From positions 4,340,001-4,404,000 of the forward strand of contig NZ_CP028158.1 in the NCBI RefSeq assembly GCF_003030345.1: DNA of 64,000 nucleotides. Direction: 5' to 3'. This DNA comes from Plantactinospora sp. BC1. Lineage in GTDB: Bacteria > Actinomycetota > Actinomycetes > Mycobacteriales > Micromonosporaceae. The notes under the pieces were generated by a model, which saw only the letters and a list, made by a program, of their open reading frames with translations, had not been told where the DNA came from and did not search any database. Positions 1 through 64,000 of the stretch are shown here, in pieces. Numbering within the stretch: position 1 is the first letter of the stretch; the number at the start of each line of letters is the position of its first letter. The position numbers were made by a program, and so were the translations under genes.

Positions 1-46
1 CAAGCCGGGGCCGCTGCTGAACAGCGCTGGAGGTGGTACCCGATGA
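1..46 (+). CDS. nuoG: 3' end of upstream gene, probably nuoG (partial)
   Basis: The frame opening at base 2 reads [14 protein letters not shown] and stops at the TGA at 44-46, which overlaps the nuoH ATG in an ATGA junction. The gene before nuoH in actinobacterial operons is nuoG, the large subunit of the peripheral arm. Only the last 14 residues are present, so identity rests on position alone. Confidence 0.5.
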
Positions 47-1446
47 AACTCCTCTACCTGGCCCAGGATCCGACGTTGCAGGACTTCGGCAAGGATCCTT
101 GGTGGCTCGTCCTGATCAAGATCGTGGGGGCGTTCGTCTTCGCGGTCCTGGCGACGCTGCTGGGCGTCTGGTTCGAGCGCCGCGTGGTGGCCCGGATGGC
201 CCAGCGGCCCGGCCTGAACCAGATCGGCCCGTTCGGTCTGCTGCAGACCCTCGCCGACGGCCTCAAGATGGCCTTCAAGGAGGACATCCTGCCGAAGGCG
301 GCCGACAAGGTCGTCTACTTCTTCGCGCCGACCATCTCGGTGATCTGCGCGGTGACCGCGCTGTCGGTGGTGCCGTTCGGCCCGATGGTGAGCATCTTCG
401 GTGAGCGGACGCCGCTCCAGGTCACCGACGTCTCGGTCGCCGTACTGGTGCTGCTGGCCTGCTCCTCGATGGGCGTCTACGGCATCGTGCTCGGCGGCTG
501 GGCCTCCGGCTCGACGTACCCGCTGCTCGGCGGGTTGCGCTCCACCGCCCAGATGATCTCGTACGAGGTGGCGATGGGTCTGAGCATCGTCGCGGTCTTC
601 ATGACCGCCGGCACGATGTCGACCAGCGGCATCGTCAGCGCCCAGGCCGACGGCACCCGGCTCAACCTCTTCGGCGTGGTCGACCTGCCCGCGCCGGGCT
701 GGTACGCGATCCTGCTGCTGCCGAGCTTCATCATCTTCTTCATCTCCACCGTCGGTGAGACCAACCGGGCGCCGTTCGACCTGCCCGAGGCGGAGTCGGA
801 GCTGGTCGCCGGCTTCATGACGGAGTACAGCTCGCTGAAGTTCGCGCTCTTCATGCTCAGCGAGTACGTCGCGATGGTGACGATGTCGGCGGTCACCACG
901 ACGCTCTTCCTCGGCGGTTGGCGGGCTCCCTGGCCGATCACGCTCTGGGAGGGCGCGAACTCCGGCTGGTGGCCGCTGCTCTGGTTCATGGGCAAGGTCA
1001 TCGGTCTGGTCTTCGTCTTCATCTGGCTGCGCGGCACGCTGCCCCGGCTCCGCTACGACCAGTTCATGCGGCTGGGCTGGAAGGTGCTGCTGCCGATCAA
1101 CCTGGTCTGGATCCTGGTCCTGGCCGGCATCCGCACCCTCCAGAAGGAGGACCTGGGCGACTCCACCCGCTACTCGGTGATCGCCGGTGCGGTGCTGGTC
1201 GTGCTGCTGGTGACGCTCCTCTGGCCGAGCAAGAAGCGGCCGCCGCAGCGCACCCTCCAGGAGAAGGTCAACCGGCGGCCCGCCGGCAGTTTCCCGCTGC
1301 CGCCGATGGATCTCCAGGTGCCACCGAGCCCCCGGATGAGACGGACGGTCGCCGAGCGGGAGCCGGCCAACGTGGGAGCCGGACAGCCCGCCGGAGCCGG
1401 ACAACCGGGCGACGCCGGTACCGGACACGACGAGAAGGAGGTGTGA
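43..1446 (+). CDS. nuoH: NADH-quinone oxidoreductase subunit H
   Basis: NuoH is the complex I membrane subunit at the junction with the peripheral arm and helps form the quinone-binding cavity. At 467 residues it is longer than the proteobacterial form (about 325), as is usual in actinobacteria; the extra length is a hydrophilic Pro/Gly-rich tail after about residue 395. The family signature is visible: [19 protein letters not shown] near residue 45, and [20 protein letters not shown] near residue 240, whose acidic loop lies by the quinone site. The ATG overlaps the preceding stop, and nuoI follows after one base, so the genes are co-translated. Confidence 0.97.
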
Positions 1447-1447
1447 C

Positions 1448-2038
1448 GTGGGCGCGATCACCGGATCGTTCAAGGGTTTCGGGGTCACCTTCTCGCACAT
1501 GTTCAAGAAGGTCGTCACCACCGACTACCCGTTCAAGCCGCCGGTCTCGGCGCCGCGCTACCACGGGCGGCACATCCTCAACCGGCACCCGGACGGGCTG
1601 GAGAAGTGCATCGGCTGCGAGCTGTGCGCCTGGGCCTGCCCGGCCGACGCGATCTACGTCGAGGGTGGCGACAACACCGAGGAGCAGCGCTTCTCGCCGG
1701 GTGAGCGGTACGCCAGCACGTACCAGATCAACTACGCCCGCTGCATCTTCTGCGGGCTCTGCATCGAGGCCTGCCCGACCCGTTCGCTGACGATGAGCAA
1801 CGAGTACGAGCTGGCCCGGGACAACCGGCAGGATCTGATCTTCACCAAGGAGCAGCTGCTGGCGCCGCTGCTGCCGGGGATGGAGCAGCCGCCGCACCCG
1901 ATGCGGCTCGGTGACACCGAGAAGGACTACTACGTCGGCGCGCTGACCAACCCGGGCACCTCGGCCGGCGCGGAGCGGGCGCCCTGGTCCGAGACCGCCA
2001 CGGTCGACGGCTCCGGTACGACGGGAGAACGGCCGTGA
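1448..2038 (+). CDS. nuoI: NADH-quinone oxidoreductase subunit I (2x4Fe-4S)
   Basis: This ferredoxin-like subunit carries clusters N6a and N6b and passes electrons along the peripheral arm toward quinone. Two motifs are complete: [12 protein letters not shown] near residue 57 and [12 protein letters not shown] near residue 100. Length (196 aa) is normal. The start is a GTG, one base after the nuoH stop, with a GGAGG-like site inside the end of nuoH. The last codons overlap the start of nuoJ. Confidence 0.97.
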
Positions 2039-2805
2039 CGACATCAGCGGTGCTCGCCGCCGCCGGTGGGGTGACCGGCGGGGAACAGGTGACCTTCTGG
2101 ATCCTGGCCCCGCTCGCCCTGATCGGCGCGATCGGCACGGTCTGGGCCCGCAACGCGGTGCACTCCGCGCTCTGGCTGGTGCTGACCATGCTCTGCCTGG
2201 GCGTCTTCTACGTGATCCAGTCCGGGCCGTTCATCGGCCTGGTGCAGATCATCGTCTACACCGGCGCCATCATGATGCTCTTCCTCTTCGTGCTGATGCT
2301 GGTCGGCCGGGACGCCTCGGACTCGCTGATCGAGACGCTGCGCGGGCAGCGGATCGCCGCGATCCTGCTCGGCCTCGGCTTCGGCACGCTGCTCGCCACC
2401 GGGCTGTGGCGGGCGCTCGGCCAGGCGGACGCCGTCGGTCTGGAGCAGGCGAACGCGAACGGCAACGTGCAGGGCATCGCGGCGCTGCTCTTCACCAGGT
2501 ACGTCTTCGCCTTCGAGGTCACCTCGGCGCTGCTGATCACCGCGGCGGTCGGCGCGATGGTGCTGGCCCACGTCGAGCGGCGCCGCGAGGACCGGATGGA
2601 CCAGATCGCCACGATGAAGGCGCGGTTCCGCCCCGGCAACTACCCGGGACCGAAGCCCGGCCCCGGCGTGTACGCCACCTCGTCCTCGGTCGCCACCCCG
2701 GCCCGGCTGCCGGACGGCGGGCTGACCGAGCGGAGCGTTCCGCAGATCCTGCCGCAGCGTGAACTCTCCGCCGAGGAGAGGGCGCTGAAGGGGACGGAGA
2801 AATAA
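2035..2805 (+). CDS. nuoJ: NADH-quinone oxidoreductase subunit J
   Basis: NuoJ is a five-helix membrane subunit of the proton-pumping arm. Hydrophobic helices fill residues 15-190, including the segment [20 protein letters not shown], whose pi-bulge helix is typical of the family. A hydrophilic tail of about 60 residues follows (256 aa in all), common in actinobacterial NuoJ. The GTG start overlaps the nuoI stop (GTGA), and nuoK begins one base after the TAA. Confidence 0.96.
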
Positions 2806-2806
2806 G

Positions 2807-3124
2807 ATGTCGGACTTCCTGTCGGTGTCGCCGAACCACTACCTGATCCTCGCCTGCCTGCTCTTCACGGTCGGCGCGGTCGGGGTGCTGATCCGGCGCA
2901 ACGCGATCGTCCTCTTCATGTGCATCGAGCTGATGCTCAACGCGGCCAACCTCGCGCTGGTCACGTTCAGCCGGATCAACGGCGACCTGAACGGTCAGAT
3001 CATGGCGTTCTTCGTCATGGTGGTGGCCGCCGCCGAGGTCGTGGTCGGGCTGGCCATCATCATGACGATCTTCCGGACTCGACGCTCGGCGAGCGTCGAC
3101 GACGCCAACCTGTTGAAGTACTAA
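2807..3124 (+). CDS. nuoK: NADH-quinone oxidoreductase subunit K
   Basis: NuoK is the small three-helix subunit (105 aa, normal length), related to MrpC/MnhC antiporter subunits. The membrane glutamates needed for proton transfer are visible in [13 protein letters not shown] (near residue 40) and [10 protein letters not shown] (near residue 75). The ATG lies one base after the nuoJ stop. Confidence 0.96.
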
Positions 3125-3137
3125 GAGGGGCCCACCA

Positions 3138-5054
3138 GTGGAACATTCTGTGGAGTACGCCCACGCCACGGGGTTGCTGGGCAGCGTGTGGCTGCTGGTG
3201 GCCATCCCGCTGGTCAGCGCGGCGATCCTCCTGCTGCTCGGCCGGCGTGCCGACCGGTGGGGGCACTGGCTCGGCGTGGCCAGCGTCGGCGCCATCTTCG
3301 TGCTCGGTCTGACCTACTTCTTCTCGCTGCGGGGCCTTGCGAACCGCTCGGTCGAACTGAGCCTCTGGGACTTCATCGCGGTCGGTGACCTGCACGTCGA
3401 CTTCGGACTGCTCTTCGACCCGCTGGCCGCGGTCTTCGTACTGCTGATCACGGGCGTGGGCTTCCTGATCCACGTGTACGCGGTCGGCTACATGGCGCAC
3501 GACGCCGGCCGGCGGAAGTTCTTCGGGTACTTCAACCTCTTCGTCGCGGCGATGTTGCTGCTGGTACTCGGCAACAACTACGTGATGCTCTACGTCGGCT
3601 GGGAGGGCGTCGGTCTGGCGTCGTACCTGCTGATCTCGTTCTGGACCGACCGGCCGAGCGCGGCCACCGCCGGCAAGAAGGCGTTCCTGATGAACCGGGT
3701 CGGCGACGCCGGCCTGGCGATCGCGATCTTCATCATGTTCGCCACCCTCGGCAGCACCCAGTACGTCGACGTCTTCAACGGCGCCGGGGCGCTGGCCGGC
3801 GGTACGGTGCTGGCGATCGGCCTGCTGCTGCTGCTCGGCGCGACCGGCAAGTCCGGCCAGTTCCCGCTCCAGGCGTGGCTGCCGGACGCGATGGAGGGCC
3901 CGACCCCGGTCTCCGCGCTGATCCACGCCGCCACGATGGTGACCGCCGGCGTCTACCTGATCGCCCGGTCCAACCCGATCTTCTCGCTCGACCCGACGTT
4001 GCAGACCGTGGTGGTCAGCGTCGGCGCGCTCACCCTGCTGATGGGCTGCATCATCGGCGCGGCCAAGGACGACATCAAGCGGGTCCTGGCCTGGTCGACG
4101 GTGAGCCAGATCGGCTACATGTTCCTCGGTGTCGGGCTCGGCGGCGGGGCGTACGCGCTGGCCATCATCCACCTGCTGGCGCACGGCTTCTTCAAGGCCA
4201 ACATGTTCCTCGGGGCCGGCTCGGTGATGCACGGCATGAACGACCAGGTCGACATCCGCCGGTTCGGCGGGCTGTCGAAGTACATGAAGATCACCTGGAT
4301 CACCTTCGGGCTCGGCTGGCTGGCGATCATCGGCATGTGGCCGTTCTCCGGCTTCTTCACCAAGGAGCCGATCATCGTCGAGGCGTTCGCCCGCGACGAC
4401 TGGACCGCCTGGCTCTACGGCGGCGCCGCGCTGCTCGGTGCCGGGCTGACCGCCTTCTACATGACCCGGCTCTTCGTGCTCACCTTCCACGGGCCGAAGC
4501 GGTGGACCGAGGACATCGAGCACCCGCACGAGTCGCCGCCGGTGATGACCGTGCCGCTGATCCTGCTCGGTCTCGGCTCGGTGGTCGCCGGTGGCCTGAT
4601 GGCGACCCCGGTCGCCGACTGGCTGACCCCGGTACTCGGGCACGGCGAGCACCACGAGCCGGTGCTCTCGCACACGGTGATCACCGTGCTCTCGCTCGGC
4701 CTGACCGTGCTCGGCGCCGGCCTCGCCTGGCTGCTGTTCCGCAACGGCACCGCGCTACAGGAGCAGCCGGCCGGCCCGGTGGTCCGGGCGGCCCGGCGCA
4801 ACCTCTACACCGACGCGTTCAACGAGGCGGTCTTCGAGAAGCCGGGCATCTTCCTCACCCGGGCGCTCGTCTTCCTGGACAACCGGGGCATCGACGGGCT
4901 GGTCAACGCGCTCGCCGCCGCGGTCGGCGGTGGATCGGGCCGGTTGCGCCGGCTCCAGACCGGCTTCGTCCGGTCGTACGCGATGTCCATCATGACCGGC
5001 GCGGTGCTGGTGGTGGCGGCGTTCCTGGCGGTCCAACTGGGGTGGTTCGCGTGA
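3138..5054 (+). CDS. nuoL: NADH-quinone oxidoreductase subunit L
   Basis: NuoL is the most distal antiporter-like subunit, with about 16 membrane helices and the long lateral helix (638 aa, normal). The Mrp-antiporter core is clear: MLYVGWEGVGLASYLLISFW near residue 150 with the key glutamate, the KSGQFPLQAWLPDAMEGPTPVSALIHAATMV block near 240, and LLAHGFFKANMFL near 350. It starts with GTG 13 bases after nuoK. Its TGA overlaps a mini-reading frame that leads into nuoM. Confidence 0.97.
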   Translation: MEHSVEYAHATGLLGSVWLLVAIPLVSAAILLLLGRRADRWGHWLGVASVGAIFVLGLTYFFSLRGLANRSVELSLWDFIAVGDLHVDFGLLFDPLAAVFVLLITGVGFLIHVYAVGYMAHDAGRRKFFGYFNLFVAAMLLLVLGNNYVMLYVGWEGVGLASYLLISFWTDRPSAATAGKKAFLMNRVGDAGLAIAIFIMFATLGSTQYVDVFNGAGALAGGTVLAIGLLLLLGATGKSGQFPLQAWLPDAMEGPTPVSALIHAATMVTAGVYLIARSNPIFSLDPTLQTVVVSVGALTLLMGCIIGAAKDDIKRVLAWSTVSQIGYMFLGVGLGGGAYALAIIHLLAHGFFKANMFLGAGSVMHGMNDQVDIRRFGGLSKYMKITWITFGLGWLAIIGMWPFSGFFTKEPIIVEAFARDDWTAWLYGGAALLGAGLTAFYMTRLFVLTFHGPKRWTEDIEHPHESPPVMTVPLILLGLGSVVAGGLMATPVADWLTPVLGHGEHHEPVLSHTVITVLSLGLTVLGAGLAWLLFRNGTALQEQPAGPVVRAARRNLYTDAFNEAVFEKPGIFLTRALVFLDNRGIDGLVNALAAAVGGGSGRLRRLQTGFVRSYAMSIMTGAVLVVAAFLAVQLGWFA

Positions 5055-5137
5055 CCCACCACAACGCACCGGTCGCACCGAACCGGCCGGGCGACCTCGA
5101 CCGGCCGGGCACTGACGACGGAGGTAAGGCCGAATAA
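5051..5137 (+). CDS. mini-ORF bridging nuoL and nuoM (28 aa, speculative)
   Basis: A GTG at 5051 overlaps the nuoL stop (GTGA), and the frame runs 28 codons to a TAA at 5135-5137 that overlaps the nuoM ATG (TAATG). The peptide is hydrophilic, rich in Pro, Gly and Asp, and resembles no family known to me. A possible role is re-initiation, carrying ribosomes from nuoL to nuoM. It may equally be chance in GC-rich DNA, where stops are rare. Confidence 0.25.
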   Translation: MTHHNAPVAPNRPGDLDRPGTDDGGKAE

Positions 5138-6672
5138 TGTCCGACTTCCCCTTCCTCTCGGTGCTCACCGTCGCGCCGCTGGTCGGCGCGCTGGTGGTGG
5201 TCTTCCTGCCGGCCAGCCGTGGCGAGCTGGCCAAGCGGATCGCACTCGGCTGGTCGCTGGCCGTGCTGGTGCTCTCCGTCTTCATGTGGATCGCCTTCGA
5301 GGCCGGCGGCGACCGGCTCCAGCTCCGCGAGTCGTACTCGTGGATCCCGCGCTGGGGGGTGAACTTCACCTTCGCCGCCGACGGCATCGCGCTGGTCATG
5401 CTGATGCTGATCGCCCTGCTGGTGCCGCTGGTGATCCTCGCCTCCTGGCACGACGCGGAGAAGTCGAAACGCTCCGTGCCGGTCTACTTCGCGCTGCTGC
5501 TCTTCCTCGAGTGCACGATGATCGGCGTCTTCGCCGCCGCCGACGTCTTCCTCTTCTACGTGTTCTTCGAGGTCATGCTCGTGCCGATGTACTTCCTGAT
5601 CGGCAGCTACGGCGGCCACCAGCGGCAGTACGCGGCGGTGAAGTTCTTCCTCTACTCGCTCGTCGGCGGGCTCTTCATGCTCGCCGCCGTGATCGGGCTC
5701 TGGGTCGTCGGCGGCAAGACCTTCGACTGGCAGGCGCTGACCCAGGTCGACATCTCCACCGGTACCGAGCGTTGGCTCTTCCTCGGCTTCTTCCTCGCCT
5801 TCGCGATCAAGGCGCCGTTCTTCCCGTTCCACACCTGGCTGCCGGACGCCGGTGGCGCGGCACCGGCCGGCGCCGCCGCGCTGCTGGTCGGGGTACTCGA
5901 CAAGGTCGGCACCTTCGGGATCCTGCGGTACTGCCTGCCGCTCTTCCCCGAGGCGTCGAAGTGGTTCGCCCCGTACGCGATCGCGCTGGCGCTGATCGGG
6001 ATCATCTACGCGGCACTGCTGGCGGTCGGGCAGAACGACCTGAAGCGGCTCGTCTCCTACACCTCGATCGCGCACTTCGGCTTCATCGGCGTCGGGCTCT
6101 TCGCCTTCACCACCCAGGCCGGCACCGGCGCGGTGCTCTACATGGTCAACCACGGCCTCGCCACCGGGCTGCTCTTCCTGGTGGTCGGCATGCTGGTCGC
6201 CCGGCGCGGCTCCGCGCTGATCACCGACTTCGGTGGCGCCGGCAAGCTGGTACCGCTGCTCGCCGGGGTGTTCTTCTTCGCCGGTCTCGCCTCGCTGGCG
6301 CTGCCCGGCACGGCACCGTTCATCTCGGAGTTCCTGGTGCTGATCGGCACCTACACGGTGAACAAGCCGGTCGCGATCATCGCCACCGTCGGGATCATCC
6401 TGGCCGCCGCGTACGTGCTCTGGATGATCCAGCGGACCACCCAGGGCACGCTGAACCCGGCGCTGTCCGGGGTGGAGGGGATGCGGCGGGACCTGTCGGT
6501 GCGGGAGAAGGTCGTGGTCGCCCCGCTGATCGCGTTGCTGCTGCTGCTCGGCTTCTATCCGAAGCCGGTCACCGACGTCATCAACCCCGCCGTCCAGGCC
6601 ACCATGGAGCAGGACCTCGGCAAGCAGGACCCGGCGCCGACGGTGGGCACCGTCCAGGAGGCACACCGGTGA
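5137..6672 (+). CDS. nuoM: NADH-quinone oxidoreductase subunit M
   Basis: NuoM is the second antiporter-like proton-channel subunit (511 aa, about 14 helices). FYVFFEVMLVPMYFLIGSYG near residue 145 contains the conserved glutamate, and AIKAPFFPFHTWLPDA near residue 225 holds the conserved lysine and TWLPDAH-like loop; ALLVGVLDKVGTFGILRY follows. The ATG is preceded by GGAGG at 5120-5124 and an AAGG nearer the start. The stop opens a second bridging mini-frame leading to nuoN. Confidence 0.97.
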   Translation: MSDFPFLSVLTVAPLVGALVVVFLPASRGELAKRIALGWSLAVLVLSVFMWIAFEAGGDRLQLRESYSWIPRWGVNFTFAADGIALVMLMLIALLVPLVILASWHDAEKSKRSVPVYFALLLFLECTMIGVFAAADVFLFYVFFEVMLVPMYFLIGSYGGHQRQYAAVKFFLYSLVGGLFMLAAVIGLWVVGGKTFDWQALTQVDISTGTERWLFLGFFLAFAIKAPFFPFHTWLPDAGGAAPAGAAALLVGVLDKVGTFGILRYCLPLFPEASKWFAPYAIALALIGIIYAALLAVGQNDLKRLVSYTSIAHFGFIGVGLFAFTTQAGTGAVLYMVNHGLATGLLFLVVGMLVARRGSALITDFGGAGKLVPLLAGVFFFAGLASLALPGTAPFISEFLVLIGTYTVNKPVAIIATVGIILAAAYVLWMIQRTTQGTLNPALSGVEGMRRDLSVREKVVVAPLIALLLLLGFYPKPVTDVINPAVQATMEQDLGKQDPAPTVGTVQEAHR

Positions 6673-6710
6673 GCCGGCTGCCAGTCGCGTACGTAAGGAA
6701 GGTCCGATAA
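6669..6710 (+). CDS. mini-ORF bridging nuoM and nuoN (13 aa, speculative)
   Basis: GTG at 6669 overlaps the nuoM stop (GTGA). The frame reads MSRLPVAYVRKVR and ends with a TAA at 6708-6710 that overlaps the nuoN ATG (TAATG), the same arrangement as between nuoL and nuoM. The AAGGAAGG serving nuoN lies inside it. It is more likely a translational-coupling device than a functional peptide. Confidence 0.25.
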   Translation: MSRLPVAYVRKVR

Positions 6711-8266
6711 TGGATCTCAAGCTGCCGGACATCGACTACGCGGCTCTGGCACCGATCCTGGTGCTGTTCGGAGCCTCCGTGCTCGGCATCCTGGTCGAGG
6801 CGTTCGTACCCCGGAAGAGCCGGCACCTGACCCAGCTCGTCCTCGGCCTGCTGGCCGTGACCGGCGCGCTGGTCGCGGTGGTGCTGAACGCGCACGACCG
6901 GCTGGTCACCGCCGGCGAGGCGGTCGCGGTCGACGGCCCGACGCTCTTCCTCCAGGGTTCGATCCTGGTGCTCGCCGGAATGGCGCTGCTGCTGATCGGC
7001 GAGCGCACGGTGCAGCGCGGCGGCGCGTTCGTGGCGCACGCCGCGGTCACCGTCGGCTCGCCGGAGGACCACCGGCAGGCCGCCGACTCCGAGGGTGCGA
7101 CCGAGGTCTACCCGCTGACCCTCTTCGCCGTCTCCGGCATGCTGCTCTTCGTCGCCGCGAACGACCTGCTGACGATGTTCATCGCGCTGGAGGCGTTCTC
7201 GCTGCCGCTCTACCTGCTCTGCGCGCTGGCCCGGCGCCGGCGGCTGTTGAGCCAGGAGGCGGCGCTGAAGTACTTCCTGCTCGGCTCGTACGCCTCGGCG
7301 TTCTTCCTCTTCGGCATGGCGCTGGTCTACGGCTTCACGGTCGGTGCCGGCGGCACCGGCTCCGGCGGCGGGGTCGACTTCGGCACCATCCGGACCGCGG
7401 TCACCGACTCGGCCGCCAGCGAGGTACTGCTCTTCGGCGGGCTCGCGCTGCTCTCGATCGGCCTGCTGTTCAAGATCGCGGCGGCGCCGTTCCACGTCTG
7501 GACCCCGGACGTCTACCAGGGCGCCCCGACCCCGATCACCGGCTTCATGGCCGCCTGCACCAAGGTCGCCGCCTTCGGCGGTCTGCTCCGGGTGCTGCAC
7601 GTGGCGTTCTCCGGGGCGAGTTGGGACTTCACCCCGGTGCTCGGCGTCATCGCGGTACTGACCATGCTGGTCGGGGCGGTCCTCGCGGTCACCCAGACCG
7701 ACATCAAGCGGCTGCTCGCGTACTCCTCGGTGGCGAACGCCGGCTACCTGCTGGTCGGTGCCCTGGTGCTCTCCAAGGACGGGCTGTCCAGCACGATGTT
7801 CTACCTCGTCGCGTACGGCTTCACGGTGCTCGCCGCGTTCGGCGTGGTGACGCTGGTCCGGGACGCGGACGGCGAGGCGACCCACCTGTCCCGGTGGGCC
7901 GGGCTGGGCCGGCGTTCGCCGCTCTATGCCGGAATCTTCACCTTCCTGCTGCTCGCCTTCGCCGGTATTCCGGCGACCAGCGGGTTCATCAGCAAGTTTG
8001 CGGTGTTCGGGGCCGCGCTGGACGCCGGGCATACCTGGCTGGTGATCGCGGGCGTGCTGACCAGCATGATCCTCGCCTTCCCGTACCTGCGGGTGGTGGT
8101 GATGATGTGGCTCTCCGAGCCGGGCGAGTCGACTCCGACGGTGTCGCTGCCGGGCGGGCTGACCGCCGCGGCCCTGATGATCGGGGTCGTCGCCACGCTG
8201 GTCCTGGGGGTCGCGCCGGCACCACTGCTGGATCTTGCCAACGGCGCCGCCGAATTCGTCCGATGA
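6710..8266 (+). CDS. nuoN: NADH-quinone oxidoreductase subunit N
   Basis: NuoN is the third antiporter-like subunit and sits nearest NuoK (518 aa, about 14 helices). FIALEAFSLPLYLLCALARR near residue 160 carries the channel glutamate; FKIAAAPFHVWTPDVYQGAPTPITGFMA near residue 255 holds the central lysine and conserved loop. A 30-residue polar loop near residue 115 (VGSPEDHRQAADSEGATEV) is longer than in E. coli. The start has AAGGAAGG seven bases upstream. It is the last nuo gene. Confidence 0.97.
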   Translation: MDLKLPDIDYAALAPILVLFGASVLGILVEAFVPRKSRHLTQLVLGLLAVTGALVAVVLNAHDRLVTAGEAVAVDGPTLFLQGSILVLAGMALLLIGERTVQRGGAFVAHAAVTVGSPEDHRQAADSEGATEVYPLTLFAVSGMLLFVAANDLLTMFIALEAFSLPLYLLCALARRRRLLSQEAALKYFLLGSYASAFFLFGMALVYGFTVGAGGTGSGGGVDFGTIRTAVTDSAASEVLLFGGLALLSIGLLFKIAAAPFHVWTPDVYQGAPTPITGFMAACTKVAAFGGLLRVLHVAFSGASWDFTPVLGVIAVLTMLVGAVLAVTQTDIKRLLAYSSVANAGYLLVGALVLSKDGLSSTMFYLVAYGFTVLAAFGVVTLVRDADGEATHLSRWAGLGRRSPLYAGIFTFLLLAFAGIPATSGFISKFAVFGAALDAGHTWLVIAGVLTSMILAFPYLRVVVMMWLSEPGESTPTVSLPGGLTAAALMIGVVATLVLGVAPAPLLDLANGAAEFVR

Positions 8267-8340
8267 CCGGTGACCCCCACGCCCCTTCCCAGGCCGACCG
8301 CCCCCGACCAGGGGTTGGCCGGCGGGTGTGGCATGGTTGA
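8263..8340 (+). CDS. mini-ORF bridging nuoN and the polyprenyl synthase (25 aa, speculative)
   Basis: ATG at 8263 overlaps the nuoN TGA (ATGA). The frame runs 25 codons and stops at 8338-8340, just past the preferred ATG (8333) of the next gene. The peptide is basic and Pro/Arg-rich with no recognisable family. It is reported because it repeats the bridging pattern seen twice upstream; coding status is doubtful. Confidence 0.18.
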   Translation: MTGDPHAPSQADRPRPGVGRRVWHG

Positions 8341-9376
8341 AGGCGTGGGGGGAACGGCTGGCGGCATGGCGGCCCTCGGGCTCGACACGATCGGGCTCGA
8401 GTTCGCGGATGCCCGCGTGGAAGCATCGGTGGCCAGCGTGCTGGCCAACGTGGAGTCGGAGCTGCGCGACAACGTCGCCAGCGCCGACCCGATGGTGGAC
8501 GAGGCGGCCCGGCACCTGATGGATGCCGGCGGCAAGCGGTTCCGCCCGCTGCTGGTGGCGCTCGGCGCCCAGTTCGGTGATCCGGTCGCGCCGCACGTCG
8601 TACCGGCGGCGGTGGTGATGGAACTCACCCACCTCGCCACGCTCTACCACGACGACGTGATGGACGAGGCGCCGGTGCGCCGGGGTGCGCCGAGTGCGAA
8701 CTCCCGGTGGGGCAACTCGGTGGCGATCCTGGTCGGCGACTATCTCTTCGCCCGGGCCGCCGACATCGCCGCCGACCTCGGCACCGAGGCGGTCCGGTTG
8801 CAGGCCCGGACGTTCGCCCGGCTGGTGCACGGGCAGATCGCCGAGACCGTCGGCCCGCGCGACGCCGACCCGGTCGCGCACTACCTGCACGTGATCGCCG
8901 AGAAGACCGGTTCGCTGATCGCCACCTCGGCCCGGTTCGGCGGCATGTTCGGCGGCGCACCGGCCCCGCACATCGAGGCGCTGGCCGGTTACGGCGAGAC
9001 CATCGGGGTCGCCTTCCAGCTCTCCGACGACCTGCTCGACATCTCCTCGGAGTCGGTGCAGTCCGGCAAGACCCCCGGCACCGACCTGCGGGAGGGGGTG
9101 CCGACCCTGCCGGTGCTCTACGCGCTCGGCACGGACGACGGCGACGCCGCCTCGGTACGGCTGCGGGAGATTCTCGCGCTCGGCCCGATCACCGACGACG
9201 CGCTGCACGCCGAGGCGCTCGGCCTGCTCCGCGAGTCTCCGGCGCTGAAGCGGGCCCGGGAGACGGTCCGCAGCTATGCCGAGGAGGCCCGCTCCTGCCT
9301 CGCCCCGCTGCCCGACAGCGCGCCCCGACAGGCCCTGGAGTCGCTCTGCGACTTCATCGCCGACCGCACCGGCTGA
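8333..9376 (+). CDS. polyprenyl diphosphate synthase (trans-isoprenyl)
   Basis: The enzyme condenses isopentenyl diphosphate onto an allylic primer to make a long all-trans polyprenyl diphosphate. Both aspartate-rich motifs are intact: DDVMD at residues 107-111 and DDLLD at 232-236. GGKRFRPLLVAL near residue 66 binds diphosphate. The position directly behind nuoN suggests the product is the menaquinone side chain, so the operon would pair the quinone with its reductase. The ATG at 8333 gives 347 residues; an in-frame GTG at 8270 would add 21. Chain length cannot be read reliably (HepT/GrcC-like or octa- to nonaprenyl). Confidence 0.92.
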   Translation: MVEGVGGTAGGMAALGLDTIGLEFADARVEASVASVLANVESELRDNVASADPMVDEAARHLMDAGGKRFRPLLVALGAQFGDPVAPHVVPAAVVMELTHLATLYHDDVMDEAPVRRGAPSANSRWGNSVAILVGDYLFARAADIAADLGTEAVRLQARTFARLVHGQIAETVGPRDADPVAHYLHVIAEKTGSLIATSARFGGMFGGAPAPHIEALAGYGETIGVAFQLSDDLLDISSESVQSGKTPGTDLREGVPTLPVLYALGTDDGDAASVRLREILALGPITDDALHAEALGLLRESPALKRARETVRSYAEEARSCLAPLPDSAPRQALESLCDFIADRTG

Positions 9377-9382
9377 GGACCC

Positions 9383-9502
9383 CGCTCTCCGCCTCAGATC
9401 GCCGTTCCCCGGCGCAGATCGCCGCTCTCCGCCTCAGATCGCCGTTCCCCGGCGCAGATCGCCGCTCTCCGCCTCAGATCGCCGTTCCCTGGCTCAGATT
9501 GC
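9383..9502. repeat. 40-bp tandem repeat, three copies (intergenic)
   Basis: Three head-to-tail copies lie at 9383-9422, 9423-9462 and 9463-9502. The first two are identical and the third differs at a few bases in its second half. Each copy is two related 20-bp halves ending in CAGATCGC (the third copy's last half ends CAGATTGC). A looser series with CTCAGGGCG continues to about 9565. It lies between the convergent polyprenyl synthase and MFS genes, where a terminator would be expected. No protein is evident. Confidence 0.9.
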
Positions 9503-9587
9503 CTTTGCCCGTCCTCAGGGCGTCCTTGTCAGGCTCAGGGCGCGAGTTCGAGGCTGAGGGCGTCCGCCGGCTCGTCTGGGCGCGGGG

Positions 9588-10892
9588 TCAGGCCACGGCG
9601 GAGCGGGTACCGCCGGTTTCCCGCTGCTCGGCGCGAATCCGAGCCGGCCGGCGCTGCCGGGGCACCCGCACCGGCCGGGCCGGCGGTGGGACCGTGCCGT
9701 CCGCCCGACGGCGGAGACTGGCCAGCAGCATCCGTCGGCCGGCCAGCATCAGCGCGGCGGCGAGCAGCATCGCCGCCGCCGCGACCAGCCACATCGTCGG
9801 GTACCCGAGGTGCTCGGCGAGGGTGCCGAGGCCGAGCGGGCCGAGACAGCCGCCCGCGTACACCCCGGTCTGGGTGATCGAGGTGGCCGTGGTCGGCGCC
9901 TGCGGATGCAGCCGGACCACCGCGAAGTTGAGCAGCCCGGGCCAGGCCCAGCCGAGGCCGAAGGCGAGTACCACGCCGGCCACCAGCGCCAGCGGAGCGG
10001 CCAGGTGCAGCAGGGCCAGCCCGCCCGCGCCGACCACCAGCATCGCGGCGACGGTGTTGAGGTGACCGCCGGAGCGCCGGTCGGCGAGCGCGCCCATCAG
10101 GACCCGGGAGAGCAGGCAGACGGCGCCGCCGAGGGTCAGCACCAGCCCGGCGAGCGCCGGCGAGAGACCACGGGCCGCCGCCGAGTCGACCAGGAAGGTG
10201 CCGAGGGCGTTCGCGGAGCCGGCGGCCAGGGTGCCGGCCACGCCGAGCACGACCAGCGGCCCGTTCGCCCGGCCGCCGCGCCCCCGCGCCGGGTCCGCCG
10301 CCCGACCCGCCCGAGCGGGTACGACCGGCAGGATGGCCAGCGCCAGTACGGCGGCGGCGACGAACGCCCAGCGCCAGCCGACGGTCAGCGCCAGCGCCGG
10401 TACGGCGGCTCCGGCCAGCAGGGTTCCGGCCGGGATGGCGGCCTGCTTCACCCCGAAGGAGAGTCCCTGCCGACCCGGCGGCACCCGGTGCGCCAGGGTG
10501 GCGTTGCTGGCCATCTGGCCGAGCGGGTTGGCCAGGGCGACCACCGCCAGCAGGACGAGCAGCACCGGATAGGAGCGGGCCACGGCGGCGACCGCCAGCA
10601 TGGTCGCGGCGACCAGCAGCAGGCTGGCCCGGGCGACCATGGTCGGGCCGTACCGCTCGACGAGGGCGCCGGACGGCACGGAGGCGAGCGCGCTCACCCC
10701 GAAGTAGACGGCGACGGCCAGCCCCAGGCCGGCGGGGGAGAAGTCCAGCTCGGCGCCGAGCTGAACGGCGAGCCCGCCGATCAGGAAGACCGGCAGTACC
10801 CCGGCGACCGTGATGACGGTGGCGGCGAGCACCGTGCGGATCGGCCGGTCGAAGGTGGCGGCCCGCGGGGTGTCATCGGTTAGATCGGCCAT
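9588..10892 (-). CDS. MFS transporter
   Basis: This is a major facilitator permease with about 12 hydrophobic segments in 434 residues. Residues 20-190 and 220-410 form two six-helix halves. The cytoplasmic loop between helices 2 and 3 reads GALVERYGPTMVAR, a form of the MFS motif GxLaDrxGrr. Many Gly/Ala-rich helices and no binding-protein domain suggest a drug or metabolite exporter or cyanate-type transporter; the substrate cannot be told. The ATG at 10892 starts the MADLTDD N-terminus; a GTG at 10916 would add eight residues. It is transcribed toward the polyprenyl synthase. Confidence 0.85.
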   Translation of the reverse strand: MADLTDDTPRAATFDRPIRTVLAATVITVAGVLPVFLIGGLAVQLGAELDFSPAGLGLAVAVYFGVSALASVPSGALVERYGPTMVARASLLLVAATMLAVAAVARSYPVLLVLLAVVALANPLGQMASNATLAHRVPPGRQGLSFGVKQAAIPAGTLLAGAAVPALALTVGWRWAFVAAAVLALAILPVVPARAGRAADPARGRGGRANGPLVVLGVAGTLAAGSANALGTFLVDSAAARGLSPALAGLVLTLGGAVCLLSRVLMGALADRRSGGHLNTVAAMLVVGAGGLALLHLAAPLALVAGVVLAFGLGWAWPGLLNFAVVRLHPQAPTTATSITQTGVYAGGCLGPLGLGTLAEHLGYPTMWLVAAAAMLLAAALMLAGRRMLLASLRRRADGTVPPPARPVRVPRQRRPARIRAEQRETGGTRSAVA

Positions 10893-11044
10893 TTGGGACG
10901 AGCCTACGCGAGCCACCCGTACGAACCGATCGTGTCGGTGGCAGTACGCACGGTCGCCGTAGATCTGGCATCCTCAATCCGATCGGGCATTTCGCAGGCG
11001 CCCGGTTTTTCATATTCTGTAAGTCCCCGGCGGCGGAGGTGGTT

Positions 11045-11827
11045 GTGCGCGACCCCTTGGCGGAACCTTCGGACCTGATCCGCAGCGTGTCGCGTGCCCT
11101 GCGCGTGCTCGAAGCGGTCGGACGGGCACCGAAGGGCCTGACCGTGAAACAGATTGCCCGGCGTTGCGAGTTGACTGTGGCCACCACGTACCACCTGGTG
11201 CGCACGCTCGCCTACGAGGGCTACGTGATCAGGCGGGAGGACGGCACGTACATCGTCGGGCTGGAGGTGGCGGACCGGTACCGCGAACTGGTCACCGCGT
11301 TCCGTGGACCACCGGCGGTGGGCGAGTCGCTGCGTCGGGCCGCCTCGGACACGGGCTACAGCCACTACCTGGGGCGGTTCGTCGGCGGGCAGGTGGCGAT
11401 CACCGCGCTCGCCGAGGGACCCCGGTCGCCGTACCTGGAGGACCTGGTCCCCGGCTTCGACGAGGGCGCCCACGCGACCGCGCTCGGCAAGGCGCTGCTG
11501 GCCACCCTCACCCCGGAGCAGCGCTTCCGCTATCTGCGCGAGTACGGGATGCGGCCGTTCACCTCGGCCACCCTGGTCGCCGCCGACGCGTTCGAGGCGG
11601 ACCTGGCGGCCGGTGACCGGCGCGGCATGCACCTGGAGCTGGGCCAGTTCCGGCACGGTGTCGCCTGCGCGGCCGTGCTGGTCACCCCGGACAAGGACAT
11701 GGAACGGCGGGTGGTGCTCGCCTGCGCGCTGCCGGCCGCCGAGATGATGACCTCGGCCCGGGTGGTCCGGGCCAAGCTGCTGGCGGTGGCCCGCGCCGTC
11801 GCCGACGGCCTCGCCACCGAGACCTGA
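11045..11827 (+). CDS. IclR-family transcriptional regulator
   Basis: The protein has an N-terminal winged helix (residues 5-65, LRVLEAVGRAPKGLTVKQIARRCELTVATTYHLVRTLAYEGYV) and a C-terminal IclR effector domain (about 80-255), with GKALLATLTPEQRFRYLREYGMRPFTSATL typical of the family. GGAGG at 11035-11039 sits five bases before the GTG at 11045, which is preferred over the GTG at 11039 that overlaps it. Targets are unknown; the divergent MFS gene is a candidate. Length (260 aa) is normal. Confidence 0.93.
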   Translation: MRDPLAEPSDLIRSVSRALRVLEAVGRAPKGLTVKQIARRCELTVATTYHLVRTLAYEGYVIRREDGTYIVGLEVADRYRELVTAFRGPPAVGESLRRAASDTGYSHYLGRFVGGQVAITALAEGPRSPYLEDLVPGFDEGAHATALGKALLATLTPEQRFRYLREYGMRPFTSATLVAADAFEADLAAGDRRGMHLELGQFRHGVACAAVLVTPDKDMERRVVLACALPAAEMMTSARVVRAKLLAVARAVADGLATET

Positions 11828-11846
11828 CCCGGCCCCGAACCGGAAC

Positions 11847-11886
11847 GTGGTCTCCTGCTGCCCCGGGAGGGGGAGCAGGAGACCAC
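11847..11886. terminator. bidirectional hairpin between iclR and phoX
   Basis: A perfect 13-bp inverted repeat (11847-11859 with 11874-11886) encloses a 14-base loop. It lies between two convergent genes. There is no U tract, as is common for actinobacterial terminators. Confidence 0.8.
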
Positions 11887-11905
11887 GGGAAACTCCGACG
11901 CTCGG

Positions 11906-14035
11906 TCAGCTCCCCACGACGTCGCCGTCGAGGCGCCAGCTGACCACCACGCCGGGCTTGGCGAAGTCGCCGTCCGGCCAGTTCGACGCCGGGTTCTCCA
12001 GGGACGCCCCGGACAGCTCGCCCGGGTGTTGCACGGCGACGAAGACCGAGCGGTTGTCGGTGGTGATGAACGGCCCGCAGGTCTCCGCGCCGAGCGGCAC
12101 GGTGAGGAACTGCTTGAGGTGGCCCCGCTCCGGACCCTCGACGGCGGTGGCGAAGAGCCCGTCGTTGCTGCCCAGCGCGTTGCCGTCGGTGGAGATCCAG
12201 AGGTTGCCGGAGCCGTCGAACGCCACGTTGTCCGGGCAGGAGATCGGCGACACCTTGCTCTTGTCGTAGCCGGCGAAGTACGTCGACGGGTCCGTCGGGT
12301 CGCCGCAGACGATCGGCACCGACCAGGCGAACGACTCCGAGGTGTTGTCGCCCCGGTCCTCGACCAGCTCCAGTACGTGCCCGTGCTTGTTGTTGCTGCG
12401 CGGGTTCGCCTCGTCGGCGGCCGGGTTGGTCCCGACGCCCCGGTTGGTGTTGTTGGTCAGTGCCACGTACACCTTGCCGGTGAGCTGGCTCGGCTCGACG
12501 TCCTCCGGACGGTCCATCTTGGTCGCCCCGACCGCGTCACCGGCGAGCCGGGTGAAGGTGAGCACGTCGGCGGCGGTCATCCCGGGTACGTACGACGTGT
12601 TGCCCCGGACCAGCCTGATCCACCTGCCCCGGCCGTTGAACGCGCCGTCGCTCGGCAACCTGCCCGAGCCGTCGATCTCACCGGCGCTGGTCTGGTCGAG
12701 CTTCGCCACGTAGAGCGTGCCGGACTCCAGCAGGGTCAGGTTGTGCTCCCGGGCGGTCCAGGAGTCACCCTTCTTGAACTTCTTGTCCGAGACGAACTTG
12801 TAGAGGTAGTCGAACCGTTCGTCGTCGCCCATGTACGCCACGACCCGGCCGTCCCTGGCCACGATGACGTTCGCGCCCTCGTGCTTGAACCGGCCCAGCG
12901 CGGTGTGCTTGCGCGGCCTCGACTCCGGGTCGAACGGGTCGACCTCGACGACCCAGCCGAACCGGTGCGCCTCGTTCGGGTGCTTCGCCAGGTCGAACCG
13001 CTCGTCGGCGCGCTCCCACTTGCGGCTGTCCGCCGGGTAGCGGGCGGTGGTGCTGATCCCGTACCGGGCCAGTTTCGGCTTCAGCGTCTCCGGTGCGGCG
13101 TCGGCGCCGACGAAGTACTGGTTGAAGTTCTCCTCGCCGGAGAGCACCGTGCCCCACGGCGTGATCCCGCCGGCGCAGTTGTTCAGGGTGCCGATCGCGG
13201 TCCGCCCCGACGGGTCGGCCGCCGTCCTCAGCCAGGCCGACCCGGCCGCCGGGCCGGTGAAGGCGAACCTCGTCGTGTGCGCGGTGATCCGCCGGTTGTA
13301 CTTCAGCCGGCCCCTGCGGACCGGGTTCCACTCGCCGGTCCCGCCGACCCGCTCCAACTCCACCACCGAGAGCCCGTGCGCGGCCATCGCCACCCGGATC
13401 TGCTCCACGCTCATCGCGTCGAAGGTGGTGAAGTTCGGGAACATCAGGTTCTCGTTCGTGTACTCGTGGTTCACCACCAGCAGCGCCCGCTCGCCGCTGC
13501 GGTCCAGCGGGAGTACCCCGACGAAGTCGTTGTTGTAGCCGAACTGCTGCGACTGCCGGGCCGCCGTCTGCCGGTGCACGTCCAGGCCGGGCGCGTCGGG
13601 GAGCACCGGGTCGCCCCAGCGGATCACCACGGAGTGGTCGTACCCGTTCGGCACCACCAGGGTGTCGAGCTTGTTCGGCGGGATGGGCTTGAAGGTGAGC
13701 GCCGCGTTGCCGGGCCGGCGGGCCGGGGTGAAGCTCTGCACCTCCGGCAGGGTCGCGCCGGATCCGTCCCGGGGGGCGGCCACCGCCGGAGAGCCGGCGA
13801 GCGCGCCGGCAGCGGTGCCGCCGAAGCCGAGTACCAGCGCGCCGACCGCGCCGGCCCGGACGACGCCCCGCCGGCTCACCTCGGCCCGGACCACGTCGCC
13901 GAAGTACGGGTTGTCGGACTCGTTCGGCACCGGGTGCGCACAGGCGTTTCCGCAGCGGTATATGCAGGTCATGGCGTCACGCCCGCCGTGGCCCGCCGGG
14001 CCGAGCAGGGGAAGCAGCCGGGGTCGCTCGGTCAT
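11906..14035 (-). CDS. phoX: PhoX-family (DUF839) secreted phosphatase
   Basis: PhoX enzymes are calcium- and iron-dependent alkaline phosphatases exported by Tat. The N-terminus has the twin-arginine motif SRRGVVRAG near residue 55, then a hydrophobic run ending ...AGSPAVAA. The body matches DUF839: SVEQIRVAMAAHGLSVVEL, NNCAGGITPWGTVLSGEENFNQYF, GWVVEVDPFDPESRPRKHTALGRFKHEGA, RPEDVEPSQLTGKVYVALTNN and CPDNVAFDGSGNLWISTDGN. Length 709 is normal. The ATG at 14035 has GGAGG ten bases upstream; translation could not sensibly begin in the longer open frame. It faces the sigma-factor gene head to head, so a shared regulatory region is possible. Confidence 0.9.
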   Translation of the reverse strand: MTERPRLLPLLGPAGHGGRDAMTCIYRCGNACAHPVPNESDNPYFGDVVRAEVSRRGVVRAGAVGALVLGFGGTAAGALAGSPAVAAPRDGSGATLPEVQSFTPARRPGNAALTFKPIPPNKLDTLVVPNGYDHSVVIRWGDPVLPDAPGLDVHRQTAARQSQQFGYNNDFVGVLPLDRSGERALLVVNHEYTNENLMFPNFTTFDAMSVEQIRVAMAAHGLSVVELERVGGTGEWNPVRRGRLKYNRRITAHTTRFAFTGPAAGSAWLRTAADPSGRTAIGTLNNCAGGITPWGTVLSGEENFNQYFVGADAAPETLKPKLARYGISTTARYPADSRKWERADERFDLAKHPNEAHRFGWVVEVDPFDPESRPRKHTALGRFKHEGANVIVARDGRVVAYMGDDERFDYLYKFVSDKKFKKGDSWTAREHNLTLLESGTLYVAKLDQTSAGEIDGSGRLPSDGAFNGRGRWIRLVRGNTSYVPGMTAADVLTFTRLAGDAVGATKMDRPEDVEPSQLTGKVYVALTNNTNRGVGTNPAADEANPRSNNKHGHVLELVEDRGDNTSESFAWSVPIVCGDPTDPSTYFAGYDKSKVSPISCPDNVAFDGSGNLWISTDGNALGSNDGLFATAVEGPERGHLKQFLTVPLGAETCGPFITTDNRSVFVAVQHPGELSGASLENPASNWPDGDFAKPGVVVSWRLDGDVVGS

Positions 14036-14213
14036 GGAGATGGAGCCTCCTCGCCAATGTCTTCGGATGCGCGCCCTTGACGCCTCGGGTAATGCGTACG
14101 AGGACGCGTGCCTGCCGGACGCTAGGAGTACGCCGTGAGCGGCACCCGGCGGTCGGATGAACCGCCGGTGAACACCTCCAGCCAGCGGCTTTCTCACAGC
14201 GCCGCCGACCGTC

Positions 14214-14260
14214 GGGCCGAAACCCGGTGGCCTCCGTCTCGGGCCGAAACCCGGTGGCCT
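14214..14260. repeat. 27-bp period direct repeat (two 20-bp copies)
   Basis: The 20-mer GGGCCGAAACCCGGTGGCCT occurs at 14214-14233 and again at 14241-14260. It lies in the divergent region between phoX and the ECF sigma gene, so it may be a regulator site or simply a duplication. Confidence 0.8.
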
Positions 14261-14296
14261 GCGTCACCGCCGTTGAACCGTCCGAGCACCGGATGC

Positions 14297-14866
14297 GTGA
14301 AACCAGGAGCCGGGGTCGGTCGGAGCCCAGCGGGCGGGAGGCGACGGGACATCAGCGACCAGGACGCCGAACTGCTGCGCGCCATGCACGACGAACACGC
14401 TGACGCGCTGCTCGCGCACGCCCTGCGGCTGACCGACGGCGATCGGCAGCGGGCCGAGGACCTGGTGCAGGAAACGCTGCTGCGGGCGTGGCGGCATCCG
14501 GAGGCGCTCGACCCGCACCGGGGTCCGGTGCGGGCCTGGCTCTTCACCATCGCCCGCAACCTCGCCATCGACGCCTGGCGGCGGCGCAGCGCCCGGGTCG
14601 GCGAGGTGATCACCGACGAGCTGCCCGAGCCGCCGCAGGTGGTCGACGAGGCCGACCGGGCGGTGGAGGCGTGGACGGTGGCGGAGGCGCTCAACCGGCT
14701 CTCGCCGCCGCACCGGGAGGTACTGGTGGAGTGCTTCTACCGGGGCCGGTCGGTGACCGAGGCGGCCGCCCGGCTGGGCGTACCGCCGGGGACGGTGAAG
14801 TCGCGGACGCACTACGCGCTGCGGTCGCTGCGGCTGGTACTGGCGGAGATGGGGGTGACCGGGTGA
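14297..14866 (+). CDS. ECF sigma factor (SigL/SigK-like)
   Basis: This is an extracytoplasmic-function sigma-70 protein. Region 2 spans ELLRAMHDEHADALLAHALRLTDGDRQRAEDLVQETLLRAWRHPEAL with the -10 recognition helix, followed by FTIARNLAIDAWRRR. Region 4 spans LSPPHREVLVECFYRGRSVTEAAARLGVPPGTVKSRTHYALRSLR. The start is uncertain: the frame is open from 14135, a GTG at 14297 gives 189 aa, and the only ATG near the domain (14384) would clip region 2. A good GGGAGG at about 14336 precedes an ATC rather than a usual start. It overlaps the anti-sigma gene by GTGA. Confidence 0.9.
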   Translation: MKPGAGVGRSPAGGRRRDISDQDAELLRAMHDEHADALLAHALRLTDGDRQRAEDLVQETLLRAWRHPEALDPHRGPVRAWLFTIARNLAIDAWRRRSARVGEVITDELPEPPQVVDEADRAVEAWTVAEALNRLSPPHREVLVECFYRGRSVTEAAARLGVPPGTVKSRTHYALRSLRLVLAEMGVTG

Positions 14867-15549
14867 CGAATTGCGAGTACGCCCACGACGACGGGGCGTA
14901 CGTGCTGGGCGCCCTGTCTCCCGCCGAGCGGGCCGGGTACGAGCGGCACCTGGCGGGCTGCCCGACCTGCCGGGAGGCGGTCGCCGAGATCGCGGTACTG
15001 CCGGGACTGCTGGGGCGACTCGATCCGGCCGGGCTGGAGGAGATCGCCCCGGTGCCGAGCGCCGGTGAACGGCTGCCGAAGCTGATCGACGAGGCCCGGG
15101 TCCGCCGGCAGCGGGAGCGGCGACGCGGCCGGCTCCGTACCGGCGGTTTCGCCCTGGTCGCCGCCGCGCTGGCCGCCGTGCTCGGCTTCGGCGTCGCTGT
15201 ACCCGTGATCGACGGCGGCACCGACGTCGAGGTGCGGATGGTCGCGATGCAGCCGGTACACGGCAACGTGCCGGTCAGTGCCGAGATCGGCTTCGACGGT
15301 ACCCGCTGGGGCACCGTGGTCACGATGCGCTGCCAGTACGCGAAGACCAGGGACTACACGAAGGCGTACACGTTCCGGCTGGTGGCGCACGGCCCGAACG
15401 GCGCGACGGAGCAGATCGGCTCCTGGCTCGCCGCCCCCGGTGACGACGCCACCTTCACCGGCGTCACCCGCTTCACCAGGTCCGAGCTGATCCGCCTGGA
15501 ACTCCTCCGCTACGACAACACCCCGCTGCTCGCCTACGACGTGCCGTAG
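14863..15549 (+). CDS. zinc-containing anti-sigma factor, one TM helix
   Basis: The protein should hold the upstream sigma factor inactive until an external signal arrives. The N-terminal anti-sigma domain has the ZAS zinc motif H-x3-C-x2-C in YERHLAGCPTCREAV (about residues 25-37), after the family signature ALSPAERAGYERHL. A single transmembrane segment lies near residues 96-115 (GGFALVAAALAAVLGFGVAVPVI), followed by a 110-residue extracellular domain with no family I recognise. The GTG overlaps the sigma stop, which ensures balanced synthesis. Length is 228 aa. Confidence 0.92.
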   Translation: MTNCEYAHDDGAYVLGALSPAERAGYERHLAGCPTCREAVAEIAVLPGLLGRLDPAGLEEIAPVPSAGERLPKLIDEARVRRQRERRRGRLRTGGFALVAAALAAVLGFGVAVPVIDGGTDVEVRMVAMQPVHGNVPVSAEIGFDGTRWGTVVTMRCQYAKTRDYTKAYTFRLVAHGPNGATEQIGSWLAAPGDDATFTGVTRFTRSELIRLELLRYDNTPLLAYDVP

Positions 15550-15704
15550 CGTCGGTCGAGTGTGGAACGTCTGGCCGGGTCTTTGGTCCCGGGACCCGGG
15601 CGGGTCCTTGGTCCCGGCCATTGGGGCGCTCGGGCCCGGGTGCTGCGGCGCCGCACCGAGCAGAGTGATGGGTGTCAGGACAAGGGTCGACCTCGGAGGT
15701 CACG

Positions 15705-16295
15705 ATGACCACCCGCCACTCCATCCGCCCGATCACCACGCCGCTGGAGCGGGCCGACTCGCCCGGCGCGATGTTGACGAAAACCGGTGCCAAGGCGCTC
15801 GCCGTGCTGCGCGTCTCGACCGGCTTCGTCTTCCTCTGGGCCTTCCTGGACAAGACCTTCGGCCTCGGCTACTCGACGCCCGGCGAGCGGGCCTGGATCA
15901 ACGGCGGCTCGCCGACCGAGGGCTTCCTCTCGCACGTCTCGGTCGGGCCGTTCGAGTCGGTCGCGCACAGCATCGCCGGCGCCTGGTGGGCGAACTGGCT
16001 CTTCATGCTCGGCATGCTCGCCGTCGGCGTCGCGCTGATCGCCGGCATCGGGCTGCGGGTCGCCGCCGCCTCGGGCGCACTCATCATGGTGCTGATGTGG
16101 TTCGCGGAGTTCCCCCTCGCCCAGCACAACAGCGCCGGTGAGCCGACCGGTTCCACCAACCCGTTCATGGACTACCACCTGGTCTACGCCGTCGTGCTGG
16201 TCGTGCTGGCCGCGACGTACGCCGGGCACACCTGGGGGCTCGGCCGGATGTGGGCGCGACTCCCCTTCGTACAGCGGCACCGCTGGATGATCTGA
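15705..16295 (+). CDS. DoxX-like membrane protein
   Basis: This is a four-helix membrane protein of the DoxX/TQO-small-subunit type (196 aa). The first helix reads AVLRVSTGFVFLWAFLDKTFGLGY; a large polar loop (STPGERAWINGGSPTEGFLSHVSVGPF) follows, then helices near residues 95-120, 115-135 and 160-180. The predicted N-terminus is cytoplasmic. GGAGG at 15695-15699 lies five bases before the ATG. The function of these proteins in actinobacteria is not settled; oxidoreductase partnership has been proposed for relatives. Confidence 0.8.
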   Translation: MTTRHSIRPITTPLERADSPGAMLTKTGAKALAVLRVSTGFVFLWAFLDKTFGLGYSTPGERAWINGGSPTEGFLSHVSVGPFESVAHSIAGAWWANWLFMLGMLAVGVALIAGIGLRVAAASGALIMVLMWFAEFPLAQHNSAGEPTGSTNPFMDYHLVYAVVLVVLAATYAGHTWGLGRMWARLPFVQRHRWMI

Positions 16296-16324
16296 CCCCC
16301 ACCCGGGCCGCCCCCGGGTGACCG

Positions 16325-16379
16325 CAAGATTCTTGTTGAGCTGTGGTTGGCAGCAGACCACAGCCCAACAAGAATCTTG
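16325..16379. terminator. long AT-rich hairpin between DoxX and ABC-F genes
   Basis: Two 23-base arms (16325-16347 and 16357-16379) pair with one mismatch around a nine-base loop. The outer part, CAAGATTCTTGTTG, is strikingly AT-rich for this genome. It separates convergent genes and would stop transcription both ways. The length and composition also suit a small dispersed palindromic element. Confidence 0.8.
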
Positions 16380-16392
16380 GTCGTTCCTCCCC

Positions 16393-18003
16393 TCAGCGGG
16401 GGCGGTCGACCCGGCCCTCGGTCCAGACCGGCTCGTCGGTTTCCACCACTCGGCCGTCCGAGCCGAAGAGCAGACAGCGGTCGGTGTGCGCGGCGAACCA
16501 GCGGTCGTGGGTGACGGTGAGGACCGTACCGGCGAAGCCCTCCAGGCCGCGTTGCAGCGCGTCGGCGCTGGCCAGGTCGAGGTTGTCGGTCGGCTCGTCG
16601 AGGAGCAGCAGGGTCGCCCCGGCCAGTTCGAGCAGCAGGATCTGCAACCGGGCCTGCTCGCCGCCGGAGAGGCTCTGGAACGGCTGGTCCCAGGCGGGCG
16701 CGATCTCGTAGCGGGCCAGGGCCGCCATCGCGTCGTTGCGGAGCAGGGCGTGCCCGGTCATCAGGATCTCGGCGGGGGTGCGGTCGTAGAGGTCGGGGCG
16801 GGCGTGGGTCTGGGCGAAGAGCCCGGGTACGACCCGGGCACCGAGCCGGACGGTACCCCGGTGCGGCACCTGATCGGCCCCGGCCAGCAGCCGAAGGAAC
16901 TGGGACTTGCCGGAGCCGTTGGAGCCGAGTACGGCGACGCGTTCGCCGTACCAGATCTCCAGGTCGAAGGGGCGCATCAGGCCGGTCAGTTCGAGTTGCT
17001 GGCAGACGAGGGCCTGTTTGCCGGTACGTCCGCCGCGCAGCCGGATCCGCACGTTCTGCTCCTTCGGCGGCCGGGTCGGCGGACCGGCGGACTCGAACCG
17101 GGCCAGTCGACTCCGTGCGGCCCGGTACGCCGAGGCGAGCGCGTCGTTGCGGGCCGCGCCCTGCCGGGCGAGGTGCACCAGGTGCCGGAGCCGGGCGTGC
17201 TCGGACTCCCAGTGTCGGCGACGCTCGTCGAGTCGGTCGATCCGGTCCCGCCGAGCCGTCGGATAGCTGGCGAAACCCCCGCCGTGCACCCAGACCTGCC
17301 GGTCCTCGACGGTGACGATCCGGTCGGCCGCCTCGACCAGCAGTTGCCGGTCGTGCGAGACCAGCAGCACGGTCTTGGTGCTGGCCCGGAGTTGCCGCTC
17401 CAGCCACTGCTTGCCGGGTACGTCGAGGTAGTTGTCGGGCTCGTCGAGCAGCAGCAGCCGGTCGGGGCCGCGCAGCAGGGCCTCCAGGACGAGTCGTTTC
17501 TGTTCACCGCCGGAGAGGGTGTTCACGTCCCGCCCGGCGGCCCGCTCGTACGGCAGCCCGAGCGCCTCCGTCGTCACCGCCTCCCAGACGACTTCGAGGT
17601 CGTAGCCGCCGGCCTCGACGTACTCGGTGACGGCGTGCGCGTAGCGGAGCTGGGCCGGCTCGTCGTCGCGTTCCCGCAGCGTGCGCTCGGCCCCGGTGAG
17701 CGCGGCGGCGGCCCGCCGGACCCGCTCGGGTGCCACCGACAGCAGTAGGTCGGCGACGCTGCGGTGGTCGCGGATGATGCCGATGAACTGGCGCATCACG
17801 CCGAGCCCGCCGGAGGTGACGATCTCGCCGCCGGTCGGGGTCAGGTCGCCGGCGACCAGTCGGAGCAGGGTGGTCTTGCCGGCGCCGTTCGGCCCGACGA
17901 GGGCGGCGGTGACCCCGTCGGCGACCCGGAACGACACGTCGTCGAGGAGCGGGCGCCCGTCCGGCAGCCGGTAACTCAGGTGTCGGATCTCGACATGTGC
18001 CAC
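16393..18003 (-). CDS. ABC-F family ATPase (ribosome-associated, possible antibiotic resistance)
   Basis: There are two ATP-binding cassettes in one chain and no membrane segments, which defines ABC-F. Cassette 1 has GPNGAGKTTLL (near residue 38), LSGGEQKRL and LLLLDEPDNYLD; cassette 2 has GSNGSGKSQFL (near 350), LSGGEQARL and LLLLDEPTDNLD. A charged linker near residues 250-320 (RRHWESEHARLRHLVHLARQ) corresponds to the P-site tRNA interaction motif. Members protect the ribosome from drugs or act as translation factors. The GTG start has GGGAGG upstream. A divergent TetR gene and twin operators suggest drug-inducible expression. The drug cannot be inferred. Confidence 0.92.
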   Translation of the reverse strand: MAHVEIRHLSYRLPDGRPLLDDVSFRVADGVTAALVGPNGAGKTTLLRLVAGDLTPTGGEIVTSGGLGVMRQFIGIIRDHRSVADLLLSVAPERVRRAAAALTGAERTLRERDDEPAQLRYAHAVTEYVEAGGYDLEVVWEAVTTEALGLPYERAAGRDVNTLSGGEQKRLVLEALLRGPDRLLLLDEPDNYLDVPGKQWLERQLRASTKTVLLVSHDRQLLVEAADRIVTVEDRQVWVHGGGFASYPTARRDRIDRLDERRRHWESEHARLRHLVHLARQGAARNDALASAYRAARSRLARFESAGPPTRPPKEQNVRIRLRGGRTGKQALVCQQLELTGLMRPFDLEIWYGERVAVLGSNGSGKSQFLRLLAGADQVPHRGTVRLGARVVPGLFAQTHARPDLYDRTPAEILMTGHALLRNDAMAALARYEIAPAWDQPFQSLSGGEQARLQILLLELAGATLLLLDEPTDNLDLASADALQRGLEGFAGTVLTVTHDRWFAAHTDRCLLFGSDGRVVETDEPVWTEGRVDRPR

Positions 18004-18023
18004 GGGAACCTCCCGGCCGGGCC

Positions 18024-18062
18024 TCTAGACCAACGTTCTAGAGTCTAGAACAATGTTCTAGA
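18024..18062. promoter_or_regulatory. two adjacent 19-bp palindromic operators (TetR sites)
   Basis: TCTAGACCAACGTTCTAGA at 18024-18042 and TCTAGAACAATGTTCTAGA at 18044-18062 are near-perfect palindromes one base apart, each with TCTAGA outer arms. They fill the 87-bp gap between the divergent ABC-F and tetR genes. Binding of the adjacent TetR repressor would block both promoters. The second site covers the likely -35 of tetR. Confidence 0.85.
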
Positions 18063-18083
18063 GCCGGAACGCCGGACTAGACT
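18056..18083 (+). promoter_or_regulatory. tetR promoter, leaderless
   Basis: The -10 element is TAGACT at 18078-18083, with a weak -35 (TTCTAG at 18056-18061, 16-bp spacer) inside the second operator. The predicted transcript start falls at or next to the ATG at 18091, and there is no Shine-Dalgarno sequence, so the mRNA appears leaderless. Confidence 0.55.
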
Positions 18084-18090
18084 CCGTCGC

Positions 18091-18950
18091 ATGACGGGTG
18101 TGTGGTTGCGACCTCCGCGTTCCCCGGGCCGCAGCGGGCCGCCGCTGCACCGGGACCGGATCGTCGGCGCGGCGATCGAACTGCTCGACCGGGAGGGCGT
18201 CGGCGGGCTCACCATGCGCCGGCTGGCCGAGCGGTTGGGCGCCGGCTCGACCACGCTCTACTGGCACGTCACCAACAAGGACGACGTACTCGACCTGGCC
18301 CTGGACCAGATCTTCGGCGAGGTCACCCTCCCCGAACCGTCGCCGACCGACGACTGGCGGGCCGACGTCGAGACGCTGCTGCTCGGCTGGCGGGCGGCGA
18401 TGCTCCGGCACCCCTGGTCGGCGGCGCTGGTCGGCCGGCCGCTGCTCGGGCCGAACGTCCTGACCCGGACGGAGTTCCTCCAGTCCGCGCTGCGCCGGGC
18501 CGGGCTGGTGGAGCCGGACCTGAGCGCCGGCACGCACGCGCTGGCCAACTACGTCATCGGGGCCGCCGTCACGCTCTCCTCGTGGCAGCGTCTCGACGAC
18601 CCGGAGTCGCGGCAGGCCGCCCGGGCGCACCTAGCCGCCCAGCGGGAGCACTATCCCACCCTGGTCGAGACCGGGCACCTGGACGACCGGGACGAGGACG
18701 ACACCTTCCGGCGCGGCCTGGGATACCTGCTCGACGGCCTCCCCGCCTCCGACGGCGACCTCCCCGCCTCCGACGGCGACGACCTCCCCGCCTCCGACGG
18801 CGACGGCCTCCCGCCTCCGACGGCGACGACCTCCCCGCCTCCGACGGCGGCGGCCTTCCTGCCTCCGACGGCGGTCGCCGGTGGGCGGCGGGTGGACGCC
18901 GGCCCGGGACGGTCAGCGGCGGCGGAGCTTCTGGCGCAACCGGGCGGTGA
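18091..18950 (+). CDS. TetR-family repressor with frameshifted C-terminal repeat tail
   Basis: The N-terminal helix-turn-helix (GAAIELLDREGVGGLTMRRLAERLGAGSTTLYWHVTNKDDVLDL, residues 25-70) and a tetracycline-repressor-type C-terminal domain (to about residue 215) are normal. After residue 215 comes a repeated LPASDGD tail. In its fourth repeat one C is missing (near 18811), so the strict frame loses its stop and runs antisense through the next gene to 20439. Restoring that base gives a stop at 18950 and a protein of about 286 aa; that end is given here. The fault could be a real slippage mutation or a sequencing error. It probably represses the ABC-F gene and itself. Confidence 0.75.
18736..18880 (+). 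repeat. imperfect 18-24-bp repeat encoding LPASDGD units
   Basis: Six copies of a CTCCCCGCCTCCGACGGC-type unit (18, 21, 24, 23, 24 and 24 bp) lie at the end of the tetR gene. The fourth copy (about 18799-18821) is 23 bp instead of 24, the cause of the reading-frame shift. Such C-rich repeats are prone to slippage. Confidence 0.85.
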
Positions 18951-20511
18951 CCCGGCCGGGCGTGACCGGCACGACCGAGATCATCAGGCGGCCGGACTCG
19001 TCCCGGACCGGGGTGAGCAGGCAGAGCCCGGCACCGCGGCGGCGTACCAGCGGCACCGCCCGGTCCAGCCTCGGCGCCCGCAACGCCGCCGCGCCACCCG
19101 CACCCGCCGCGTTGTTCGCGCCCGGCGCGCGGCCGGGGTCGAAGCGGCCGACCTGGGCCGAGACGATCCGGCGCCGGCCGGTCGCACCGGTGCCGGCGAG
19201 CAGGTCGGCGGCGCGGAACCTGATCCGTACCGTGCTGCCCGCCGCGCCGCTGGCGAGCAGCACGGTCTCGGCCGGGACCTCGTCGGCGCTCACCGACAGG
19301 GGGTCGGCACCGTGCGCCGCCAGGTCCGGCAGCGGCGAGTATGCCGTGATCGTCAACACCCGCTCGCCCCGCTCGTCGTGCTCCCAGCCGAAACCGGTGA
19401 CGTCGAGCTTCGCCGGCCACTCCGGCACCGCCGTCACGTCGAAACAGGAGTCCGGCAGGCCGCGCGCCGGATCCCGGAACCCGGGGTACGCCGCGTAGCG
19501 CCGGGCGCCCTCGACCACCGTCGCCGGCACCCCGACCTCGGCGTCCTGCCGGATCACCGCGAGCAGGTCGTCGAGGCTGCCGTCCCGGGTCAGCGCCAAC
19601 CGGATCCGGGTCTCCGCCCCCAACCGGTCGGCGATCTCCCCGGTCAGGTGCTCCGCCACCAGCCGCCCGACGCCGTCGTGCACCGCCTGCTGGCTGGCCC
19701 GGTCGAGTCGGAGCAGATCGTCCTCGACCAGCTTGGCGACCTCGTGGTCGAACCGGTGCACCATGACCGCGTCCCGCCGCCTGCCCGGCTCGATCAGGTC
19801 GGCCACGAACGCCAGGTTCGCCTCGACGGTACGCAGCCGCTCCAGGTGCCGGCTCAGATAGGTGATGTTGGTGGCGCTGAACCGGCGTACGGCGTAGTAG
19901 AACTCGTAGTCGGCCAGCACCGAGATGCGCCGGGCCCGATAGCACGCCTCCAGGGTGAACGGCAGGTCGCTGGCGATCCGCAACTCCTCGCGGTAGCGGA
20001 TGCCGTGCCGGTCGAGCAGCTCCCTGCGGAACAGCTTGGTGTTGGCCAGCGAGCGCGGCAGCGGCGAGTCGAAGAGGTCCACGTCGACCGCGTTGCGGGC
20101 GAAGATGTCCTGGTAGATGTGCCGGCTGTTGACCCCGACCACCTTGCCGAGCAGCACGTCCGACTCCCACGCGTCGGCGGCGGTGACCAGCCGCTCCAGC
20201 GCCTCGGGCCCGAGGTGGTCGTCGGCGCCGACGAAGAAGACGTACCGGCCGGTGGCGGCGTCCAGACCCCGGTTGCACGGGCCGGCCGGGCCGCCCGAGT
20301 TCGGCTGGTGGATCACGGTGAAGGTGCCGGGATAGCGCGCGGCGTACCGGTCCAGCTCGGCGCCGCTGCGGTCGGTCGAGCCGTCGTCGACCGCGACGAC
20401 CTGCATCCGGGACAGCCCGATGGTCTGCCGGACCAGTGAGTCCAGGCACCGGGTCAGATAGGGCATGGTGTTGTAGACCGGCACCACCACGCTGACGTCC
20501 GGCGCGCTCAT
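18913..20511 (-). CDS. family 2 glycosyltransferase with C-terminal extension
   Basis: The GT-A domain is clear in residues 1-230: VSVVVPVYNTMPYLTRCLDSLVRQT, VVAVDDGSTDRSG, NSGGPAGPCNRGLDAATGRYVFFVGADDHLGPEAL (ADDH is the metal-binding DxD-type motif) and ELRIASDLPFTLEACYRA. Residues 230-532 have no family I can name; their second half looks beta-rich. Similar proteins polymerise or decorate cell-wall glycans and teichoic acid-like polymers. The ATG at 20511 (MSAPDVSV) has GGAGGG nine bases upstream. The stop at 18913 overlaps the predicted end of tetR. The acceptor is unknown. Confidence 0.88.
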   Translation of the reverse strand: MSAPDVSVVVPVYNTMPYLTRCLDSLVRQTIGLSRMQVVAVDDGSTDRSGAELDRYAARYPGTFTVIHQPNSGGPAGPCNRGLDAATGRYVFFVGADDHLGPEALERLVTAADAWESDVLLGKVVGVNSRHIYQDIFARNAVDVDLFDSPLPRSLANTKLFRRELLDRHGIRYREELRIASDLPFTLEACYRARRISVLADYEFYYAVRRFSATNITYLSRHLERLRTVEANLAFVADLIEPGRRRDAVMVHRFDHEVAKLVEDDLLRLDRASQQAVHDGVGRLVAEHLTGEIADRLGAETRIRLALTRDGSLDDLLAVIRQDAEVGVPATVVEGARRYAAYPGFRDPARGLPDSCFDVTAVPEWPAKLDVTGFGWEHDERGERVLTITAYSPLPDLAAHGADPLSVSADEVPAETVLLASGAAGSTVRIRFRAADLLAGTGATGRRRIVSAQVGRFDPGRAPGANNAAGAGGAAALRAPRLDRAVPLVRRRGAGLCLLTPVRDESGRLMISVVPVTPGRVTARLRQKLRRR

Positions 20512-20827
20512 CGGGCGTTGCCCTCCATTTTCCGCGGGTTCACCTGTCCGATTCCCCGAATTCACCAATTCGATTTCCCGGGCCTCGACAGAATTGCCGG
20601 CGAGTGTACGTCACCGCCCCACCCCGGCACTCCACCGCCGTTGTTCATCCGGCGTTCACCCAATTCGCCAAAGCCCTGCCTGGCGGCCCGACACCGTTCG
20701 GTCGGGTACCGCCCGACCAATGTACGCGCATTCTCCGCCTTGAATTAACCCGCGCACCGGGTACGGCCAATAACGTTCACGTCCGGTATTGCCCGACAGA
20801 GATCCCCCGACGAGTTAGCGGGTCTTC
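20512..20827. other. divergent intergenic region between two glycosyltransferase genes
   Basis: The 316 bases are more AT-rich than their surroundings, with AATTC-containing patches near 20558-20595 and TTGAATTAAC near 20741, which fits divergent promoters. A small hairpin (GGTCGGGTACCGCCCGACC) is present near 20700-20718. No gene is supported here. Confidence 0.5.
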
Positions 20828-21883
20828 ATGTCCTCCACACCTGACGTCAGCGTCGTGATCCCCACCCGAGGCCGGCCGGACCTGGTGACCCGCGCGGTCC
20901 GCAGCGTACTGGCGCAGACCGTGACCGATCTCGAGGTCGTCGTCGTGGTCGACGGCCCGGACGAGGAGACCCGGCGGGCCCTGGCGGCATTCGGCGACGA
21001 CCGGCTCCGGGTGCTGGCACTGCCGTCCCCGGGTGGGGCGCCGAACGCCCGCAACGTCGGCGTCGGCGCGGCGCGGGCCCGCTGGACGGCGCTGCTCGAC
21101 GACGACGACGAGTGGCTGCCGAGCAAGCTCGCCGTGCAGTTGGACCTGGCCGAGAGCGCCCGGGTGGCGATGCCGATCGTCGCCTGCCGGCTGCGCAACC
21201 GGACGCCCCGGGCCGAGTTCGTGATGCCGCGCCGGCTGCCGGCGATCGGCGAGCCGCTGACCGAGTACCTCACCGTCCGGCGCGGGCTGTTCCACGGCGA
21301 CGGCTTCATCCAGACCTCGACCATCCTGGCCCCGACCGAGCTGCTGCGCCGGGTGCCGTTCACCGTCGGGCTGCGCCGCCTCCAGGAACTCGACTGGACG
21401 TTCCGGGCGTTGAGCCACGCCGACGTCGACCTCGTCTACGCCGCCGAACCGCTGGTGATCTGGCACCAGGACGAGGACCGGCCCCGGATCACCTTCGACA
21501 CCGACTGGGCGGAGCAGTTCGAGTGGCTCCAGCGGATCCGGCCGCTGCTCACCCGCCGGGCGTACGCTGCGCTGACGATGAGCGTGATCAGCTCGATGGC
21601 GGCACCGACCCGGAGCGCGACGGCGTTCCGTACCCTGCTGGCCGAGGCACGCCGGCACGGGCAGCCGGGGGTCTACGACTACCTGGCGTTCGGGCAGATC
21701 TGGCTGATCCCGCCGCAACTTCGGCGTACCCTCCGGGACCGGATCCTGCGCAGGCCCCGCACCGGCCGCACGGCCGCCGCGACCCGACCCGCTCCGGCCG
21801 CCAGCCCGGACGCCCGGCGGCCGGTCGGCCCGGTCCGGCGGGTCTCCGGCGACTCCGGCCGGCCCAGCGAGATCGGCGCGTGA
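20828..21883 (+). CDS. family 2 glycosyltransferase
   Basis: This GT-A glycosyltransferase of 351 aa opens with DVSVVIPTRGRPDLVTRAVRSVLAQTVTDLEVVVVVDGPDEET. The nucleotide-sugar and metal site is LLDDDDEWLPSKLAVQL (about residues 93-110), and LQELDWTFRALSHADVDLVYAAEPLVIWHQDEDRP is the catalytic-end motif. The last 40 residues are a basic Pro/Ala tail. The next gene overlaps its stop (GTGA), so the two act together, likely on one surface glycan. Confidence 0.9.
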   Translation: MSSTPDVSVVIPTRGRPDLVTRAVRSVLAQTVTDLEVVVVVDGPDEETRRALAAFGDDRLRVLALPSPGGAPNARNVGVGAARARWTALLDDDDEWLPSKLAVQLDLAESARVAMPIVACRLRNRTPRAEFVMPRRLPAIGEPLTEYLTVRRGLFHGDGFIQTSTILAPTELLRRVPFTVGLRRLQELDWTFRALSHADVDLVYAAEPLVIWHQDEDRPRITFDTDWAEQFEWLQRIRPLLTRRAYAALTMSVISSMAAPTRSATAFRTLLAEARRHGQPGVYDYLAFGQIWLIPPQLRRTLRDRILRRPRTGRTAAATRPAPAASPDARRPVGPVRRVSGDSGRPSEIGA

Positions 21884-23064
21884 GCACCCCGTTTCCGCCC
21901 GCCACGACCGGCGGGGCGCCCACCGTGGTGATCTGGCGCAGTGGGCTGCTCGCCGGCTCCGAGACGTTCATCCGCAACCAGGGCCTCGCGCTGCCCCGCT
22001 GGCAGCCGAGGTTCCTCGGCGCCACCCGGGTCGGCTCGCCGCTGGCCGCCGAGACCGACGTGATCGCCTATCCCGGCGGCGGACGGGACCGGCGGGCCTT
22101 CCTCCGGCTCCGGCTGACCGGCGAGTCGCCACGGCTGCGGCGGCTCCTGGCCGAGCTGCGTCCGGCGCTGGTGCACGCGCACTTCGGCAACGACGGTTGG
22201 CTGATCAGCCGGACGGCCGGGCAGCTCGGGGTACCGCTGGTGGTGACCGTGCACGGCTACGACGTGACGCGGCAGCCGCACGCGCCCGGCCTGCGCGGCA
22301 TCCGGTACCGGCGCAACCTGCGCCAGGCGTTCGACCGGGCCGCGCTGATCCTGGCCGTCAGCGGGTTCATCCGGGAGAGGGCGATCGCGGCCGGCGCGGA
22401 CCCGGCGAAGGTCCGGGTGCACCACACCGGGGTACCGATCCCGGCCGAGGTGCCGGACGTGCCGAAGCGCTGGGACGTGGTCTTCGTCGGCCGGTTCGTC
22501 GAGAAGAAGGGCGTCGACGACCTCGTCGAGGCGCTCGGCACCCTGGCTGACCGGCGGCCCCGGGTGCTGCTGATCGGCTCCGGGCCGCTGGAGTGGCCGG
22601 TCCGGGAGCGGGCCGCCGCCCTCGGCCTGGACGCGACGTTCCTGGGCGCGCAGGAGCCGGCCGCGGTCGCCCGTCACCTGGCGGAGTCGAAGGTCTTCGT
22701 CTCGCCGTCCCGGACCGCCCCCGACGGGGACGCCGAGGGGCTGCCGACGACGATCCTGGAGGCGGCGAGCCTGGGGCTGCCCACGGTCTCGACCTACCAC
22801 AGCGGGATCCCGGAGGCGGTGCTGCCCGGCGAGACGGGTCTGCTCGGCCCGGAGGGGGACCGGGCGGCCCTGGCCGGCAACATCCGGCAGCTCCTCGCCG
22901 ACGACGACCTGCGGACCCGACTCGGCGCGCGGGCCCGGCAGCACGTGACCGAGCACTTCGACCTGCACCGGCAGACCCGGCTGCTCGAGGAGCTGTACGA
23001 GTCGGTGGCGGCGGGTCGGCCCGCCGAACCGGCCACGGCGGCGTCCCGCGACCCGGCGGCCTGA
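21880..23064 (+). CDS. family 4 glycosyltransferase (GT-B)
   Basis: The protein has the two Rossmann-like halves of a GT-B enzyme. The N-terminal half contains WRSGLLAGSETFIRNQGLAL and LVHAHFGNDGWLISRTAGQLGVPLVVTVHGYD; the C-terminal half holds the donor site, FVGRFVEKKGVDDLVEAL and PSRTAPDGDAEGLPTTILEAASLGLPTVSTYHSGIPEAV with the conserved E-x7-E. It is translationally coupled to the GT2 gene by GTGA. It is likely part of a short surface-polysaccharide or glycolipid pathway. Length is 394 aa. Confidence 0.92.
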   Translation: MSTPFPPATTGGAPTVVIWRSGLLAGSETFIRNQGLALPRWQPRFLGATRVGSPLAAETDVIAYPGGGRDRRAFLRLRLTGESPRLRRLLAELRPALVHAHFGNDGWLISRTAGQLGVPLVVTVHGYDVTRQPHAPGLRGIRYRRNLRQAFDRAALILAVSGFIRERAIAAGADPAKVRVHHTGVPIPAEVPDVPKRWDVVFVGRFVEKKGVDDLVEALGTLADRRPRVLLIGSGPLEWPVRERAAALGLDATFLGAQEPAAVARHLAESKVFVSPSRTAPDGDAEGLPTTILEAASLGLPTVSTYHSGIPEAVLPGETGLLGPEGDRAALAGNIRQLLADDDLRTRLGARARQHVTEHFDLHRQTRLLEELYESVAAGRPAEPATAASRDPAA

Positions 23065-23089
23065 CGGGCGGCCGGGTCGCGCGACGCGG

Positions 23090-24022
23090 TCAGCGGGCCG
23101 CGGTCGCCGCCGCCGGCTCCGGGGTGGCGGCGAGCAGCGCGGTACGGGACCGCCGGACGTTCCGGATCGCGTCCGCCGTGAAGACCACCAGGGCCAGCCA
23201 GACCAGCGCGAAGCCGGCCAGCCGGGCCGGTGGCATCGGCTCGTGGAAGACGAGTACGCCGAAGCCGAGCTGGAGGATCGGCGCCAGGTACTGCAACATG
23301 CCGAGCGCGGTCAGCGAGAGCCGGTTCGCCGCACCCGCGAACATCAGCAGCGGGATGGCGGTGGCCGCACCGGCCAGCATCAGCAGGGCGGTGTGCCCGG
23401 CGGAGACCTGGCCGAAGCTGGACTCGGAGTGCCAGGTGAGCCAGCCCAGATAGCCGAGCGCCGGCAGGGTGAGCGCCGCCGACTCGATGAACATCCCCTC
23501 GGCGGCGGGGAGCCCGAGCCGCTTCTTCACCAGGCTGTAGCTGCCGAAGCTCGCCGCCAGGGTGAGCGCCAGGTAGGGCAGCCGGCCGTAGTCGACGGTC
23601 AGTACCGCCACCGCGAGGCCGCCGATGCCGAGCGCCACCCACTGGGCGACCCGCAGCCGCTCGCGCAGCACGGCGACGCCGAGCAGGACGACGACCAGCG
23701 GGTTGATGAAGTACCCGAGGGCGGTCTCGACGACCCGTTCCGAGTTGACGCCGTAGATGTAGGCGCCCCAGTTGACCGCGATCAGCGCGGCGGCGAGCCC
23801 GATCCCGGCGAGCTTGCCGGGGCGGTGCCGCAGATCGCGCAGGAAGCCCCAGTTGCGGGCCACCGCGAGCAGCAGTGCGACGAAGACCACCGACCAGACC
23901 ACCCGGTGGGCCAGGATCTCGACCGGCCCGGCCGGCTCCAGCAGCCGGATGTAGAGCGGGAAGAAACCCCACATGGTGTAGGCGCCGAGCCCGTAGAGGT
24001 ATCCACGCCGTACCTGGTTCAT
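23090..24022 (-). CDS. rarD: RarD-type EamA permease
   Basis: This is an integral membrane protein of ten helices (310 aa) made of two EamA repeats. RarD signatures are present: RRGYLYGLGAYTMWGFFPLYIRLLEPAGPVEILAHRVVWSV, VNWGAYIYGVNSERVVETALGYFINPLVVVLLGV and LTALGMLQYLAPILQLGFGVLVFHEPM. RarD was named in chloramphenicol resistance, but most members are exporters of unknown substrates. The ATG is unambiguous. It converges with the GT4 gene 25 bases away. Confidence 0.9.
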   Translation of the reverse strand: MNQVRRGYLYGLGAYTMWGFFPLYIRLLEPAGPVEILAHRVVWSVVFVALLLAVARNWGFLRDLRHRPGKLAGIGLAAALIAVNWGAYIYGVNSERVVETALGYFINPLVVVLLGVAVLRERLRVAQWVALGIGGLAVAVLTVDYGRLPYLALTLAASFGSYSLVKKRLGLPAAEGMFIESAALTLPALGYLGWLTWHSESSFGQVSAGHTALLMLAGAATAIPLLMFAGAANRLSLTALGMLQYLAPILQLGFGVLVFHEPMPPARLAGFALVWLALVVFTADAIRNVRRSRTALLAATPEPAAATAAR

Positions 24023-24270
24023 CGCTCCACCGTAAGGGGCGAAGTCGGAGAAGAGTCCTTTCCAGTGAGCGGTTTCACCGGATCCGGTACCGTCCCGTGG
24101 CCCGCCGCGGCCCCGGTCTCGGCGCAGAACTCGTACCCGTCGTCGTCTCCTGTCGCGGTCAGCACCCTGCGACGCTATCCCCGCCCGGCCCGGTCGCCCC
24201 GAACCAATTCCCGATCAGTGGTCGGCGCCGGCCCGGGCGGTGTCGGTCCGGGCGGGGCGGGGCGGACGGT

Positions 24271-24657
24271 TCAGTCGCGGTCCATCAGCAGGCCGAGCAG
24301 CCAGGTGACCACGCTCACGAAGAGCGCGCCGAGCACCGCCGCCGGCCAGAAGCCGTCGACCTCGAACGGCAGGCCGAGCGCACCGGCGATGGCGCTGGTG
24401 AGCATGAAGAGCAGCGCGTTCACCACCAGCGCGATGAGGCCGAGGGTGAGCAGGTAGAGCCCGCAGCCGAGCGTCTTGATGATCGGCTGGAGAACACCGT
24501 TGACCACACCGAAGATGATCGCGACCAGGACCAGCGTGCTCACCGCCTCGCCGACCGAGTCGGTGTCCAGGGTGATCCCCGGAATGATCAGCGTGGCGAG
24601 CCAGAAGGCCAGGGCGGTGCCGGCGAGCCGGACGAGAAGCCCTTTCAGGAAACCCAT
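24271..24657 (-). CDS. YvlD/phage-holin-4-like membrane protein
   Basis: This 128-aa protein has four hydrophobic helices: GLLVRLAGTALAFWLATLIIPG, LVLVAIIFGVVNGVLQPIIKTLG, LYLLTLGLIALVVNALLFMLT and WPAAVLGALFVSVVTWLLGLL. It matches the PF04020 type, widespread in actinobacterial chromosomes and called phage holin only by similarity. No phage genes are nearby, so a lysis role is unlikely. The ATG at 24657 is chosen; a GTG at 24675 adds six residues. Confidence 0.8.
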   Translation of the reverse strand: MGFLKGLLVRLAGTALAFWLATLIIPGITLDTDSVGEAVSTLVLVAIIFGVVNGVLQPIIKTLGCGLYLLTLGLIALVVNALLFMLTSAIAGALGLPFEVDGFWPAAVLGALFVSVVTWLLGLLMDRD

Positions 24658-24739
24658 GCCCGCAGATGGTGCCACGTGATCCCGAATCCGCCCAGGTCCG
24701 GCCCGGCCGCCGCCCGGCTACCGGGCCGGCGGTGCCCGG

Positions 24740-26614
24740 CTACCGGGCCGGCGGGCCGATCAGTTGCGCCTCGATCGGGGTCGCCGAGAGCAGCGCCCAG
24801 CGCAGTACCCGACGGTTGATCACCCCGACCATGTCGGCCCGGATCCGGGTCAGCCAGTCCGCCGAGTCGCCCAGCCCGAGCGCCAGACCGGCCAACTGCG
24901 CCTCGTGTGGACGCAGCGGCTGCAACACCACCAGGTCGGCGCGGGAGACGGCGTCGACGTCGACCGGGGCGAGTTCGTCGCGTACGACCAGGCTGGTCTG
25001 CCAGCCCGGCCCCGGCTGCGAGTCGGCGGCCACCGGGCCGACGTCGACGACCACCAGCAGCGGGTGCAGTTGGGTGCCGGGCGGGCCACCCACCGGCCGC
25101 CCCGGCGGGATCATCGCGATCGGCGAGCCGGGCCCACTGGCCCCCCGGACGAACGGCTCCCAGGCGCGCGGCCGGGCCGTCTGCACCACGATCCGGGCGC
25201 CGAGCGCCATCGCCCGCAGCGCGATGAGCTGCGCGGCGCGTACGCCACCGATCAGCACCACCCGGGTGGTCTCGGCCCGGAACAGCCGGGCGACCACCGC
25301 CGCGCCGTGCCGGTTCGCGCCGAGCATCAACCCGGCCAGGCCGATCGGCAGGTCGAGCGAGTCCACAGAGGAGGACGGCAGGGTGGTGGCCGGCGCCGGG
25401 GCGGTCGGGCCGGCGCCGAGCACCCCCAGCGGCAGGGTGGCGGCGACGCCGTCGAGCTGCTCGCCGTCCAGCCGCCGGGCCACCGCGTGCTCGGCGGAGA
25501 GCAGCCGGCGCAGCGCCTGGACGGCGGTACCGAGCGTCTGGGCGCTGTCGGCGGCCAGCCGTACCGTGACGTCCACCCGGATGTTGTCGGTGCCGCCGCC
25601 CGCCCACGGCCCGGCGCTCACCGAGACCGTGGTCGCGGTCGCCGGCAGCGCCAGCAGCCGGGGCACGAAGCGGCGGCCCGCCTCGGTCCGCAGGTCCGGC
25701 CAGCGGCGCAGCCGGAAGGTCGTCTGCACCAGGCCGCCGAGGCTGACGCCCTGCCAGTTCTCCCGGGCCGGTTGCGCGCCGTCGTGGTGCACCGTCTCCG
25801 CGAGTACGCCGAGCGCGGCGCGTTCGCCGAGCACCCGGGTCGGCACCGGGGCGAGCCGGCGGCGCACCTTGCGTACGGCGCTGGAGAGCGCTCGGCGCAG
25901 GTCCTCGTCGGACCAGCCGTCGGCGCGCAGCACCCGGACGGCGAGCAGCGCCCGCTCGTGCCCGAGCAGCCGCCCCTCGGTGAGCTGCCGGTACGACGTC
26001 GCCGGGGTGCCGCTGCCGGCGCTCAGCGTCGGCGCCGGAGCACCGGTGAGCACCAGTTGCACCCGCATCGGCGGAGTCTCCGCGCTGGCCGCCGGCAGCA
26101 GGCCGGCCGGGGAGAGCAGCGACTGCGGGCTGTCGGCGAGCATGCCGACCTGGTCACCGAGTTCGAGGACGGCGGTGAGGCCGTAGGCGTCGCTGACCAT
26201 GCAGGCGGCGTCACCGGCGAGGTCGACCGGCAGCACCACCGCGCCGGGGTTGACCAGGTCCAGCAGGGCCTCCGGCGGCGCGGCCTGCGGCAGCGTCCGC
26301 TGCCGGGAGGAGTAGCGCAGCCCGATCGCGATCCACTCGAACAGCCAGCGCCGGCGCAGCCGGAGCCAGGTCAGCAGCACCAGGGCGACGGCGAGCAGCG
26401 CGGCACCGGCGAGCAGCAGTGGGCCCTGGCTGGCGGCGGCCAGCACGAGGGCCAGCGCCACCTGGAGGGCCACGATCTGCCCGGCCCGTACGCCGAACAG
26501 GCCGGACCGGGACGGAGTGGACGATGCCGGCAGTGGCGCCGGTGGCGACCGGTCGATCCGGCTGCCCGGGGTGCCGGTGGGCCGGGTCCGGTTGTCTGCC
26601 GCAGTTAGCGTCAC
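24740..26614 (-). CDS. eccE: type VII secretion protein EccE
   Basis: EccE is a peripheral subunit of the ESX inner-membrane complex. Two hydrophobic helices lie near residues 45-85 (VRAGQIVALQVALALVLAAA, LLLAGAALLAVALVLLTWL), followed by RLRRRWLFEWIAIGLRYSSRQR, the usual EccE junction, and a long cytosolic domain to residue 624. The GTG start has GGGAGG upstream. It faces eccB across about 100 bases, which suggests a divergent promoter. The C-terminal half is poorly conserved in the family, so the call rests on the N-terminal layout and its neighbours. Confidence 0.85.
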   Translation of the reverse strand: MTLTAADNRTRPTGTPGSRIDRSPPAPLPASSTPSRSGLFGVRAGQIVALQVALALVLAAASQGPLLLAGAALLAVALVLLTWLRLRRRWLFEWIAIGLRYSSRQRTLPQAAPPEALLDLVNPGAVVLPVDLAGDAACMVSDAYGLTAVLELGDQVGMLADSPQSLLSPAGLLPAASAETPPMRVQLVLTGAPAPTLSAGSGTPATSYRQLTEGRLLGHERALLAVRVLRADGWSDEDLRRALSSAVRKVRRRLAPVPTRVLGERAALGVLAETVHHDGAQPARENWQGVSLGGLVQTTFRLRRWPDLRTEAGRRFVPRLLALPATATTVSVSAGPWAGGGTDNIRVDVTVRLAADSAQTLGTAVQALRRLLSAEHAVARRLDGEQLDGVAATLPLGVLGAGPTAPAPATTLPSSSVDSLDLPIGLAGLMLGANRHGAAVVARLFRAETTRVVLIGGVRAAQLIALRAMALGARIVVQTARPRAWEPFVRGASGPGSPIAMIPPGRPVGGPPGTQLHPLLVVVDVGPVAADSQPGPGWQTSLVVRDELAPVDVDAVSRADLVVLQPLRPHEAQLAGLALGLGDSADWLTRIRADMVGVINRRVLRWALLSATPIEAQLIGPPAR

Positions 26615-26715
26615 CGCGATAGCCTCCCCTGGATGGGCGTCGGCCGTGGGCCCGCCCCCCGCAATTCGCTCAGGGGCCTATCGTATGGGCCGGACCAACC
26701 GGAGAGGGGGCCCGC

Positions 26716-28122
26716 ATGCCGTCGCGGCAGGACCAGTTGCATTCCTACCAGTTCATGGTTCAGCGAGTGGTGGGCGCGCTGGTGATGCGGGAGACCGATC
26801 CCGCGCAGTCGCCGTTCCGGCGGGCGGCCGGTGCCACCCTGGCCAGCGTGCTGATCGCACTGATCGGGATCGGCGGCTCGGTGGTCTATGGCGTCTTCGT
26901 CGGCGGTGGCGCGACGAAGTGGAAGGACTCGGCGGTGGTGATCGTCGAGAAGGAGTCCGGCGCGCAGTACGTCTACATCAGTGACACCCAGACCCTGCAC
27001 CCGGTGCTCAACTACGCCTCGGCGCTGCTCATCGTCGGCCAGCCCGCCCCGAAGACGGTGTCGGTGTCGCGCAAGTCGCTGGAGGGGCAGCCGCGCGGCG
27101 TGACGTTGGGCATCCGGGACCTGCCGGAGTCGCTGCCGCCGAGCAACCGGCTGCTCTCCGGCGGCTGGACGGTCTGCTCCGAGCCGCGTACCGGTGGCGG
27201 CGGCGGGCAGCCACAGTCGACACTGCTGATCGGCAAGGCGGCGCCCGGCGGTCGGGAGCTGGGCGACGAGGGCCTGCTGGCGGAGCACCCCAACGGCCAG
27301 CTCTTCCTGATCTGGCACAACCGCCGGCACCTGATCCAGAATCCTGACCTGATCATCAGCGCGTTGACCTGGGGCAGCCAGCGGCGGGTACCGGTGGCGC
27401 CGGCCCTGCTCAACGCGCTGCCCGCCGGGGCGGACCTGGACGAGATCCGGATTCCCGACGCGGGCGAGCCGTCCGAGGCGGTGCAGGGCGCGAAAATCGG
27501 CGAGGTCTTCCTCGTCGAGCGGCAGGGCGGCGGCGGCCAGTACGCGGTGGCCAAGCGCGACGGCCTCTACAACATCACCGAGGTGCAGGCCAACATCCTG
27601 CTGACCAGGGACGTCGTGAAGCAGGGCGAGGAGACCAAGCTCTCCCAGGGCGAGTACGGCGCGATGCCGAAGAAGGGCGACCTGGTGCCCGGGAACGACG
27701 CGGCGGCACCGGCGACCACGCCGAAGATCGCGCCGGCGGAGGGGGGTGTGATCTGCGGCGACGTCCCCGACGACCGTGGGGTGCAGGGCATCCGGGTCGG
27801 CGCGGACATGTCCGCGATCCCCGATCCGCCCGCCACCTCGGCGCAGTCGGCACGCGGCGGTGCGCTCGCCGACCAGGTGGTGCTGGAGCCGGGCCGCGGG
27901 GTGGTGGTCGAGGCGACCGCTTCGCCGGGTGCCACCGGCGGGGCGATATCCGTCGTCACCGACCAGGGTCGGCGGCATCCGGTGACCAGTGGCGAGGTGC
28001 TGGGCAACCTCGGCTACGGCGCCGCCAAGCGGGCACGGATGCCGAGCACCCTGGTCACGCTCATTCCGGACGGGCCGGCGCTGGATCCGGCGAAGGCCCG
28101 CGACCGGGCCGGCGCGCAATAG
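26716..28122 (+). CDS. eccB: type VII secretion protein EccB
   Basis: EccB forms the extracytoplasmic hexamer of the ESX channel. The N-terminus MPSRQDQLHSYQFMVQRVVGALVMRETDPAQSPFRR is the family hallmark. One transmembrane helix spans about residues 38-62, and the rest is outside, with six-bladed repeat elements such as GVRVGADMSAIPDP-like blocks near residue 355 and a Cys pair at about residues 154 and 349 that could form the conserved disulfide. Length 468 is normal. Two WXG100 genes follow. Confidence 0.95.
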   Translation: MPSRQDQLHSYQFMVQRVVGALVMRETDPAQSPFRRAAGATLASVLIALIGIGGSVVYGVFVGGGATKWKDSAVVIVEKESGAQYVYISDTQTLHPVLNYASALLIVGQPAPKTVSVSRKSLEGQPRGVTLGIRDLPESLPPSNRLLSGGWTVCSEPRTGGGGGQPQSTLLIGKAAPGGRELGDEGLLAEHPNGQLFLIWHNRRHLIQNPDLIISALTWGSQRRVPVAPALLNALPAGADLDEIRIPDAGEPSEAVQGAKIGEVFLVERQGGGGQYAVAKRDGLYNITEVQANILLTRDVVKQGEETKLSQGEYGAMPKKGDLVPGNDAAAPATTPKIAPAEGGVICGDVPDDRGVQGIRVGADMSAIPDPPATSAQSARGGALADQVVLEPGRGVVVEATASPGATGGAISVVTDQGRRHPVTSGEVLGNLGYGAAKRARMPSTLVTLIPDGPALDPAKARDRAGAQ

Positions 28123-28366
28123 GGCGAGCGGAGAAGTGCGCTGGTGGGAGAGAATATAGGTGACCGTCGGTAGCCGTCGGTCCGGTTCATTGCGGTACGG
28201 GTTTGTCCACAGGGTGCCCAGAAGGGGTATCCAAGCCTTGCCCCGGCCCGCTACCGTCGGCTACGGAAGTAATTGCCAAGTTGTGCCGTGACCCGCAGGG
28301 GTGGCGGACACGAGCCCGGGAGTCCACAGTGGGCGTCCCGGGTTGACGACGAGTTAAGGGAGCGGG

Positions 28367-28699
28367 GTGACTTCGGGGGTGTCCCAGACGCAGGCAGAAG
28401 CCGCGGTGATGGAACAGACCGCCACGAAGTTCGAGTCGGTCGACCAGTCGCTGCAGAGCATGCTCAGCAGCCTGATGGGCGAGCTCGAGGTGTTGCAGAG
28501 CGCGTGGCGTGGTGCTGGTGGCCGCTCGTTCGAGCAGGTCAAGCAGCAGTGGTCGCAGAACCAGGAGCAGATCCACCGCGCGCTGCGCGAGACCGCGACT
28601 GCGATCCGTACCTCCGGCCAGCAGTACGACGCGTCCGACACCGAGGCGTCGAGCCGGATGAACGCCACCAACGCCGGCGGCATGACGCTGCCGCTCTGA
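28367..28699 (+). CDS. WXG100 protein (EsxB/CFP-10-like)
   Basis: This 110-aa helical hairpin protein has the turn W47-R48-G49 and would pair with the next gene product as an ESX heterodimer substrate. The C-terminal helix ends in Y87-D-A-S-D91, which fits the YxxxD/E export signal. The GTG start follows GGGAG. The preceding 244 bases are non-coding and contain TTGTCCACA (28203-28211), a DnaA-box-like nonamer. Confidence 0.9.
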   Translation: MTSGVSQTQAEAAVMEQTATKFESVDQSLQSMLSSLMGELEVLQSAWRGAGGRSFEQVKQQWSQNQEQIHRALRETATAIRTSGQQYDASDTEASSRMNATNAGGMTLPL

Positions 28700-28722
28700 T
28701 TTGACCGGGGAGGGAAGATCCG

Positions 28723-29016
28723 ATGAGTGACGGCCTTCTTGTCGTCAATTTTGCCGCGTTGCAGCAGGCCAGCGCGGACATCCAGAAGGCGCTGAACACG
28801 CTCGACTCGCAGCTGGACCAGCTCGAGTCGGACGCCGCGCCGCTGGTCAACACCTGGGAGGGCGAGGCGCAGCAGGCGTACTTCCAGCGCCAGACCAAGT
28901 GGCGTCAGGGTGCGCAGGAGATGTCCAACATGCTGCGCGACATCAAGATGGCGCTGGACGAGTCCGCTGCGGACTACCTCAGCACCGAGAAGAAGAACAC
29001 CGGCCTGTTCCAGTAG
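28723..29016 (+). CDS. WXG100 protein (EsxA/ESAT-6-like)
   Basis: This is the partner WXG100 protein (97 aa), with W45-E46-G47 at the helical turn and a C-terminal Y85-L-S-T-E89 export signal. It lies 23 bases after the first WXG100 gene with an SD-like GGGGAGGGAAG. The pair would be secreted as a folded four-helix bundle. A terminator-like hairpin follows. Confidence 0.92.
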   Translation: MSDGLLVVNFAALQQASADIQKALNTLDSQLDQLESDAAPLVNTWEGEAQQAYFQRQTKWRQGAQEMSNMLRDIKMALDESAADYLSTEKKNTGLFQ

Positions 29017-29036
29017 GCCTTCCGTACCACCCAGAC

Positions 29037-29074
29037 TGCCCCGGGCTGCCGCGATCCGCGCCGCACCCGGGGCA
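29037..29074. terminator. hairpin after the WXG100 pair
   Basis: TGCCCCGGG (29037-29045) pairs perfectly with CCCGGGGCA (29066-29074) around a 20-base loop. It stands between the WXG100 genes and the convergent mycosin gene. Confidence 0.55.
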
Positions 29075-29191
29075 TCTGCTTGCCCGCCGTACCGCCGCCG
29101 GGCTGCCTGCGGGTAGCGACTTCGGGTGCGGCGGCATGCTGCCGGCGCCGGCCACCGCGACGGCGGCCCGTCCTGCCGGCGGCGGCGAGGG

Positions 29192-30451
29192 TCAGGGCGC
29201 GGGCCGGGAGGGCTGCTGGGACGACGCGGCGGCGGGACGCCAGCGGCGACGCGCTCCCCGGGGCAGCACGACGGCGAGCAGCAGCGCCACCAGCGCGACG
29301 GTGCCGGCGAGGCCGGCGACCCAGAGCGCCCGCTCCTGGCTCTCCGAGCGCCGTTCCGCCCGGGCCACCTCCACCGGGTCGATCCGGTGCGGTGGCAACC
29401 CACCGGCCTCCTGACGCCGGGCCGGTGCCGCCGTGTCGGTGACCGCCCGGTACGGGTTGAGCAGCCCGGCCCCGTAGGCGTCCCGGTCGGAGCCCGGCAC
29501 CGGATCGGTGGCGGCGAGCAGCCGCTGCGTCACCTGCCGCGCGTTCAGTTCGGGCCAGTACTGCCGGATCAGCGCCACGGTGGCGGTCACGAACGGGGTG
29601 GCGAAACTGGTGCCGTTGTCGAGCAGGTGCCCACGCTCCGGTGCCGCGATCACCACGTTGCCGCCGGGGGCGACCAGGTCGACGTAGTCGCCGCGCTGCG
29701 AGAACGGGGAGACCACCCCGTCCTCGCCGACCGAGCCGACCCCGATCACCCCGTCGTACGACGTCGGGTACGGCCTCGGGTTCTTGTCGGTGTACAGGTT
29801 GCCGGCGGCGGCGACGAGTACGACGTCCTTCTCCAGGGCGTACTCCACCGCCCGCTTGAGGACTGGGTTGTCCTGGTAGTAGACGATCGAGAGGTTGATC
29901 ACCCTCGCCCCGTTGTCGACCGCCCAGCGGATCGACTCGGCGAATTTCTCGACGGTGACGCTTTCGCCCGATTCCTTACCCTCGATGACCTTCTTCTCGG
30001 AGACCCGTACCGGAAGGATCTTGGCCTGTGGCGCCAGGCCCCGGAACGGGACTCCCTCCCGAGGAGTGGCGGCGATGATGCTGGCCGCGCCGGTGCCGTG
30101 CCGGACGCAGTCCCGCGTCCCGTCCAGGCCGGGGTCGAGGTAGTCCCGCCCGGGCAGCACCCGTCCCTTCATCTGCGGATGCGTCTTGTCGACGCCGGAG
30201 TCGATCACGGCGACCGTCACGCCGGCTCCGGTGGCCAGCGGTGCGAGCCGCTCGGGGGCGTACCGCTGTTGCGCCCACGGCATGGTGGTGATGGGCTGGG
30301 CGGGTGGGTTGTTGTTGTCACAGCCGGGCAGGACCCGCTGGGCGACCGGCGGGGCGAGCGGCGCCGCCGTGACCGGACCGGCCGCGATCGGCGGCACCGC
30401 CAGCGCGGTGACGGCACCGATCAGCGTGAGTCGTATTGTCCGGCCAGGCAT
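29192..30451 (-). CDS. mycP: mycosin, type VII-associated subtilisin protease
   Basis: MycP is a membrane-anchored S8 serine protease that stabilises the ESX complex and cleaves substrates outside the cell. The catalytic triad is complete: D84 in AVIDSGVD, H118 in HGTG and S282 in NGTSFATPF. A signal peptide covers residues 1-30, and a C-terminal helix near residues 375-400 anchors the protein. The ATG at 30451 has GGAGG eight bases upstream. Length (419 aa) is normal. The gene is divergent from the large SseB-domain gene. Confidence 0.94.
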   Translation of the reverse strand: MPGRTIRLTLIGAVTALAVPPIAAGPVTAAPLAPPVAQRVLPGCDNNNPPAQPITTMPWAQQRYAPERLAPLATGAGVTVAVIDSGVDKTHPQMKGRVLPGRDYLDPGLDGTRDCVRHGTGAASIIAATPREGVPFRGLAPQAKILPVRVSEKKVIEGKESGESVTVEKFAESIRWAVDNGARVINLSIVYYQDNPVLKRAVEYALEKDVVLVAAAGNLYTDKNPRPYPTSYDGVIGVGSVGEDGVVSPFSQRGDYVDLVAPGGNVVIAAPERGHLLDNGTSFATPFVTATVALIRQYWPELNARQVTQRLLAATDPVPGSDRDAYGAGLLNPYRAVTDTAAPARRQEAGGLPPHRIDPVEVARAERRSESQERALWVAGLAGTVALVALLLAVVLPRGARRRWRPAAASSQQPSRPAP

Positions 30452-30635
30452 CGGTCGCCTCCGAAATTGGTTCGGTCCGCCATCGGGCCGGATCGGCAAC
30501 GCTCGACCCGCCCACCGGATGCTAGCGGGGGATCGTCGGCGACGGCATCCACCGCCAGCCAAGCATTGTGATCCGGTCCCCACCTTGTAGGTTGTACGCG
30601 ATGCTTGTGGCCTGTTCGGCGAGAGGGAGGTGGCC

Positions 30636-33600
30636 GTGACCGAATGGGAGCCGGCCACCGAGACCGAGGCCGCGATGCGGGACGCACTGCGCGCGGGCGA
30701 CCAGGAACTCTATTTCCGCATTCTCGCCCGTACCGATCTGCTGCTGCCGGTCTCCGCCGAGGCGCTCGCCGGTCGTGCGCCGATGGGCTGGGGCACCTGG
30801 ACCACCGGCGGCCGGACACACGTACTCGCATTCACCTCCACCGCCGCCCTGCGCGCGTGTCTTGCCGAGAACGCCGGATCGACCCGGCGGGCAGCCTATC
30901 CGGAGCTGGCTGCCGGATGGCCCAACCCGGAGTGGTGGCTCGCGGTCAATCCGGGCCTGCCGATCGAGGGTTACCTGCCCGCCTGGTTCGTCTCCCAGCT
31001 GTCCCGGGGCGACGTGCGACTCCCCGGCCGCAGCATGGGCGCCCGGGCCCGGCTGGAGCAGGTCGAGCGGGCCGCCCGGGCCCGGGCCACGGCGGCCGTG
31101 CCGCGTCGCCCGCCGGAGGGGCCGCCCTACAGGGCCGAGCCCGAGCCCGAGTCGTCCCGGCCGATCGAGCCGGACGGGTTGCCGTTCCGACCGGCTGAGT
31201 CCGATGGTTTGCCGCGGCGTTCGCCCGGCGCGCCTCGGGAGCCGGCCGAGTTCTTCCGGCCGATGGACGCGGACTCGCCGGGGCTGCCGTCCCGGTCACC
31301 CGGGGCGTTCCGCGAGCAGGCCGGGGCGTTTCCCGAACCGGTCGAGTCGTTCCGCGAGCCGGCGGAGCCGTTCCGCGAGCCGGCCGAGTCGTTCCGTGAG
31401 CCCGTGGAGTCGTCGTTCCCTGCGCCGGCGGAGTCGTTCCGTGAGCCGGCGGAGACGGGGTCCTCGGGGCATCCGTTCCGGCCGGCCGAGCCGGTGCGGG
31501 AGCCGGCCGAGTCGTCGCAGGAACCGACCGAGCGGTTCCATGAGCCGGCCGAGTCGTTCCGTGAGTCGATCGATACGTTCCGTGAGCCGGCCGAGACGTC
31601 CGGACCAGTGGAGTCGTCCTGGCCGGTGGAGCCGGTGCGGGAGCCGATCGAGCAGTCCCGGCCCGGCGAGACGGCGGGTGCAGCCGCCCCGATGATGCCG
31701 CCGACCGGGGAACCGGCCACGACGCCCCCGTCGTCGGGTGAGCCGACGGCGTTTCCGTCGTCTCCGGCGCCGGCACCGGTCCCGCCGAGCGGCACCCCGG
31801 CCACGGTGCCGGTGATCGCCCCGACGCCGGCCCGTAGCGGGCTGGGTGGAGAGTTCGGCAGCCAGATCTCCGAGGACACCTCGGCGGGCTGGATGACACC
31901 GGCGGGACCGGCCCGACCCACCTCGTCGAACGCGGCGACGTCGAACACGGCGAACGGAAGTTCCGGCCCGGAAACACCGGCTGCTCCGTCGTCGTCGGTC
32001 TCCGCGCCGCCGTCGTCGGTCTCCGCGCCGCCGTCGAGCGGTGCGCCGGCTGCTCCGCCGCCGGCCTGGCACGGGCCCGGCGGCCAGCAGTTCGACCGGC
32101 CCGACGAACCGGTCGAGACCCCGCAGGAGCGGCCCGGCGTGCCGGTTGCCCAGCGGACACCGCCGTCGGAGACACCGGCGCCGGAGCCCTGGACGCCGCC
32201 ACCACCCGGCCGCGCCGAGCCGTCGCTCTTCACCCCGGTATCTAGGCGCCCGGCCGGCGAGTCACCCTCCGAGGCCGCCGAGCCGTGGTCCGGTACGACG
32301 GCTGACGGCTCGACGGTGACCCACGAGGCGGCGGCCACGTTCCGGCCCGCCGCCGATCCGGTTTCCGCTGGCTGGTCCGGCGCCGATCCGGAACCCATCG
32401 GCGCCGAAAGCGCCGAAAGCGTCGAAGCCGGTCCGACCGAGCCGATCCGGACCGGCACCGGCACCGGCACCGGCCTCAGCCAGTCGTTCGACGGCCGCTC
32501 GTTCACGACCGACTCGCTGACGATGGGCTCGCTGCCCACCGAGAACTTCACCGCCGCCCCGACGGCCAGCGAACAGTTCGGCACCGGCCCGTCCGGCGCC
32601 GGAGAGGCCACCGCCGGCCGATCGGCGCGCGAGCAGTTCGCCGCCGGTCCCGGGGTCCGTGAACGCCTCGGTACCGGTTCGTCGGTGACCGAACAGTTCT
32701 CCGCCGGGCGGGTCACCGAACAGTTCTCGGCCGGCCGGGTCGCCGAGCAGTTCTCCGCCGGCCGGTCGGCCCGCGCGCAATACGCGGCCGGCACCTCGGT
32801 CAACGAGCAGTACGCCGCCGGTTCCCAGGTCACCGAGCGGTTCCCCGTCGGTCCGCAGGTCACCGAGCGGTTCGGCGGCGGCCCGCCGGTCACCGAGCAG
32901 TTCGACTCCGGAACGGCCCCGACCGCACCGATTCCGGCCGCAGCGGCGTCGACCCAACCGATTCCGGCCGGAGCGGCGCCGACCCAACCGATTCCGGGCG
33001 GAACGGCGTCGACCGTACCGATTCCGGCCGGGGCGGCCGGCGGCCAGCAGTCGGACGCCGGCCCGGGTACGACCGACCCCGTCGCCGCCGGGCCACCGGC
33101 CGGTGCCGATCCGGCCCCCGCCCGCCGGCTCCCGTCGGATTTCACCCCGGCCAACGAGGTCGAGCGGAGCCTGCTCGACGCGGCCGGTGACGGCAGTACC
33201 GACACCTTCCTCTCCACCCTGCTGCTCGCCAGGGTGCTGTTGCCGGTGGCGTTCAACTCGGCCCCGGGCAGCCGACCCGGTGACGACGGTTTCGAGTGGC
33301 GTACGGAGCTGCTGGACGGGGAGCGCTACATCGTGGTGTTCACCTCGCCGGAGCGGCTCGGTGACCACCTGCCGGAGACCATCGACACGGTCGAGGTCAA
33401 GTTCGCCCAGTTGATCCGGCGGTGGCCGGACGACAACTACTCGTTCGCGGTCAACCCGGGCACCCCGGTCGGGGCGAAGCTGCCGGGTGGGCAGATCGTC
33501 GCGCTGGCGAACTGGGCCGCCGAGGTGGGGCTCGGCGACGACACCGGCGAGCCGGCCCCGCAGGCTCCGGCCGAGGAGGAGGCGCCCCGGTCGACGTACG

Positions 33601-34106
33601 CGCCGGCTCCGGAGGACCCGGGTCGGCCGACGATGATGCAGAAGACCATCGCCCCCAGCCAGCTTTCCTACTATCTCGACCGGGGCTACGACCGGGTGTC
33701 GGGCTTCGTGCACCGGGCGTCCGAGGTCGCCCATCTGCGTACCCCGGCGAAGCTCTACGCCGCGCTCGGCCTCAACCACCCGGGGTCGCCCTTCGACCGG
33801 GACGCCGAGGAGATCTACGTACTCCGCTGGCCGGCGTACCGGCCCAGCCTCTACCGGATCCCGTACGGCGGGCAGAACGAGGCCGCCATGCGGGCGATGG
33901 AGGGCTGGGTGATCGAGCGGCCGCCGTTCCGGGGCAACGGGTTCGCCCCGGGCGAGAGCAGTGACGTGGTGGCCGAGTTCAAGGTGGACAGCGTACGGCT
34001 GCCGCACGGCGCGCAGTTGCACCGGATCGCTCTGGACGGCACGGAGCGGCTGGTGGCGACGCTGGACTGCGACGTACCCGTCTGGCGCCGGGCCGAGGAG
34101 GACTGA
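30636..34106 (+). CDS. large protein with two SseB-like domains and a long repetitive linker
   Basis: Residues 1-130 resemble the SseB N-terminal fold (LYFRILARTDLLLPVSAEALAG, HVLAFTSTAALRACL, WWLAVNPGLPIEGYLPAWFVSQL). A second copy occupies about 832-968 (NEVERSLLDAAGDGSTDTFLSTLLLARVLLPV, YIVVFTSPERLGDHLP, YSFAVNPGTPVGAKLPG). Between them lie some 700 low-complexity residues, FREPAE-type repeats first and TEQFSAGR-type repeats later. Residues 989-1156 form a third, unnamed domain with SYYLDRGYDRVSGFVHRASEV. No signal peptide or membrane segment is seen. GGAGG lies five bases before the GTG. The ESX context suggests a cytosolic factor or substrate; the function is unknown. Confidence 0.85.
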   Translation: MTEWEPATETEAAMRDALRAGDQELYFRILARTDLLLPVSAEALAGRAPMGWGTWTTGGRTHVLAFTSTAALRACLAENAGSTRRAAYPELAAGWPNPEWWLAVNPGLPIEGYLPAWFVSQLSRGDVRLPGRSMGARARLEQVERAARARATAAVPRRPPEGPPYRAEPEPESSRPIEPDGLPFRPAESDGLPRRSPGAPREPAEFFRPMDADSPGLPSRSPGAFREQAGAFPEPVESFREPAEPFREPAESFREPVESSFPAPAESFREPAETGSSGHPFRPAEPVREPAESSQEPTERFHEPAESFRESIDTFREPAETSGPVESSWPVEPVREPIEQSRPGETAGAAAPMMPPTGEPATTPPSSGEPTAFPSSPAPAPVPPSGTPATVPVIAPTPARSGLGGEFGSQISEDTSAGWMTPAGPARPTSSNAATSNTANGSSGPETPAAPSSSVSAPPSSVSAPPSSGAPAAPPPAWHGPGGQQFDRPDEPVETPQERPGVPVAQRTPPSETPAPEPWTPPPPGRAEPSLFTPVSRRPAGESPSEAAEPWSGTTADGSTVTHEAAATFRPAADPVSAGWSGADPEPIGAESAESVEAGPTEPIRTGTGTGTGLSQSFDGRSFTTDSLTMGSLPTENFTAAPTASEQFGTGPSGAGEATAGRSAREQFAAGPGVRERLGTGSSVTEQFSAGRVTEQFSAGRVAEQFSAGRSARAQYAAGTSVNEQYAAGSQVTERFPVGPQVTERFGGGPPVTEQFDSGTAPTAPIPAAAASTQPIPAGAAPTQPIPGGTASTVPIPAGAAGGQQSDAGPGTTDPVAAGPPAGADPAPARRLPSDFTPANEVERSLLDAAGDGSTDTFLSTLLLARVLLPVAFNSAPGSRPGDDGFEWRTELLDGERYIVVFTSPERLGDHLPETIDTVEVKFAQLIRRWPDDNYSFAVNPGTPVGAKLPGGQIVALANWAAEVGLGDDTGEPAPQAPAEEEAPRSTYAPAPEDPGRPTMMQKTIAPSQLSYYLDRGYDRVSGFVHRASEVAHLRTPAKLYAALGLNHPGSPFDRDAEEIYVLRWPAYRPSLYRIPYGGQNEAAMRAMEGWVIERPPFRGNGFAPGESSDVVAEFKVDSVRLPHGAQLHRIALDGTERLVATLDCDVPVWRRAEED
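31311..31665 (+). repeat. degenerate repeats encoding (S/P)FREPAE units
   Basis: Runs of GAGTCGTTCCGTGAGCCG-like units (15-18 bp) encode about twelve copies of a Phe-Arg-Glu-Pro-x-Glu motif in the first half of the linker of the large SseB-domain protein. The stretch is acidic and should be disordered. Confidence 0.85.
32691..33040 (+). repeat. repeats encoding TEQFSAGR and PIPAGAAPTQ units
   Basis: The second half of the linker has about ten T/A-E-Q/R-F-x-A/V-G units, then four copies of a PIPAGAA-S/P-T unit. The first block keeps Phe or Tyr at a regular seven- to twelve-residue spacing, unlike random low complexity, so a sticker-type binding role is possible. Confidence 0.85.
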
Positions 34107-34468
34107 TGCGCGACGGTTACGTTGCCCAGTGGCGCGGCCGGGAGTACGAAGCGAGCCCGGCCGGCGACGACGTACGCCTCTACCAGGCGGAACCGGGCGA
34201 CGGCTTCGAGGAGGTCCGTCCCGGGAGGTACGTCCGGGTGGTGGCCGCGGCCGAGGTCGGCGAGCTGGTCTACGTCCGGACCAGGTGCTCGTGGCAGGGC
34301 CAGCCGTTCATCGTGCTCGCCCAGCACGACAACTGGCTGCGGGTGGAATACACCGGTGGCCGCTGGCCGGTCGCCGAGGCGATGGGGCTGGAGGCGTTCG
34401 ACTTCGGCGTCTACCAGGGCTGGGCACCGGCGGCCGAGGTCACCGACCTGCGCGAGAACCGCGCCTGA
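34106..34468 (+). CDS. conserved hypothetical coupled to the SseB-domain gene
   Basis: This 120-residue protein has no signal peptide, helices of membrane type, or motif known to me. It looks mostly beta (QWRGREYEAS, RYVRVVAAAEV, LVYVRTRCSWQGQPFIVLAQHDNWLRVEYTGG). Its ATG shares one base with the TGA of the large gene (TGATG), so the two are made together and may form a complex. It ends the ESX-associated block. Confidence 0.8.
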   Translation: MRDGYVAQWRGREYEASPAGDDVRLYQAEPGDGFEEVRPGRYVRVVAAAEVGELVYVRTRCSWQGQPFIVLAQHDNWLRVEYTGGRWPVAEAMGLEAFDFGVYQGWAPAAEVTDLRENRA

Positions 34469-34513
34469 CCCGCTCGCGCCAGCCGGCCGCTGCCCGGGGC
34501 GGCGGGACGGCGG

Positions 34514-35455
34514 TCACGACTTCGCCCAGCGCAGCACCTCGCCGAGCACCAGGTCGGTCGCCTCGACGTGCGGGAAGTGGCCGACGTCGTCGAGCAGCCG
34601 CCACTCGTACGGGGCGACGACGTAGCGGCTGGAGCCCTGGGCGGTACGCGGCAGCGACGCCTGGTCCAGCGCGCCGTGCAGTTGCAGGGTCGGGGTGACC
34701 AGCGGCTTCTGCATCAGCTTGACGAACCGGTAGCCGTGCAGCCGGAGTACCGACCGGAACGCCCACCGGTAGCCCTCCATCGCGCAGAACGCCGCCTGCG
34801 GGATCCGCATCGCCTGCCGGCAGCGCTCCGCGTAGTCGGCGAAGCCGGGGCTCTCGACCCAGCGCGGCCCGCCCCAGCGTTGCAGGAAATAGCCGACCAG
34901 CGCCGCGTCGTCGCGGGTCAGCACGTGCTCGTAGCGGGGGATCTGGAACTTCAGCGCCGGGGTGGCCGCCGCGAACTGGCCGCGCGGGTCGGCGAAGATG
35001 CCGGCGCGCAGCCGCAGCGGGTGCGGTGCGGCGAGCACCACCAGCCGGCGGACCAGGCTGGGATGGAAGGAGGCGGCGGTCCAGGCGATCATGCCGCCGG
35101 CGCCGGCACCGACGAGTACCGCCGAGCGTTCGCCGAGGGCCCGGATCAGGCCGGCCACGTCGGCGGCGAGGGTGTAGCCGTCGTACCCCCGGGGCGGCTT
35201 GTCGCTGGCGCCGTAGCCGCGCAGGTCGACCGCGACGGCCCGGTAGCCGGCGTCGGCGACCGCCGGCAGCATCTCGTGCCAGGCCCACCAGAACTCGGGG
35301 AAGCCGTGCAGGAAGAGCACCAGCGGCCCGCTGCCGGCCTCGACGACGTGGAACCGGCTGCCGTTGGCCCCGACGAAGCGGTGCGTCCACGGCCCCTCCA
35401 CCAGTACGCAGGACTCGTCGACGACGGACCTGCGGCCGGCGCCGCGCTCGCTCAT
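34514..35455 (-). CDS. epoxide-hydrolase-like alpha/beta hydrolase lacking the nucleophile
   Basis: The fold is clear: FLHGFPEFWWAWHEMLP (residues 48-64, oxyanion loop), VDLRGYGASDKP, and a C-terminal VGHFPHVE with the usual histidine. The nucleophile elbow, normally G-x-Nu-x-G-G (GHDWGG in epoxide hydrolases), reads GAGAGG at 116-121, so position 118 is Gly rather than Asp or Ser. Unless another residue substitutes, the protein is not a hydrolase and may be a binding protein or scaffold. The ATG at 35455 follows GGGGAGGG. Length is 313 aa. Confidence 0.88.
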   Translation of the reverse strand: MSERGAGRRSVVDESCVLVEGPWTHRFVGANGSRFHVVEAGSGPLVLFLHGFPEFWWAWHEMLPAVADAGYRAVAVDLRGYGASDKPPRGYDGYTLAADVAGLIRALGERSAVLVGAGAGGMIAWTAASFHPSLVRRLVVLAAPHPLRLRAGIFADPRGQFAAATPALKFQIPRYEHVLTRDDAALVGYFLQRWGGPRWVESPGFADYAERCRQAMRIPQAAFCAMEGYRWAFRSVLRLHGYRFVKLMQKPLVTPTLQLHGALDQASLPRTAQGSSRYVVAPYEWRLLDDVGHFPHVEATDLVLGEVLRWAKS

Positions 35456-35777
35456 CCGGCCCTCCCCGGTGTGCCGGCGGGCCGGGCCGCCGCTGCCGAT
35501 CGACTCCGCCGGTCGGCGTACCGGGCGTCGGGACGCAGCCGGCCGCCTCCGCCGTGCCGCTCCTCGCTGACCTGGCCGGTTCGCTCCCTCATGCCGACAG
35601 CCTAGGGCCATCGTGGCGGGACGGATCCGCCGCAACCTCCGGATCAGGGGATCGTCCGGGAATTTCCCGGGCCGGCCGCGCCGGGGCCGGGGGCTCCTGA
35701 CTACGGGATCAGTAACGGTGACTACGGGATCGGTAACGGCGGTGACGTCTACCGGGCCGGCCGGTTAGCGTGCTGGC
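35456..35777. other. 322-base intergenic region with a 21-bp tandem repeat
   Basis: No gene is supported between the hydrolase and the C45 peptidase. A 21-bp unit beginning TGACTACGGGATC occurs at 35698-35718 and, with one change, at 35719-35739, about 40 bases before the peptidase ATG; it could bind a regulator. A palindrome CCGGGAATTTCCCGG lies near 35657. Confidence 0.7.
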
Positions 35778-36944
35778 ATGACTTCCGCCCGTCGACTCGA
35801 CCACTCCGACCTGCCGCTGCCACTGGTCCGGGTGCAGGGCACCCCGGCCGAGTGCGGTGCCGGGTACGGTGCCGCGGCCCGTGACCTGATCACCGCCAAC
35901 CTGGAGTTCTACCTGCGCCGGTTCCGCGAGGAGGGCGGGTTGGACGACGCGGCGGTGACCGCCGCCGGCCGGGCCTTCCGGGAGGCGACCCGCCGGCACC
36001 ATCCCCGGGTCGCCGAGCTGCTGGACGGGGTGGCGGAGGGGGCCGGGGCCGCGGTCGAGCGGATCTACGCGCTGAACGCGCGTACCGAGCTGATCTACGG
36101 CCGGCACCGGGACGGCGGGTCGGCCGTGCCGCCGGACGCCGATGCCGGTGGCTGTACCGCCGTCGGGGTGCTCGGCACCCACACCGGCAGCGGTCACCTG
36201 CTGCTCGGGCAGAACTGGGACTGGCACCCGGACCAGCGGGACGTGATGCTGCTGCTGGCCACCCGGGACGAGCGCGGGCTGACCGTGCTGACCCTGACCG
36301 AGGCGGGCATGGTCGCCAAGACCGGGCTGAACTCGGCCGGCGTCGGCGTCTGCGTGAACATGCTCGGCTGTGACCGGGACGGGCTGCCGGGGGCCGGGGC
36401 CGAGCCGGGGGTGCCGTACCACGTGCTGCTGCGGGCGGCGCTGGAGGCGGAGAGCCTGACCGAGGCGTTGAAGGCCACCTTCCGGGGCAACCGGAACAGC
36501 TCGATCAACCTGCTGCTCGGGCAGGCGGCGGAGGCCGGCGGCGAGCTGATCGACCTGGAGCTGGTACCCGGGGACGCCGGCTGGCTGCACCCGGTGGACG
36601 GGTACCTCACGCACGCCAACCACCTGGAGACGGGGCTGCCGGTCTACGACACGATCAAGGACCTCGGCGGCTCGTCGCTGTTCCGGTCCGCCCGGGCCAG
36701 GCGGCTGCTGGCGCCGAAGGCGGCGGTCGGCAAGGTCGGCGAGGGTGACCTCGCGGCACTCTTCCGGGACCACGCGAGTTTTCCGCACGCCATCTGCCGG
36801 CACGTCGACGAGCGGATGCCGCCGGCCGAGCGCTCCGAGACGGTCTACTCGGTGCTGCTGGACCTGGACGACCGTCGGTTCGGCATCGCGGCCGGGCCGC
36901 CCTGCGAGCACCGGTACGGCTGGTTGGACCTGGCCGCCGGCTGA
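35778..36944 (+). CDS. C45/AAT-family amidohydrolase
   Basis: This Ntn-hydrolase is related to isopenicillin-N acyltransferase and carcinine hydrolase, which self-cleave to expose a catalytic cysteine. The cleavage site is visible at GG-C126-TAVGV, with GQNWDWHPDQRDVMLLLATRDE and NSAGVGVCVNMLGCDRDGLPGAG following as the conserved Ntn core. Length (388 aa) is typical. No signal peptide is present, so it acts inside the cell on an amide or N-acyl substrate that cannot be named. The ATG at 35778 is the only plausible start. Confidence 0.88.
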   Translation: MTSARRLDHSDLPLPLVRVQGTPAECGAGYGAAARDLITANLEFYLRRFREEGGLDDAAVTAAGRAFREATRRHHPRVAELLDGVAEGAGAAVERIYALNARTELIYGRHRDGGSAVPPDADAGGCTAVGVLGTHTGSGHLLLGQNWDWHPDQRDVMLLLATRDERGLTVLTLTEAGMVAKTGLNSAGVGVCVNMLGCDRDGLPGAGAEPGVPYHVLLRAALEAESLTEALKATFRGNRNSSINLLLGQAAEAGGELIDLELVPGDAGWLHPVDGYLTHANHLETGLPVYDTIKDLGGSSLFRSARARRLLAPKAAVGKVGEGDLAALFRDHASFPHAICRHVDERMPPAERSETVYSVLLDLDDRRFGIAAGPPCEHRYGWLDLAAG

Positions 36945-36973
36945 GGCTGACCGCGTCGGGCGTGGACGCGAGC

Positions 36974-37006
36974 GGGGCCGGAAGCGCTGCGTGCGCTTCC
37001 GGCCCC
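36974..37006. terminator. bidirectional hairpin between C45 and M6 protease genes
   Basis: A perfect 13-bp stem (GGGGCCGGAAGCG at 36974-36986 with its complement at 36994-37006) encloses a seven-base loop between convergent genes. Confidence 0.85.
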
Positions 37007-37031
37007 GACCGTGGTACGTCAGATCAGCCGA

Positions 37032-39344
37032 TCAGTTGGTGATCTTGATGATCGCCAGGTCACTGATGAGGCGGTTCTCCAACAGCAGCTCGATCTTGGT
37101 GCCGGTGCCGGCGACCTTGACCGAGTTCATCGGGTTCTGCGCCGACCAGTACCGGTTCGGGTCCGAGTCGTTGAAGACCGTCACCGGGTTCAACTTCGGC
37201 ACCGTGGTCGCCACCCCGTTGAGGTGGAACGTCTGCGCCGGCTTGGCGAACCGGCTGAACGTGGCGTCGTAGCTGCTGCGCCGGTTGGTGACGTTGCCGA
37301 CCCCGGGCACCGTGATCGGGCCGGGCCGGACGTCGACCGGCAGGTTCAGGCCGAAGCCCGGGTGCACGATGGTGTCGTTGTCCTCGTACGCGTAGTTCAC
37401 GTACCAGACGAGCAGACCCTGCGGGTTCTTGAACCGCTCCACCCAGTCCGGCTTCGAGTTCTGCCAGCCGAAGTTGTACGGACCGGTCTCCAGGGTCTTG
37501 TCGTACCCGTAGTAGGTCCGGTATTCGGCGATGTAGAAGCGCGGACGCAGCTCGGTGACCGAGCCGACCGACCGGGTGAAGCCGCGGGCGGTCCACTCCG
37601 GCTGCTCGGTCTCCGCCCCGTCGGTCCAGACCGGCGTACCGTTCTTGACCAGCGAGATGTTGTCCAGGAACGCACCGGCGAGGTTGGTGCCGTTGTCGCT
37701 CTGGTAGCGGTAGCGGAACTGCACGCTCTGGCCCAGGTACGCCGCGAGGTCGTAGTTCAGGTCGACCCACTCGTCGTTGGTGGAACCGTCGATGCCGCTC
37801 TCGCCCGGCTCGATCAGCGGGTTGGTCAGCTTGGCCCAGGTGGACCCGCCGTCCGTCGACACCTCCGCGAAGAGGTAGTCGAAGTTCTCCTCGATCTCGT
37901 ACCACGCCTTGGCGTTGACCGAGGCGCTGGTGGCACCGCTGAGGTCGAGGGTCCGGGTCAGGGTGTTGTTCAGGTTGTCACCGGTGCCGCCCCACCACTC
38001 GCGCTCGCCGGCGAACGGAGTGTTGTACGGGATGGTGACCTCCTGGCCGGGCAGGTTCACCACGGTCGCCTGGGCGAGGCCGTCGGTGTCGCCGGCCGCC
38101 CCGAGGGTGGCGTACGTGGTGCCGCTGTCCCAGTCCACGGTCGAGTAGTTCAGCCAGCCCAGGTAGAGCTTGGACCACGGGTCCATGTAACCGGGCTTGG
38201 TGCCGATCTCCTGCTTGCCCTCGTTGAGCCAGGAACCCGAGGCCATCAGGCTCCAGAACCCGACGCCGTTGTCGCCGCCCTGGGTGTCGTAGAGGTCGGG
38301 CAGGCCGAGGTCGTGGCCGTACTCGTGGGCGAAGACGCCGAGGCCACCGTTCTCCGGCTCCGTGGTGTAGTCACGGATCCAGATCCCGCTGTCACCGATC
38401 TGCACCCCGCCGGCCTTGTTGAACTCCGGCCCGGCCGAGCCGGCCAGGTCGGTGAAGGCGGCCCAGCGGTGCGACCAGATCGCGTCCGCGCCCTGTGCGC
38501 CGCCGCCGGCCTCCTCGCCCTCTCCGGCGTGCACCGCCTGGAAGTGGTCGATGTAGCCGTCGGCCTCGTTGAAGTCCCCGTCGCCGTCGTGGTCGTACCG
38601 GTCCCAGACGTCGAACTGGGCGAGGTACTGCTTGATCTGCTCCTGGGTCTTGCCCGCCGCCACCTGCGACTCGTACCAGGCGGTGGCGGTGTCCTTGACG
38701 AAGTTCCAGTAGCCGTCCCGCTCGGCGATCTCGTTGCTGCCGTACCGGGCCTCGTTGAACGGCACCTTGACCCAGTCGCTGACGTCGCCACCGACGGTGT
38801 ACCGGCCACCCGACTGCTTCAGGTAGAAGTCGGCCATCGACTCCTTGCCCTTGGCGTAGAAGAGGTCCAGGTACGACTGGCGGTTGTAGTCGGCGCGCCA
38901 GATGGTGCTGTTGTCGTCGGTCGCGCCGCCGTCGTAGACCCGGTCCGGCTCCTTGATCTGGTTGTGCAGCGGGCCGTCGGTGCCGCCGGTACGCGGGTCC
39001 TTCTGGTTGCCGAACTCGACCAGGATGCTGAAGATCGGGTCGCTCTTCGGCGGCTGCTGGTACTCGACGAACCGGTCAGCCTTGATCTGGATGACCTTCG
39101 ACCCGTTGCGGGTCTGTAGCTTGGCCTTGCCGGAGAGCAGGGCGGAGATGGCCTCCCTGCGGACCTGCTGGTGCTCCTCCGCGAGCGGGTCGGGCAGGTT
39201 GTCGGCCCGGTGGGCCGCGCCCTGGGGTTCCCGGTCCACGGGGGCAGGCGCCGCCGGAGCGGCGGACGCCGGCACGGCGACCGCACCGGCGGCCAACAGC
39301 GCGGCCGTGGCACCCGCCAGACCGGCTGTGACTCGTCTCCTCAA
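37032..39344 (-). CDS. secreted immune-inhibitor-A-like M6 metalloprotease
   Basis: This secreted zinc protease is 770 aa. A signal peptide (RRRVTAGLAGATAALLAAGAVAVPASAAPAA) is followed by a propeptide, and the zinc site is HEYGHDLGLPDLYD with H340, E341 and H344. Asp/Gly-rich calcium-binding-like stretches (DRYDHDGDGDFNEADGYIDHF) precede it, and the C-terminal part has a beta-rich domain (SATSASVNAKAWYEIEENFDYLFAEVSTDGGSTW). The start is TTG, chosen because AAGGAGGAGG lies five bases upstream and the signal peptide begins there. It is likely a nutrient-scavenging protease. Confidence 0.93.
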   Translation of the reverse strand: MRRRVTAGLAGATAALLAAGAVAVPASAAPAAPAPVDREPQGAAHRADNLPDPLAEEHQQVRREAISALLSGKAKLQTRNGSKVIQIKADRFVEYQQPPKSDPIFSILVEFGNQKDPRTGGTDGPLHNQIKEPDRVYDGGATDDNSTIWRADYNRQSYLDLFYAKGKESMADFYLKQSGGRYTVGGDVSDWVKVPFNEARYGSNEIAERDGYWNFVKDTATAWYESQVAAGKTQEQIKQYLAQFDVWDRYDHDGDGDFNEADGYIDHFQAVHAGEGEEAGGGAQGADAIWSHRWAAFTDLAGSAGPEFNKAGGVQIGDSGIWIRDYTTEPENGGLGVFAHEYGHDLGLPDLYDTQGGDNGVGFWSLMASGSWLNEGKQEIGTKPGYMDPWSKLYLGWLNYSTVDWDSGTTYATLGAAGDTDGLAQATVVNLPGQEVTIPYNTPFAGEREWWGGTGDNLNNTLTRTLDLSGATSASVNAKAWYEIEENFDYLFAEVSTDGGSTWAKLTNPLIEPGESGIDGSTNDEWVDLNYDLAAYLGQSVQFRYRYQSDNGTNLAGAFLDNISLVKNGTPVWTDGAETEQPEWTARGFTRSVGSVTELRPRFYIAEYRTYYGYDKTLETGPYNFGWQNSKPDWVERFKNPQGLLVWYVNYAYEDNDTIVHPGFGLNLPVDVRPGPITVPGVGNVTNRRSSYDATFSRFAKPAQTFHLNGVATTVPKLNPVTVFNDSDPNRYWSAQNPMNSVKVAGTGTKIELLLENRLISDLAIIKITN

Positions 39345-39666
39345 AGGTCCTCCTCCTTTGTGGAAGTGTTACAAGACAGGCCGGCTCTTGGCGGGCACTG
39401 TCATCAGAAGCGACCACCACCATTGCAGATCGACCGAACCCTGTCACGGGTCGAGGACGGCTCGTCGGGGTGGTCGGATCCACGTCTAATCAGGGCGAAA
39501 GCATTCTAACGGTCACCTATTTTCGGACATGGGAATGTCACGATTCGGCCACGGCGGGAACCCTGGCCGTTCGTACCACGTCCGCGCGGCGGCAACCGTG
39601 TATGAGCAGCGGGTGCCGCGCGGTGGCCGTACCCGCTGAGCAGCCCGACCACCCCCGGCCCGCACG
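39345..39666. other. upstream region of the M6 protease gene
   Basis: About 320 bases without a gene. The patch near 39485-39535 is AT-rich, and on the minus strand TAGAAT (39508-39503) is a possible -10 for the protease; no convincing -35 is seen. The leader would be about 150 bases. Confidence 0.4.
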
Positions 39667-39701
39667 ACGATGGGCGGACCCGGAGCGGGTCCGCCCATCG
39701 T
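39667..39701 (-). terminator. terminator of acs
   Basis: A 15-bp perfect stem (ACGATGGGCGGACCC at 39667-39681 with 39687-39701) and a five-base loop lie about 50 bases after the acs stop. Confidence 0.8.
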
Positions 39702-39749
39702 GTTGCCCACGGTCCCGGCGGTGGTCGTCGCCGGCCCGGTCGTCGCCGG

Positions 39750-41717
<1,968 letters not shown>

Positions 41718-41888
41718 GGTGGGTGGCTCCTCAGGCATCGCGTCAGTGTCGTTCGGTAGGAGGTTAATCGGGCCTGGTAGCCGGGGCGAGGGGTCCGTGC
41801 CACTCGCGCGACCAGACGCGCCGAATGGCCGCGTTGCGGCGCTCGCCGGTCACGCCGGCCGCCCCGTCGACGGCGGGTGCGGGTTCCT

Positions 41889-41980
41889 GCGCCCGGCGCT
41901 GGCCTGCCCGGACCGCTTCCGGCGCCCGGCGCTGGCCTGCCCGGACCGCTTCCGGCGCCCGGCGCTGGCCTGCCCTGACC
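41889..41980. repeat. 33-bp tandem repeat, 2.8 copies
   Basis: Units at 41889-41921 and 41922-41954 are identical or nearly so, and a partial third runs from 41955 to about 41980. Each begins GCGCCCGGCGCTGGCCTGCC. The array lies just upstream of the Fic-like gene, in the gap from divergent acs. It is open in the same frame (ARRWPARTASG), but start-codon evidence places the protein after it. Confidence 0.85.
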
Positions 41981-41998
41981 GGCAACTACGGTGACAGC

Positions 41999-42856
41999 AT
42001 GGCCACCGACCCGCTCGCCCCGCTGCTCGACCTCGCCGACGTCGCGCCCGCCGTCGACCGGGCCCGCGAGCGGGTCGACCAGGCGCTGCGGCACCGCGCG
42101 TTGCGCCGGCACGGCGGCCAGGTCGCGGCCGAGGTCAGCCTGCGGTCCGCGGTGGCCAGCTCCGCGCTGGAGGGGTACGCCCACGAGCGCGAGACGGTCC
42201 GCGCCGGCACCGTGACCGACCCGGTACTCCAGGGTGCCCTCCGGGTCGCCGGTGCGCTGCCCGGACTCGCCGACCTGTGGCCGAAGGCCCCCCGTCAGGT
42301 ACTCGCCCGACTGCACACCCTGGCCGCCCGCGCGGCCGTACCGGAGGAGGCGCTCGGCCGCCCCGCCCCGGAGTACGCCGCCGAAGCCTCTGGCATGGCG
42401 CACGCGCTCGGCGCCCGGCTGGACGGGCTGGCCGGACTGGTCGCCGGTGGGACGTCGGTCCCGCCGGTGGTGCTGGCTGCCGTCGTACACGGGGAACTGC
42501 TGGCGCTGCGACCCTTCGCCGGGCCGTCCGGGGTGGTGGCCCGGGCCGCCGCCCGGCTCACCCTGCTCTCCACCGGATTCGACCCGCGCGGCCTGATCGC
42601 GGTGGACCTGGGGCACCTGGAACGCGAGCCGGAGTACGTCGGCGCGGCCGGCGCCTTCGCCACCGGTACCCCGGACGGGCTCCGCTCCTGGCTGCGGCAC
42701 TACGCGACGGCGGTGGAGATCGGCGCGGAGCGGCTGACCGAGGTTGGCGACGAGGTCCTGGCGAGCCCGCCGCCCGCCGACGCTCCGCCGGACGGGTCGA
42801 CGGCCGCCGGATCCGGTCCCGGTGACCGGGGACCGGTCGAACCCGATGGTGTCTGA
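41999..42856 (+). CDS. Fic-fold-like conserved protein with degenerate active site
   Basis: The helical layout matches Fic proteins. An inhibitory-helix motif S-x3-E-G is present as SSALEG (residues 54-59), and the core helix follows AAVVHGELLALRPFAGPSGVVARAAARL (about 161-187). There the canonical H-x-F-x-D/E-G-N-G-R-x2-R is replaced by R-P-F-A-G-P-S-G-V-V-A-R, so AMP transfer is unlikely. Length is 285 aa, with a disordered Pro/Gly tail. M. tuberculosis Rv3662c, at the same place, may be the counterpart. The ATG at 41999 is preferred, though the frame is open from 41825. No good SD is visible. Confidence 0.78.
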   Translation: MATDPLAPLLDLADVAPAVDRARERVDQALRHRALRRHGGQVAAEVSLRSAVASSALEGYAHERETVRAGTVTDPVLQGALRVAGALPGLADLWPKAPRQVLARLHTLAARAAVPEEALGRPAPEYAAEASGMAHALGARLDGLAGLVAGGTSVPPVVLAAVVHGELLALRPFAGPSGVVARAAARLTLLSTGFDPRGLIAVDLGHLEREPEYVGAAGAFATGTPDGLRSWLRHYATAVEIGAERLTEVGDEVLASPPPADAPPDGSTAAGSGPGDRGPVEPDGV

Positions 42857-42865
42857 TCGGGTCGG

Positions 42866-43666
42866 TCAGGCGGTGGTGGCGCGGGCCCGGCGGTGCCGGC
42901 CGTACCAGGCGATGCCGATGGCGACCCCGACGCCGACCCCGATCGCCGCCGCTGCCACCGGCACGGCGGGACGCTCCCGGAGGCGGCGACCGATCGGCAC
43001 CGGGTGCCGGAACTCCAGCACCGGCCAGCCGTTCTCCACGGCGAGCTTGCGCAGCGCCCGGTCCGGGTTGACCGCGCTCGGATGGCCGACACACTCCAGC
43101 AGCGGACGGTCGCTGACCGAGTCGGAGTAGGCGTAGCAGGCGGACAGGTCGTAGCCGCGCTCCTTGGCCAGCTCGCCGACCGCGTCGACCTTGCTCGGGC
43201 CGGCAGCGTAGAACTCGACCTCGCCGCTGTACCGGCCGTCCACCACGGTCATCCGGGTAGCGATCACGTCGGCGACACCGAGGAGTTCACCGATCGGCCG
43301 GACCATCTCCTCGCCGGAGGCGGAGACGAGTACGACGTCCCGGCCGGCCGCCTGGTGCTCCTCGATCAGGGCGGCGGCCTCGGCGTACACGTAGGGGTTG
43401 ATCAGCTCGTGCAGCGTCTCGGCCACGATCTGCCGGACCTGCTCCACCGGCCAGCCCTTGCACAGGGTCGCCAGATAGTCGCGGGTACGCGCCATCGTCT
43501 GCTCGTCGGTGCCACCCAGCCGGAACATGAGCTGGGCGTACGCGGACTTGACCACGTCGCGGCGGGTGATCAGCCCGTCCCGGTAGAACGGCCGACCGAA
43601 CGCCAACGCGCTCGACTTGGCGATGACGGTCTTGTCCAGATCGAAGAAAGCGGCGCTTCGGCCCAC
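42866..43666 (-). CDS. HAD-IB family phosphatase, SerB-like, with C-terminal TM
   Basis: The HAD motifs are present: F-D-L-D-K-T (residues 8-13, motif I, DxDxT), LVSASGEE (motif II), and YAYSDSVSDRPLLECVG (motif III/IV). A C-terminal hydrophobic helix (AVPVAAAAIGVGVGVAIGIAW, about residues 235-255) would tether it to the membrane. The family includes phosphoserine phosphatase and lyso-lipid phosphatases; the substrate is not known. Length is 266 aa. It corresponds in position to Rv3661. It converges with the Fic-like gene and diverges from the 6C RNA. Confidence 0.9.
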   Translation of the reverse strand: MGRSAAFFDLDKTVIAKSSALAFGRPFYRDGLITRRDVVKSAYAQLMFRLGGTDEQTMARTRDYLATLCKGWPVEQVRQIVAETLHELINPYVYAEAAALIEEHQAAGRDVVLVSASGEEMVRPIGELLGVADVIATRMTVVDGRYSGEVEFYAAGPSKVDAVGELAKERGYDLSACYAYSDSVSDRPLLECVGHPSAVNPDRALRKLAVENGWPVLEFRHPVPIGRRLRERPAVPVAAAAIGVGVGVAIGIAWYGRHRRARATTA

Positions 43667-43853
43667 GGCGCGAAAGTCTAGCCGGATGGTCTATGGTCAG
43701 CGGGTGCGCGGGGTCACGTTTGGCACCTGCCGACCGGTTACCCCCTGATCGGCCGATCAGCCTCAGCGTGATCACGGTCACAGGGTGAAGGCGGACTTTC
43801 GCAGGGAGTGGAAGTTAACGCCACTCGACGTATACGGGTCGACTCAGGCATGC

Positions 43854-43881
43854 TTGTAGTTGCGACACACTTTCATATCCT
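43854..43881 (+). promoter_or_regulatory. promoter of the 6C-type RNA
   Basis: A -35 (TTGTAG, 43854-43859) and -10 (TATCCT, 43876-43881) are separated by 16 bp in an AT-rich patch. Transcription would begin near 43888. Confidence 0.7.
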
Positions 43882-43887
43882 CTGTGC

Positions 43888-44001
43888 TCGGTAGACCTCG
43901 GCGGTCGCACCCCCCGTGACCGCCGGGCGGGTTCGGCTCGACCCCCCCGGAGCCGAACCCCAGACGACCCCCGTCTCCCCCCGACGGGGGTCGTCGCTTT
44001 T
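43888..44001 (+). ncRNA. 6C small RNA (three stem-loops with C6-C7 loops)
   Basis: A promoter-to-terminator unit of about 114 bases holds three hairpins in a row. Stem 1 is 43899-43906 with 43918-43925 and its loop has six C. Stem 2 is 43930-43939 with 43950-43959 and its loop has seven C. Stem 3, the terminator, is 43964-43975 with 43983-43994 and its loop has six C. Runs of six or more C in successive loops are the hallmark of the actinobacterial 6C RNA motif. From memory, the M. tuberculosis counterpart (B11) also lies between the HAD gene Rv3661 and ssd Rv3660c, the same neighbourhood. It likely regulates mRNAs by pairing through its C-rich loops. Confidence 0.9.
43964..44001 (+). terminator. 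intrinsic terminator of the 6C RNA
   Basis: A perfect 12-bp stem (ACGACCCCCGTC and its complement) with a TCCCCCC loop is followed by CGCTTTT. It is the only terminator in the window with a clear U tract. Confidence 0.9.
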
Positions 44002-44312
44002 GCCAGTTAAGCGTATTCACGCTGGTCACGGTGGTCGCGACTGTTTCGGGTACCCGATTGCGCCCGGCCGGCGTCCCCGGACCACGCCCGCCGCGCCGCG
44101 CCGCCCGGCGGGCGGAGAACCGGCACCCCGTACGGGCCGGAGCGGAATCCGTTACTACTCAACTGATCCGGCGCCTCCTACTCAAACAACGGCGCGTCTA
44201 CCTGTGCGGTCGACCCGGTCGCCCGGAGCAGCCCCGTCGCTCGGCGCCAGCCCGTCGCTCGGTGCCAAGGCCCGGATGCCCGGATGCCCGGCTGCGCGGA
44301 GTGGTCCGGTTG
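44002..44312. other. non-coding stretch after the 6C RNA
   Basis: No gene is supported. Short direct repeats (GTCGCTCGG.GCC near 44230-44265, and GCCCGGAT near 44271-44289) are present. Confidence 0.5.
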
Positions 44313-44738
44313 CTATCCGAAGTCGGCGGCGGTGATCCCGTCGGCGTGCCCCGGTGGCCACTGCACCAACTCGATCCGGTAGCCGTCCGGGTCGGTGAGC
44401 CACGAGGTCTGCGGGCCGCGGGCACCGGCGGGTCGTTCCACCGGGCCCGGCCAGAGACCAGCCCTGATCAGCGCGTCGACCGTGCCGGCGATGTCGTCGA
44501 CCTGGACGACGAGGTGGCTGAAGCCGGTGCCCACGTCCACCGGTCCGTCGGCCGGCCGGTGCACCAGCTCCAGCGTCACGAAATCCTCGTCCGGAAACTT
44601 GAGGACGGTCAGGCTGGCGCCGTCCCCGACGTCGACGCGGCCGACCGGGACGTACCCGAGCGCGGTGTAGAAGGCGAGCGACGCGGCGAGGTCCGAGACG
44701 CGGTACGCCGTGTGGAGGGTCTTCACCAGGCCAACCAT
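44313..44738 (-). CDS. VOC-superfamily (glyoxalase-like) protein
   Basis: The paired beta-alpha-beta-beta-beta modules of the vicinal-oxygen-chelate fold are visible: LHTAYRVSDLAASLAFYTALGYVPVGRV, then FVTLELVHR, GFSHLVVQVDDIAGTVDAL and LTDPDGYRIELVQWP. Metal ligands of glyoxalase I (H near residue 8, E near 56, H near 76, E near 125) are all present, so lactoylglutathione lyase or a mycothiol-linked version is plausible. The start at 44738 (ATG) gives 141 aa; no strong SD is seen. Confidence 0.85.
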   Translation of the reverse strand: MVGLVKTLHTAYRVSDLAASLAFYTALGYVPVGRVDVGDGASLTVLKFPDEDFVTLELVHRPADGPVDVGTGFSHLVVQVDDIAGTVDALIRAGLWPGPVERPAGARGPQTSWLTDPDGYRIELVQWPPGHADGITAADFG

Positions 44739-44827
44739 ACGAGGGCGGGGCCGATACGGCTCGCCTCCGGCCGGGCGTCCCGGTCGGCCGCCGTCGACGT
44801 CCGGCGATGCGTCCGCACCCCGGTGGG

Positions 44828-45880
44828 CTACTCGTGGTGCAGGGCCTGGGCCAGCGTCGCCGCGGCCTGGGCGGTGACCGCCTGCGCGGCCTGGGTGGTG
44901 GCCAGCGAGTCCAGCATCGCCATGTCGTGGATGATGCCCTGGTAGCGCACCTGGGTCACCGGTACGCCGGCCCGACGCAGCTTTGCCGCGTACGCCTCGG
45001 CCTCGTCGCGCAGCACGTCCGCCTCGTTGGTGGTGATCAGGGTGGGCGGCATGCCCCGGAGCTGCTCCGGGCCGGCCCGCAGCGGTGACGCCATCGGGTC
45101 GGACCGCTCGGCCCGGTCCGGCAGGTACTGGTCCCAGAACCACATCATCTGCTCCCGGGACAGGTAGTAACCGCTGCCGAACTCCTGATAGGACGCGGTG
45201 TCGAAGTCGGCGTCGGTGACCGGATAGAGCAGTACCTGCCGGGCGAAGCGCGGCCCGTCGCGCCGGCTGGTCAGCATCGTCACCACCGTCGCCAGGTTGC
45301 CGCCCACCGAGTCGCCGGCGATGGCGATCCGGGTCGGGTCCAGGCCGTAGTCGTCGCCCTGGCTGGCCAACCACTGCGCCACCGCGTAACACTCCTCGAT
45401 CGCGATCGGATACCGCGCCTCCGGCGCCCGGCTGTACTCCGGGAAGACGATCGCCGAGTTGGACCGCACCGCGAGTTCGCGGATCAGCCGGTCGTGGGTT
45501 AGGGAGTCGCCGAAGACCCAGCCCGCGCCGTGGATGTAGAGCACCGCCGGCAGCATGCCGCCGACCCCGCGCGGCCGCATCATCTCCTCGGCGGCGGCGC
45601 GGAGGCGGTCGCCGAGCCCTCCACCCGGGCTGCCGAGCCGGCCGGCGCCCCGCGGCTTGACGATCCGCACCGGTACCTGCCCGGTGGGGCCGCCGGGCAC
45701 CATGATGTCCTCGATGTCGACCTCCGGGCGGGGGATGCTGCCCGACTGCATCTCGACGAGCTTCGCCCGCCCCTGCTCCGGGCCGAGCTGGAACGGATAC
45801 GGCGGGTTGGCCGTCGCCCGGACCACCTCCTGCGCGGCCGGTTCCAGCACCACCGAGGTCATGCGCACGGACTGCGCCAT
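44828..45880 (-). CDS. HSL-type alpha/beta hydrolase (esterase/lipase)
   Basis: The hormone-sensitive-lipase signature is HGAGW (residues 117-121, an HGGG variant) and the nucleophile is S191 in GDSVGG. Asp288 (EADVL) and His318 complete the triad. The 350-aa length is normal. There is no signal peptide, so it is probably cytoplasmic and acts on short-chain esters. The ATG at 45880 has GAGGGAG eight bases upstream; the longer open frame toward 46111 is unlikely. It faces the Tad operon head to head. Confidence 0.9.
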   Translation of the reverse strand: MAQSVRMTSVVLEPAAQEVVRATANPPYPFQLGPEQGRAKLVEMQSGSIPRPEVDIEDIMVPGGPTGQVPVRIVKPRGAGRLGSPGGGLGDRLRAAAEEMMRPRGVGGMLPAVLYIHGAGWVFGDSLTHDRLIRELAVRSNSAIVFPEYSRAPEARYPIAIEECYAVAQWLASQGDDYGLDPTRIAIAGDSVGGNLATVVTMLTSRRDGPRFARQVLLYPVTDADFDTASYQEFGSGYYLSREQMMWFWDQYLPDRAERSDPMASPLRAGPEQLRGMPPTLITTNEADVLRDEAEAYAAKLRRAGVPVTQVRYQGIIHDMAMLDSLATTQAAQAVTAQAAATLAQALHHE

Positions 45881-46210
45881 CACGGCTCCCTCTCCCGATC
45901 TGCCCGGTTGCGTCGCGCGGTAGCGACCCTCGCGCGGCTCGGGTACCCCAGCCGGAGGCGAATATGGCCTGGTCGCCGCCGGCCGACCAAACCCCTTCGG
46001 GTACGCGGGCAGCCGCTCGTACCCGCTGTCGGGATCGCCGCTGAAGCCCTGGTGCGCATACCAGATCCATCGACTCGACGGGCGTTGTCCACAGCCACCC
46101 CGGTTATCCACAGCCCGGATTCCGGTGCCGGCAGCGGAGGTTTCGGGACGCCAGGGTGTGGCGGTAACCGGACCGCCCGTTGGAGCCGGATCCCACCGCT
46201 GGAGGACGTG
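45881..46210. other. divergent region upstream of the tad operon with two DnaA-box-like sites
   Basis: TTGTCCACA (46085-46093) and TTATCCACA (46104-46112) lie in the same orientation, 19 bp start to start, about 100 bases before ssd. Both match actinobacterial DnaA boxes. They could mark DnaA control of the pilus operon. No gene is supported in these 330 bases. Confidence 0.65.
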
Positions 46211-47326
46211 ATGCCACCGCGTACCCCGGTCCGCCCCGGACCGCGCCTGCCCCTGGTCGTGACCTCGGACAACGAGCTACTTGACGAGCTGCTCCGGCTT
46301 GCGGCGGCGGGTGGCGGCGAGGTGGAGGTGGCCGCCGAACCGGCGTCGGCCCGGTCCCGATGGGCCGCCGCGCCGCTGGTGCTGATCGGCACCGACCAGG
46401 CGCAGGCCTGCCTGCGGGCGAGGCTGCCCAGGCGACCGCGCGTGATCCTGGTCGGCCGCTCGGGGGAGGAGGACGGCGGCTGGGAGGTCGCCGGACTGCT
46501 CGGTGCCGAACACGTCGCCGTACTGCCGGCGGCCGAGCCCTGGCTCGTCGACCGGTTCGGCGAGTGCGTCACCGGTCGGGGCGGTGCGGTGGGTGGCCCG
46601 GCCCGGATCGTCGCGGTGATCGGCGGGCGCGGCGGGGCCGGCGCGAGCGTACTGGCCGGCGGGCTCGCCATCACGGCGGCCCGGTGCGGCCTGCGTACGC
46701 TGCTGGTCGACGCCGACCCGCTCGGTGGCGGCCTCGACCTGGTCCTCGGCTGGGAACAGTTGGAGGGGCTGCGCTGGCCCGCGCTCACCGAGGCGGACGG
46801 CCGGGTCGACGCGCCCGCGCTGGTCCGGGCGCTGCCCAGCCGGGGTGACCTGGTGATGCTCTCCTGGGATCGCGGCGATCTGCTGGCGCTGCCGGTCGAG
46901 GCGATGGCGGCCACCATGGACGCCGGCCGGCGCGGCCGGGACCTCGTCGTCGTCGACCTGCCCCGGCAGCTCGACGACGCGGCGGTGATCGCACTCCAGG
47001 CGGCCGACCAGGCGTTCGTGCTGGTCCCCGCCGAGTTGCGGGCGACCGCTGCGGCGGCCCGGGTGGTCGCGGTCGCGGGGCTGCACTGCGCCAACCTCTC
47101 GGTCATCGTGCGCGGTCCCGCCCCGGGCCGGCTCAAGGCCCGCGAGGTGGCCCGGGCGCTCGACCTCCCGCTGGTCGGCACGCTGCGGCCCGAGCCGGGA
47201 CTCTGCCGAAATCTGGAACGCGGCGAGGCCCCGGCGGCGGCCGGACGCGGTCCGCTCGCGGCGCTCTGCCAGCGCATCATCACCGACCTCACCGGTGCGG
47301 CCGGCGTTCCGGTGGAGGCGCGATGA
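46211..47326 (+). CDS. ssd: Ssd/CpaE-like septum-site and pilus ATPase-like protein
   Basis: The protein has an N-terminal receiver-like part and a ParA/MinD-type domain from about residue 130, with VIGGRGGAGASVLAGGLAITAARCGLRTLLVDADPLGGGLDLVL and DLVVVDLPRQLDD. The Walker-A loop reads GGRGGAGAS, without the usual lysines, so ATP hydrolysis may be weak or absent. In this position it corresponds to M. tuberculosis Rv3660c (ssd) and to CpaE of Tad systems. GGAGG at 46201-46205 precedes the ATG. Length is 371 aa. Confidence 0.9.
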   Translation: MPPRTPVRPGPRLPLVVTSDNELLDELLRLAAAGGGEVEVAAEPASARSRWAAAPLVLIGTDQAQACLRARLPRRPRVILVGRSGEEDGGWEVAGLLGAEHVAVLPAAEPWLVDRFGECVTGRGGAVGGPARIVAVIGGRGGAGASVLAGGLAITAARCGLRTLLVDADPLGGGLDLVLGWEQLEGLRWPALTEADGRVDAPALVRALPSRGDLVMLSWDRGDLLALPVEAMAATMDAGRRGRDLVVVDLPRQLDDAAVIALQAADQAFVLVPAELRATAAAARVVAVAGLHCANLSVIVRGPAPGRLKAREVARALDLPLVGTLRPEPGLCRNLERGEAPAAAGRGPLAALCQRIITDLTGAAGVPVEAR

Positions 47327-47490
47327 GCATCCGGAAGCGTGCCGTCCGCCCGCACACGACTCGGAGCCGGGCTGCCCGCCTTTACGTGACTCGGAGCCGG
47401 GCTGCCCGTCCTTACGCGGCTCAGAGGCGGGCAGCCTGTCCCTACCCGGCTCAAAGGGGTGCCGCCCGCACCGAGGCGGCCCGGCCGTGA
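47323..47490 (+). CDS. small basic repeat peptide between ssd and cpaF (55 aa, speculative)
   Basis: ATG at 47323 overlaps the ssd TGA (ATGA) and follows a GGAGG. The frame closes with a TGA at 47488-47490 that overlaps the cpaF GTG (GTGA). The peptide, MSIRKRAVRPHT then four TRSRAARxY-like units, comes from a 30-bp repeat and is very basic (about one third Arg/Lys). The double coupling and SD favour translation; the repeat origin argues for recent birth. Confidence 0.4.
   Translation: MSIRKRAVRPHTTRSRAARLYVTRSRAARPYAAQRRAACPYPAQRGAARTEAARP
47357..47457. repeat. 30-bp tandem repeat, about 3.4 copies, between ssd and cpaF
   Basis: Units start at 47357, 47387, 47417 and 47447 (partial), built on ACTCGGAGCCGGGCTGCCCG. 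The period is divisible by three, so copy-number changes would lengthen the small peptide without breaking its frame or the coupling to cpaF. Confidence 0.88.
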
Positions 47491-48758
47491 GGCACGACCT
47501 TGCCGCCCGGGTCCGGCGCCGGTTCGCCGCCGAGGGGACGACGGTGACCCCGGCCGCCGTCGTCGCGGCGGTACGTGCCGAGCCCGGCGCGGCCGTCCTC
47601 GGCGACACCACCGTGTTACGGATGGCCACCCGGGTGCACCACGACCTGGTCGGCGCCGGCCCGCTGACTCCGCTGCTCGCCGACGACCAGGTCACCGACG
47701 TGCTGGTCAACGGGACCAGGGTCTGGGTCGACCGGGGCAGCGGGCTCTCCCCGGTGTCGGTTCCGCTCGGCGGTCCCGACGAAGTACGCCGGCTCGCCCA
47801 ACGGCTCGCCGCCGCCTGCGGTCGACGGCTGGACGAGGGCAGCCCGTACGTCGACGCCCGGCTGCCGGACGGTACCCGCCTGCACGCCGTACTGCCGCCG
47901 GTGGCGACCAGCGGGCCCTACCTGTCGTTGCGTACCTTCCGCCAACGTCCGTTCACCCTCGACGACCTGGTACGCCACGGCACCCTGCCCGCTGCCGCCG
48001 CCACGCTGCTCGCGGCGGTGGTCGCCGCCCGGCTCGCCTACCTGGTGGTCGGCGGAACGGGGTCGGGCAAGACGACGCTGCTGAACACGCTGCTCGGGCT
48101 GGTGCCACCGACCGAACGGATCGTACTGGTCGAGGATGCCGCCGAGCTGCGGCCGGTGCATCCGCACGTGGTCGGCCTCCAGGCCCGGACCTCGAATGTG
48201 GAGGGTGCCGGCTCGGTCGGGCTGAGCGACCTGGTGCGACAGGCCCTGCGGATGCGTCCCGACCGGCTGGTAGTGGGCGAGTGTCGGGGCGCCGAGGTGG
48301 TGGACCTGCTCTCCGCCCTCAACACCGGGCACGACGGCGGGGCGGGCACCCTGCACGCCAATGCCCCGGCGGACGTACCGGCCCGGCTGGAGGCACTGGG
48401 ACTGCTCGGCGGCCTGCCCCGACCGGCCCTGCACGCCCAGGTGGCCGCCGCGCTCCAGGTGTTGCTCCAGGTTCGTCGGGCGTCGACGGGCCGGGTGTTG
48501 GAGGCGGTCTGCCTGATGCTGCCGGCGGGTCCGGAGCGGCTGGTCACCGTCGTCCCCGCCTGGCGTCGGGACCGGGGTCTCGGGCCGGCCGCGCCGGCCC
48601 TGGCGACGCTGCTCGCCGAGCGGGGAGTGCCGGTGCCACCCCTACTGGAGGCCGTCGGCGCAGGTCGGACCGGTTGCTCCGGTGTCGCCGCCGGCACCGC
48701 GTCCCGGTCGTGGCCGCAGCCCTCCGCCCGCCGGGAGATCACTCGGGGTGCGCCGTGA
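47487..48758 (+). CDS. cpaF: Tad pilus assembly ATPase CpaF/TadA
   Basis: This secretion ATPase powers Flp pilus assembly. The N-terminal domain holds HHDLVGAGPLTPLLADDQVTDVLVNG. The P-loop is GGTGSGKTTLLN near residue 190, with the Asp box VLVEDAAELRPVHPHVVGLQARTSN and GECRGAEVVDLLSALNTGHDGGAGTLHANAP as Walker B and His box. The GTG at 47487 gives 423 aa and overlaps the preceding small frame. The next gene overlaps by GTGA. It is equivalent to Rv3659c. Confidence 0.94.
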   Translation: MRHDLAARVRRRFAAEGTTVTPAAVVAAVRAEPGAAVLGDTTVLRMATRVHHDLVGAGPLTPLLADDQVTDVLVNGTRVWVDRGSGLSPVSVPLGGPDEVRRLAQRLAAACGRRLDEGSPYVDARLPDGTRLHAVLPPVATSGPYLSLRTFRQRPFTLDDLVRHGTLPAAAATLLAAVVAARLAYLVVGGTGSGKTTLLNTLLGLVPPTERIVLVEDAAELRPVHPHVVGLQARTSNVEGAGSVGLSDLVRQALRMRPDRLVVGECRGAEVVDLLSALNTGHDGGAGTLHANAPADVPARLEALGLLGGLPRPALHAQVAAALQVLLQVRRASTGRVLEAVCLMLPAGPERLVTVVPAWRRDRGLGPAAPALATLLAERGVPVPPLLEAVGAGRTGCSGVAAGTASRSWPQPSARREITRGAP

Positions 48759-49618
48759 CGAGCTGGTGGCTGGCGGGTGCCTGCCTGGCCGGTGCGGCGC
48801 TCCTGGTCGGTTGGCCGGCCAGCCGCGCCCGGGTCCGGCGTCGGGCGGTGGTCGGCAGGCGTCACGGCGTGCGCATCGGGCCGTGGCGCCAGCCGGGAGG
48901 AGACGGGCCGGCAGGGACCGACTCGGCAGGGCGGCAGGACTCCTGGTCGACCGCGTTGGATCGGTTGCTCGCCTCCGTGCCGCCCTGGCGGGCCGTGGTC
49001 GTCGGTGTCGTGCTGGGCGGCGTCGGCGGAATGCTCGCCGGTGGCCCGGTCGCGGCGCTCGCCGTGGCCGCCTACACCGCGATGGCGGTACGCGGCCTGC
49101 TGCGCCGCCGGGCCGGCCGGTGGGCTGAACGGACGCATCGCGGCCAACTCGACGCACTCTGCGGCCTCGCCGCCGACCTGCGAGCCGGGCTGCCGCCGTC
49201 GACCGTGATGCTGGCGGCCGACGGATCTGACCGACTCGCCGGTCTCGCCCGGTCGGCGGTACGTCTCGCCGAGCAGACCGGCGCACCCCTGGCCGACCTG
49301 TTGGAGCGGATCGAGGCCGACGCCCGGGCGATGGACCGAGGGCTCGCCGCCGCCGAGGCACAGGCTGCCGGTGCACGTGCCACCGCCTGGCTGTTGGCGG
49401 CGTTGCCGGCCGGCGGTATCGCCCTGGGCTATGGCATCGGCGTCGACCCGTTGGCGATTCTGTTGCACACCCCGATCGGTGCCGCCTGTGCGGCCGGCGC
49501 CGTCACCCTGCAACTCGCCGGCCTGTTCTGGGCGGGCCGGCTCAGCGGTGCCGGCCGTACGGACGGAACGGGCCGTGAGGCCGGCCGGTTCCCGTCGGTC
49601 GCGACCTCGGGGCGCTGA
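48755..49618 (+). CDS. tadB: Tad pilus membrane protein TadB (T2SS-F)
   Basis: This is an inner-membrane platform subunit of the type II secretion F superfamily, 287 aa. Hydrophobic helices lie near residues 3-22, 76-115, 210-235 and 240-260. The cytosolic F-domain core is recognisable as AERTHRGQLDALCGLAADLRAGLPPSTVMLAADG and AEQTGAPLADLLERIEADARAMDR. The GTG start overlaps the cpaF stop. It is equivalent to Rv3658c. Confidence 0.9.
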   Translation: MTSWWLAGACLAGAALLVGWPASRARVRRRAVVGRRHGVRIGPWRQPGGDGPAGTDSAGRQDSWSTALDRLLASVPPWRAVVVGVVLGGVGGMLAGGPVAALAVAAYTAMAVRGLLRRRAGRWAERTHRGQLDALCGLAADLRAGLPPSTVMLAADGSDRLAGLARSAVRLAEQTGAPLADLLERIEADARAMDRGLAAAEAQAAGARATAWLLAALPAGGIALGYGIGVDPLAILLHTPIGAACAAGAVTLQLAGLFWAGRLSGAGRTDGTGREAGRFPSVATSGR

Positions 49619-49623
49619 GCACG

Positions 49624-50538
49624 ATGCAAACCCTGGTCCCGGGAGTTCTGATCGGTCTCGCCCTGCTGACGCTGGTCGGGATCCCCGCCCGCCGGTCGCC
49701 CCGAGGGCGGCTCTCCGCGCTCGGCACCGTCGGGCCGTCCCGTCGGACAGCCGGGCCGACCGGGCGCCGGGCACGCCACGCCACCACCCACCTGCGCAAC
49801 GGTGCCGACGAGCGCAACGGTTCCGACGAGCACAACGGTTCCGACGAGCGCAACGGTCTCGACGAGCGTGGCGACCGAGAGCCGGGACGCGGGCGGGACG
49901 GGAGCCGGCGCGGCTGGGGCAATAGCCGGGCAGGCTGGTCGGGCCCGATCGACCTCGTCCGGCTGGCCGCCGGGTTGGCCGGACTGGCGGCCGGAGTCCT
50001 GCTCGGCGGCTGGCTCGGCGTACTGCTCGGGGTGGTCACGGCGGTCGGCCTCGACCGGTTGCTCCGTCGGCTCGAACCAGCGGCCGTGCGGCGACGTCGG
50101 CTACGTGAGTCAGCCGACCTGCCGCTCGCGGCCGACCTGCTCGCGGCGGCACTACGGGCCGGCGCACCGGTCGACGGGGCCGTCTGTGCGGTCGCGGAGG
50201 CGCTCGCCGGCCCGCTCGGCGAGCGGCTCACCGAGGTCGGCCGGACCCTCCGACTCGGCGGTACGCCGGAGGAGGCCTGGGCGCGCCTCGGGCCGGTGCC
50301 GGGCGCGGAGCGGCTGACGTCGGCGGCGGTCCGCTCCTCGGCGAGCGGGGCGGCGCTGGCTGGGGCGTTGACCCGGCTCGCCGACGACCTGCGGGCCGAC
50401 CGGGTGACCGGGGCCGAGGCGGCGGCCCGCCGGGCCGGGGTGCTGATCGTGTTGCCGCTCGGCCTGTGTTTTCTGCCCGCCTTCATTCTCGCCGGCCTGG
50501 TGCCGGTGATCGTCGCCGTGCTCGGCGACGTCCTGTGA
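49624..50538 (+). CDS. tadC: Tad pilus membrane protein TadC (T2SS-F) with repeat insert
   Basis: This second T2SS-F platform subunit has 304 aa. The F-domain segment reads RESADLPLAADLLAAALRAGAPVDGAVCAVAEALAGPLGERLTEVGRTLRLGGTPEEAWARLG, and C-terminal helices follow (VLIVLPLGLCFLPAFILAGLVPVIVAVLG). Residues about 55-90 are hydrophilic, made of an 18-bp repeat (RNGSDE), and probably a disordered cytosolic loop. The ATG at 49624 lies five bases after the tadB stop. It is equivalent to Rv3657c. Confidence 0.9.
   Translation: MQTLVPGVLIGLALLTLVGIPARRSPRGRLSALGTVGPSRRTAGPTGRRARHATTHLRNGADERNGSDEHNGSDERNGLDERGDREPGRGRDGSRRGWGNSRAGWSGPIDLVRLAAGLAGLAAGVLLGGWLGVLLGVVTAVGLDRLLRRLEPAAVRRRRLRESADLPLAADLLAAALRAGAPVDGAVCAVAEALAGPLGERLTEVGRTLRLGGTPEEAWARLGPVPGAERLTSAAVRSSASGAALAGALTRLADDLRADRVTGAEAAARRAGVLIVLPLGLCFLPAFILAGLVPVIVAVLGDVL
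49795..49866 (+). repeat. 18-bp tandem repeat inside tadC (four copies)
   Basis: Units at 49795, 49813, 49831 and 49849, of the form CGCAACGGTTCCGACGAG, encode RNGADE, RNGSDE, HNGSDE and RNGLDE. Confidence 0.9.
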
Positions 50539-50559
50539 CCGATCCGAGAAGGGAACTCC

Positions 50560-50730
50560 ATGCTCCGCAAGTTGATCGCCCGGCTCCGTGGCGACGCCGG
50601 GATGAACACCGCCGAGTACGCCGTCGGCACCCTCGCCGCCGTCGCCTTCGCCGGGATCCTGCTGAAGGTACTCACCTCCGGCCGGGTGCAGGCCGCACTG
50701 GCGAGCGTGATCGACCGGGCCCTGTCGTGA
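50560..50730 (+). CDS. flp: Flp-type pilin (DUF4244)
   Basis: This 56-aa pilin precursor has a basic leader MLRKLIARLRGDAG and then MNTAEYAVGTLAAVAFAGILL, the class-IVb pilin helix with the conserved Glu after the cleavage Gly (G14/M15) and Tyr at +6. It corresponds to Rv3656c. An SD-like GAAGGGAA precedes the ATG at 50560. The following gene overlaps its stop (GTGA). Confidence 0.92.
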   Translation: MLRKLIARLRGDAGMNTAEYAVGTLAAVAFAGILLKVLTSGRVQAALASVIDRALS

Positions 50731-51095
50731 GCTGGCGCCGGTCGGTCGACCACGACCGGGGCTCGTTCACCGCCGAGTTGGCGGCCGGCCTGCCGGCGCT
50801 GTTGTTGCTGCTGCTCGCCGGGCTCACCGCCGTGAACGCGGTGACCACAAAGGCACAGTGTGTGGATGCGGCGCGGGAGGCGGCCCTGGCCGCCTCCCGC
50901 GGTGCCCCGGGCGTACCCGCCGGTGCGCGGGCGGCACCGCAGGGCGCGACGGTGTCGGTCTCGGTGAACGGTGACCGGACGGTCGCCACGGTACGGGCAC
51001 CGGTACGCGCACTCGGTGCGAGGTTGCCCCGGTTGACGGTGAGCGCGATCGCGGTGGCGGCGGTCGAACCGGGCGCACCGGAGCCGCTCTCATGA
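50727..51095 (+). CDS. TadE-like pseudopilin
   Basis: This 122-aa protein begins with GSFTAELAAGLPALLLLLLAGLTAVNAVTT, a single N-terminal hydrophobic helix carrying the E of TadE-like minor pilins, followed by a short extracellular domain (CVDAAREAALAASRG). It should sit in the membrane and assist pilus assembly, as Rv3655c is expected to. Its GTG overlaps the flp stop, and the next gene overlaps its own (ATGA). Confidence 0.88.
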   Translation: MSWRRSVDHDRGSFTAELAAGLPALLLLLLAGLTAVNAVTTKAQCVDAAREAALAASRGAPGVPAGARAAPQGATVSVSVNGDRTVATVRAPVRALGARLPRLTVSAIAVAAVEPGAPEPLS

Positions 51096-51649
51096 CGACG
51101 GCGGACCGCAGCGCACCCCGGGCTCGTCACGGCCTCGACTGGAACTGGTCCGGCCGGGGACGGCGCCGATCAACTGTTCAGCGTCCACCCGACCGAGGCA
51201 GCCGACCACTCTCGCGGTGCGGCGGATTCGATGCTCGGCGTCCTGCCAGCCGAGGATGCCAGCCGGTCTCGCGATGCGGTGGGTCCGATCGGGGCAGTGC
51301 CACCCTCTGGCTGCTCGCCGTGGGACTGGTGCTGGTGGTGTTCAGCCTCGGTGCGGCGGCGATCGGCGCCGCCCGGGTGGCCCGGCACCAGGCCCGGGTC
51401 GCGGCCGACCTCGGTGCGCTCGCCGGGGCCACCCAGGTGCTGGCGGGTCCGGATCAGGCATGTGCCCGGGCCACGGCCATCGCCGCCGCGAACAGCGCCC
51501 GGCTCACCGGCTGCACGCTGGACGGCCTCGATCTCCTGGTCACTGCCGAGGTGACGGTCGAACCGCTGCCAGGGATGACCAGGGTCGCCAGCGCGACAGC
51601 CCGAGCCGGGCCGGTCCGGGGCGAGCAGACCGGCCCGGCTGACACCTAG
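51092..51649 (+). CDS. TadE/TadG-like pilus protein with N-terminal repeat
   Basis: The helix SATLWLLAVGLVLVVFSLGAAAIGAARVARHQARVAADLGALAGA (about residues 68-112) is typical of Rv3654c-type TadG-like proteins, which have a D/A-rich motif after the helix. Before it are about 65 extra residues with two imperfect copies of SRCGGFD/S-type units (RPLSRCGGFDARR, QPVSRCGGSDRG), coded by a duplicated segment. The start could thus lie later than the ATG at 51092, but the ATGA overlap favours it. It is the last gene of the Tad operon. Confidence 0.8.
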   Translation: MTTADRSAPRARHGLDWNWSGRGRRRSTVQRPPDRGSRPLSRCGGFDARRPASRGCQPVSRCGGSDRGSATLWLLAVGLVLVVFSLGAAAIGAARVARHQARVAADLGALAGATQVLAGPDQACARATAIAAANSARLTGCTLDGLDLLVTAEVTVEPLPGMTRVASATARAGPVRGEQTGPADT

Positions 51650-51718
51650 GCGAAGATGACCCGCTCGCCCGCACCAGCCGTGCCCTCGCCGCTGCCAGCC
51701 CGACTTGCGAAACACGCC

Positions 51719-53398
51719 TCAGCGGGCAGCCGGCGGTGTCGGTGGTGGCAGGAGCTGCACGGTGGGACTGCTGCTGGCGTTCCACGACGCGTCGTACGCG
51801 ACCACGTAGATCGTCTCGTAGCCGCCGCGTGGCGCGATCACGGCGGTGTTGGTGCTGACCTTTGCCTCGACCCGGATCTCGTCCACCGCGAACACGTGGT
51901 AGACGTGGTATTCGACCACGCCGATGTCGTCCGTCGCCGGCTCCCAGGCGACCAGGTAGCCGTTCGGGGTGACGGCGGTGACCACCGGGGCGCCCGGTGG
52001 GCTGGGCGCGACGGTGTTGTCACCGCTGCGCGGAAAGCTCGGCGGCTGCCGGACGGAGGTACGAGCGGAGAACCCCGACGTGTTGCCGGCCGCGTCGCGC
52101 GCCGTGACCGAGAAGTGGGTCTGGGCCGCCGTCGGAGACAGTTGCAGGGTCAGTGGGGCGTTGTCCGGTACGACCCGGGCCAGATACTGCGAGTAGAACT
52201 GGTCGCCCTGGTACACGTAGTACTGCGTCACCCCGACGTCGTCGGTCGAGGCCGGCCAGGTGATGGTGACCGCACCCGGTACGACGGAGAGCACCTGCGG
52301 CCGGCCGGGCACGGTCGGTGGCTGGATGTCCGGGGCCGACGGCTCCACCAGGACGTTGTCGAACCATCCGGTGGCGTAGCTGGTGCTCAGGCCGATCCGG
52401 CCCTGGCCGAACTGGCCGTCGGTGGCGGTGACCGTGGCGGATCCGAGTTGCCCGACGAGTCGGTCGCCCCGGAGGGCGAGTCGCAGCGTCTGCCAACCGC
52501 CGATCGCCGCCGTCACCGGGGCGGAGGCGAGCACGGTGGCCCGGCCGGAGACGAGCTTGCCGAGTTCGAGCTGACTGTTCCCGCGAAGGTTCAGGTAGTA
52601 GTGGCTGGTGGTGGACTGGACCCGGGCGAGCAGCCCGATCGAGGAACGCGAGTTGCCCAGCGCCGTCGGTCTGACCTCTGTGCTGACCGTGTAGTCGGTC
52701 CAGTTCGGGTCGCCGCTGCGGGCGCTGGCCAGGGCGCTGCCGGAACGTTGCCGGTACGCCTTCGTGGTGTCGCCGCCGACGGTGTCGCCGCCGACCGACC
52801 ACTGCCCGCCGACGGTCGACCAGCCGACCGCGTCGCCGTCTTCGAAGTCGTCGCCGAACAGCGGCGCCACCGCCACCACGCCGGTGTCCGTGACCGCCCC
52901 GCCGTCCACCACCACCCCACCGCCCGCGACCCCTTCGCCGCCCGCGCCCCCTTTGCCGTCCGACACCACTGCGGCCTCACCGACCACTGCGGCCTCACCG
53001 ACCACTGCGGCCTCACCGACCACTGCGGCGTCCGAGACCACTGCCGCGTCCGAGACCACTGCGAGGTCACTGACCACCCGGGCTTCACGAACCAATGCGG
53101 CGCCACCGGCCCCGTGGACCGCACTCGCGACGGTCGAGGGCAGGACGACCGCGAGGGCGGCGGTGGTGGTAACCAGTGCCAGACCGGCAGCGATCGGGGC
53201 CAGCGGAGCGTCCGGGCGGTGGCGGCGACGGCCGGGTCGGCGGGTGACGGCGCGGCACCACGGGCGACCTGATCTCCGGCCGGTTCGTGGCCGGCCACGG
53301 TGCTGACGGGGATGGACACGGCGGCGACCCTTCGGGACGGTACCGGGCGGCGCCGGAGCCACCGACCAGTGGCGATGACTGAGCGTAAGGAACATCAA
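51719..53398 (-). CDS. secreted lectin-like/FN3 protein with hexapeptide repeats
   Basis: A likely signal segment (PLAPIAAGLALVTTTAALAVVLPSTVASA) is followed by a repeated VVSDAA/VVGEAA stretch. A jellyroll-like domain (DDFEDGDAVGWSTVGGQWSV, ARVQSTTSHYYLNLRGNSQLELGKL, RIGLSTSYATGWFDNVLV) and two fibronectin type III domains (GRPQVLSVVPGAVTITWPASTDDVGVTQYYVYQ and GAPVVTAVTPNGYLVAWEPATDDIGVVEYHVY) come after. It is probably a wall or exported carbohydrate-binding protein. The N-terminus is uncertain: a second frame beginning at a GTG at 53319 (MSIPVSTVAGHEP) also looks coding, so an indel between the frames is possible. Confidence 0.75.
   Translation of the reverse strand: MMFLTLSHRHWSVAPAPPGTVPKGRRRVHPRQHRGRPRTGRRSGRPWCRAVTRRPGRRRHRPDAPLAPIAAGLALVTTTAALAVVLPSTVASAVHGAGGAALVREARVVSDLAVVSDAAVVSDAAVVGEAAVVGEAAVVGEAAVVSDGKGGAGGEGVAGGGVVVDGGAVTDTGVVAVAPLFGDDFEDGDAVGWSTVGGQWSVGGDTVGGDTTKAYRQRSGSALASARSGDPNWTDYTVSTEVRPTALGNSRSSIGLLARVQSTTSHYYLNLRGNSQLELGKLVSGRATVLASAPVTAAIGGWQTLRLALRGDRLVGQLGSATVTATDGQFGQGRIGLSTSYATGWFDNVLVEPSAPDIQPPTVPGRPQVLSVVPGAVTITWPASTDDVGVTQYYVYQGDQFYSQYLARVVPDNAPLTLQLSPTAAQTHFSVTARDAAGNTSGFSARTSVRQPPSFPRSGDNTVAPSPPGAPVVTAVTPNGYLVAWEPATDDIGVVEYHVYHVFAVDEIRVEAKVSTNTAVIAPRGGYETIYVVAYDASWNASSSPTVQLLPPPTPPAAR
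52962..53077 (-). repeat. 18-bp tandem repeat coding VVSDAA/VVGEAA
   Basis: On the plus strand the unit is GACCACTGCGGCCTCACC, with about six copies. It encodes a spacer after the signal segment of the lectin/FN3 protein. Confidence 0.88.
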
Positions 53399-53477
53399 CT
53401 CTATGTAGGCAGATTTGGGTGTGTCAATGCGATCCCGAGGGGTGCGGCTTCGCCCGAATGTGATCGGTGCACATCTA

Positions 53478-53506
53478 TTGACTTAGTTTGGAAGCAAAAC
53501 TAAATT
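53478..53506 (+). promoter_or_regulatory. GH12 gene promoter with overlapping palindromic operator
   Basis: TTGACT (53478-53483) and TAAATT (53501-53506) are 17 bp apart, a good sigma-70-type promoter. A palindrome, TTAGTTT-N7-AAACTAA (53483-53503), lies inside it. The half-site is like that of the Bacillus XylR operator, a ROK-family site, so a sugar-responsive repressor is plausible. The leader to the GTG is about 125 bases. Confidence 0.65.
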
Positions 53507-53639
53507 TCGGTGAGCGATGTCGCGCGCGCCATCTCCATGCCGCAGTCGAAGTGTTCGGCTGCCCGCAGTCGAGTTGTTCGGCTGCTCCGGCCATCCCGGC
53601 GTCCGTCCCTGCAACGCCGGGGGAGACAAGGAGGTCATC

Positions 53640-54344
53640 GTGCTGCGCACCGCACGTCTGACGATCGGCGCGTTCGCGCTCGCCGTCGTACTGACCGTCA
53701 CCGCCGCACCCGCACCGGTCCAGGCCGCCGTCTGGACTTCCAGCGACCGCTGGGGCACCTGGTCCAGCGGCGGTTACACGCTCTACAACAACATCTGGGG
53801 CTCCGGCCACGGCTCGCAGACCATCTGGGCCAACTCGCCGAGCAACTGGGGAGTCACGGCCAACCATCCGAACACCGGTGGGATCAAGTCGTACCCGAAC
53901 GCGACCCGGTACATCGGGCGTCGGGTGAGCGCCCTGGGCAACGTCACCAGCAGGTTCAATGTGACGGTACCGACCAGCGGCAGCGGGCTCGCCTACACCA
54001 CGGCGTACGACATCTGGACCACCGACCACGCCCACGAGATCATGCTCTGGATGAACAAGTACGGGCCGGTCGGCCCGCTCGGCAGCTTCCAGGTGAGGGC
54101 GTCGGTCGGCGGCCACACCTGGGACATCTACCGGGGCTCGAACGGGGCCAACCAGGTCTACTCGTTCATCCGGAGCGGCAACACCAACTCCGGCACGGTC
54201 GACGTCCGGGCCATCGCGACCTGGATCCGGGACCGTGGCTGGTTCGGTGACGTCACGATCGGGGACGTCCAGCTCGGCTACGAGATCACCTCGTCCGCCG
54301 GCGGTCGGGACTTCGTCACCAACAGCTTCTCGGTCTCCGGCTGA
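53640..54344 (+). CDS. secreted GH12 endoglucanase
   Basis: This glycoside hydrolase family 12 enzyme (beta-1,4-glucanase or xyloglucanase) has 234 aa. A signal peptide (MLRTARLTIGAFALAVVLTVTAAPAPVQA) is followed by a beta-jellyroll domain. The catalytic residues are visible: E133 in AHEIMLWMNK (nucleophile) and E215 in LGYEITSS (acid/base), ahead of the DFVTNSFSV end motif. There is no carbohydrate-binding module. AAGGAGG at 53628-53634 precedes the GTG at 53640. An operator-like palindrome suggests cellulose- or sugar-dependent control. Confidence 0.93.
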   Translation: MLRTARLTIGAFALAVVLTVTAAPAPVQAAVWTSSDRWGTWSSGGYTLYNNIWGSGHGSQTIWANSPSNWGVTANHPNTGGIKSYPNATRYIGRRVSALGNVTSRFNVTVPTSGSGLAYTTAYDIWTTDHAHEIMLWMNKYGPVGPLGSFQVRASVGGHTWDIYRGSNGANQVYSFIRSGNTNSGTVDVRAIATWIRDRGWFGDVTIGDVQLGYEITSSAGGRDFVTNSFSVSG

Positions 54345-54365
54345 CCGGGACCTCGGCGGTGCGGA

Positions 54366-54401
54366 AGGGACCCTCTCCCGGAGTACTCGGGAAGGGTCCC
54401 T
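54366..54401. terminator. bidirectional hairpin after GH12
   Basis: AGGGACCCT plus TCCCG (54366-54380, one bulged base) pairs with CGGGA plus AGGGTCCCT (54388-54401) around a seven-base loop. It separates two convergent genes. Confidence 0.85.
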
Positions 54402-54414
54402 CTCGCATGCCTGC

Positions 54415-54624
54415 TCAGCGGATGCTGCCCTCGGTGGCCCGGCGCACCACCCAGCTGTTCAGCACCTGGTGGATGCTGTGCAGCATCTGGTGGATCTGGT
54501 CCAGGCGTTCTGCCTGGGCCAGTGCCGCGTACGCCTGGGAGAGCGCGATCTGCTGGTCGACGGTCAGATGTGCCTGGTCGATGGTGTACAGCAGTTCGAC
54601 GGTCTCGGCGATGGTGTCGGCCAC
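54415..54624 (-). CDS. small helical protein of unknown function
   Basis: The GTG at 54624 has GGAGG five bases upstream and starts a 69-aa protein, MADTIAETVELLYTIDQAHL..., that looks entirely helical with Leu/Ile heptads (residues 5-55). No family is recognised. It could be a dimeric regulator or small scaffold. It is convergent with GH12 and ahead of the helicase, with which it may share control. Confidence 0.7.
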   Translation of the reverse strand: MADTIAETVELLYTIDQAHLTVDQQIALSQAYAALAQAERLDQIHQMLHSIHQVLNSWVVRRATEGSIR

Positions 54625-54707
54625 GACGTCCTCCTCAGGCGGATCCGTGGAAGCGCTCCCAGCGTAACTTAACCGGATCCCCATAGATCCATGCATGCGA
54701 ATACCGA

Positions 54708-57224
54708 CTATCCGCGATCAGTCTGTGGCGGCAGGTCGTCGGGCTCCGCCGGAGCCACCCTGGCCAGGTTGGACAGCACCACGTCGAGGACCCGGACCGC
54801 CTCCGGCTTGGCCAGCGGGTTGTTGCCGTTGCCGCACTTCGGGGACTGCACGCAGGACGGGCAGCCGGCCTCGCAGCCGCACTCGGCGATCGCGTCCCGG
54901 GTCGCCGAGAGCCACTGCGCCGCCGCCCGGTACGCCCGCTCGGCGAATCCCGCGCCACCCGGGTGCCCGTCGTAGACGAAGACCGTCGGCGCCTCGGTGT
55001 CCGGATGGTTGGCCGTGGAGAGCCCGCCGATGTCCCAGCGGTCGCAGGTGGCGACCAGCGGCAGCAGCCCGATCGCGGCGTGCTCGGCCGCGTGCAGCGC
55101 GCCCGGCACCTCGGCCGCCTCCACCCCGGCCGCCGCCAGCGACTCCGGCGAGACCGTGAACCAGACCGCGACCGTACGCAGCTCCCGGGCGGGCAGGTCC
55201 AGCGGCAGGGTGGCCAGCACCTCGCCGGAGGCGAGCCGGCGGCGCTGGTACGACACCACCTGGCTGGTCACGTCGACCTCGCCGAGGAACATCCCGACCG
55301 GCCCCGCGTCGAGGTAGGAGCGGACCGAGACGACGGAGAGCGAGGTGACGTCCCGGGGATGGGTGGACCAGTCCGGCTCCTCGGCGTGCACCAGCGCACA
55401 CCCGTCGTCGAGGTCGAGGTGGTCCACCACGTACGACACGCCCTGGTGCAGGTAGACCGCGCCGGGATGGACCTGGAAGTGCGCCGACGCCGGGTCGACC
55501 GTGCCGAGCAGCCGGCCGGTCGACGACTCGACCACGTCCACCGGCATGCCGCCGGTGCCGCGCAGGTCCACCTCGGGCCGCCCCACGTGCCGCCAGTACC
55601 AGCCGGTCGGGCGGTGCCGGAGCGCGCCGCCGGCCACCAGCGCCTCGACCGCCTCCTTCGCCCCCTCGCCGAAGAGTTCCAGGTCGGCCGGGGTGAGCGG
55701 AGACTCGGCCGCCGCGCAGGCCAGTTGCGGCCCCAGCACGTACGGGTTGGCCGGGTCGAGCACGGTCGCCTCGACGGGCCGGCCGAACAGCGCCTCCGGA
55801 TGGTGCACCAGATAGGTGTCCAGCGGGTCGTCCCGGGCCACCAGTACCGCCAGCGCCTCCCGGCCGGAGCGCCCGGCCCGGCCGGCCTGCTGCCAGAGCG
55901 AGGCCCGGGTACCCGGATAACCACAGATCAGCACCGCGTCCAGGCCGACCAGGTCGACGCCGAGTTCCAACGCGCTGGTCGAGGCGAGCCCGAGCAACTC
56001 GCCGCCGAGCAGCGCCTGCTCCAGGGAGCGACGCTCCTCGCGCAGGTAGCCGGACCGGTAGGCGGCGACCCGGGCGCCGAGCCCGGGTACCGCCTCGTCC
56101 AGCGAGCGCCGGGCGGTGGTGGCGATCACCTCGGCCCCGCGTCGGGACCGGACGAAGGCCAGCGTCCGGACCCCGGCCGCGACCGTGTCGCTGAGCAGGT
56201 CGGCGGTCTCGCGCAGCGCGGAGCGGCGTACCGGTGCGGCGTCCACCCCGGCGCCCGCCGTCACCTCCTCGGCGGGGTCGGCCGGCTCCGGGGCGCCCGA
56301 CGGCGGCGGCAGCAGCGGCGGCTCCCAGAGCGCGAAGGTCAGCCCGCCGCGCGGCGCGGTGTCCTCGGTGACCGCCGTGACCGGCAGCCCGGTCAGCCGC
56401 TCGGCCGCTGCCGCCGGGTCGCCGGAGGTCGCCGAGGCGAGCACGAAGACCGGTCCGTCCGGTGCCGGCCCGGGACCGCCGGTCGCGCCCCGCTGCCCCG
56501 GCACCGGCCTGCGGGTACCCGGATAGCGCGCCGCCTGCCGCCGCAGCCGGCGCAGTACGTGTGCCACGTGCGACCCGAAGACGCCCCGGTAGGTGTGGCA
56601 CTCGTCGACCACCACGAACGCCAGCCGGCGCAGGAAGCCGGACCACTTCGCGTGCCCCGGCAGGATGCCGTGGTGCAGCATGTCCGGGTTGGTCAGCACG
56701 AACCGGGAGTGCTGACGGATCCAGTCCCGCTCGGTGCGCGGGGTGTCGCCGTCGTAACACGCCGGGCGTACCCCGTCGAGGCCGAGCGCGGCGACGGCCC
56801 GGAGCTGGTCGGCGGCGAGCGCCTTGGTCGGGGCCAGGTAGAGCACGGTGGCCCGGGGGTCGGTGAGCAGCGTGGCCAGCGCCGGGAGCTGGTACGCGAG
56901 CGACTTTCCCGACGCGGTGCCGGTGGCGACCACCACGTGCCGGCCGGCGTACGCGTGCCCGGCCGCCTCGGCCTGGTGCCGCCACGGCGCGACCACGCCC
57001 TGCCCGGCGAGGGCGGCGCGCAGCTCCGCCGGCACCCACTCCGGCCAGTCGACCGCCGTGCCCGGACGGGCCGGTACCCGTTCGACGTGTGTGACCGGGG
57101 TGCCGCCCGCACCGCCCGGGGTGCGGGCGCGCAGCAGGTCCAGCAGCTCACCCGCGCCGGGGTGACCGGCCGGGCGGGAGTCCCCGCCCCCGGTGCCGGC
57201 CGATACTGTTGCTGGAAACGTCAC
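54708..57224 (-). CDS. DEAD/DEAH-box helicase with DUF1998 (MrfA/Hrq1-like)
   Basis: This superfamily 2 helicase has 838 aa. Motif I is ATGTASGKS (near residue 100) and motif II is DECH (207-210). Motif VI is [11 protein letters not shown]. The C-terminal DUF1998 domain has the cysteine set [18 protein letters not shown], which holds a metal. The family includes B. subtilis MrfA, which excises mitomycin C crosslinks, and yeast Hrq1. It corresponds in place to Rv3649. The GTG at 57224 ([10 protein letters not shown]) is the likeliest start, with an open frame reaching 57380; the SD is weak. Confidence 0.88.
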
Positions 57225-57351
57225 GCCCTGCACTCTCGCACTCTCGTACGTGCGTCGGAAGGCCGGGTGGCGGCCGGCCGCCCTCGATGCGCGGTCCGCT
57301 GCTCGATGGTTAGATGCCCAGGAGCGTTCCTGGCCGGTCAGAGGAGGACTG

Positions 57352-57708
57352 ATGGATCTGTCGCTGACGACCCGCACCATCGGTGATTACACCGTGTTGG
57401 AGGTCGGCGGCGAGGTCGACGTCTACACCGCCCCGAGGCTGCGTGAACGTCTGGTCGAGCTGATCGACGGTGGGGCCCGGGCGATCGTGGTGGATCTGGG
57501 CCGGGTGGACTTCCTCGACTCGACCGGCCTCGGCGTGCTGGTGGGGGCGCTCAAGCGGCTGCGTCCGGTCGGCGGGACCTTCGGGCTGATCTGCGACAAG
57601 GAGCCGCTGCTCAAGATCTTCCGGATCACCGCGCTCGACCAGGTCTTCCCGATCTACCCCACGGTGGACGCCGCCACGTCGGCCGACTCCTCCGGTGCCG
57701 ATGCCTGA
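57352..57708 (+). CDS. anti-sigma-factor antagonist (STAS domain)
   Basis: This STAS protein (118 aa) belongs to the RsbV/SpoIIAA/BldG type and frees a sigma factor when unphosphorylated. The switch serine lies in [12 protein letters not shown] (near residue 58). GAGGAGG at 57341-57347 is followed by the ATG at 57352. The next gene codes for a likely kinase-type partner and overlaps its end, so the two form a partner-switching module. Confidence 0.92.
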
Positions 57709-57736
57709 TGTCGACGTGCCGATGCCTGATGTCGAC
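57695..57736 (+). repeat. 21-bp tandem duplication at the HATPase gene start
   Basis: The unit GTGCCGATGCCTGATGTCGA (plus C) occurs twice in a row (57695-57715, 57716-57736). Each copy offers a GTG and an ATG start in the HATPase frame, so the true start cannot be fixed by eye. Confidence 0.9.
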
Positions 57737-58183
57737 GGTCGACGCGTGATGTCGAGGGTCAGACTCTCCTTCACCCCGGCCCCGGTCCACGTCCGCACCG
57801 CCCGGTTGGTCGGCGTCGCGGTGGCCCGGCGGGCCGGCGTGCCCGAGGAACTGCTCGACGAGGTACGGCTGGCGATCGGCGAGGCCTGCGCCCGGGCGGT
57901 CGCGCTGCACCGCCAGTACGGGCTGAGCGATCTGGTGCTGGTCGAGATGTCCGACGGTCCGGCGTACACGGTCCGGGTGATCGACCGGGCGCCGATCGAG
58001 GCCGGGTTGGGGCTGGCCGCGCTGCCGCCGGACGAGCTTGCCGACGAGTCGCTGACCGACGAGGCCCTGACGGTGGGTGTCGGGTTTGCCCTGCTCGCGG
58101 GCTTTGTCGAGGACCTCCAGGTGCGTCCGGTGGACGAGGGCATCGGCACCGAGGTCCGGATGGCCTGGCCGCTCGGGCGGTAG
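57695..58183 (+). CDS. anti-sigma regulatory factor / HATPase_c_2 ATP-binding protein
   Basis: This GHKL-type ATP-binding protein (up to 162 aa) is like RsbW/SpoIIAB. Its N-box region is [18 protein letters not shown] and the G-box region is [14 protein letters not shown] with [16 protein letters not shown]. It should bind the STAS partner and phosphorylate it or titrate a sigma factor. The domain begins at [15 protein letters not shown] (ATG 57749); earlier starts add a MPMPDVD duplicate. It overlaps the STAS gene end. Confidence 0.82.
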
Positions 58184-58468
58184 TCGCCCCCTCGCCGGCA
58201 CCCGCTCTAGCAGACCCGCGCGGCTAACACAGCGACGAAGATCATCGCGACCGGGCAGGTCCTAGTTGTGACCCTCAACACGACGGGCCGCTAGAGTACC
58301 CGGGGTTATCAGCAAGTGTGCTGGTCCCGTTCCTGTGGGTGGGGGAGCATCGCCGGTCCCGGGAACCGTGGGCCGGCGGAACGCTTGCGAGTTGGCGCTC
58401 CACGCGTGGAGACGTCGGGCCGGTTCGTCCGCCGGCCCGGCGCGAGTGTTGGGTACAGGAGGACATAG
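58184..58468. other. upstream region of the pyrophosphatase gene
   Basis: TAGAGT (about 58292) is a possible -10 with TTGTGA upstream (20-bp spacing, weak). A 14-bp palindrome CTCCACGCGTGGAG lies at 58398-58411. No gene is supported. Confidence 0.35.
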
Positions 58469-60853
58469 ATGTCCGTACATATGTCCGCCGACGGTGGCGG
58501 GCTGTCCCTCGGCGGTGAGAACCTGTCGTACGTCGTCGTCGCGGCGGTTATCGCCCTGGTGGCGCTCGGCTTCGCCGGTGCGCTGACCAAGGCCGTGCTG
58601 TCGACCGGCAAGGGCACCGACAAGATGCAGGAGATCGCCGGGGCCGTGCAGGAGGGCGCCTCGGCCTACCTGCTCCGGCAGTTCCGCACCCTCGCGATCT
58701 TCGTCGTGGTCGCGGTGATCCTGCTCTTCCTGCTGCCGGTGCACGACACCGACGGCAACGAGACGCTGGTGAAGATCGGCCGCTCGGGCTTCTTCGTGGT
58801 CGGTGCGCTGTTCAGCGCCTTCATCGGCGGTGCCGGCATGGCCCTGGCCACCCGGGCCAACCTGCGGGTCGCGGCAGCCGCCCGCGAGCACCAGGGCGGC
58901 CGGGAAGCGGCGATGCAGATCGCGTTCCGCACCGGTGGCGTCGTCGGCTTCCTCACCGTCGGCCTCGGCCTGGTCGGGGCGGCGGCGGTCGTCCTGCTCT
59001 ACAAGGGTGACGCGCCGACCGTGCTGGAGGGCTTCGGCTTCGGTGCCGCGCTGCTCGCCATGTTCATGCGGGTCGGCGGCGGCATCTTCACCAAGGCGGC
59101 CGACGTCGGCGCCGACCTGGTCGGCAAGGTCGAGCAGGGCATCCCGGAGGACGACCCGCGCAACGCGGCGACCATCGCCGACAACGTGGGCGACAACGTC
59201 GGTGACTGCGCCGGCATGGCGGCCGACCTGTTCGAGTCGTACGCCGTCACCCTGGTCGCCGCGCTGATCCTCGGCCGGGCCGCCTTCGGCGAGCACGGGC
59301 TGGTCTTCCCGCTGATCGTCTCCACCATCGGTGTGCTGATCGCCATCCTCGGCGTCTTCATCACCCGGCTGCGGGCCGGCGACCGGTCCGGGCTCACCGC
59401 GATCAACCGGGCGTTCTACGCCTCCGCGGTGGTCTCGGCGATCCTGGTCGCGGTGATGTCCTTCGTCTACCTGCCGGCCACCTGGGCCGAGCTGCTCGGC
59501 GACGACTGGCGTGGCACGCTCGGCCTGGCCGAGGGTGCGGCGGAGCCGATCGACCCACGGATCCTCGCCATCGGCGCCGTCGTGATCGGCATCGTGCTGG
59601 CCGCCGCCATCCAGGCGCTGACCGGCTACTTCACCGAGACCAACCGGCGACCGGTGCAGGACATCGGCAAGTCGTCGCTGACCGGTCCGGCCACCGTGGT
59701 ACTGGCCGGGATCAGCGTCGGCCTGGAGTCGGCGGTCTACTCCGCACTGCTGATCGGCGCCGGGGTCTTCGGCGCCTTCCTGCTCGGCGGCGGCTCGCTC
59801 ACGCTCTCGCTCTTCGCCGTGGCGCTGGCCGGTACCGGTCTGCTCACCACGGTCGGCGTGATCGTCGCGATGGACACCTTCGGACCGATCTCCGACAACG
59901 CGCAGGGCATCGCCGAGATGTCCGGCGACATCGACGAGCAGGGCGCGCGTACCCTCACCGAGCTGGACGCGGTCGGCAACACCACCAAGGCGATCACCAA
60001 GGGCATCGCGATCGCCACGGCGGTGCTCGCCGCCACCGCGCTCTTCGGGTCGTACACCGACACGCTGGGTACGGCACTGCGGGACGCGGGTTCCGACCTG
60101 TCGATCGACGGGCTGCTCAACGTGGCCAACCCGCGCAACCTGGTGGGTCTGATCGTCGGTGCCGCGGTCGTCTTCCTCTTCTCCGGGCTGGCCATCAACG
60201 CGGTCTCCCGCTCGGCCGGTGCCGTGGTGATGGAGGTACGCCGGCAGTTCCGCGAGCTGCCCGGGATCATGGATTACAGCCAGCGGCCGGAGTACGGCAA
60301 GGTGGTCGACATCTGCACCCGGGACGCGCAGCGCGAGCTGATGACCCCGGGGCTGCTCGCCATCCTGGCGCCGATCGCGGTCGGCTTCGGGCTCGGCCCG
60401 GGTGCGCTGGCCGCGTACCTGGCCGGCGCCATCGGGGCCGGCACCCTGATGGCGGTCTTCCTGGCCAACTCGGGCGGCGCCTGGGACAACGCCAAGAAGC
60501 TCGTCGAGGACGGCGCGTACGGCGGCAAGGGTTCGGAGTCGCACGCGGCCACGGTGATCGGCGACACGGTCGGTGACCCGTTCAAGGACACCGCCGGGCC
60601 GGCGATCAACCCGCTGATCAAGGTGATGAACCTGGTCTCGCTGCTGATCGCCCCGGCCGTGGTGGCCTGGAGCGTCGGCGAGGACAAGAACACCGCGCTG
60701 CGGATCGGGGTCGCGGTCGTCGCGGCGCTGATCATCGTCGCGGCGGTGGTCTTCAGCAAGCGCAAGCCGGTGGCGATGTCGGACGCCGACTCGGACACCG
60801 GAGGTGCCGGCAGCGGCAGCTCCGACCAGCAGCCGGAGACGGTCAAGGTCTGA
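58469..60853 (+). CDS. hppA: proton-pumping membrane pyrophosphatase, K+-independent type
   Basis: The enzyme hydrolyses pyrophosphate and pumps protons outward. The substrate site is DVGADLVGKVEQGIPEDDPRNAATIADNVGDNVGD near residue 210, and the second is near residue 660 (NAKKLVEDG...KGSESHAATVIGDTVGDPFKDTAGPA). Position GNTTKAITKG (about 502-511) has lysine where K+-dependent enzymes have alanine, so it should be K+-independent. It has about 16 helices and 794 aa. AGGAGGA sits nine bases before the ATG. Confidence 0.95.
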   Translation: MSVHMSADGGGLSLGGENLSYVVVAAVIALVALGFAGALTKAVLSTGKGTDKMQEIAGAVQEGASAYLLRQFRTLAIFVVVAVILLFLLPVHDTDGNETLVKIGRSGFFVVGALFSAFIGGAGMALATRANLRVAAAAREHQGGREAAMQIAFRTGGVVGFLTVGLGLVGAAAVVLLYKGDAPTVLEGFGFGAALLAMFMRVGGGIFTKAADVGADLVGKVEQGIPEDDPRNAATIADNVGDNVGDCAGMAADLFESYAVTLVAALILGRAAFGEHGLVFPLIVSTIGVLIAILGVFITRLRAGDRSGLTAINRAFYASAVVSAILVAVMSFVYLPATWAELLGDDWRGTLGLAEGAAEPIDPRILAIGAVVIGIVLAAAIQALTGYFTETNRRPVQDIGKSSLTGPATVVLAGISVGLESAVYSALLIGAGVFGAFLLGGGSLTLSLFAVALAGTGLLTTVGVIVAMDTFGPISDNAQGIAEMSGDIDEQGARTLTELDAVGNTTKAITKGIAIATAVLAATALFGSYTDTLGTALRDAGSDLSIDGLLNVANPRNLVGLIVGAAVVFLFSGLAINAVSRSAGAVVMEVRRQFRELPGIMDYSQRPEYGKVVDICTRDAQRELMTPGLLAILAPIAVGFGLGPGALAAYLAGAIGAGTLMAVFLANSGGAWDNAKKLVEDGAYGGKGSESHAATVIGDTVGDPFKDTAGPAINPLIKVMNLVSLLIAPAVVAWSVGEDKNTALRIGVAVVAALIIVAAVVFSKRKPVAMSDADSDTGGAGSGSSDQQPETVKV

Positions 60854-60871
60854 GCCTGGGCAAGTCCGGAA

Positions 60872-60903
60872 CCGGGCCCGTCGCGTACGCGCGGCGGGCC
60901 CGG
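60872..60903 (+). terminator. terminator after hppA
   Basis: A 14-bp stem (60872-60885 with 60890-60903), one G.U pair and a four-base loop, lies 19 bases after the stop. Confidence 0.8.
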
Positions 60904-61133
60904 ACCCGTCTGCGCCCCCGGCGCCCGGCCATCCCGCTGCCAGCGGCGCCCCGCCCCGCCGCCGCCCGCCCGCCCCGCCGCCAGCGGCCCCCGTCGCCCC
61001 CCGCCGCCGACCGGTCCGGGCGCTCCGACGTGCGGTGCCGGGAGCCGGCCCGGACGGCCCGGCGAGGCGCCGGGGGCGGGCTCGGCCGATTACCCCCCTC
61101 GCGAAGCCGGCTCCAACCCGTACGCTGCAACGC

Positions 61134-61676
61134 ATGCGTACCCCCCGCACGGCATCCGCCGGAAGGTTCACGGCGGCCCTGTGCACGATCGCCCTGCTCC
61201 TCGGGGGCTGCGCCGGGGGACCCACCCCGCAGGCCTGGGCCGCCGCCGTCTGTGCGGCACTGGCCCCCTGGCGGGCCGAGATCGGGACGCTGACCCGGAG
61301 CACCCAGCAGCAGATGACCGCGCAGACCAGCCCGGCGCAGGCCAAGGAGAACCTGGTCCGGCTGCTCCGGGGCGCCGAACAGGCCAGCGAGACGGCTCGG
61401 CAGAAGGTGGCGGCGGCCGGCGTACCGGACACCGACAAGGGTGAGGCGGTCTCCCAGGGCTTCGTCGCCTCGCTGACCGCCGTCCGGGACGCCTACGGCC
61501 GGGCCGGCGCGGCGATCGAGGCACTCGGCACCGGGCAGCCCAGCGAGTTCTACGACGGCGTCAAGGCCGCGGTCGACACCCTCAACAAGGAGTACGACGC
61601 CAGTTCGCTCGACACCAGCGAGCTGGACTCGGTGGAGTTGAAGCGGGCCTTCGACGAGGTTCCGGAGTGTCGCTGA
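61134..61676 (+). CDS. lipoprotein of unknown function
   Basis: This 180-aa protein has a lipobox, LLLGGC, with Cys near residue 26 after a signal helix (FTAALCTIALLLGGC). The mature part is helical and polar (AQAKENLVRLLRGAEQASETARQKVAAAGV) and matches no family I can name. The next gene overlaps it by 10 bases, so the two may be functionally linked. The ATG at 61134 is the only reasonable start; the preceding 230 bases are strongly GC-rich without a gene. Confidence 0.82.
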   Translation: MRTPRTASAGRFTAALCTIALLLGGCAGGPTPQAWAAAVCAALAPWRAEIGTLTRSTQQQMTAQTSPAQAKENLVRLLRGAEQASETARQKVAAAGVPDTDKGEAVSQGFVASLTAVRDAYGRAGAAIEALGTGQPSEFYDGVKAAVDTLNKEYDASSLDTSELDSVELKRAFDEVPECR

Positions 61677-62569
61677 CGCCGCCCGTCCCGCCCGTACCGG
61701 CCGAGTCGCCCGACCCGGCCGGCGCGGCCGCCGAGCCACCCGACCCGCCGCCGGAACCGGCACCGGGCGGAGCGCCCTCGGAGCCGGCCGCGCTGACGCC
61801 CGCGGAGCCGGCCGCGCTGATCCCGGCCCAGCCGGAGCCGGTCGGCGGTGCGCCGGGCGGCCGGCCCTCGTCGGTCGGGGTGCCGCCGGAGCGGCCCGGA
61901 CCGGACGCGGATCCGGCCGGTACCGGCCGGGAGCGGTCCGGGGCGTCGGCCGGGCGGGCCGGGGTCTCGCCGCCGGCCGTTCCACCGGTACGGCAGCTCT
62001 CGCTCTTCGGGGTGGAGGCCGCCGATCCCTCCGTCGGTGATCTCGCCGGGCTGCTGGCCGGGCCGGGCGAGCTGGTCCGGATGGGTGGGACGGCCCGGAT
62101 CACCGTCGTGGTGGACGCCGCCTGGCGGGTGCACGTACTCGTCGCCGAGCTGGCCCGCCGGGGGTTGACCGCCAGCTGGCTGGGTCGGGTGGCGGAGCAG
62201 CACGGGGTGCAGACCTCCTACAGCACCCTGCTCGCCCCGCTGGCGGCGAGTTGGCTGCGCGGCACGGTGAAGCGCCCGCCCGGCACCTTCTTCCTGACCG
62301 GCCCTCGGCTGCGGCTCTGGGCGGCGGCGGCCGGCACTCCCGAGCCGCTCGGTTTCGTGCTCCGGCTCGGTGCCGCCGACGAGGCGTGCTGGGAGCCGGT
62401 CGGCGCGGCGCTGGCCGCGATCGGCCTGCCGGCGGTACTGCTCGACGCCGGGGCGGGCGGTCCGGCGTACCGGATCACCGGCCGGCGTCGGCTCGCCCGG
62501 CTGGCGGAGCTGGTGGGTGACCGCCCGCCGACGGCGCCGCCGAGCCAGTGGCCGGGCGGTGTGCCGTGA
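61667..62569 (+). CDS. conserved hypothetical with disordered N-terminus
   Basis: Residues 1-105 are Pro/Ala/Glu-rich and disordered. Residues 106-300 form a compact domain (RQLSLFGVEAADPSVGDLAGLLAGPGELVRMGGTARITVVVDAAWRVHVLVAELARRGL, then SYSTLLAPLAASWLRGTVKRPPGTFFLTGPRLRLWAAAAG). I recall mycobacterial Rv3647c at a like place before topA, but homology was not tested. The GTG at 61667 follows GAGG and overlaps the lipoprotein gene. Confidence 0.75.
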   Translation: MSLTPPVPPVPAESPDPAGAAAEPPDPPPEPAPGGAPSEPAALTPAEPAALIPAQPEPVGGAPGGRPSSVGVPPERPGPDADPAGTGRERSGASAGRAGVSPPAVPPVRQLSLFGVEAADPSVGDLAGLLAGPGELVRMGGTARITVVVDAAWRVHVLVAELARRGLTASWLGRVAEQHGVQTSYSTLLAPLAASWLRGTVKRPPGTFFLTGPRLRLWAAAAGTPEPLGFVLRLGAADEACWEPVGAALAAIGLPAVLLDAGAGGPAYRITGRRRLARLAELVGDRPPTAPPSQWPGGVP

Positions 62570-62919
62570 GTAGTCTCGATCGGGTAGCGGTGGCCATTAC
62601 TCGGAGGGATCGACCGCTGTCGTATCCCGGACAGCCGGAAGTCAGATTTGTTCGGTTAATCCGTTTAATGACCCACCGAGTGCGGCATGATCCGTCCGGT
62701 TGGTCCCGCGCAGATCGCCGGTGGGTGTACGGTGTCGCCGTCCGGCATGACCGCCCGTCCCTTGTTGTTGCACCCCGTGTCACCGCAGCGTAGCGGTGCT
62801 CTTCGCGGGCCGCGCAACTCGGCGGTCGGGGAGCGCGTTACGTTGGACGTCTGGCCACCGGGCGGCCGATCCGGCCCCGGCGGCGGACGCGGACAGGGCG
62901 GTCCGCAGGGGGAAAGATC
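62570..62919. other. upstream region of topA
   Basis: About 350 bases without a supported gene. An AT-rich patch with GGTTAATCCGTTTAATGACC (62653-62672) is the likeliest promoter area; supercoiling control of topA is known in related genera. No cspA-like gene lies here. Confidence 0.5.
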
Positions 62920-62940
62920 GTGAGTGAGGTCAGGAGAGAC

Positions 62941-64000
62941 GTGCCGAGCAACGCCAGGAGCACCCGTCTGGTCATCGTCGAGTCACCGGCGAAGGCCAAG
63001 ACGATCTCGGGCTATCTCGGCCCGGGATACGTCGTCGAGGCCAGCCTGGGTCACGTCCGTGACCTGCCGCGCAACGCCGACGACGTGCCCGCCAAATACA
63101 AGGGCGAGTCGTGGGCCCGGCTCGGCGTGGACGTCGACAACGGGTTCGCCGCCCTCTACGTCGTGTCGCCGGACCGCAGGCAGCAGATCAGCAAGTTGAC
63201 CCGGCTGGCCAAGGAGGTGGACGAGGTCTTCCTCGCCACCGACGAGGACCGGGAGGGCGAGGCGATCGCCTGGCACCTGGTCGAGACGCTCAAGCCCAAG
63301 GTGCCGGTCAAGCGGATGGTCTTCCACGAGATCACCCGGCAGGCCATCCAGGCGGCGGTGGCCAACCCGCGCGAGATCGACCGCGACCTGGTCGACGCCC
63401 AGGAGGCCCGGCGGATTCTGGACCGGCTCTACGGCTACGAGGTCTCCCCGGTGCTCTGGCGGAAGGTCCGCTCCGGGCTCTCCGCCGGCCGGGTCCAGTC
63501 GGTCGCCACCCGGATCGTGGTCGAGCGTGAGCGGCAGCGGATGGCGTTCCGCAGCGCCGAATACTGGGACATCCTCGCCACCCTCGCCGTGCAGGGCACC
63601 GCCGACGGGCCGCGCACCTTCTCCGCCACCCTGGTCGCGCTGAACGGGGACCGGATCGCCACCGGCAAGGACTTCGAGCCGACCACCGGCCAGGTGAAGC
63701 CGGGCGCCGGGGTGATGCACCTCGACGAGGCGGGTGCCCGTGGCCTGGCCGCCCGCCTCGACGGGCGGCCTTTCACGGTCACCCGGGTCGACGAGAAGCC
63801 CTACCGGCGCCGCCCGTACGCGCCGTTCATCACCTCGACGCTCCAGCAGGAGGCGGCCCGGAAGCTGCGCTTCTCCTCGCAGCAGACGATGCGCACCGCC
63901 CAGCGGCTCTACGAGAACGGCTACATCACCTATATGCGTACCGACTCGGTGAACCTGTCGGAGACGGCCATCGCGGCCGCCCGGCGGCAGATCGCCGAGC
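62941..64000 (+). CDS. topA: DNA topoisomerase I, 5' part (runs off the window)
   Basis: TopA relaxes negative supercoils. The Toprim core is LVIVESPAKAKTISGYLG near residue 10 and ATDEDREGEAIAWHL near 100; the catalytic tyrosine is Y331 in GYITYMRTDS. The GTG at 62941 has AGGAG four bases upstream and gives the usual MPSNARSTRLVIVESPAKAKT start; an in-frame GTG at 62920 would add seven residues. The window ends after about 353 codons with the frame still open, so the C-terminal domains are not seen. Confidence 0.96.
   Translation, partial: MPSNARSTRLVIVESPAKAKTISGYLGPGYVVEASLGHVRDLPRNADDVPAKYKGESWARLGVDVDNGFAALYVVSPDRRQQISKLTRLAKEVDEVFLATDEDREGEAIAWHLVETLKPKVPVKRMVFHEITRQAIQAAVANPREIDRDLVDAQEARRILDRLYGYEVSPVLWRKVRSGLSAGRVQSVATRIVVERERQRMAFRSAEYWDILATLAVQGTADGPRTFSATLVALNGDRIATGKDFEPTTGQVKPGAGVMHLDEAGARGLAARLDGRPFTVTRVDEKPYRRRPYAPFITSTLQQEAARKLRFSSQQTMRTAQRLYENGYITYMRTDSVNLSETAIAAARRQIAE

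Follow-up and report, generated by a model that had tools for sequence, protein, structure and literature searches.

The locus studied here raises the question of which of its three consecutive C-rich hairpins is the unusual one, how widely that hairpin is shared, and what it may contribute to a small RNA of the 6C type. The 6C motif is defined as a pair of adjacent stem-loops whose loops each contain some six C or more (PMC8388888). The locus lies in a window of 64,000 nucleotides from Plantactinospora sp. BC1, the whole stretch of DNA that was analysed.

The 6C RNA and its neighbourhood

The initial annotation described a 6C-type RNA with three consecutive stem-loops whose loops hold six, seven and six C, followed by CGCTTTT. 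Exactly this arrangement is present in the sequence, with the following features and neighbours:

43897..43927, + strand: hairpin 1, loop ACCCCCC (C6), 12 bp; additional C-loop at the 5' end, not covered by the Rfam 6C model
43929..43960, + strand: hairpin 2, loop GACCCCCCCG (C7), 11 bp; first hairpin of the Rfam 6C model
43963..43995, + strand: hairpin 3, loop TCCCCCC (C6), 13 bp; terminator stem, corresponding to the second hairpin in the Rfam 6C model
43996..44001, + strand: terminator tail GCTTTT, directly after hairpin 3
42866..43666, - strand: HAD-IB family hydrolase, divergent neighbour (TIGR01490, 200.1 bits, cut-off 98.3)
44313-46111, - strand: glyoxalase-type and lipase-type ORFs, between the RNA and Ssd
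46259..47290, + strand: Ssd (septum site-determining protein) region, residues 244-587, of the ORF at 45530-47326 (TIGR03815, 392.7 bits, cut-off 154.45)

The Rfam 6C covariance model (RF01066) matched 43927-43999 along its full length (model positions 1-75 of 75) with 68.8 bits, over the cut-off of 47, in agreement with the annotated type. This was the sole Rfam match over cut-off in the window and the single 6C match in the genome. Matches to Scr3202, Pseudomon-1 and ASdes (E 0.34-0.56) were all under cut-off and were taken as chance. Ms1, an RNA whose gene is reported close to 6C in mycobacteria (PMC6582537), had no model match between 38000 and 52000 when E values of up to 0.5 were admitted; 6C alone was found there.

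The initial annotation had regarded the C-rich terminator loop as the addition to the motif. That part had to be revised. RF01066 covers hairpins 2 and 3, and the terminator is therefore the second hairpin of the model; a C-rich terminator loop is standard, as in Mycobacterium marinum B11, which has three stem-loops, two of them C-rich, with the C-rich loop-3 as terminator (PMC12395582). The extra element is hairpin 1. Hairpins 2 (C7) and 3 (C6) make up the two neighbouring stem-loops of the definition, and a description restricted to two C-loops does not fit the RNA, which carries a third C-loop hairpin at 43897-43927. Membership of 6C is kept because this hairpin is an addition outside the model. 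The RNA is a 6C member by score, two-hairpin core and neighbourhood, and a three-C-loop variant outside the description given by the Rfam model. A third C-loop in 6C is nowhere described in the part of the literature searched, which did not cover Mai 2019, Weinberg 2007 and Pahlke.

Folding of the 114-nt stretch proposed initially gave -74.4 kcal/mol, compared with -49.9 ± 3.8 for shuffled sequences (z -6.5; 0 of 200 as low), and the bases of the C-runs had an unpaired probability of 0.99-1.0 in the folding ensemble. Scanning both strands of the whole 64-kb window for C-loop hairpins resulted in seven matches, three of which are the neighbouring hairpins 1-3.

The RNA had been placed between a HAD phosphatase gene and ssd. 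The HAD gene is indeed adjacent and divergent, and Ssd follows downstream on the RNA's side, but the glyoxalase-type and lipase-type ORFs intervene. Since a protein similar to the Ssd of the window was found within the 3-kb flanks at 72 of 80 HAD loci, the setting is old. The B11/6C gene of M. tuberculosis presumably also adjoins a HAD gene and ssd; the neighbourhood was compared here on HAD loci of other actinobacteria. Two short tandem repeats of about three copies each are also present in the region, at 41884-41981 (33 bases) and 47346-47468 (30 bases).

Likely promoter, leader and predicted transcript

Comparison of the sequences upstream of hairpin 1 pointed to three further features:

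43825..43854, + strand: likely promoter with TCGACG (43825-43830), an 18-nt spacer and CATGCT (43849-43854); conserved pattern upstream
43861..44001, + strand: predicted transcript of about 141 nt; start inferred 7 nt past the -10 box, end from the terminator
43863..43890, + strand: 5' leader holding a conserved block and, tentatively, a weak hairpin; contains the -10 box of the initial annotation

The pattern TCGAC...C[AT][TG]NCT, with spacer lengths of 17 or 18, was observed in 80 of 91 distinct upstreams against a background of 22 matches in 617,376 bases, counts to be read with the pattern having been written after the sequences were read and with related upstreams not being independent. 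Among the 11 upstreams that lack it, several carry a closely similar sequence, such as GGCAAACT. The distance from the pattern to hairpin 1 (to hairpin 2 for L154 and L155, two of the 91 upstreams) varies between 12 and 94 nt, yet the spacer is always 17 or 18, and for this reason the pattern is taken as the likely promoter. From the two conserved boxes, the RNA would be expected to start near 43861 and to be about 141 nt long instead of 114.

The promoter proposed initially, TTGTAG-16-TATCCT, had been thought to drive an RNA of about 114 nt from a start near 43888. Its letters are present at 43854-43881. A promoter of this type was found at most 40 nt from hairpin 1 in only 4 of the 91 distinct upstreams, all four from the genus of the window, and it was rejected together with the start and length that rest on it; the conserved promoter lies about 27 nt further upstream.

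Within the leader, the block CGAY-N4..6-YTCANNT (43863-43878) was found in 54 of the 91 upstreams (background 10 in 617,376 bases) and may represent a weak hairpin in the RNA or else a site in the DNA. In a crossed-flank test, which supports it, the leader hairpin scored 10.55 within sequences against 9.31 ± 0.34 (0 of 500 as high), with kinship uncontrolled. The mean folding z was -0.34 over 73 leaders, and 13 of 51 anchored leaders reach just two pairs. A further hairpin in the 5' leader, convincing by eye at some loci, is tentatively proposed.

Conservation and loss of the C-rich loops

The 6C model scored over cut-off in all seven genomes of the window's genus. In a sample of 300 genomes of its family, the Micromonosporaceae, the model was matched in 273 at E <= 0.1 and in 257 over cut-off. 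The sample comprises 44 genera, and a complete 6C locus was obtained for 37 of them, with one to seven genomes examined per genus. A three-hairpin model was used to extract the loops from two sets, one of 73 loci that belong almost entirely to the family and one of 91 other loci, and a loop was scored as C-rich if it contained CCCC. The best-scoring loci of the family search (L010-L039) are biased for that reason and were excluded from the genus count. Of the 29 named loci L040-L068, 21 were given to the three-hairpin model; the remaining eight all show three C-loops.

Position 1 was C-rich in 36 of the 37 genera. All three loops were C-rich in 30, and the other seven had lost one loop and kept two. 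The C-run of the terminator loop was lost in five (g10, g18, g20, g39 and g42), in which positions 1 and 2 retain theirs; that of loop 2 was lost in g31; and that of loop 1 was lost in the first genome examined of g24, two further genomes of which have all three. Three genomes of g5 differed among themselves, one having all three C-loops, one loops 1 and 2, and one loops 1 and 3. Three C-loops were present at named loci of Micromonospora, Salinispora, Actinoplanes, Paractinoplanes, Phytohabitans, Dactylosporangium, Catellatospora, Rugosimonospora, Virgisporangium and Stackebrandtia, and the Hamadaea locus has C-loops 1 and 2 only. A strict need for two C-loops was considered and found not significant, the losses being too few: seven genera with one loss and none with two is close to the expectation for independent losses, so such a need is unproven.

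Seven genera (g3, g6, g12, g14, g15, g26 and g38) stand outside the count of 37. In g3 and g26 a contig end truncates the locus, in g3 just past a hairpin 1 bearing the C-run. No 6C was found beside the HAD gene in six of six g12 genomes examined, nor in the single genomes of g14 and g15, an apparent loss from the HAD locus in these three genera. The absence of a copy at that locus from all six g12 genomes indicates that the RNA is dispensable in g12.

Covariation was studied in an alignment of 66 of 84 distinct regions. Those dropped were 15 similar regions and L136, L154 and L155, with divergent or lost loops; L062 and L132 did not pass the cluster filter and are absent. Among the regions kept, 98.9% of the 791 cells of the hairpin 1 stem were paired, and pairing fell to 27-62% when the partner column was slid by 1-3. 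Both sides had changed in 22 cells compared with 4.2 in shuffles, a comparison that related sequences may inflate, and the changes include C-G to U-A (nine sequences) and G-C to A-U (six sequences). Double changes were seen at four pairs of hairpin 1, a number reached in 80 of 500 shuffles and thus within the range of chance, at eight pairs of hairpin 2 and at nine of hairpin 3. On this comparative evidence, hairpin 1 is a conserved RNA element whose stem is held by covariation. Compared with RF01066, the whole two-hairpin model of which is matched by hairpins 2 and 3, the present RNA is preceded by a covarying third C-loop hairpin.

Outside the family, 40 loci from eleven further families of the order were read, and 17 of them have three C-loops. 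The 40 were chosen across families from 133 matching non-family genomes, mostly for their better scores; this choice favours three-loop forms, and 17 of 40 is therefore no frequency. The three-C-loop loci were 8 of 8 in family f4, 3 of 3 in f5, 4 of 4 in f13, 1 of 1 in f11 and 1 of 5 in f10; none was found among the 19 loci from f7, f8, f9, f12, f14 and f15. In one f11 genome (L209), the three C-loop hairpins are followed by yet another, whose loop is CCCCCT. Among 51 named non-family loci, including those of Streptomyces and Saccharothrix, no position-1 C-loop was observed at the 41 that were matched; the ten unmatched loci include all seven of Blastococcus and Geodermatophilus. Several two-C-loop loci, for example of Saccharothrix and Prescottella, seem by eye and in single-sequence folds to keep a 5' hairpin with a different loop, so that the variable trait, whether gained or lost, would be the C-richness of the 5' loop. 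This is consistent with the three stem-loops of M. marinum B11 (PMC12395582) and with the 6C RNA of M. mucogenicum, which has three helices and two C-rich loops (PMC6582537).

Probable mode of action of the three C-loops

In M. abscessus, B11 base-pairs with a run of six G at the ribosome-binding site of eccB4 and thereby represses it; one C-loop, whichever of the two, is enough (PMC10470900). B11 of M. marinum represses via its C-rich loop-3, as established with compensatory changes; loop-3 is essential and loop-2 dispensable (PMC12395582), so that the loops are not simply equal. The two studies thus differ on loop interchangeability. The present RNA resembles mycobacterial B11 in having three stem-loops, a C-rich loop 2 and a C-rich terminator loop 3. 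It differs from that of M. marinum in loop 1, which is ACCCCCC here and not C-rich there (PMC12395582), and the terminator loop that is essential in M. marinum has lost its C-run in several genera of the Micromonosporaceae. The Streptomyces loci read likewise have two C-rich hairpins beside the HAD gene, but no position-1 C-loop was seen at any matched Streptomyces locus. The 6C RNA of M. tuberculosis is said, in the title of Mai 2019, to act without RNA chaperones. In S. coelicolor the 6C RNA is named scr3558 (PMC8539372). Three C-rich apical loops are also found on the three stems of Xanthomonas sX13, which represses mRNAs with G-rich motifs and for which Hfq is dispensable (PMC3771888). sX13 belongs to another bacterial lineage and to the polA locus, and the likeness noted is in form and way of working.

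From the sequence, predicted structure, covariation, conservation and conserved promoter sequence, which are shown here, we infer transcription, target pairing, repression and interchangeability of the loops. The RNA is probably a trans-acting sRNA of the 6C/B11 type, the three C-loops of which pair with G-tracts at or near ribosome-binding sites and block translation. It would be transcribed as a short gene of its own from TCGACG-N18-CATGCT and end at hairpin 3, presenting three unpaired C-runs on stiff stems. Each C-loop on its own would be able to bind such a G-tract in a target mRNA and so prevent its translation. The position of the 5' hairpin, with a loop that is not C-rich in mycobacterial B11, would here provide a third C-loop. 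The C-loops would be partly interchangeable, allowing a lineage to lose one and keep two. The genera without a terminator C-run that retain loops 1 and 2 suggest, by comparison, that loop 1 can substitute for the lost terminator C-loop.

A more far-reaching version, put forward tentatively, is that of a variable-valency array, in which each of positions 1-3 can hold or lose its C-run as long as at least two are kept. Several genera would have dispensed with the terminator seed because its role had passed to the 5' loop, and three loops would widen the range of targets or hold two or three mRNAs at once.

It is rather unlikely that hairpin 1 serves solely to cap the 5' end or to confer stability, in the manner of the non-C stem-loop 1 in mycobacterial B11, with an incidental C-run and with regulation via hairpins 2 and 3. 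Many two-C-loop relatives do have a 5' hairpin with another loop, and M. marinum B11 has only two C-rich loops among its three stem-loops (PMC12395582). However, the position-1 C-run is retained in nearly all genera counted, and the five genera without a terminator C-run are still C-rich at positions 1 and 2. The initial view, a standard two-loop RNA started near 43888 from TTGTAG-16-TATCCT and novel for its C-rich terminator loop, is very improbable: both hexamers are there, but such a promoter stands near hairpin 1 in only 4 of the 91 upstreams, and C-richness of the terminator loop is the norm in 6C/B11. Still less credible is that the C-runs act as a decoy, binding a protein specific for such runs, or that the matching G-runs of the template DNA strand slow the polymerase, for although the loops are C-rich whatever the remaining sequence, stem changes on both sides preserve pairing and point to RNA structure, and direct mRNA pairing has been demonstrated in the mycobacterial homologue (PMC10470900, PMC12395582).

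On the preferred reading, repression of translation by pairing of the C-loops, the new element is the extra C-rich 5' hairpin that, as judged from the sequences compared, is usual in the family and raises the number of loops that could bind mRNA from the customary two to three. The public 6C model omits this hairpin, which is conserved through most sampled genera of a large actinobacterial family, and 6C genes annotated there therefore begin too late, without one possible target-binding loop. The natural losses of loop 1, 2 or 3 offer a ready comparison for the role of each C-loop, a point on which the two mycobacterial studies disagree.
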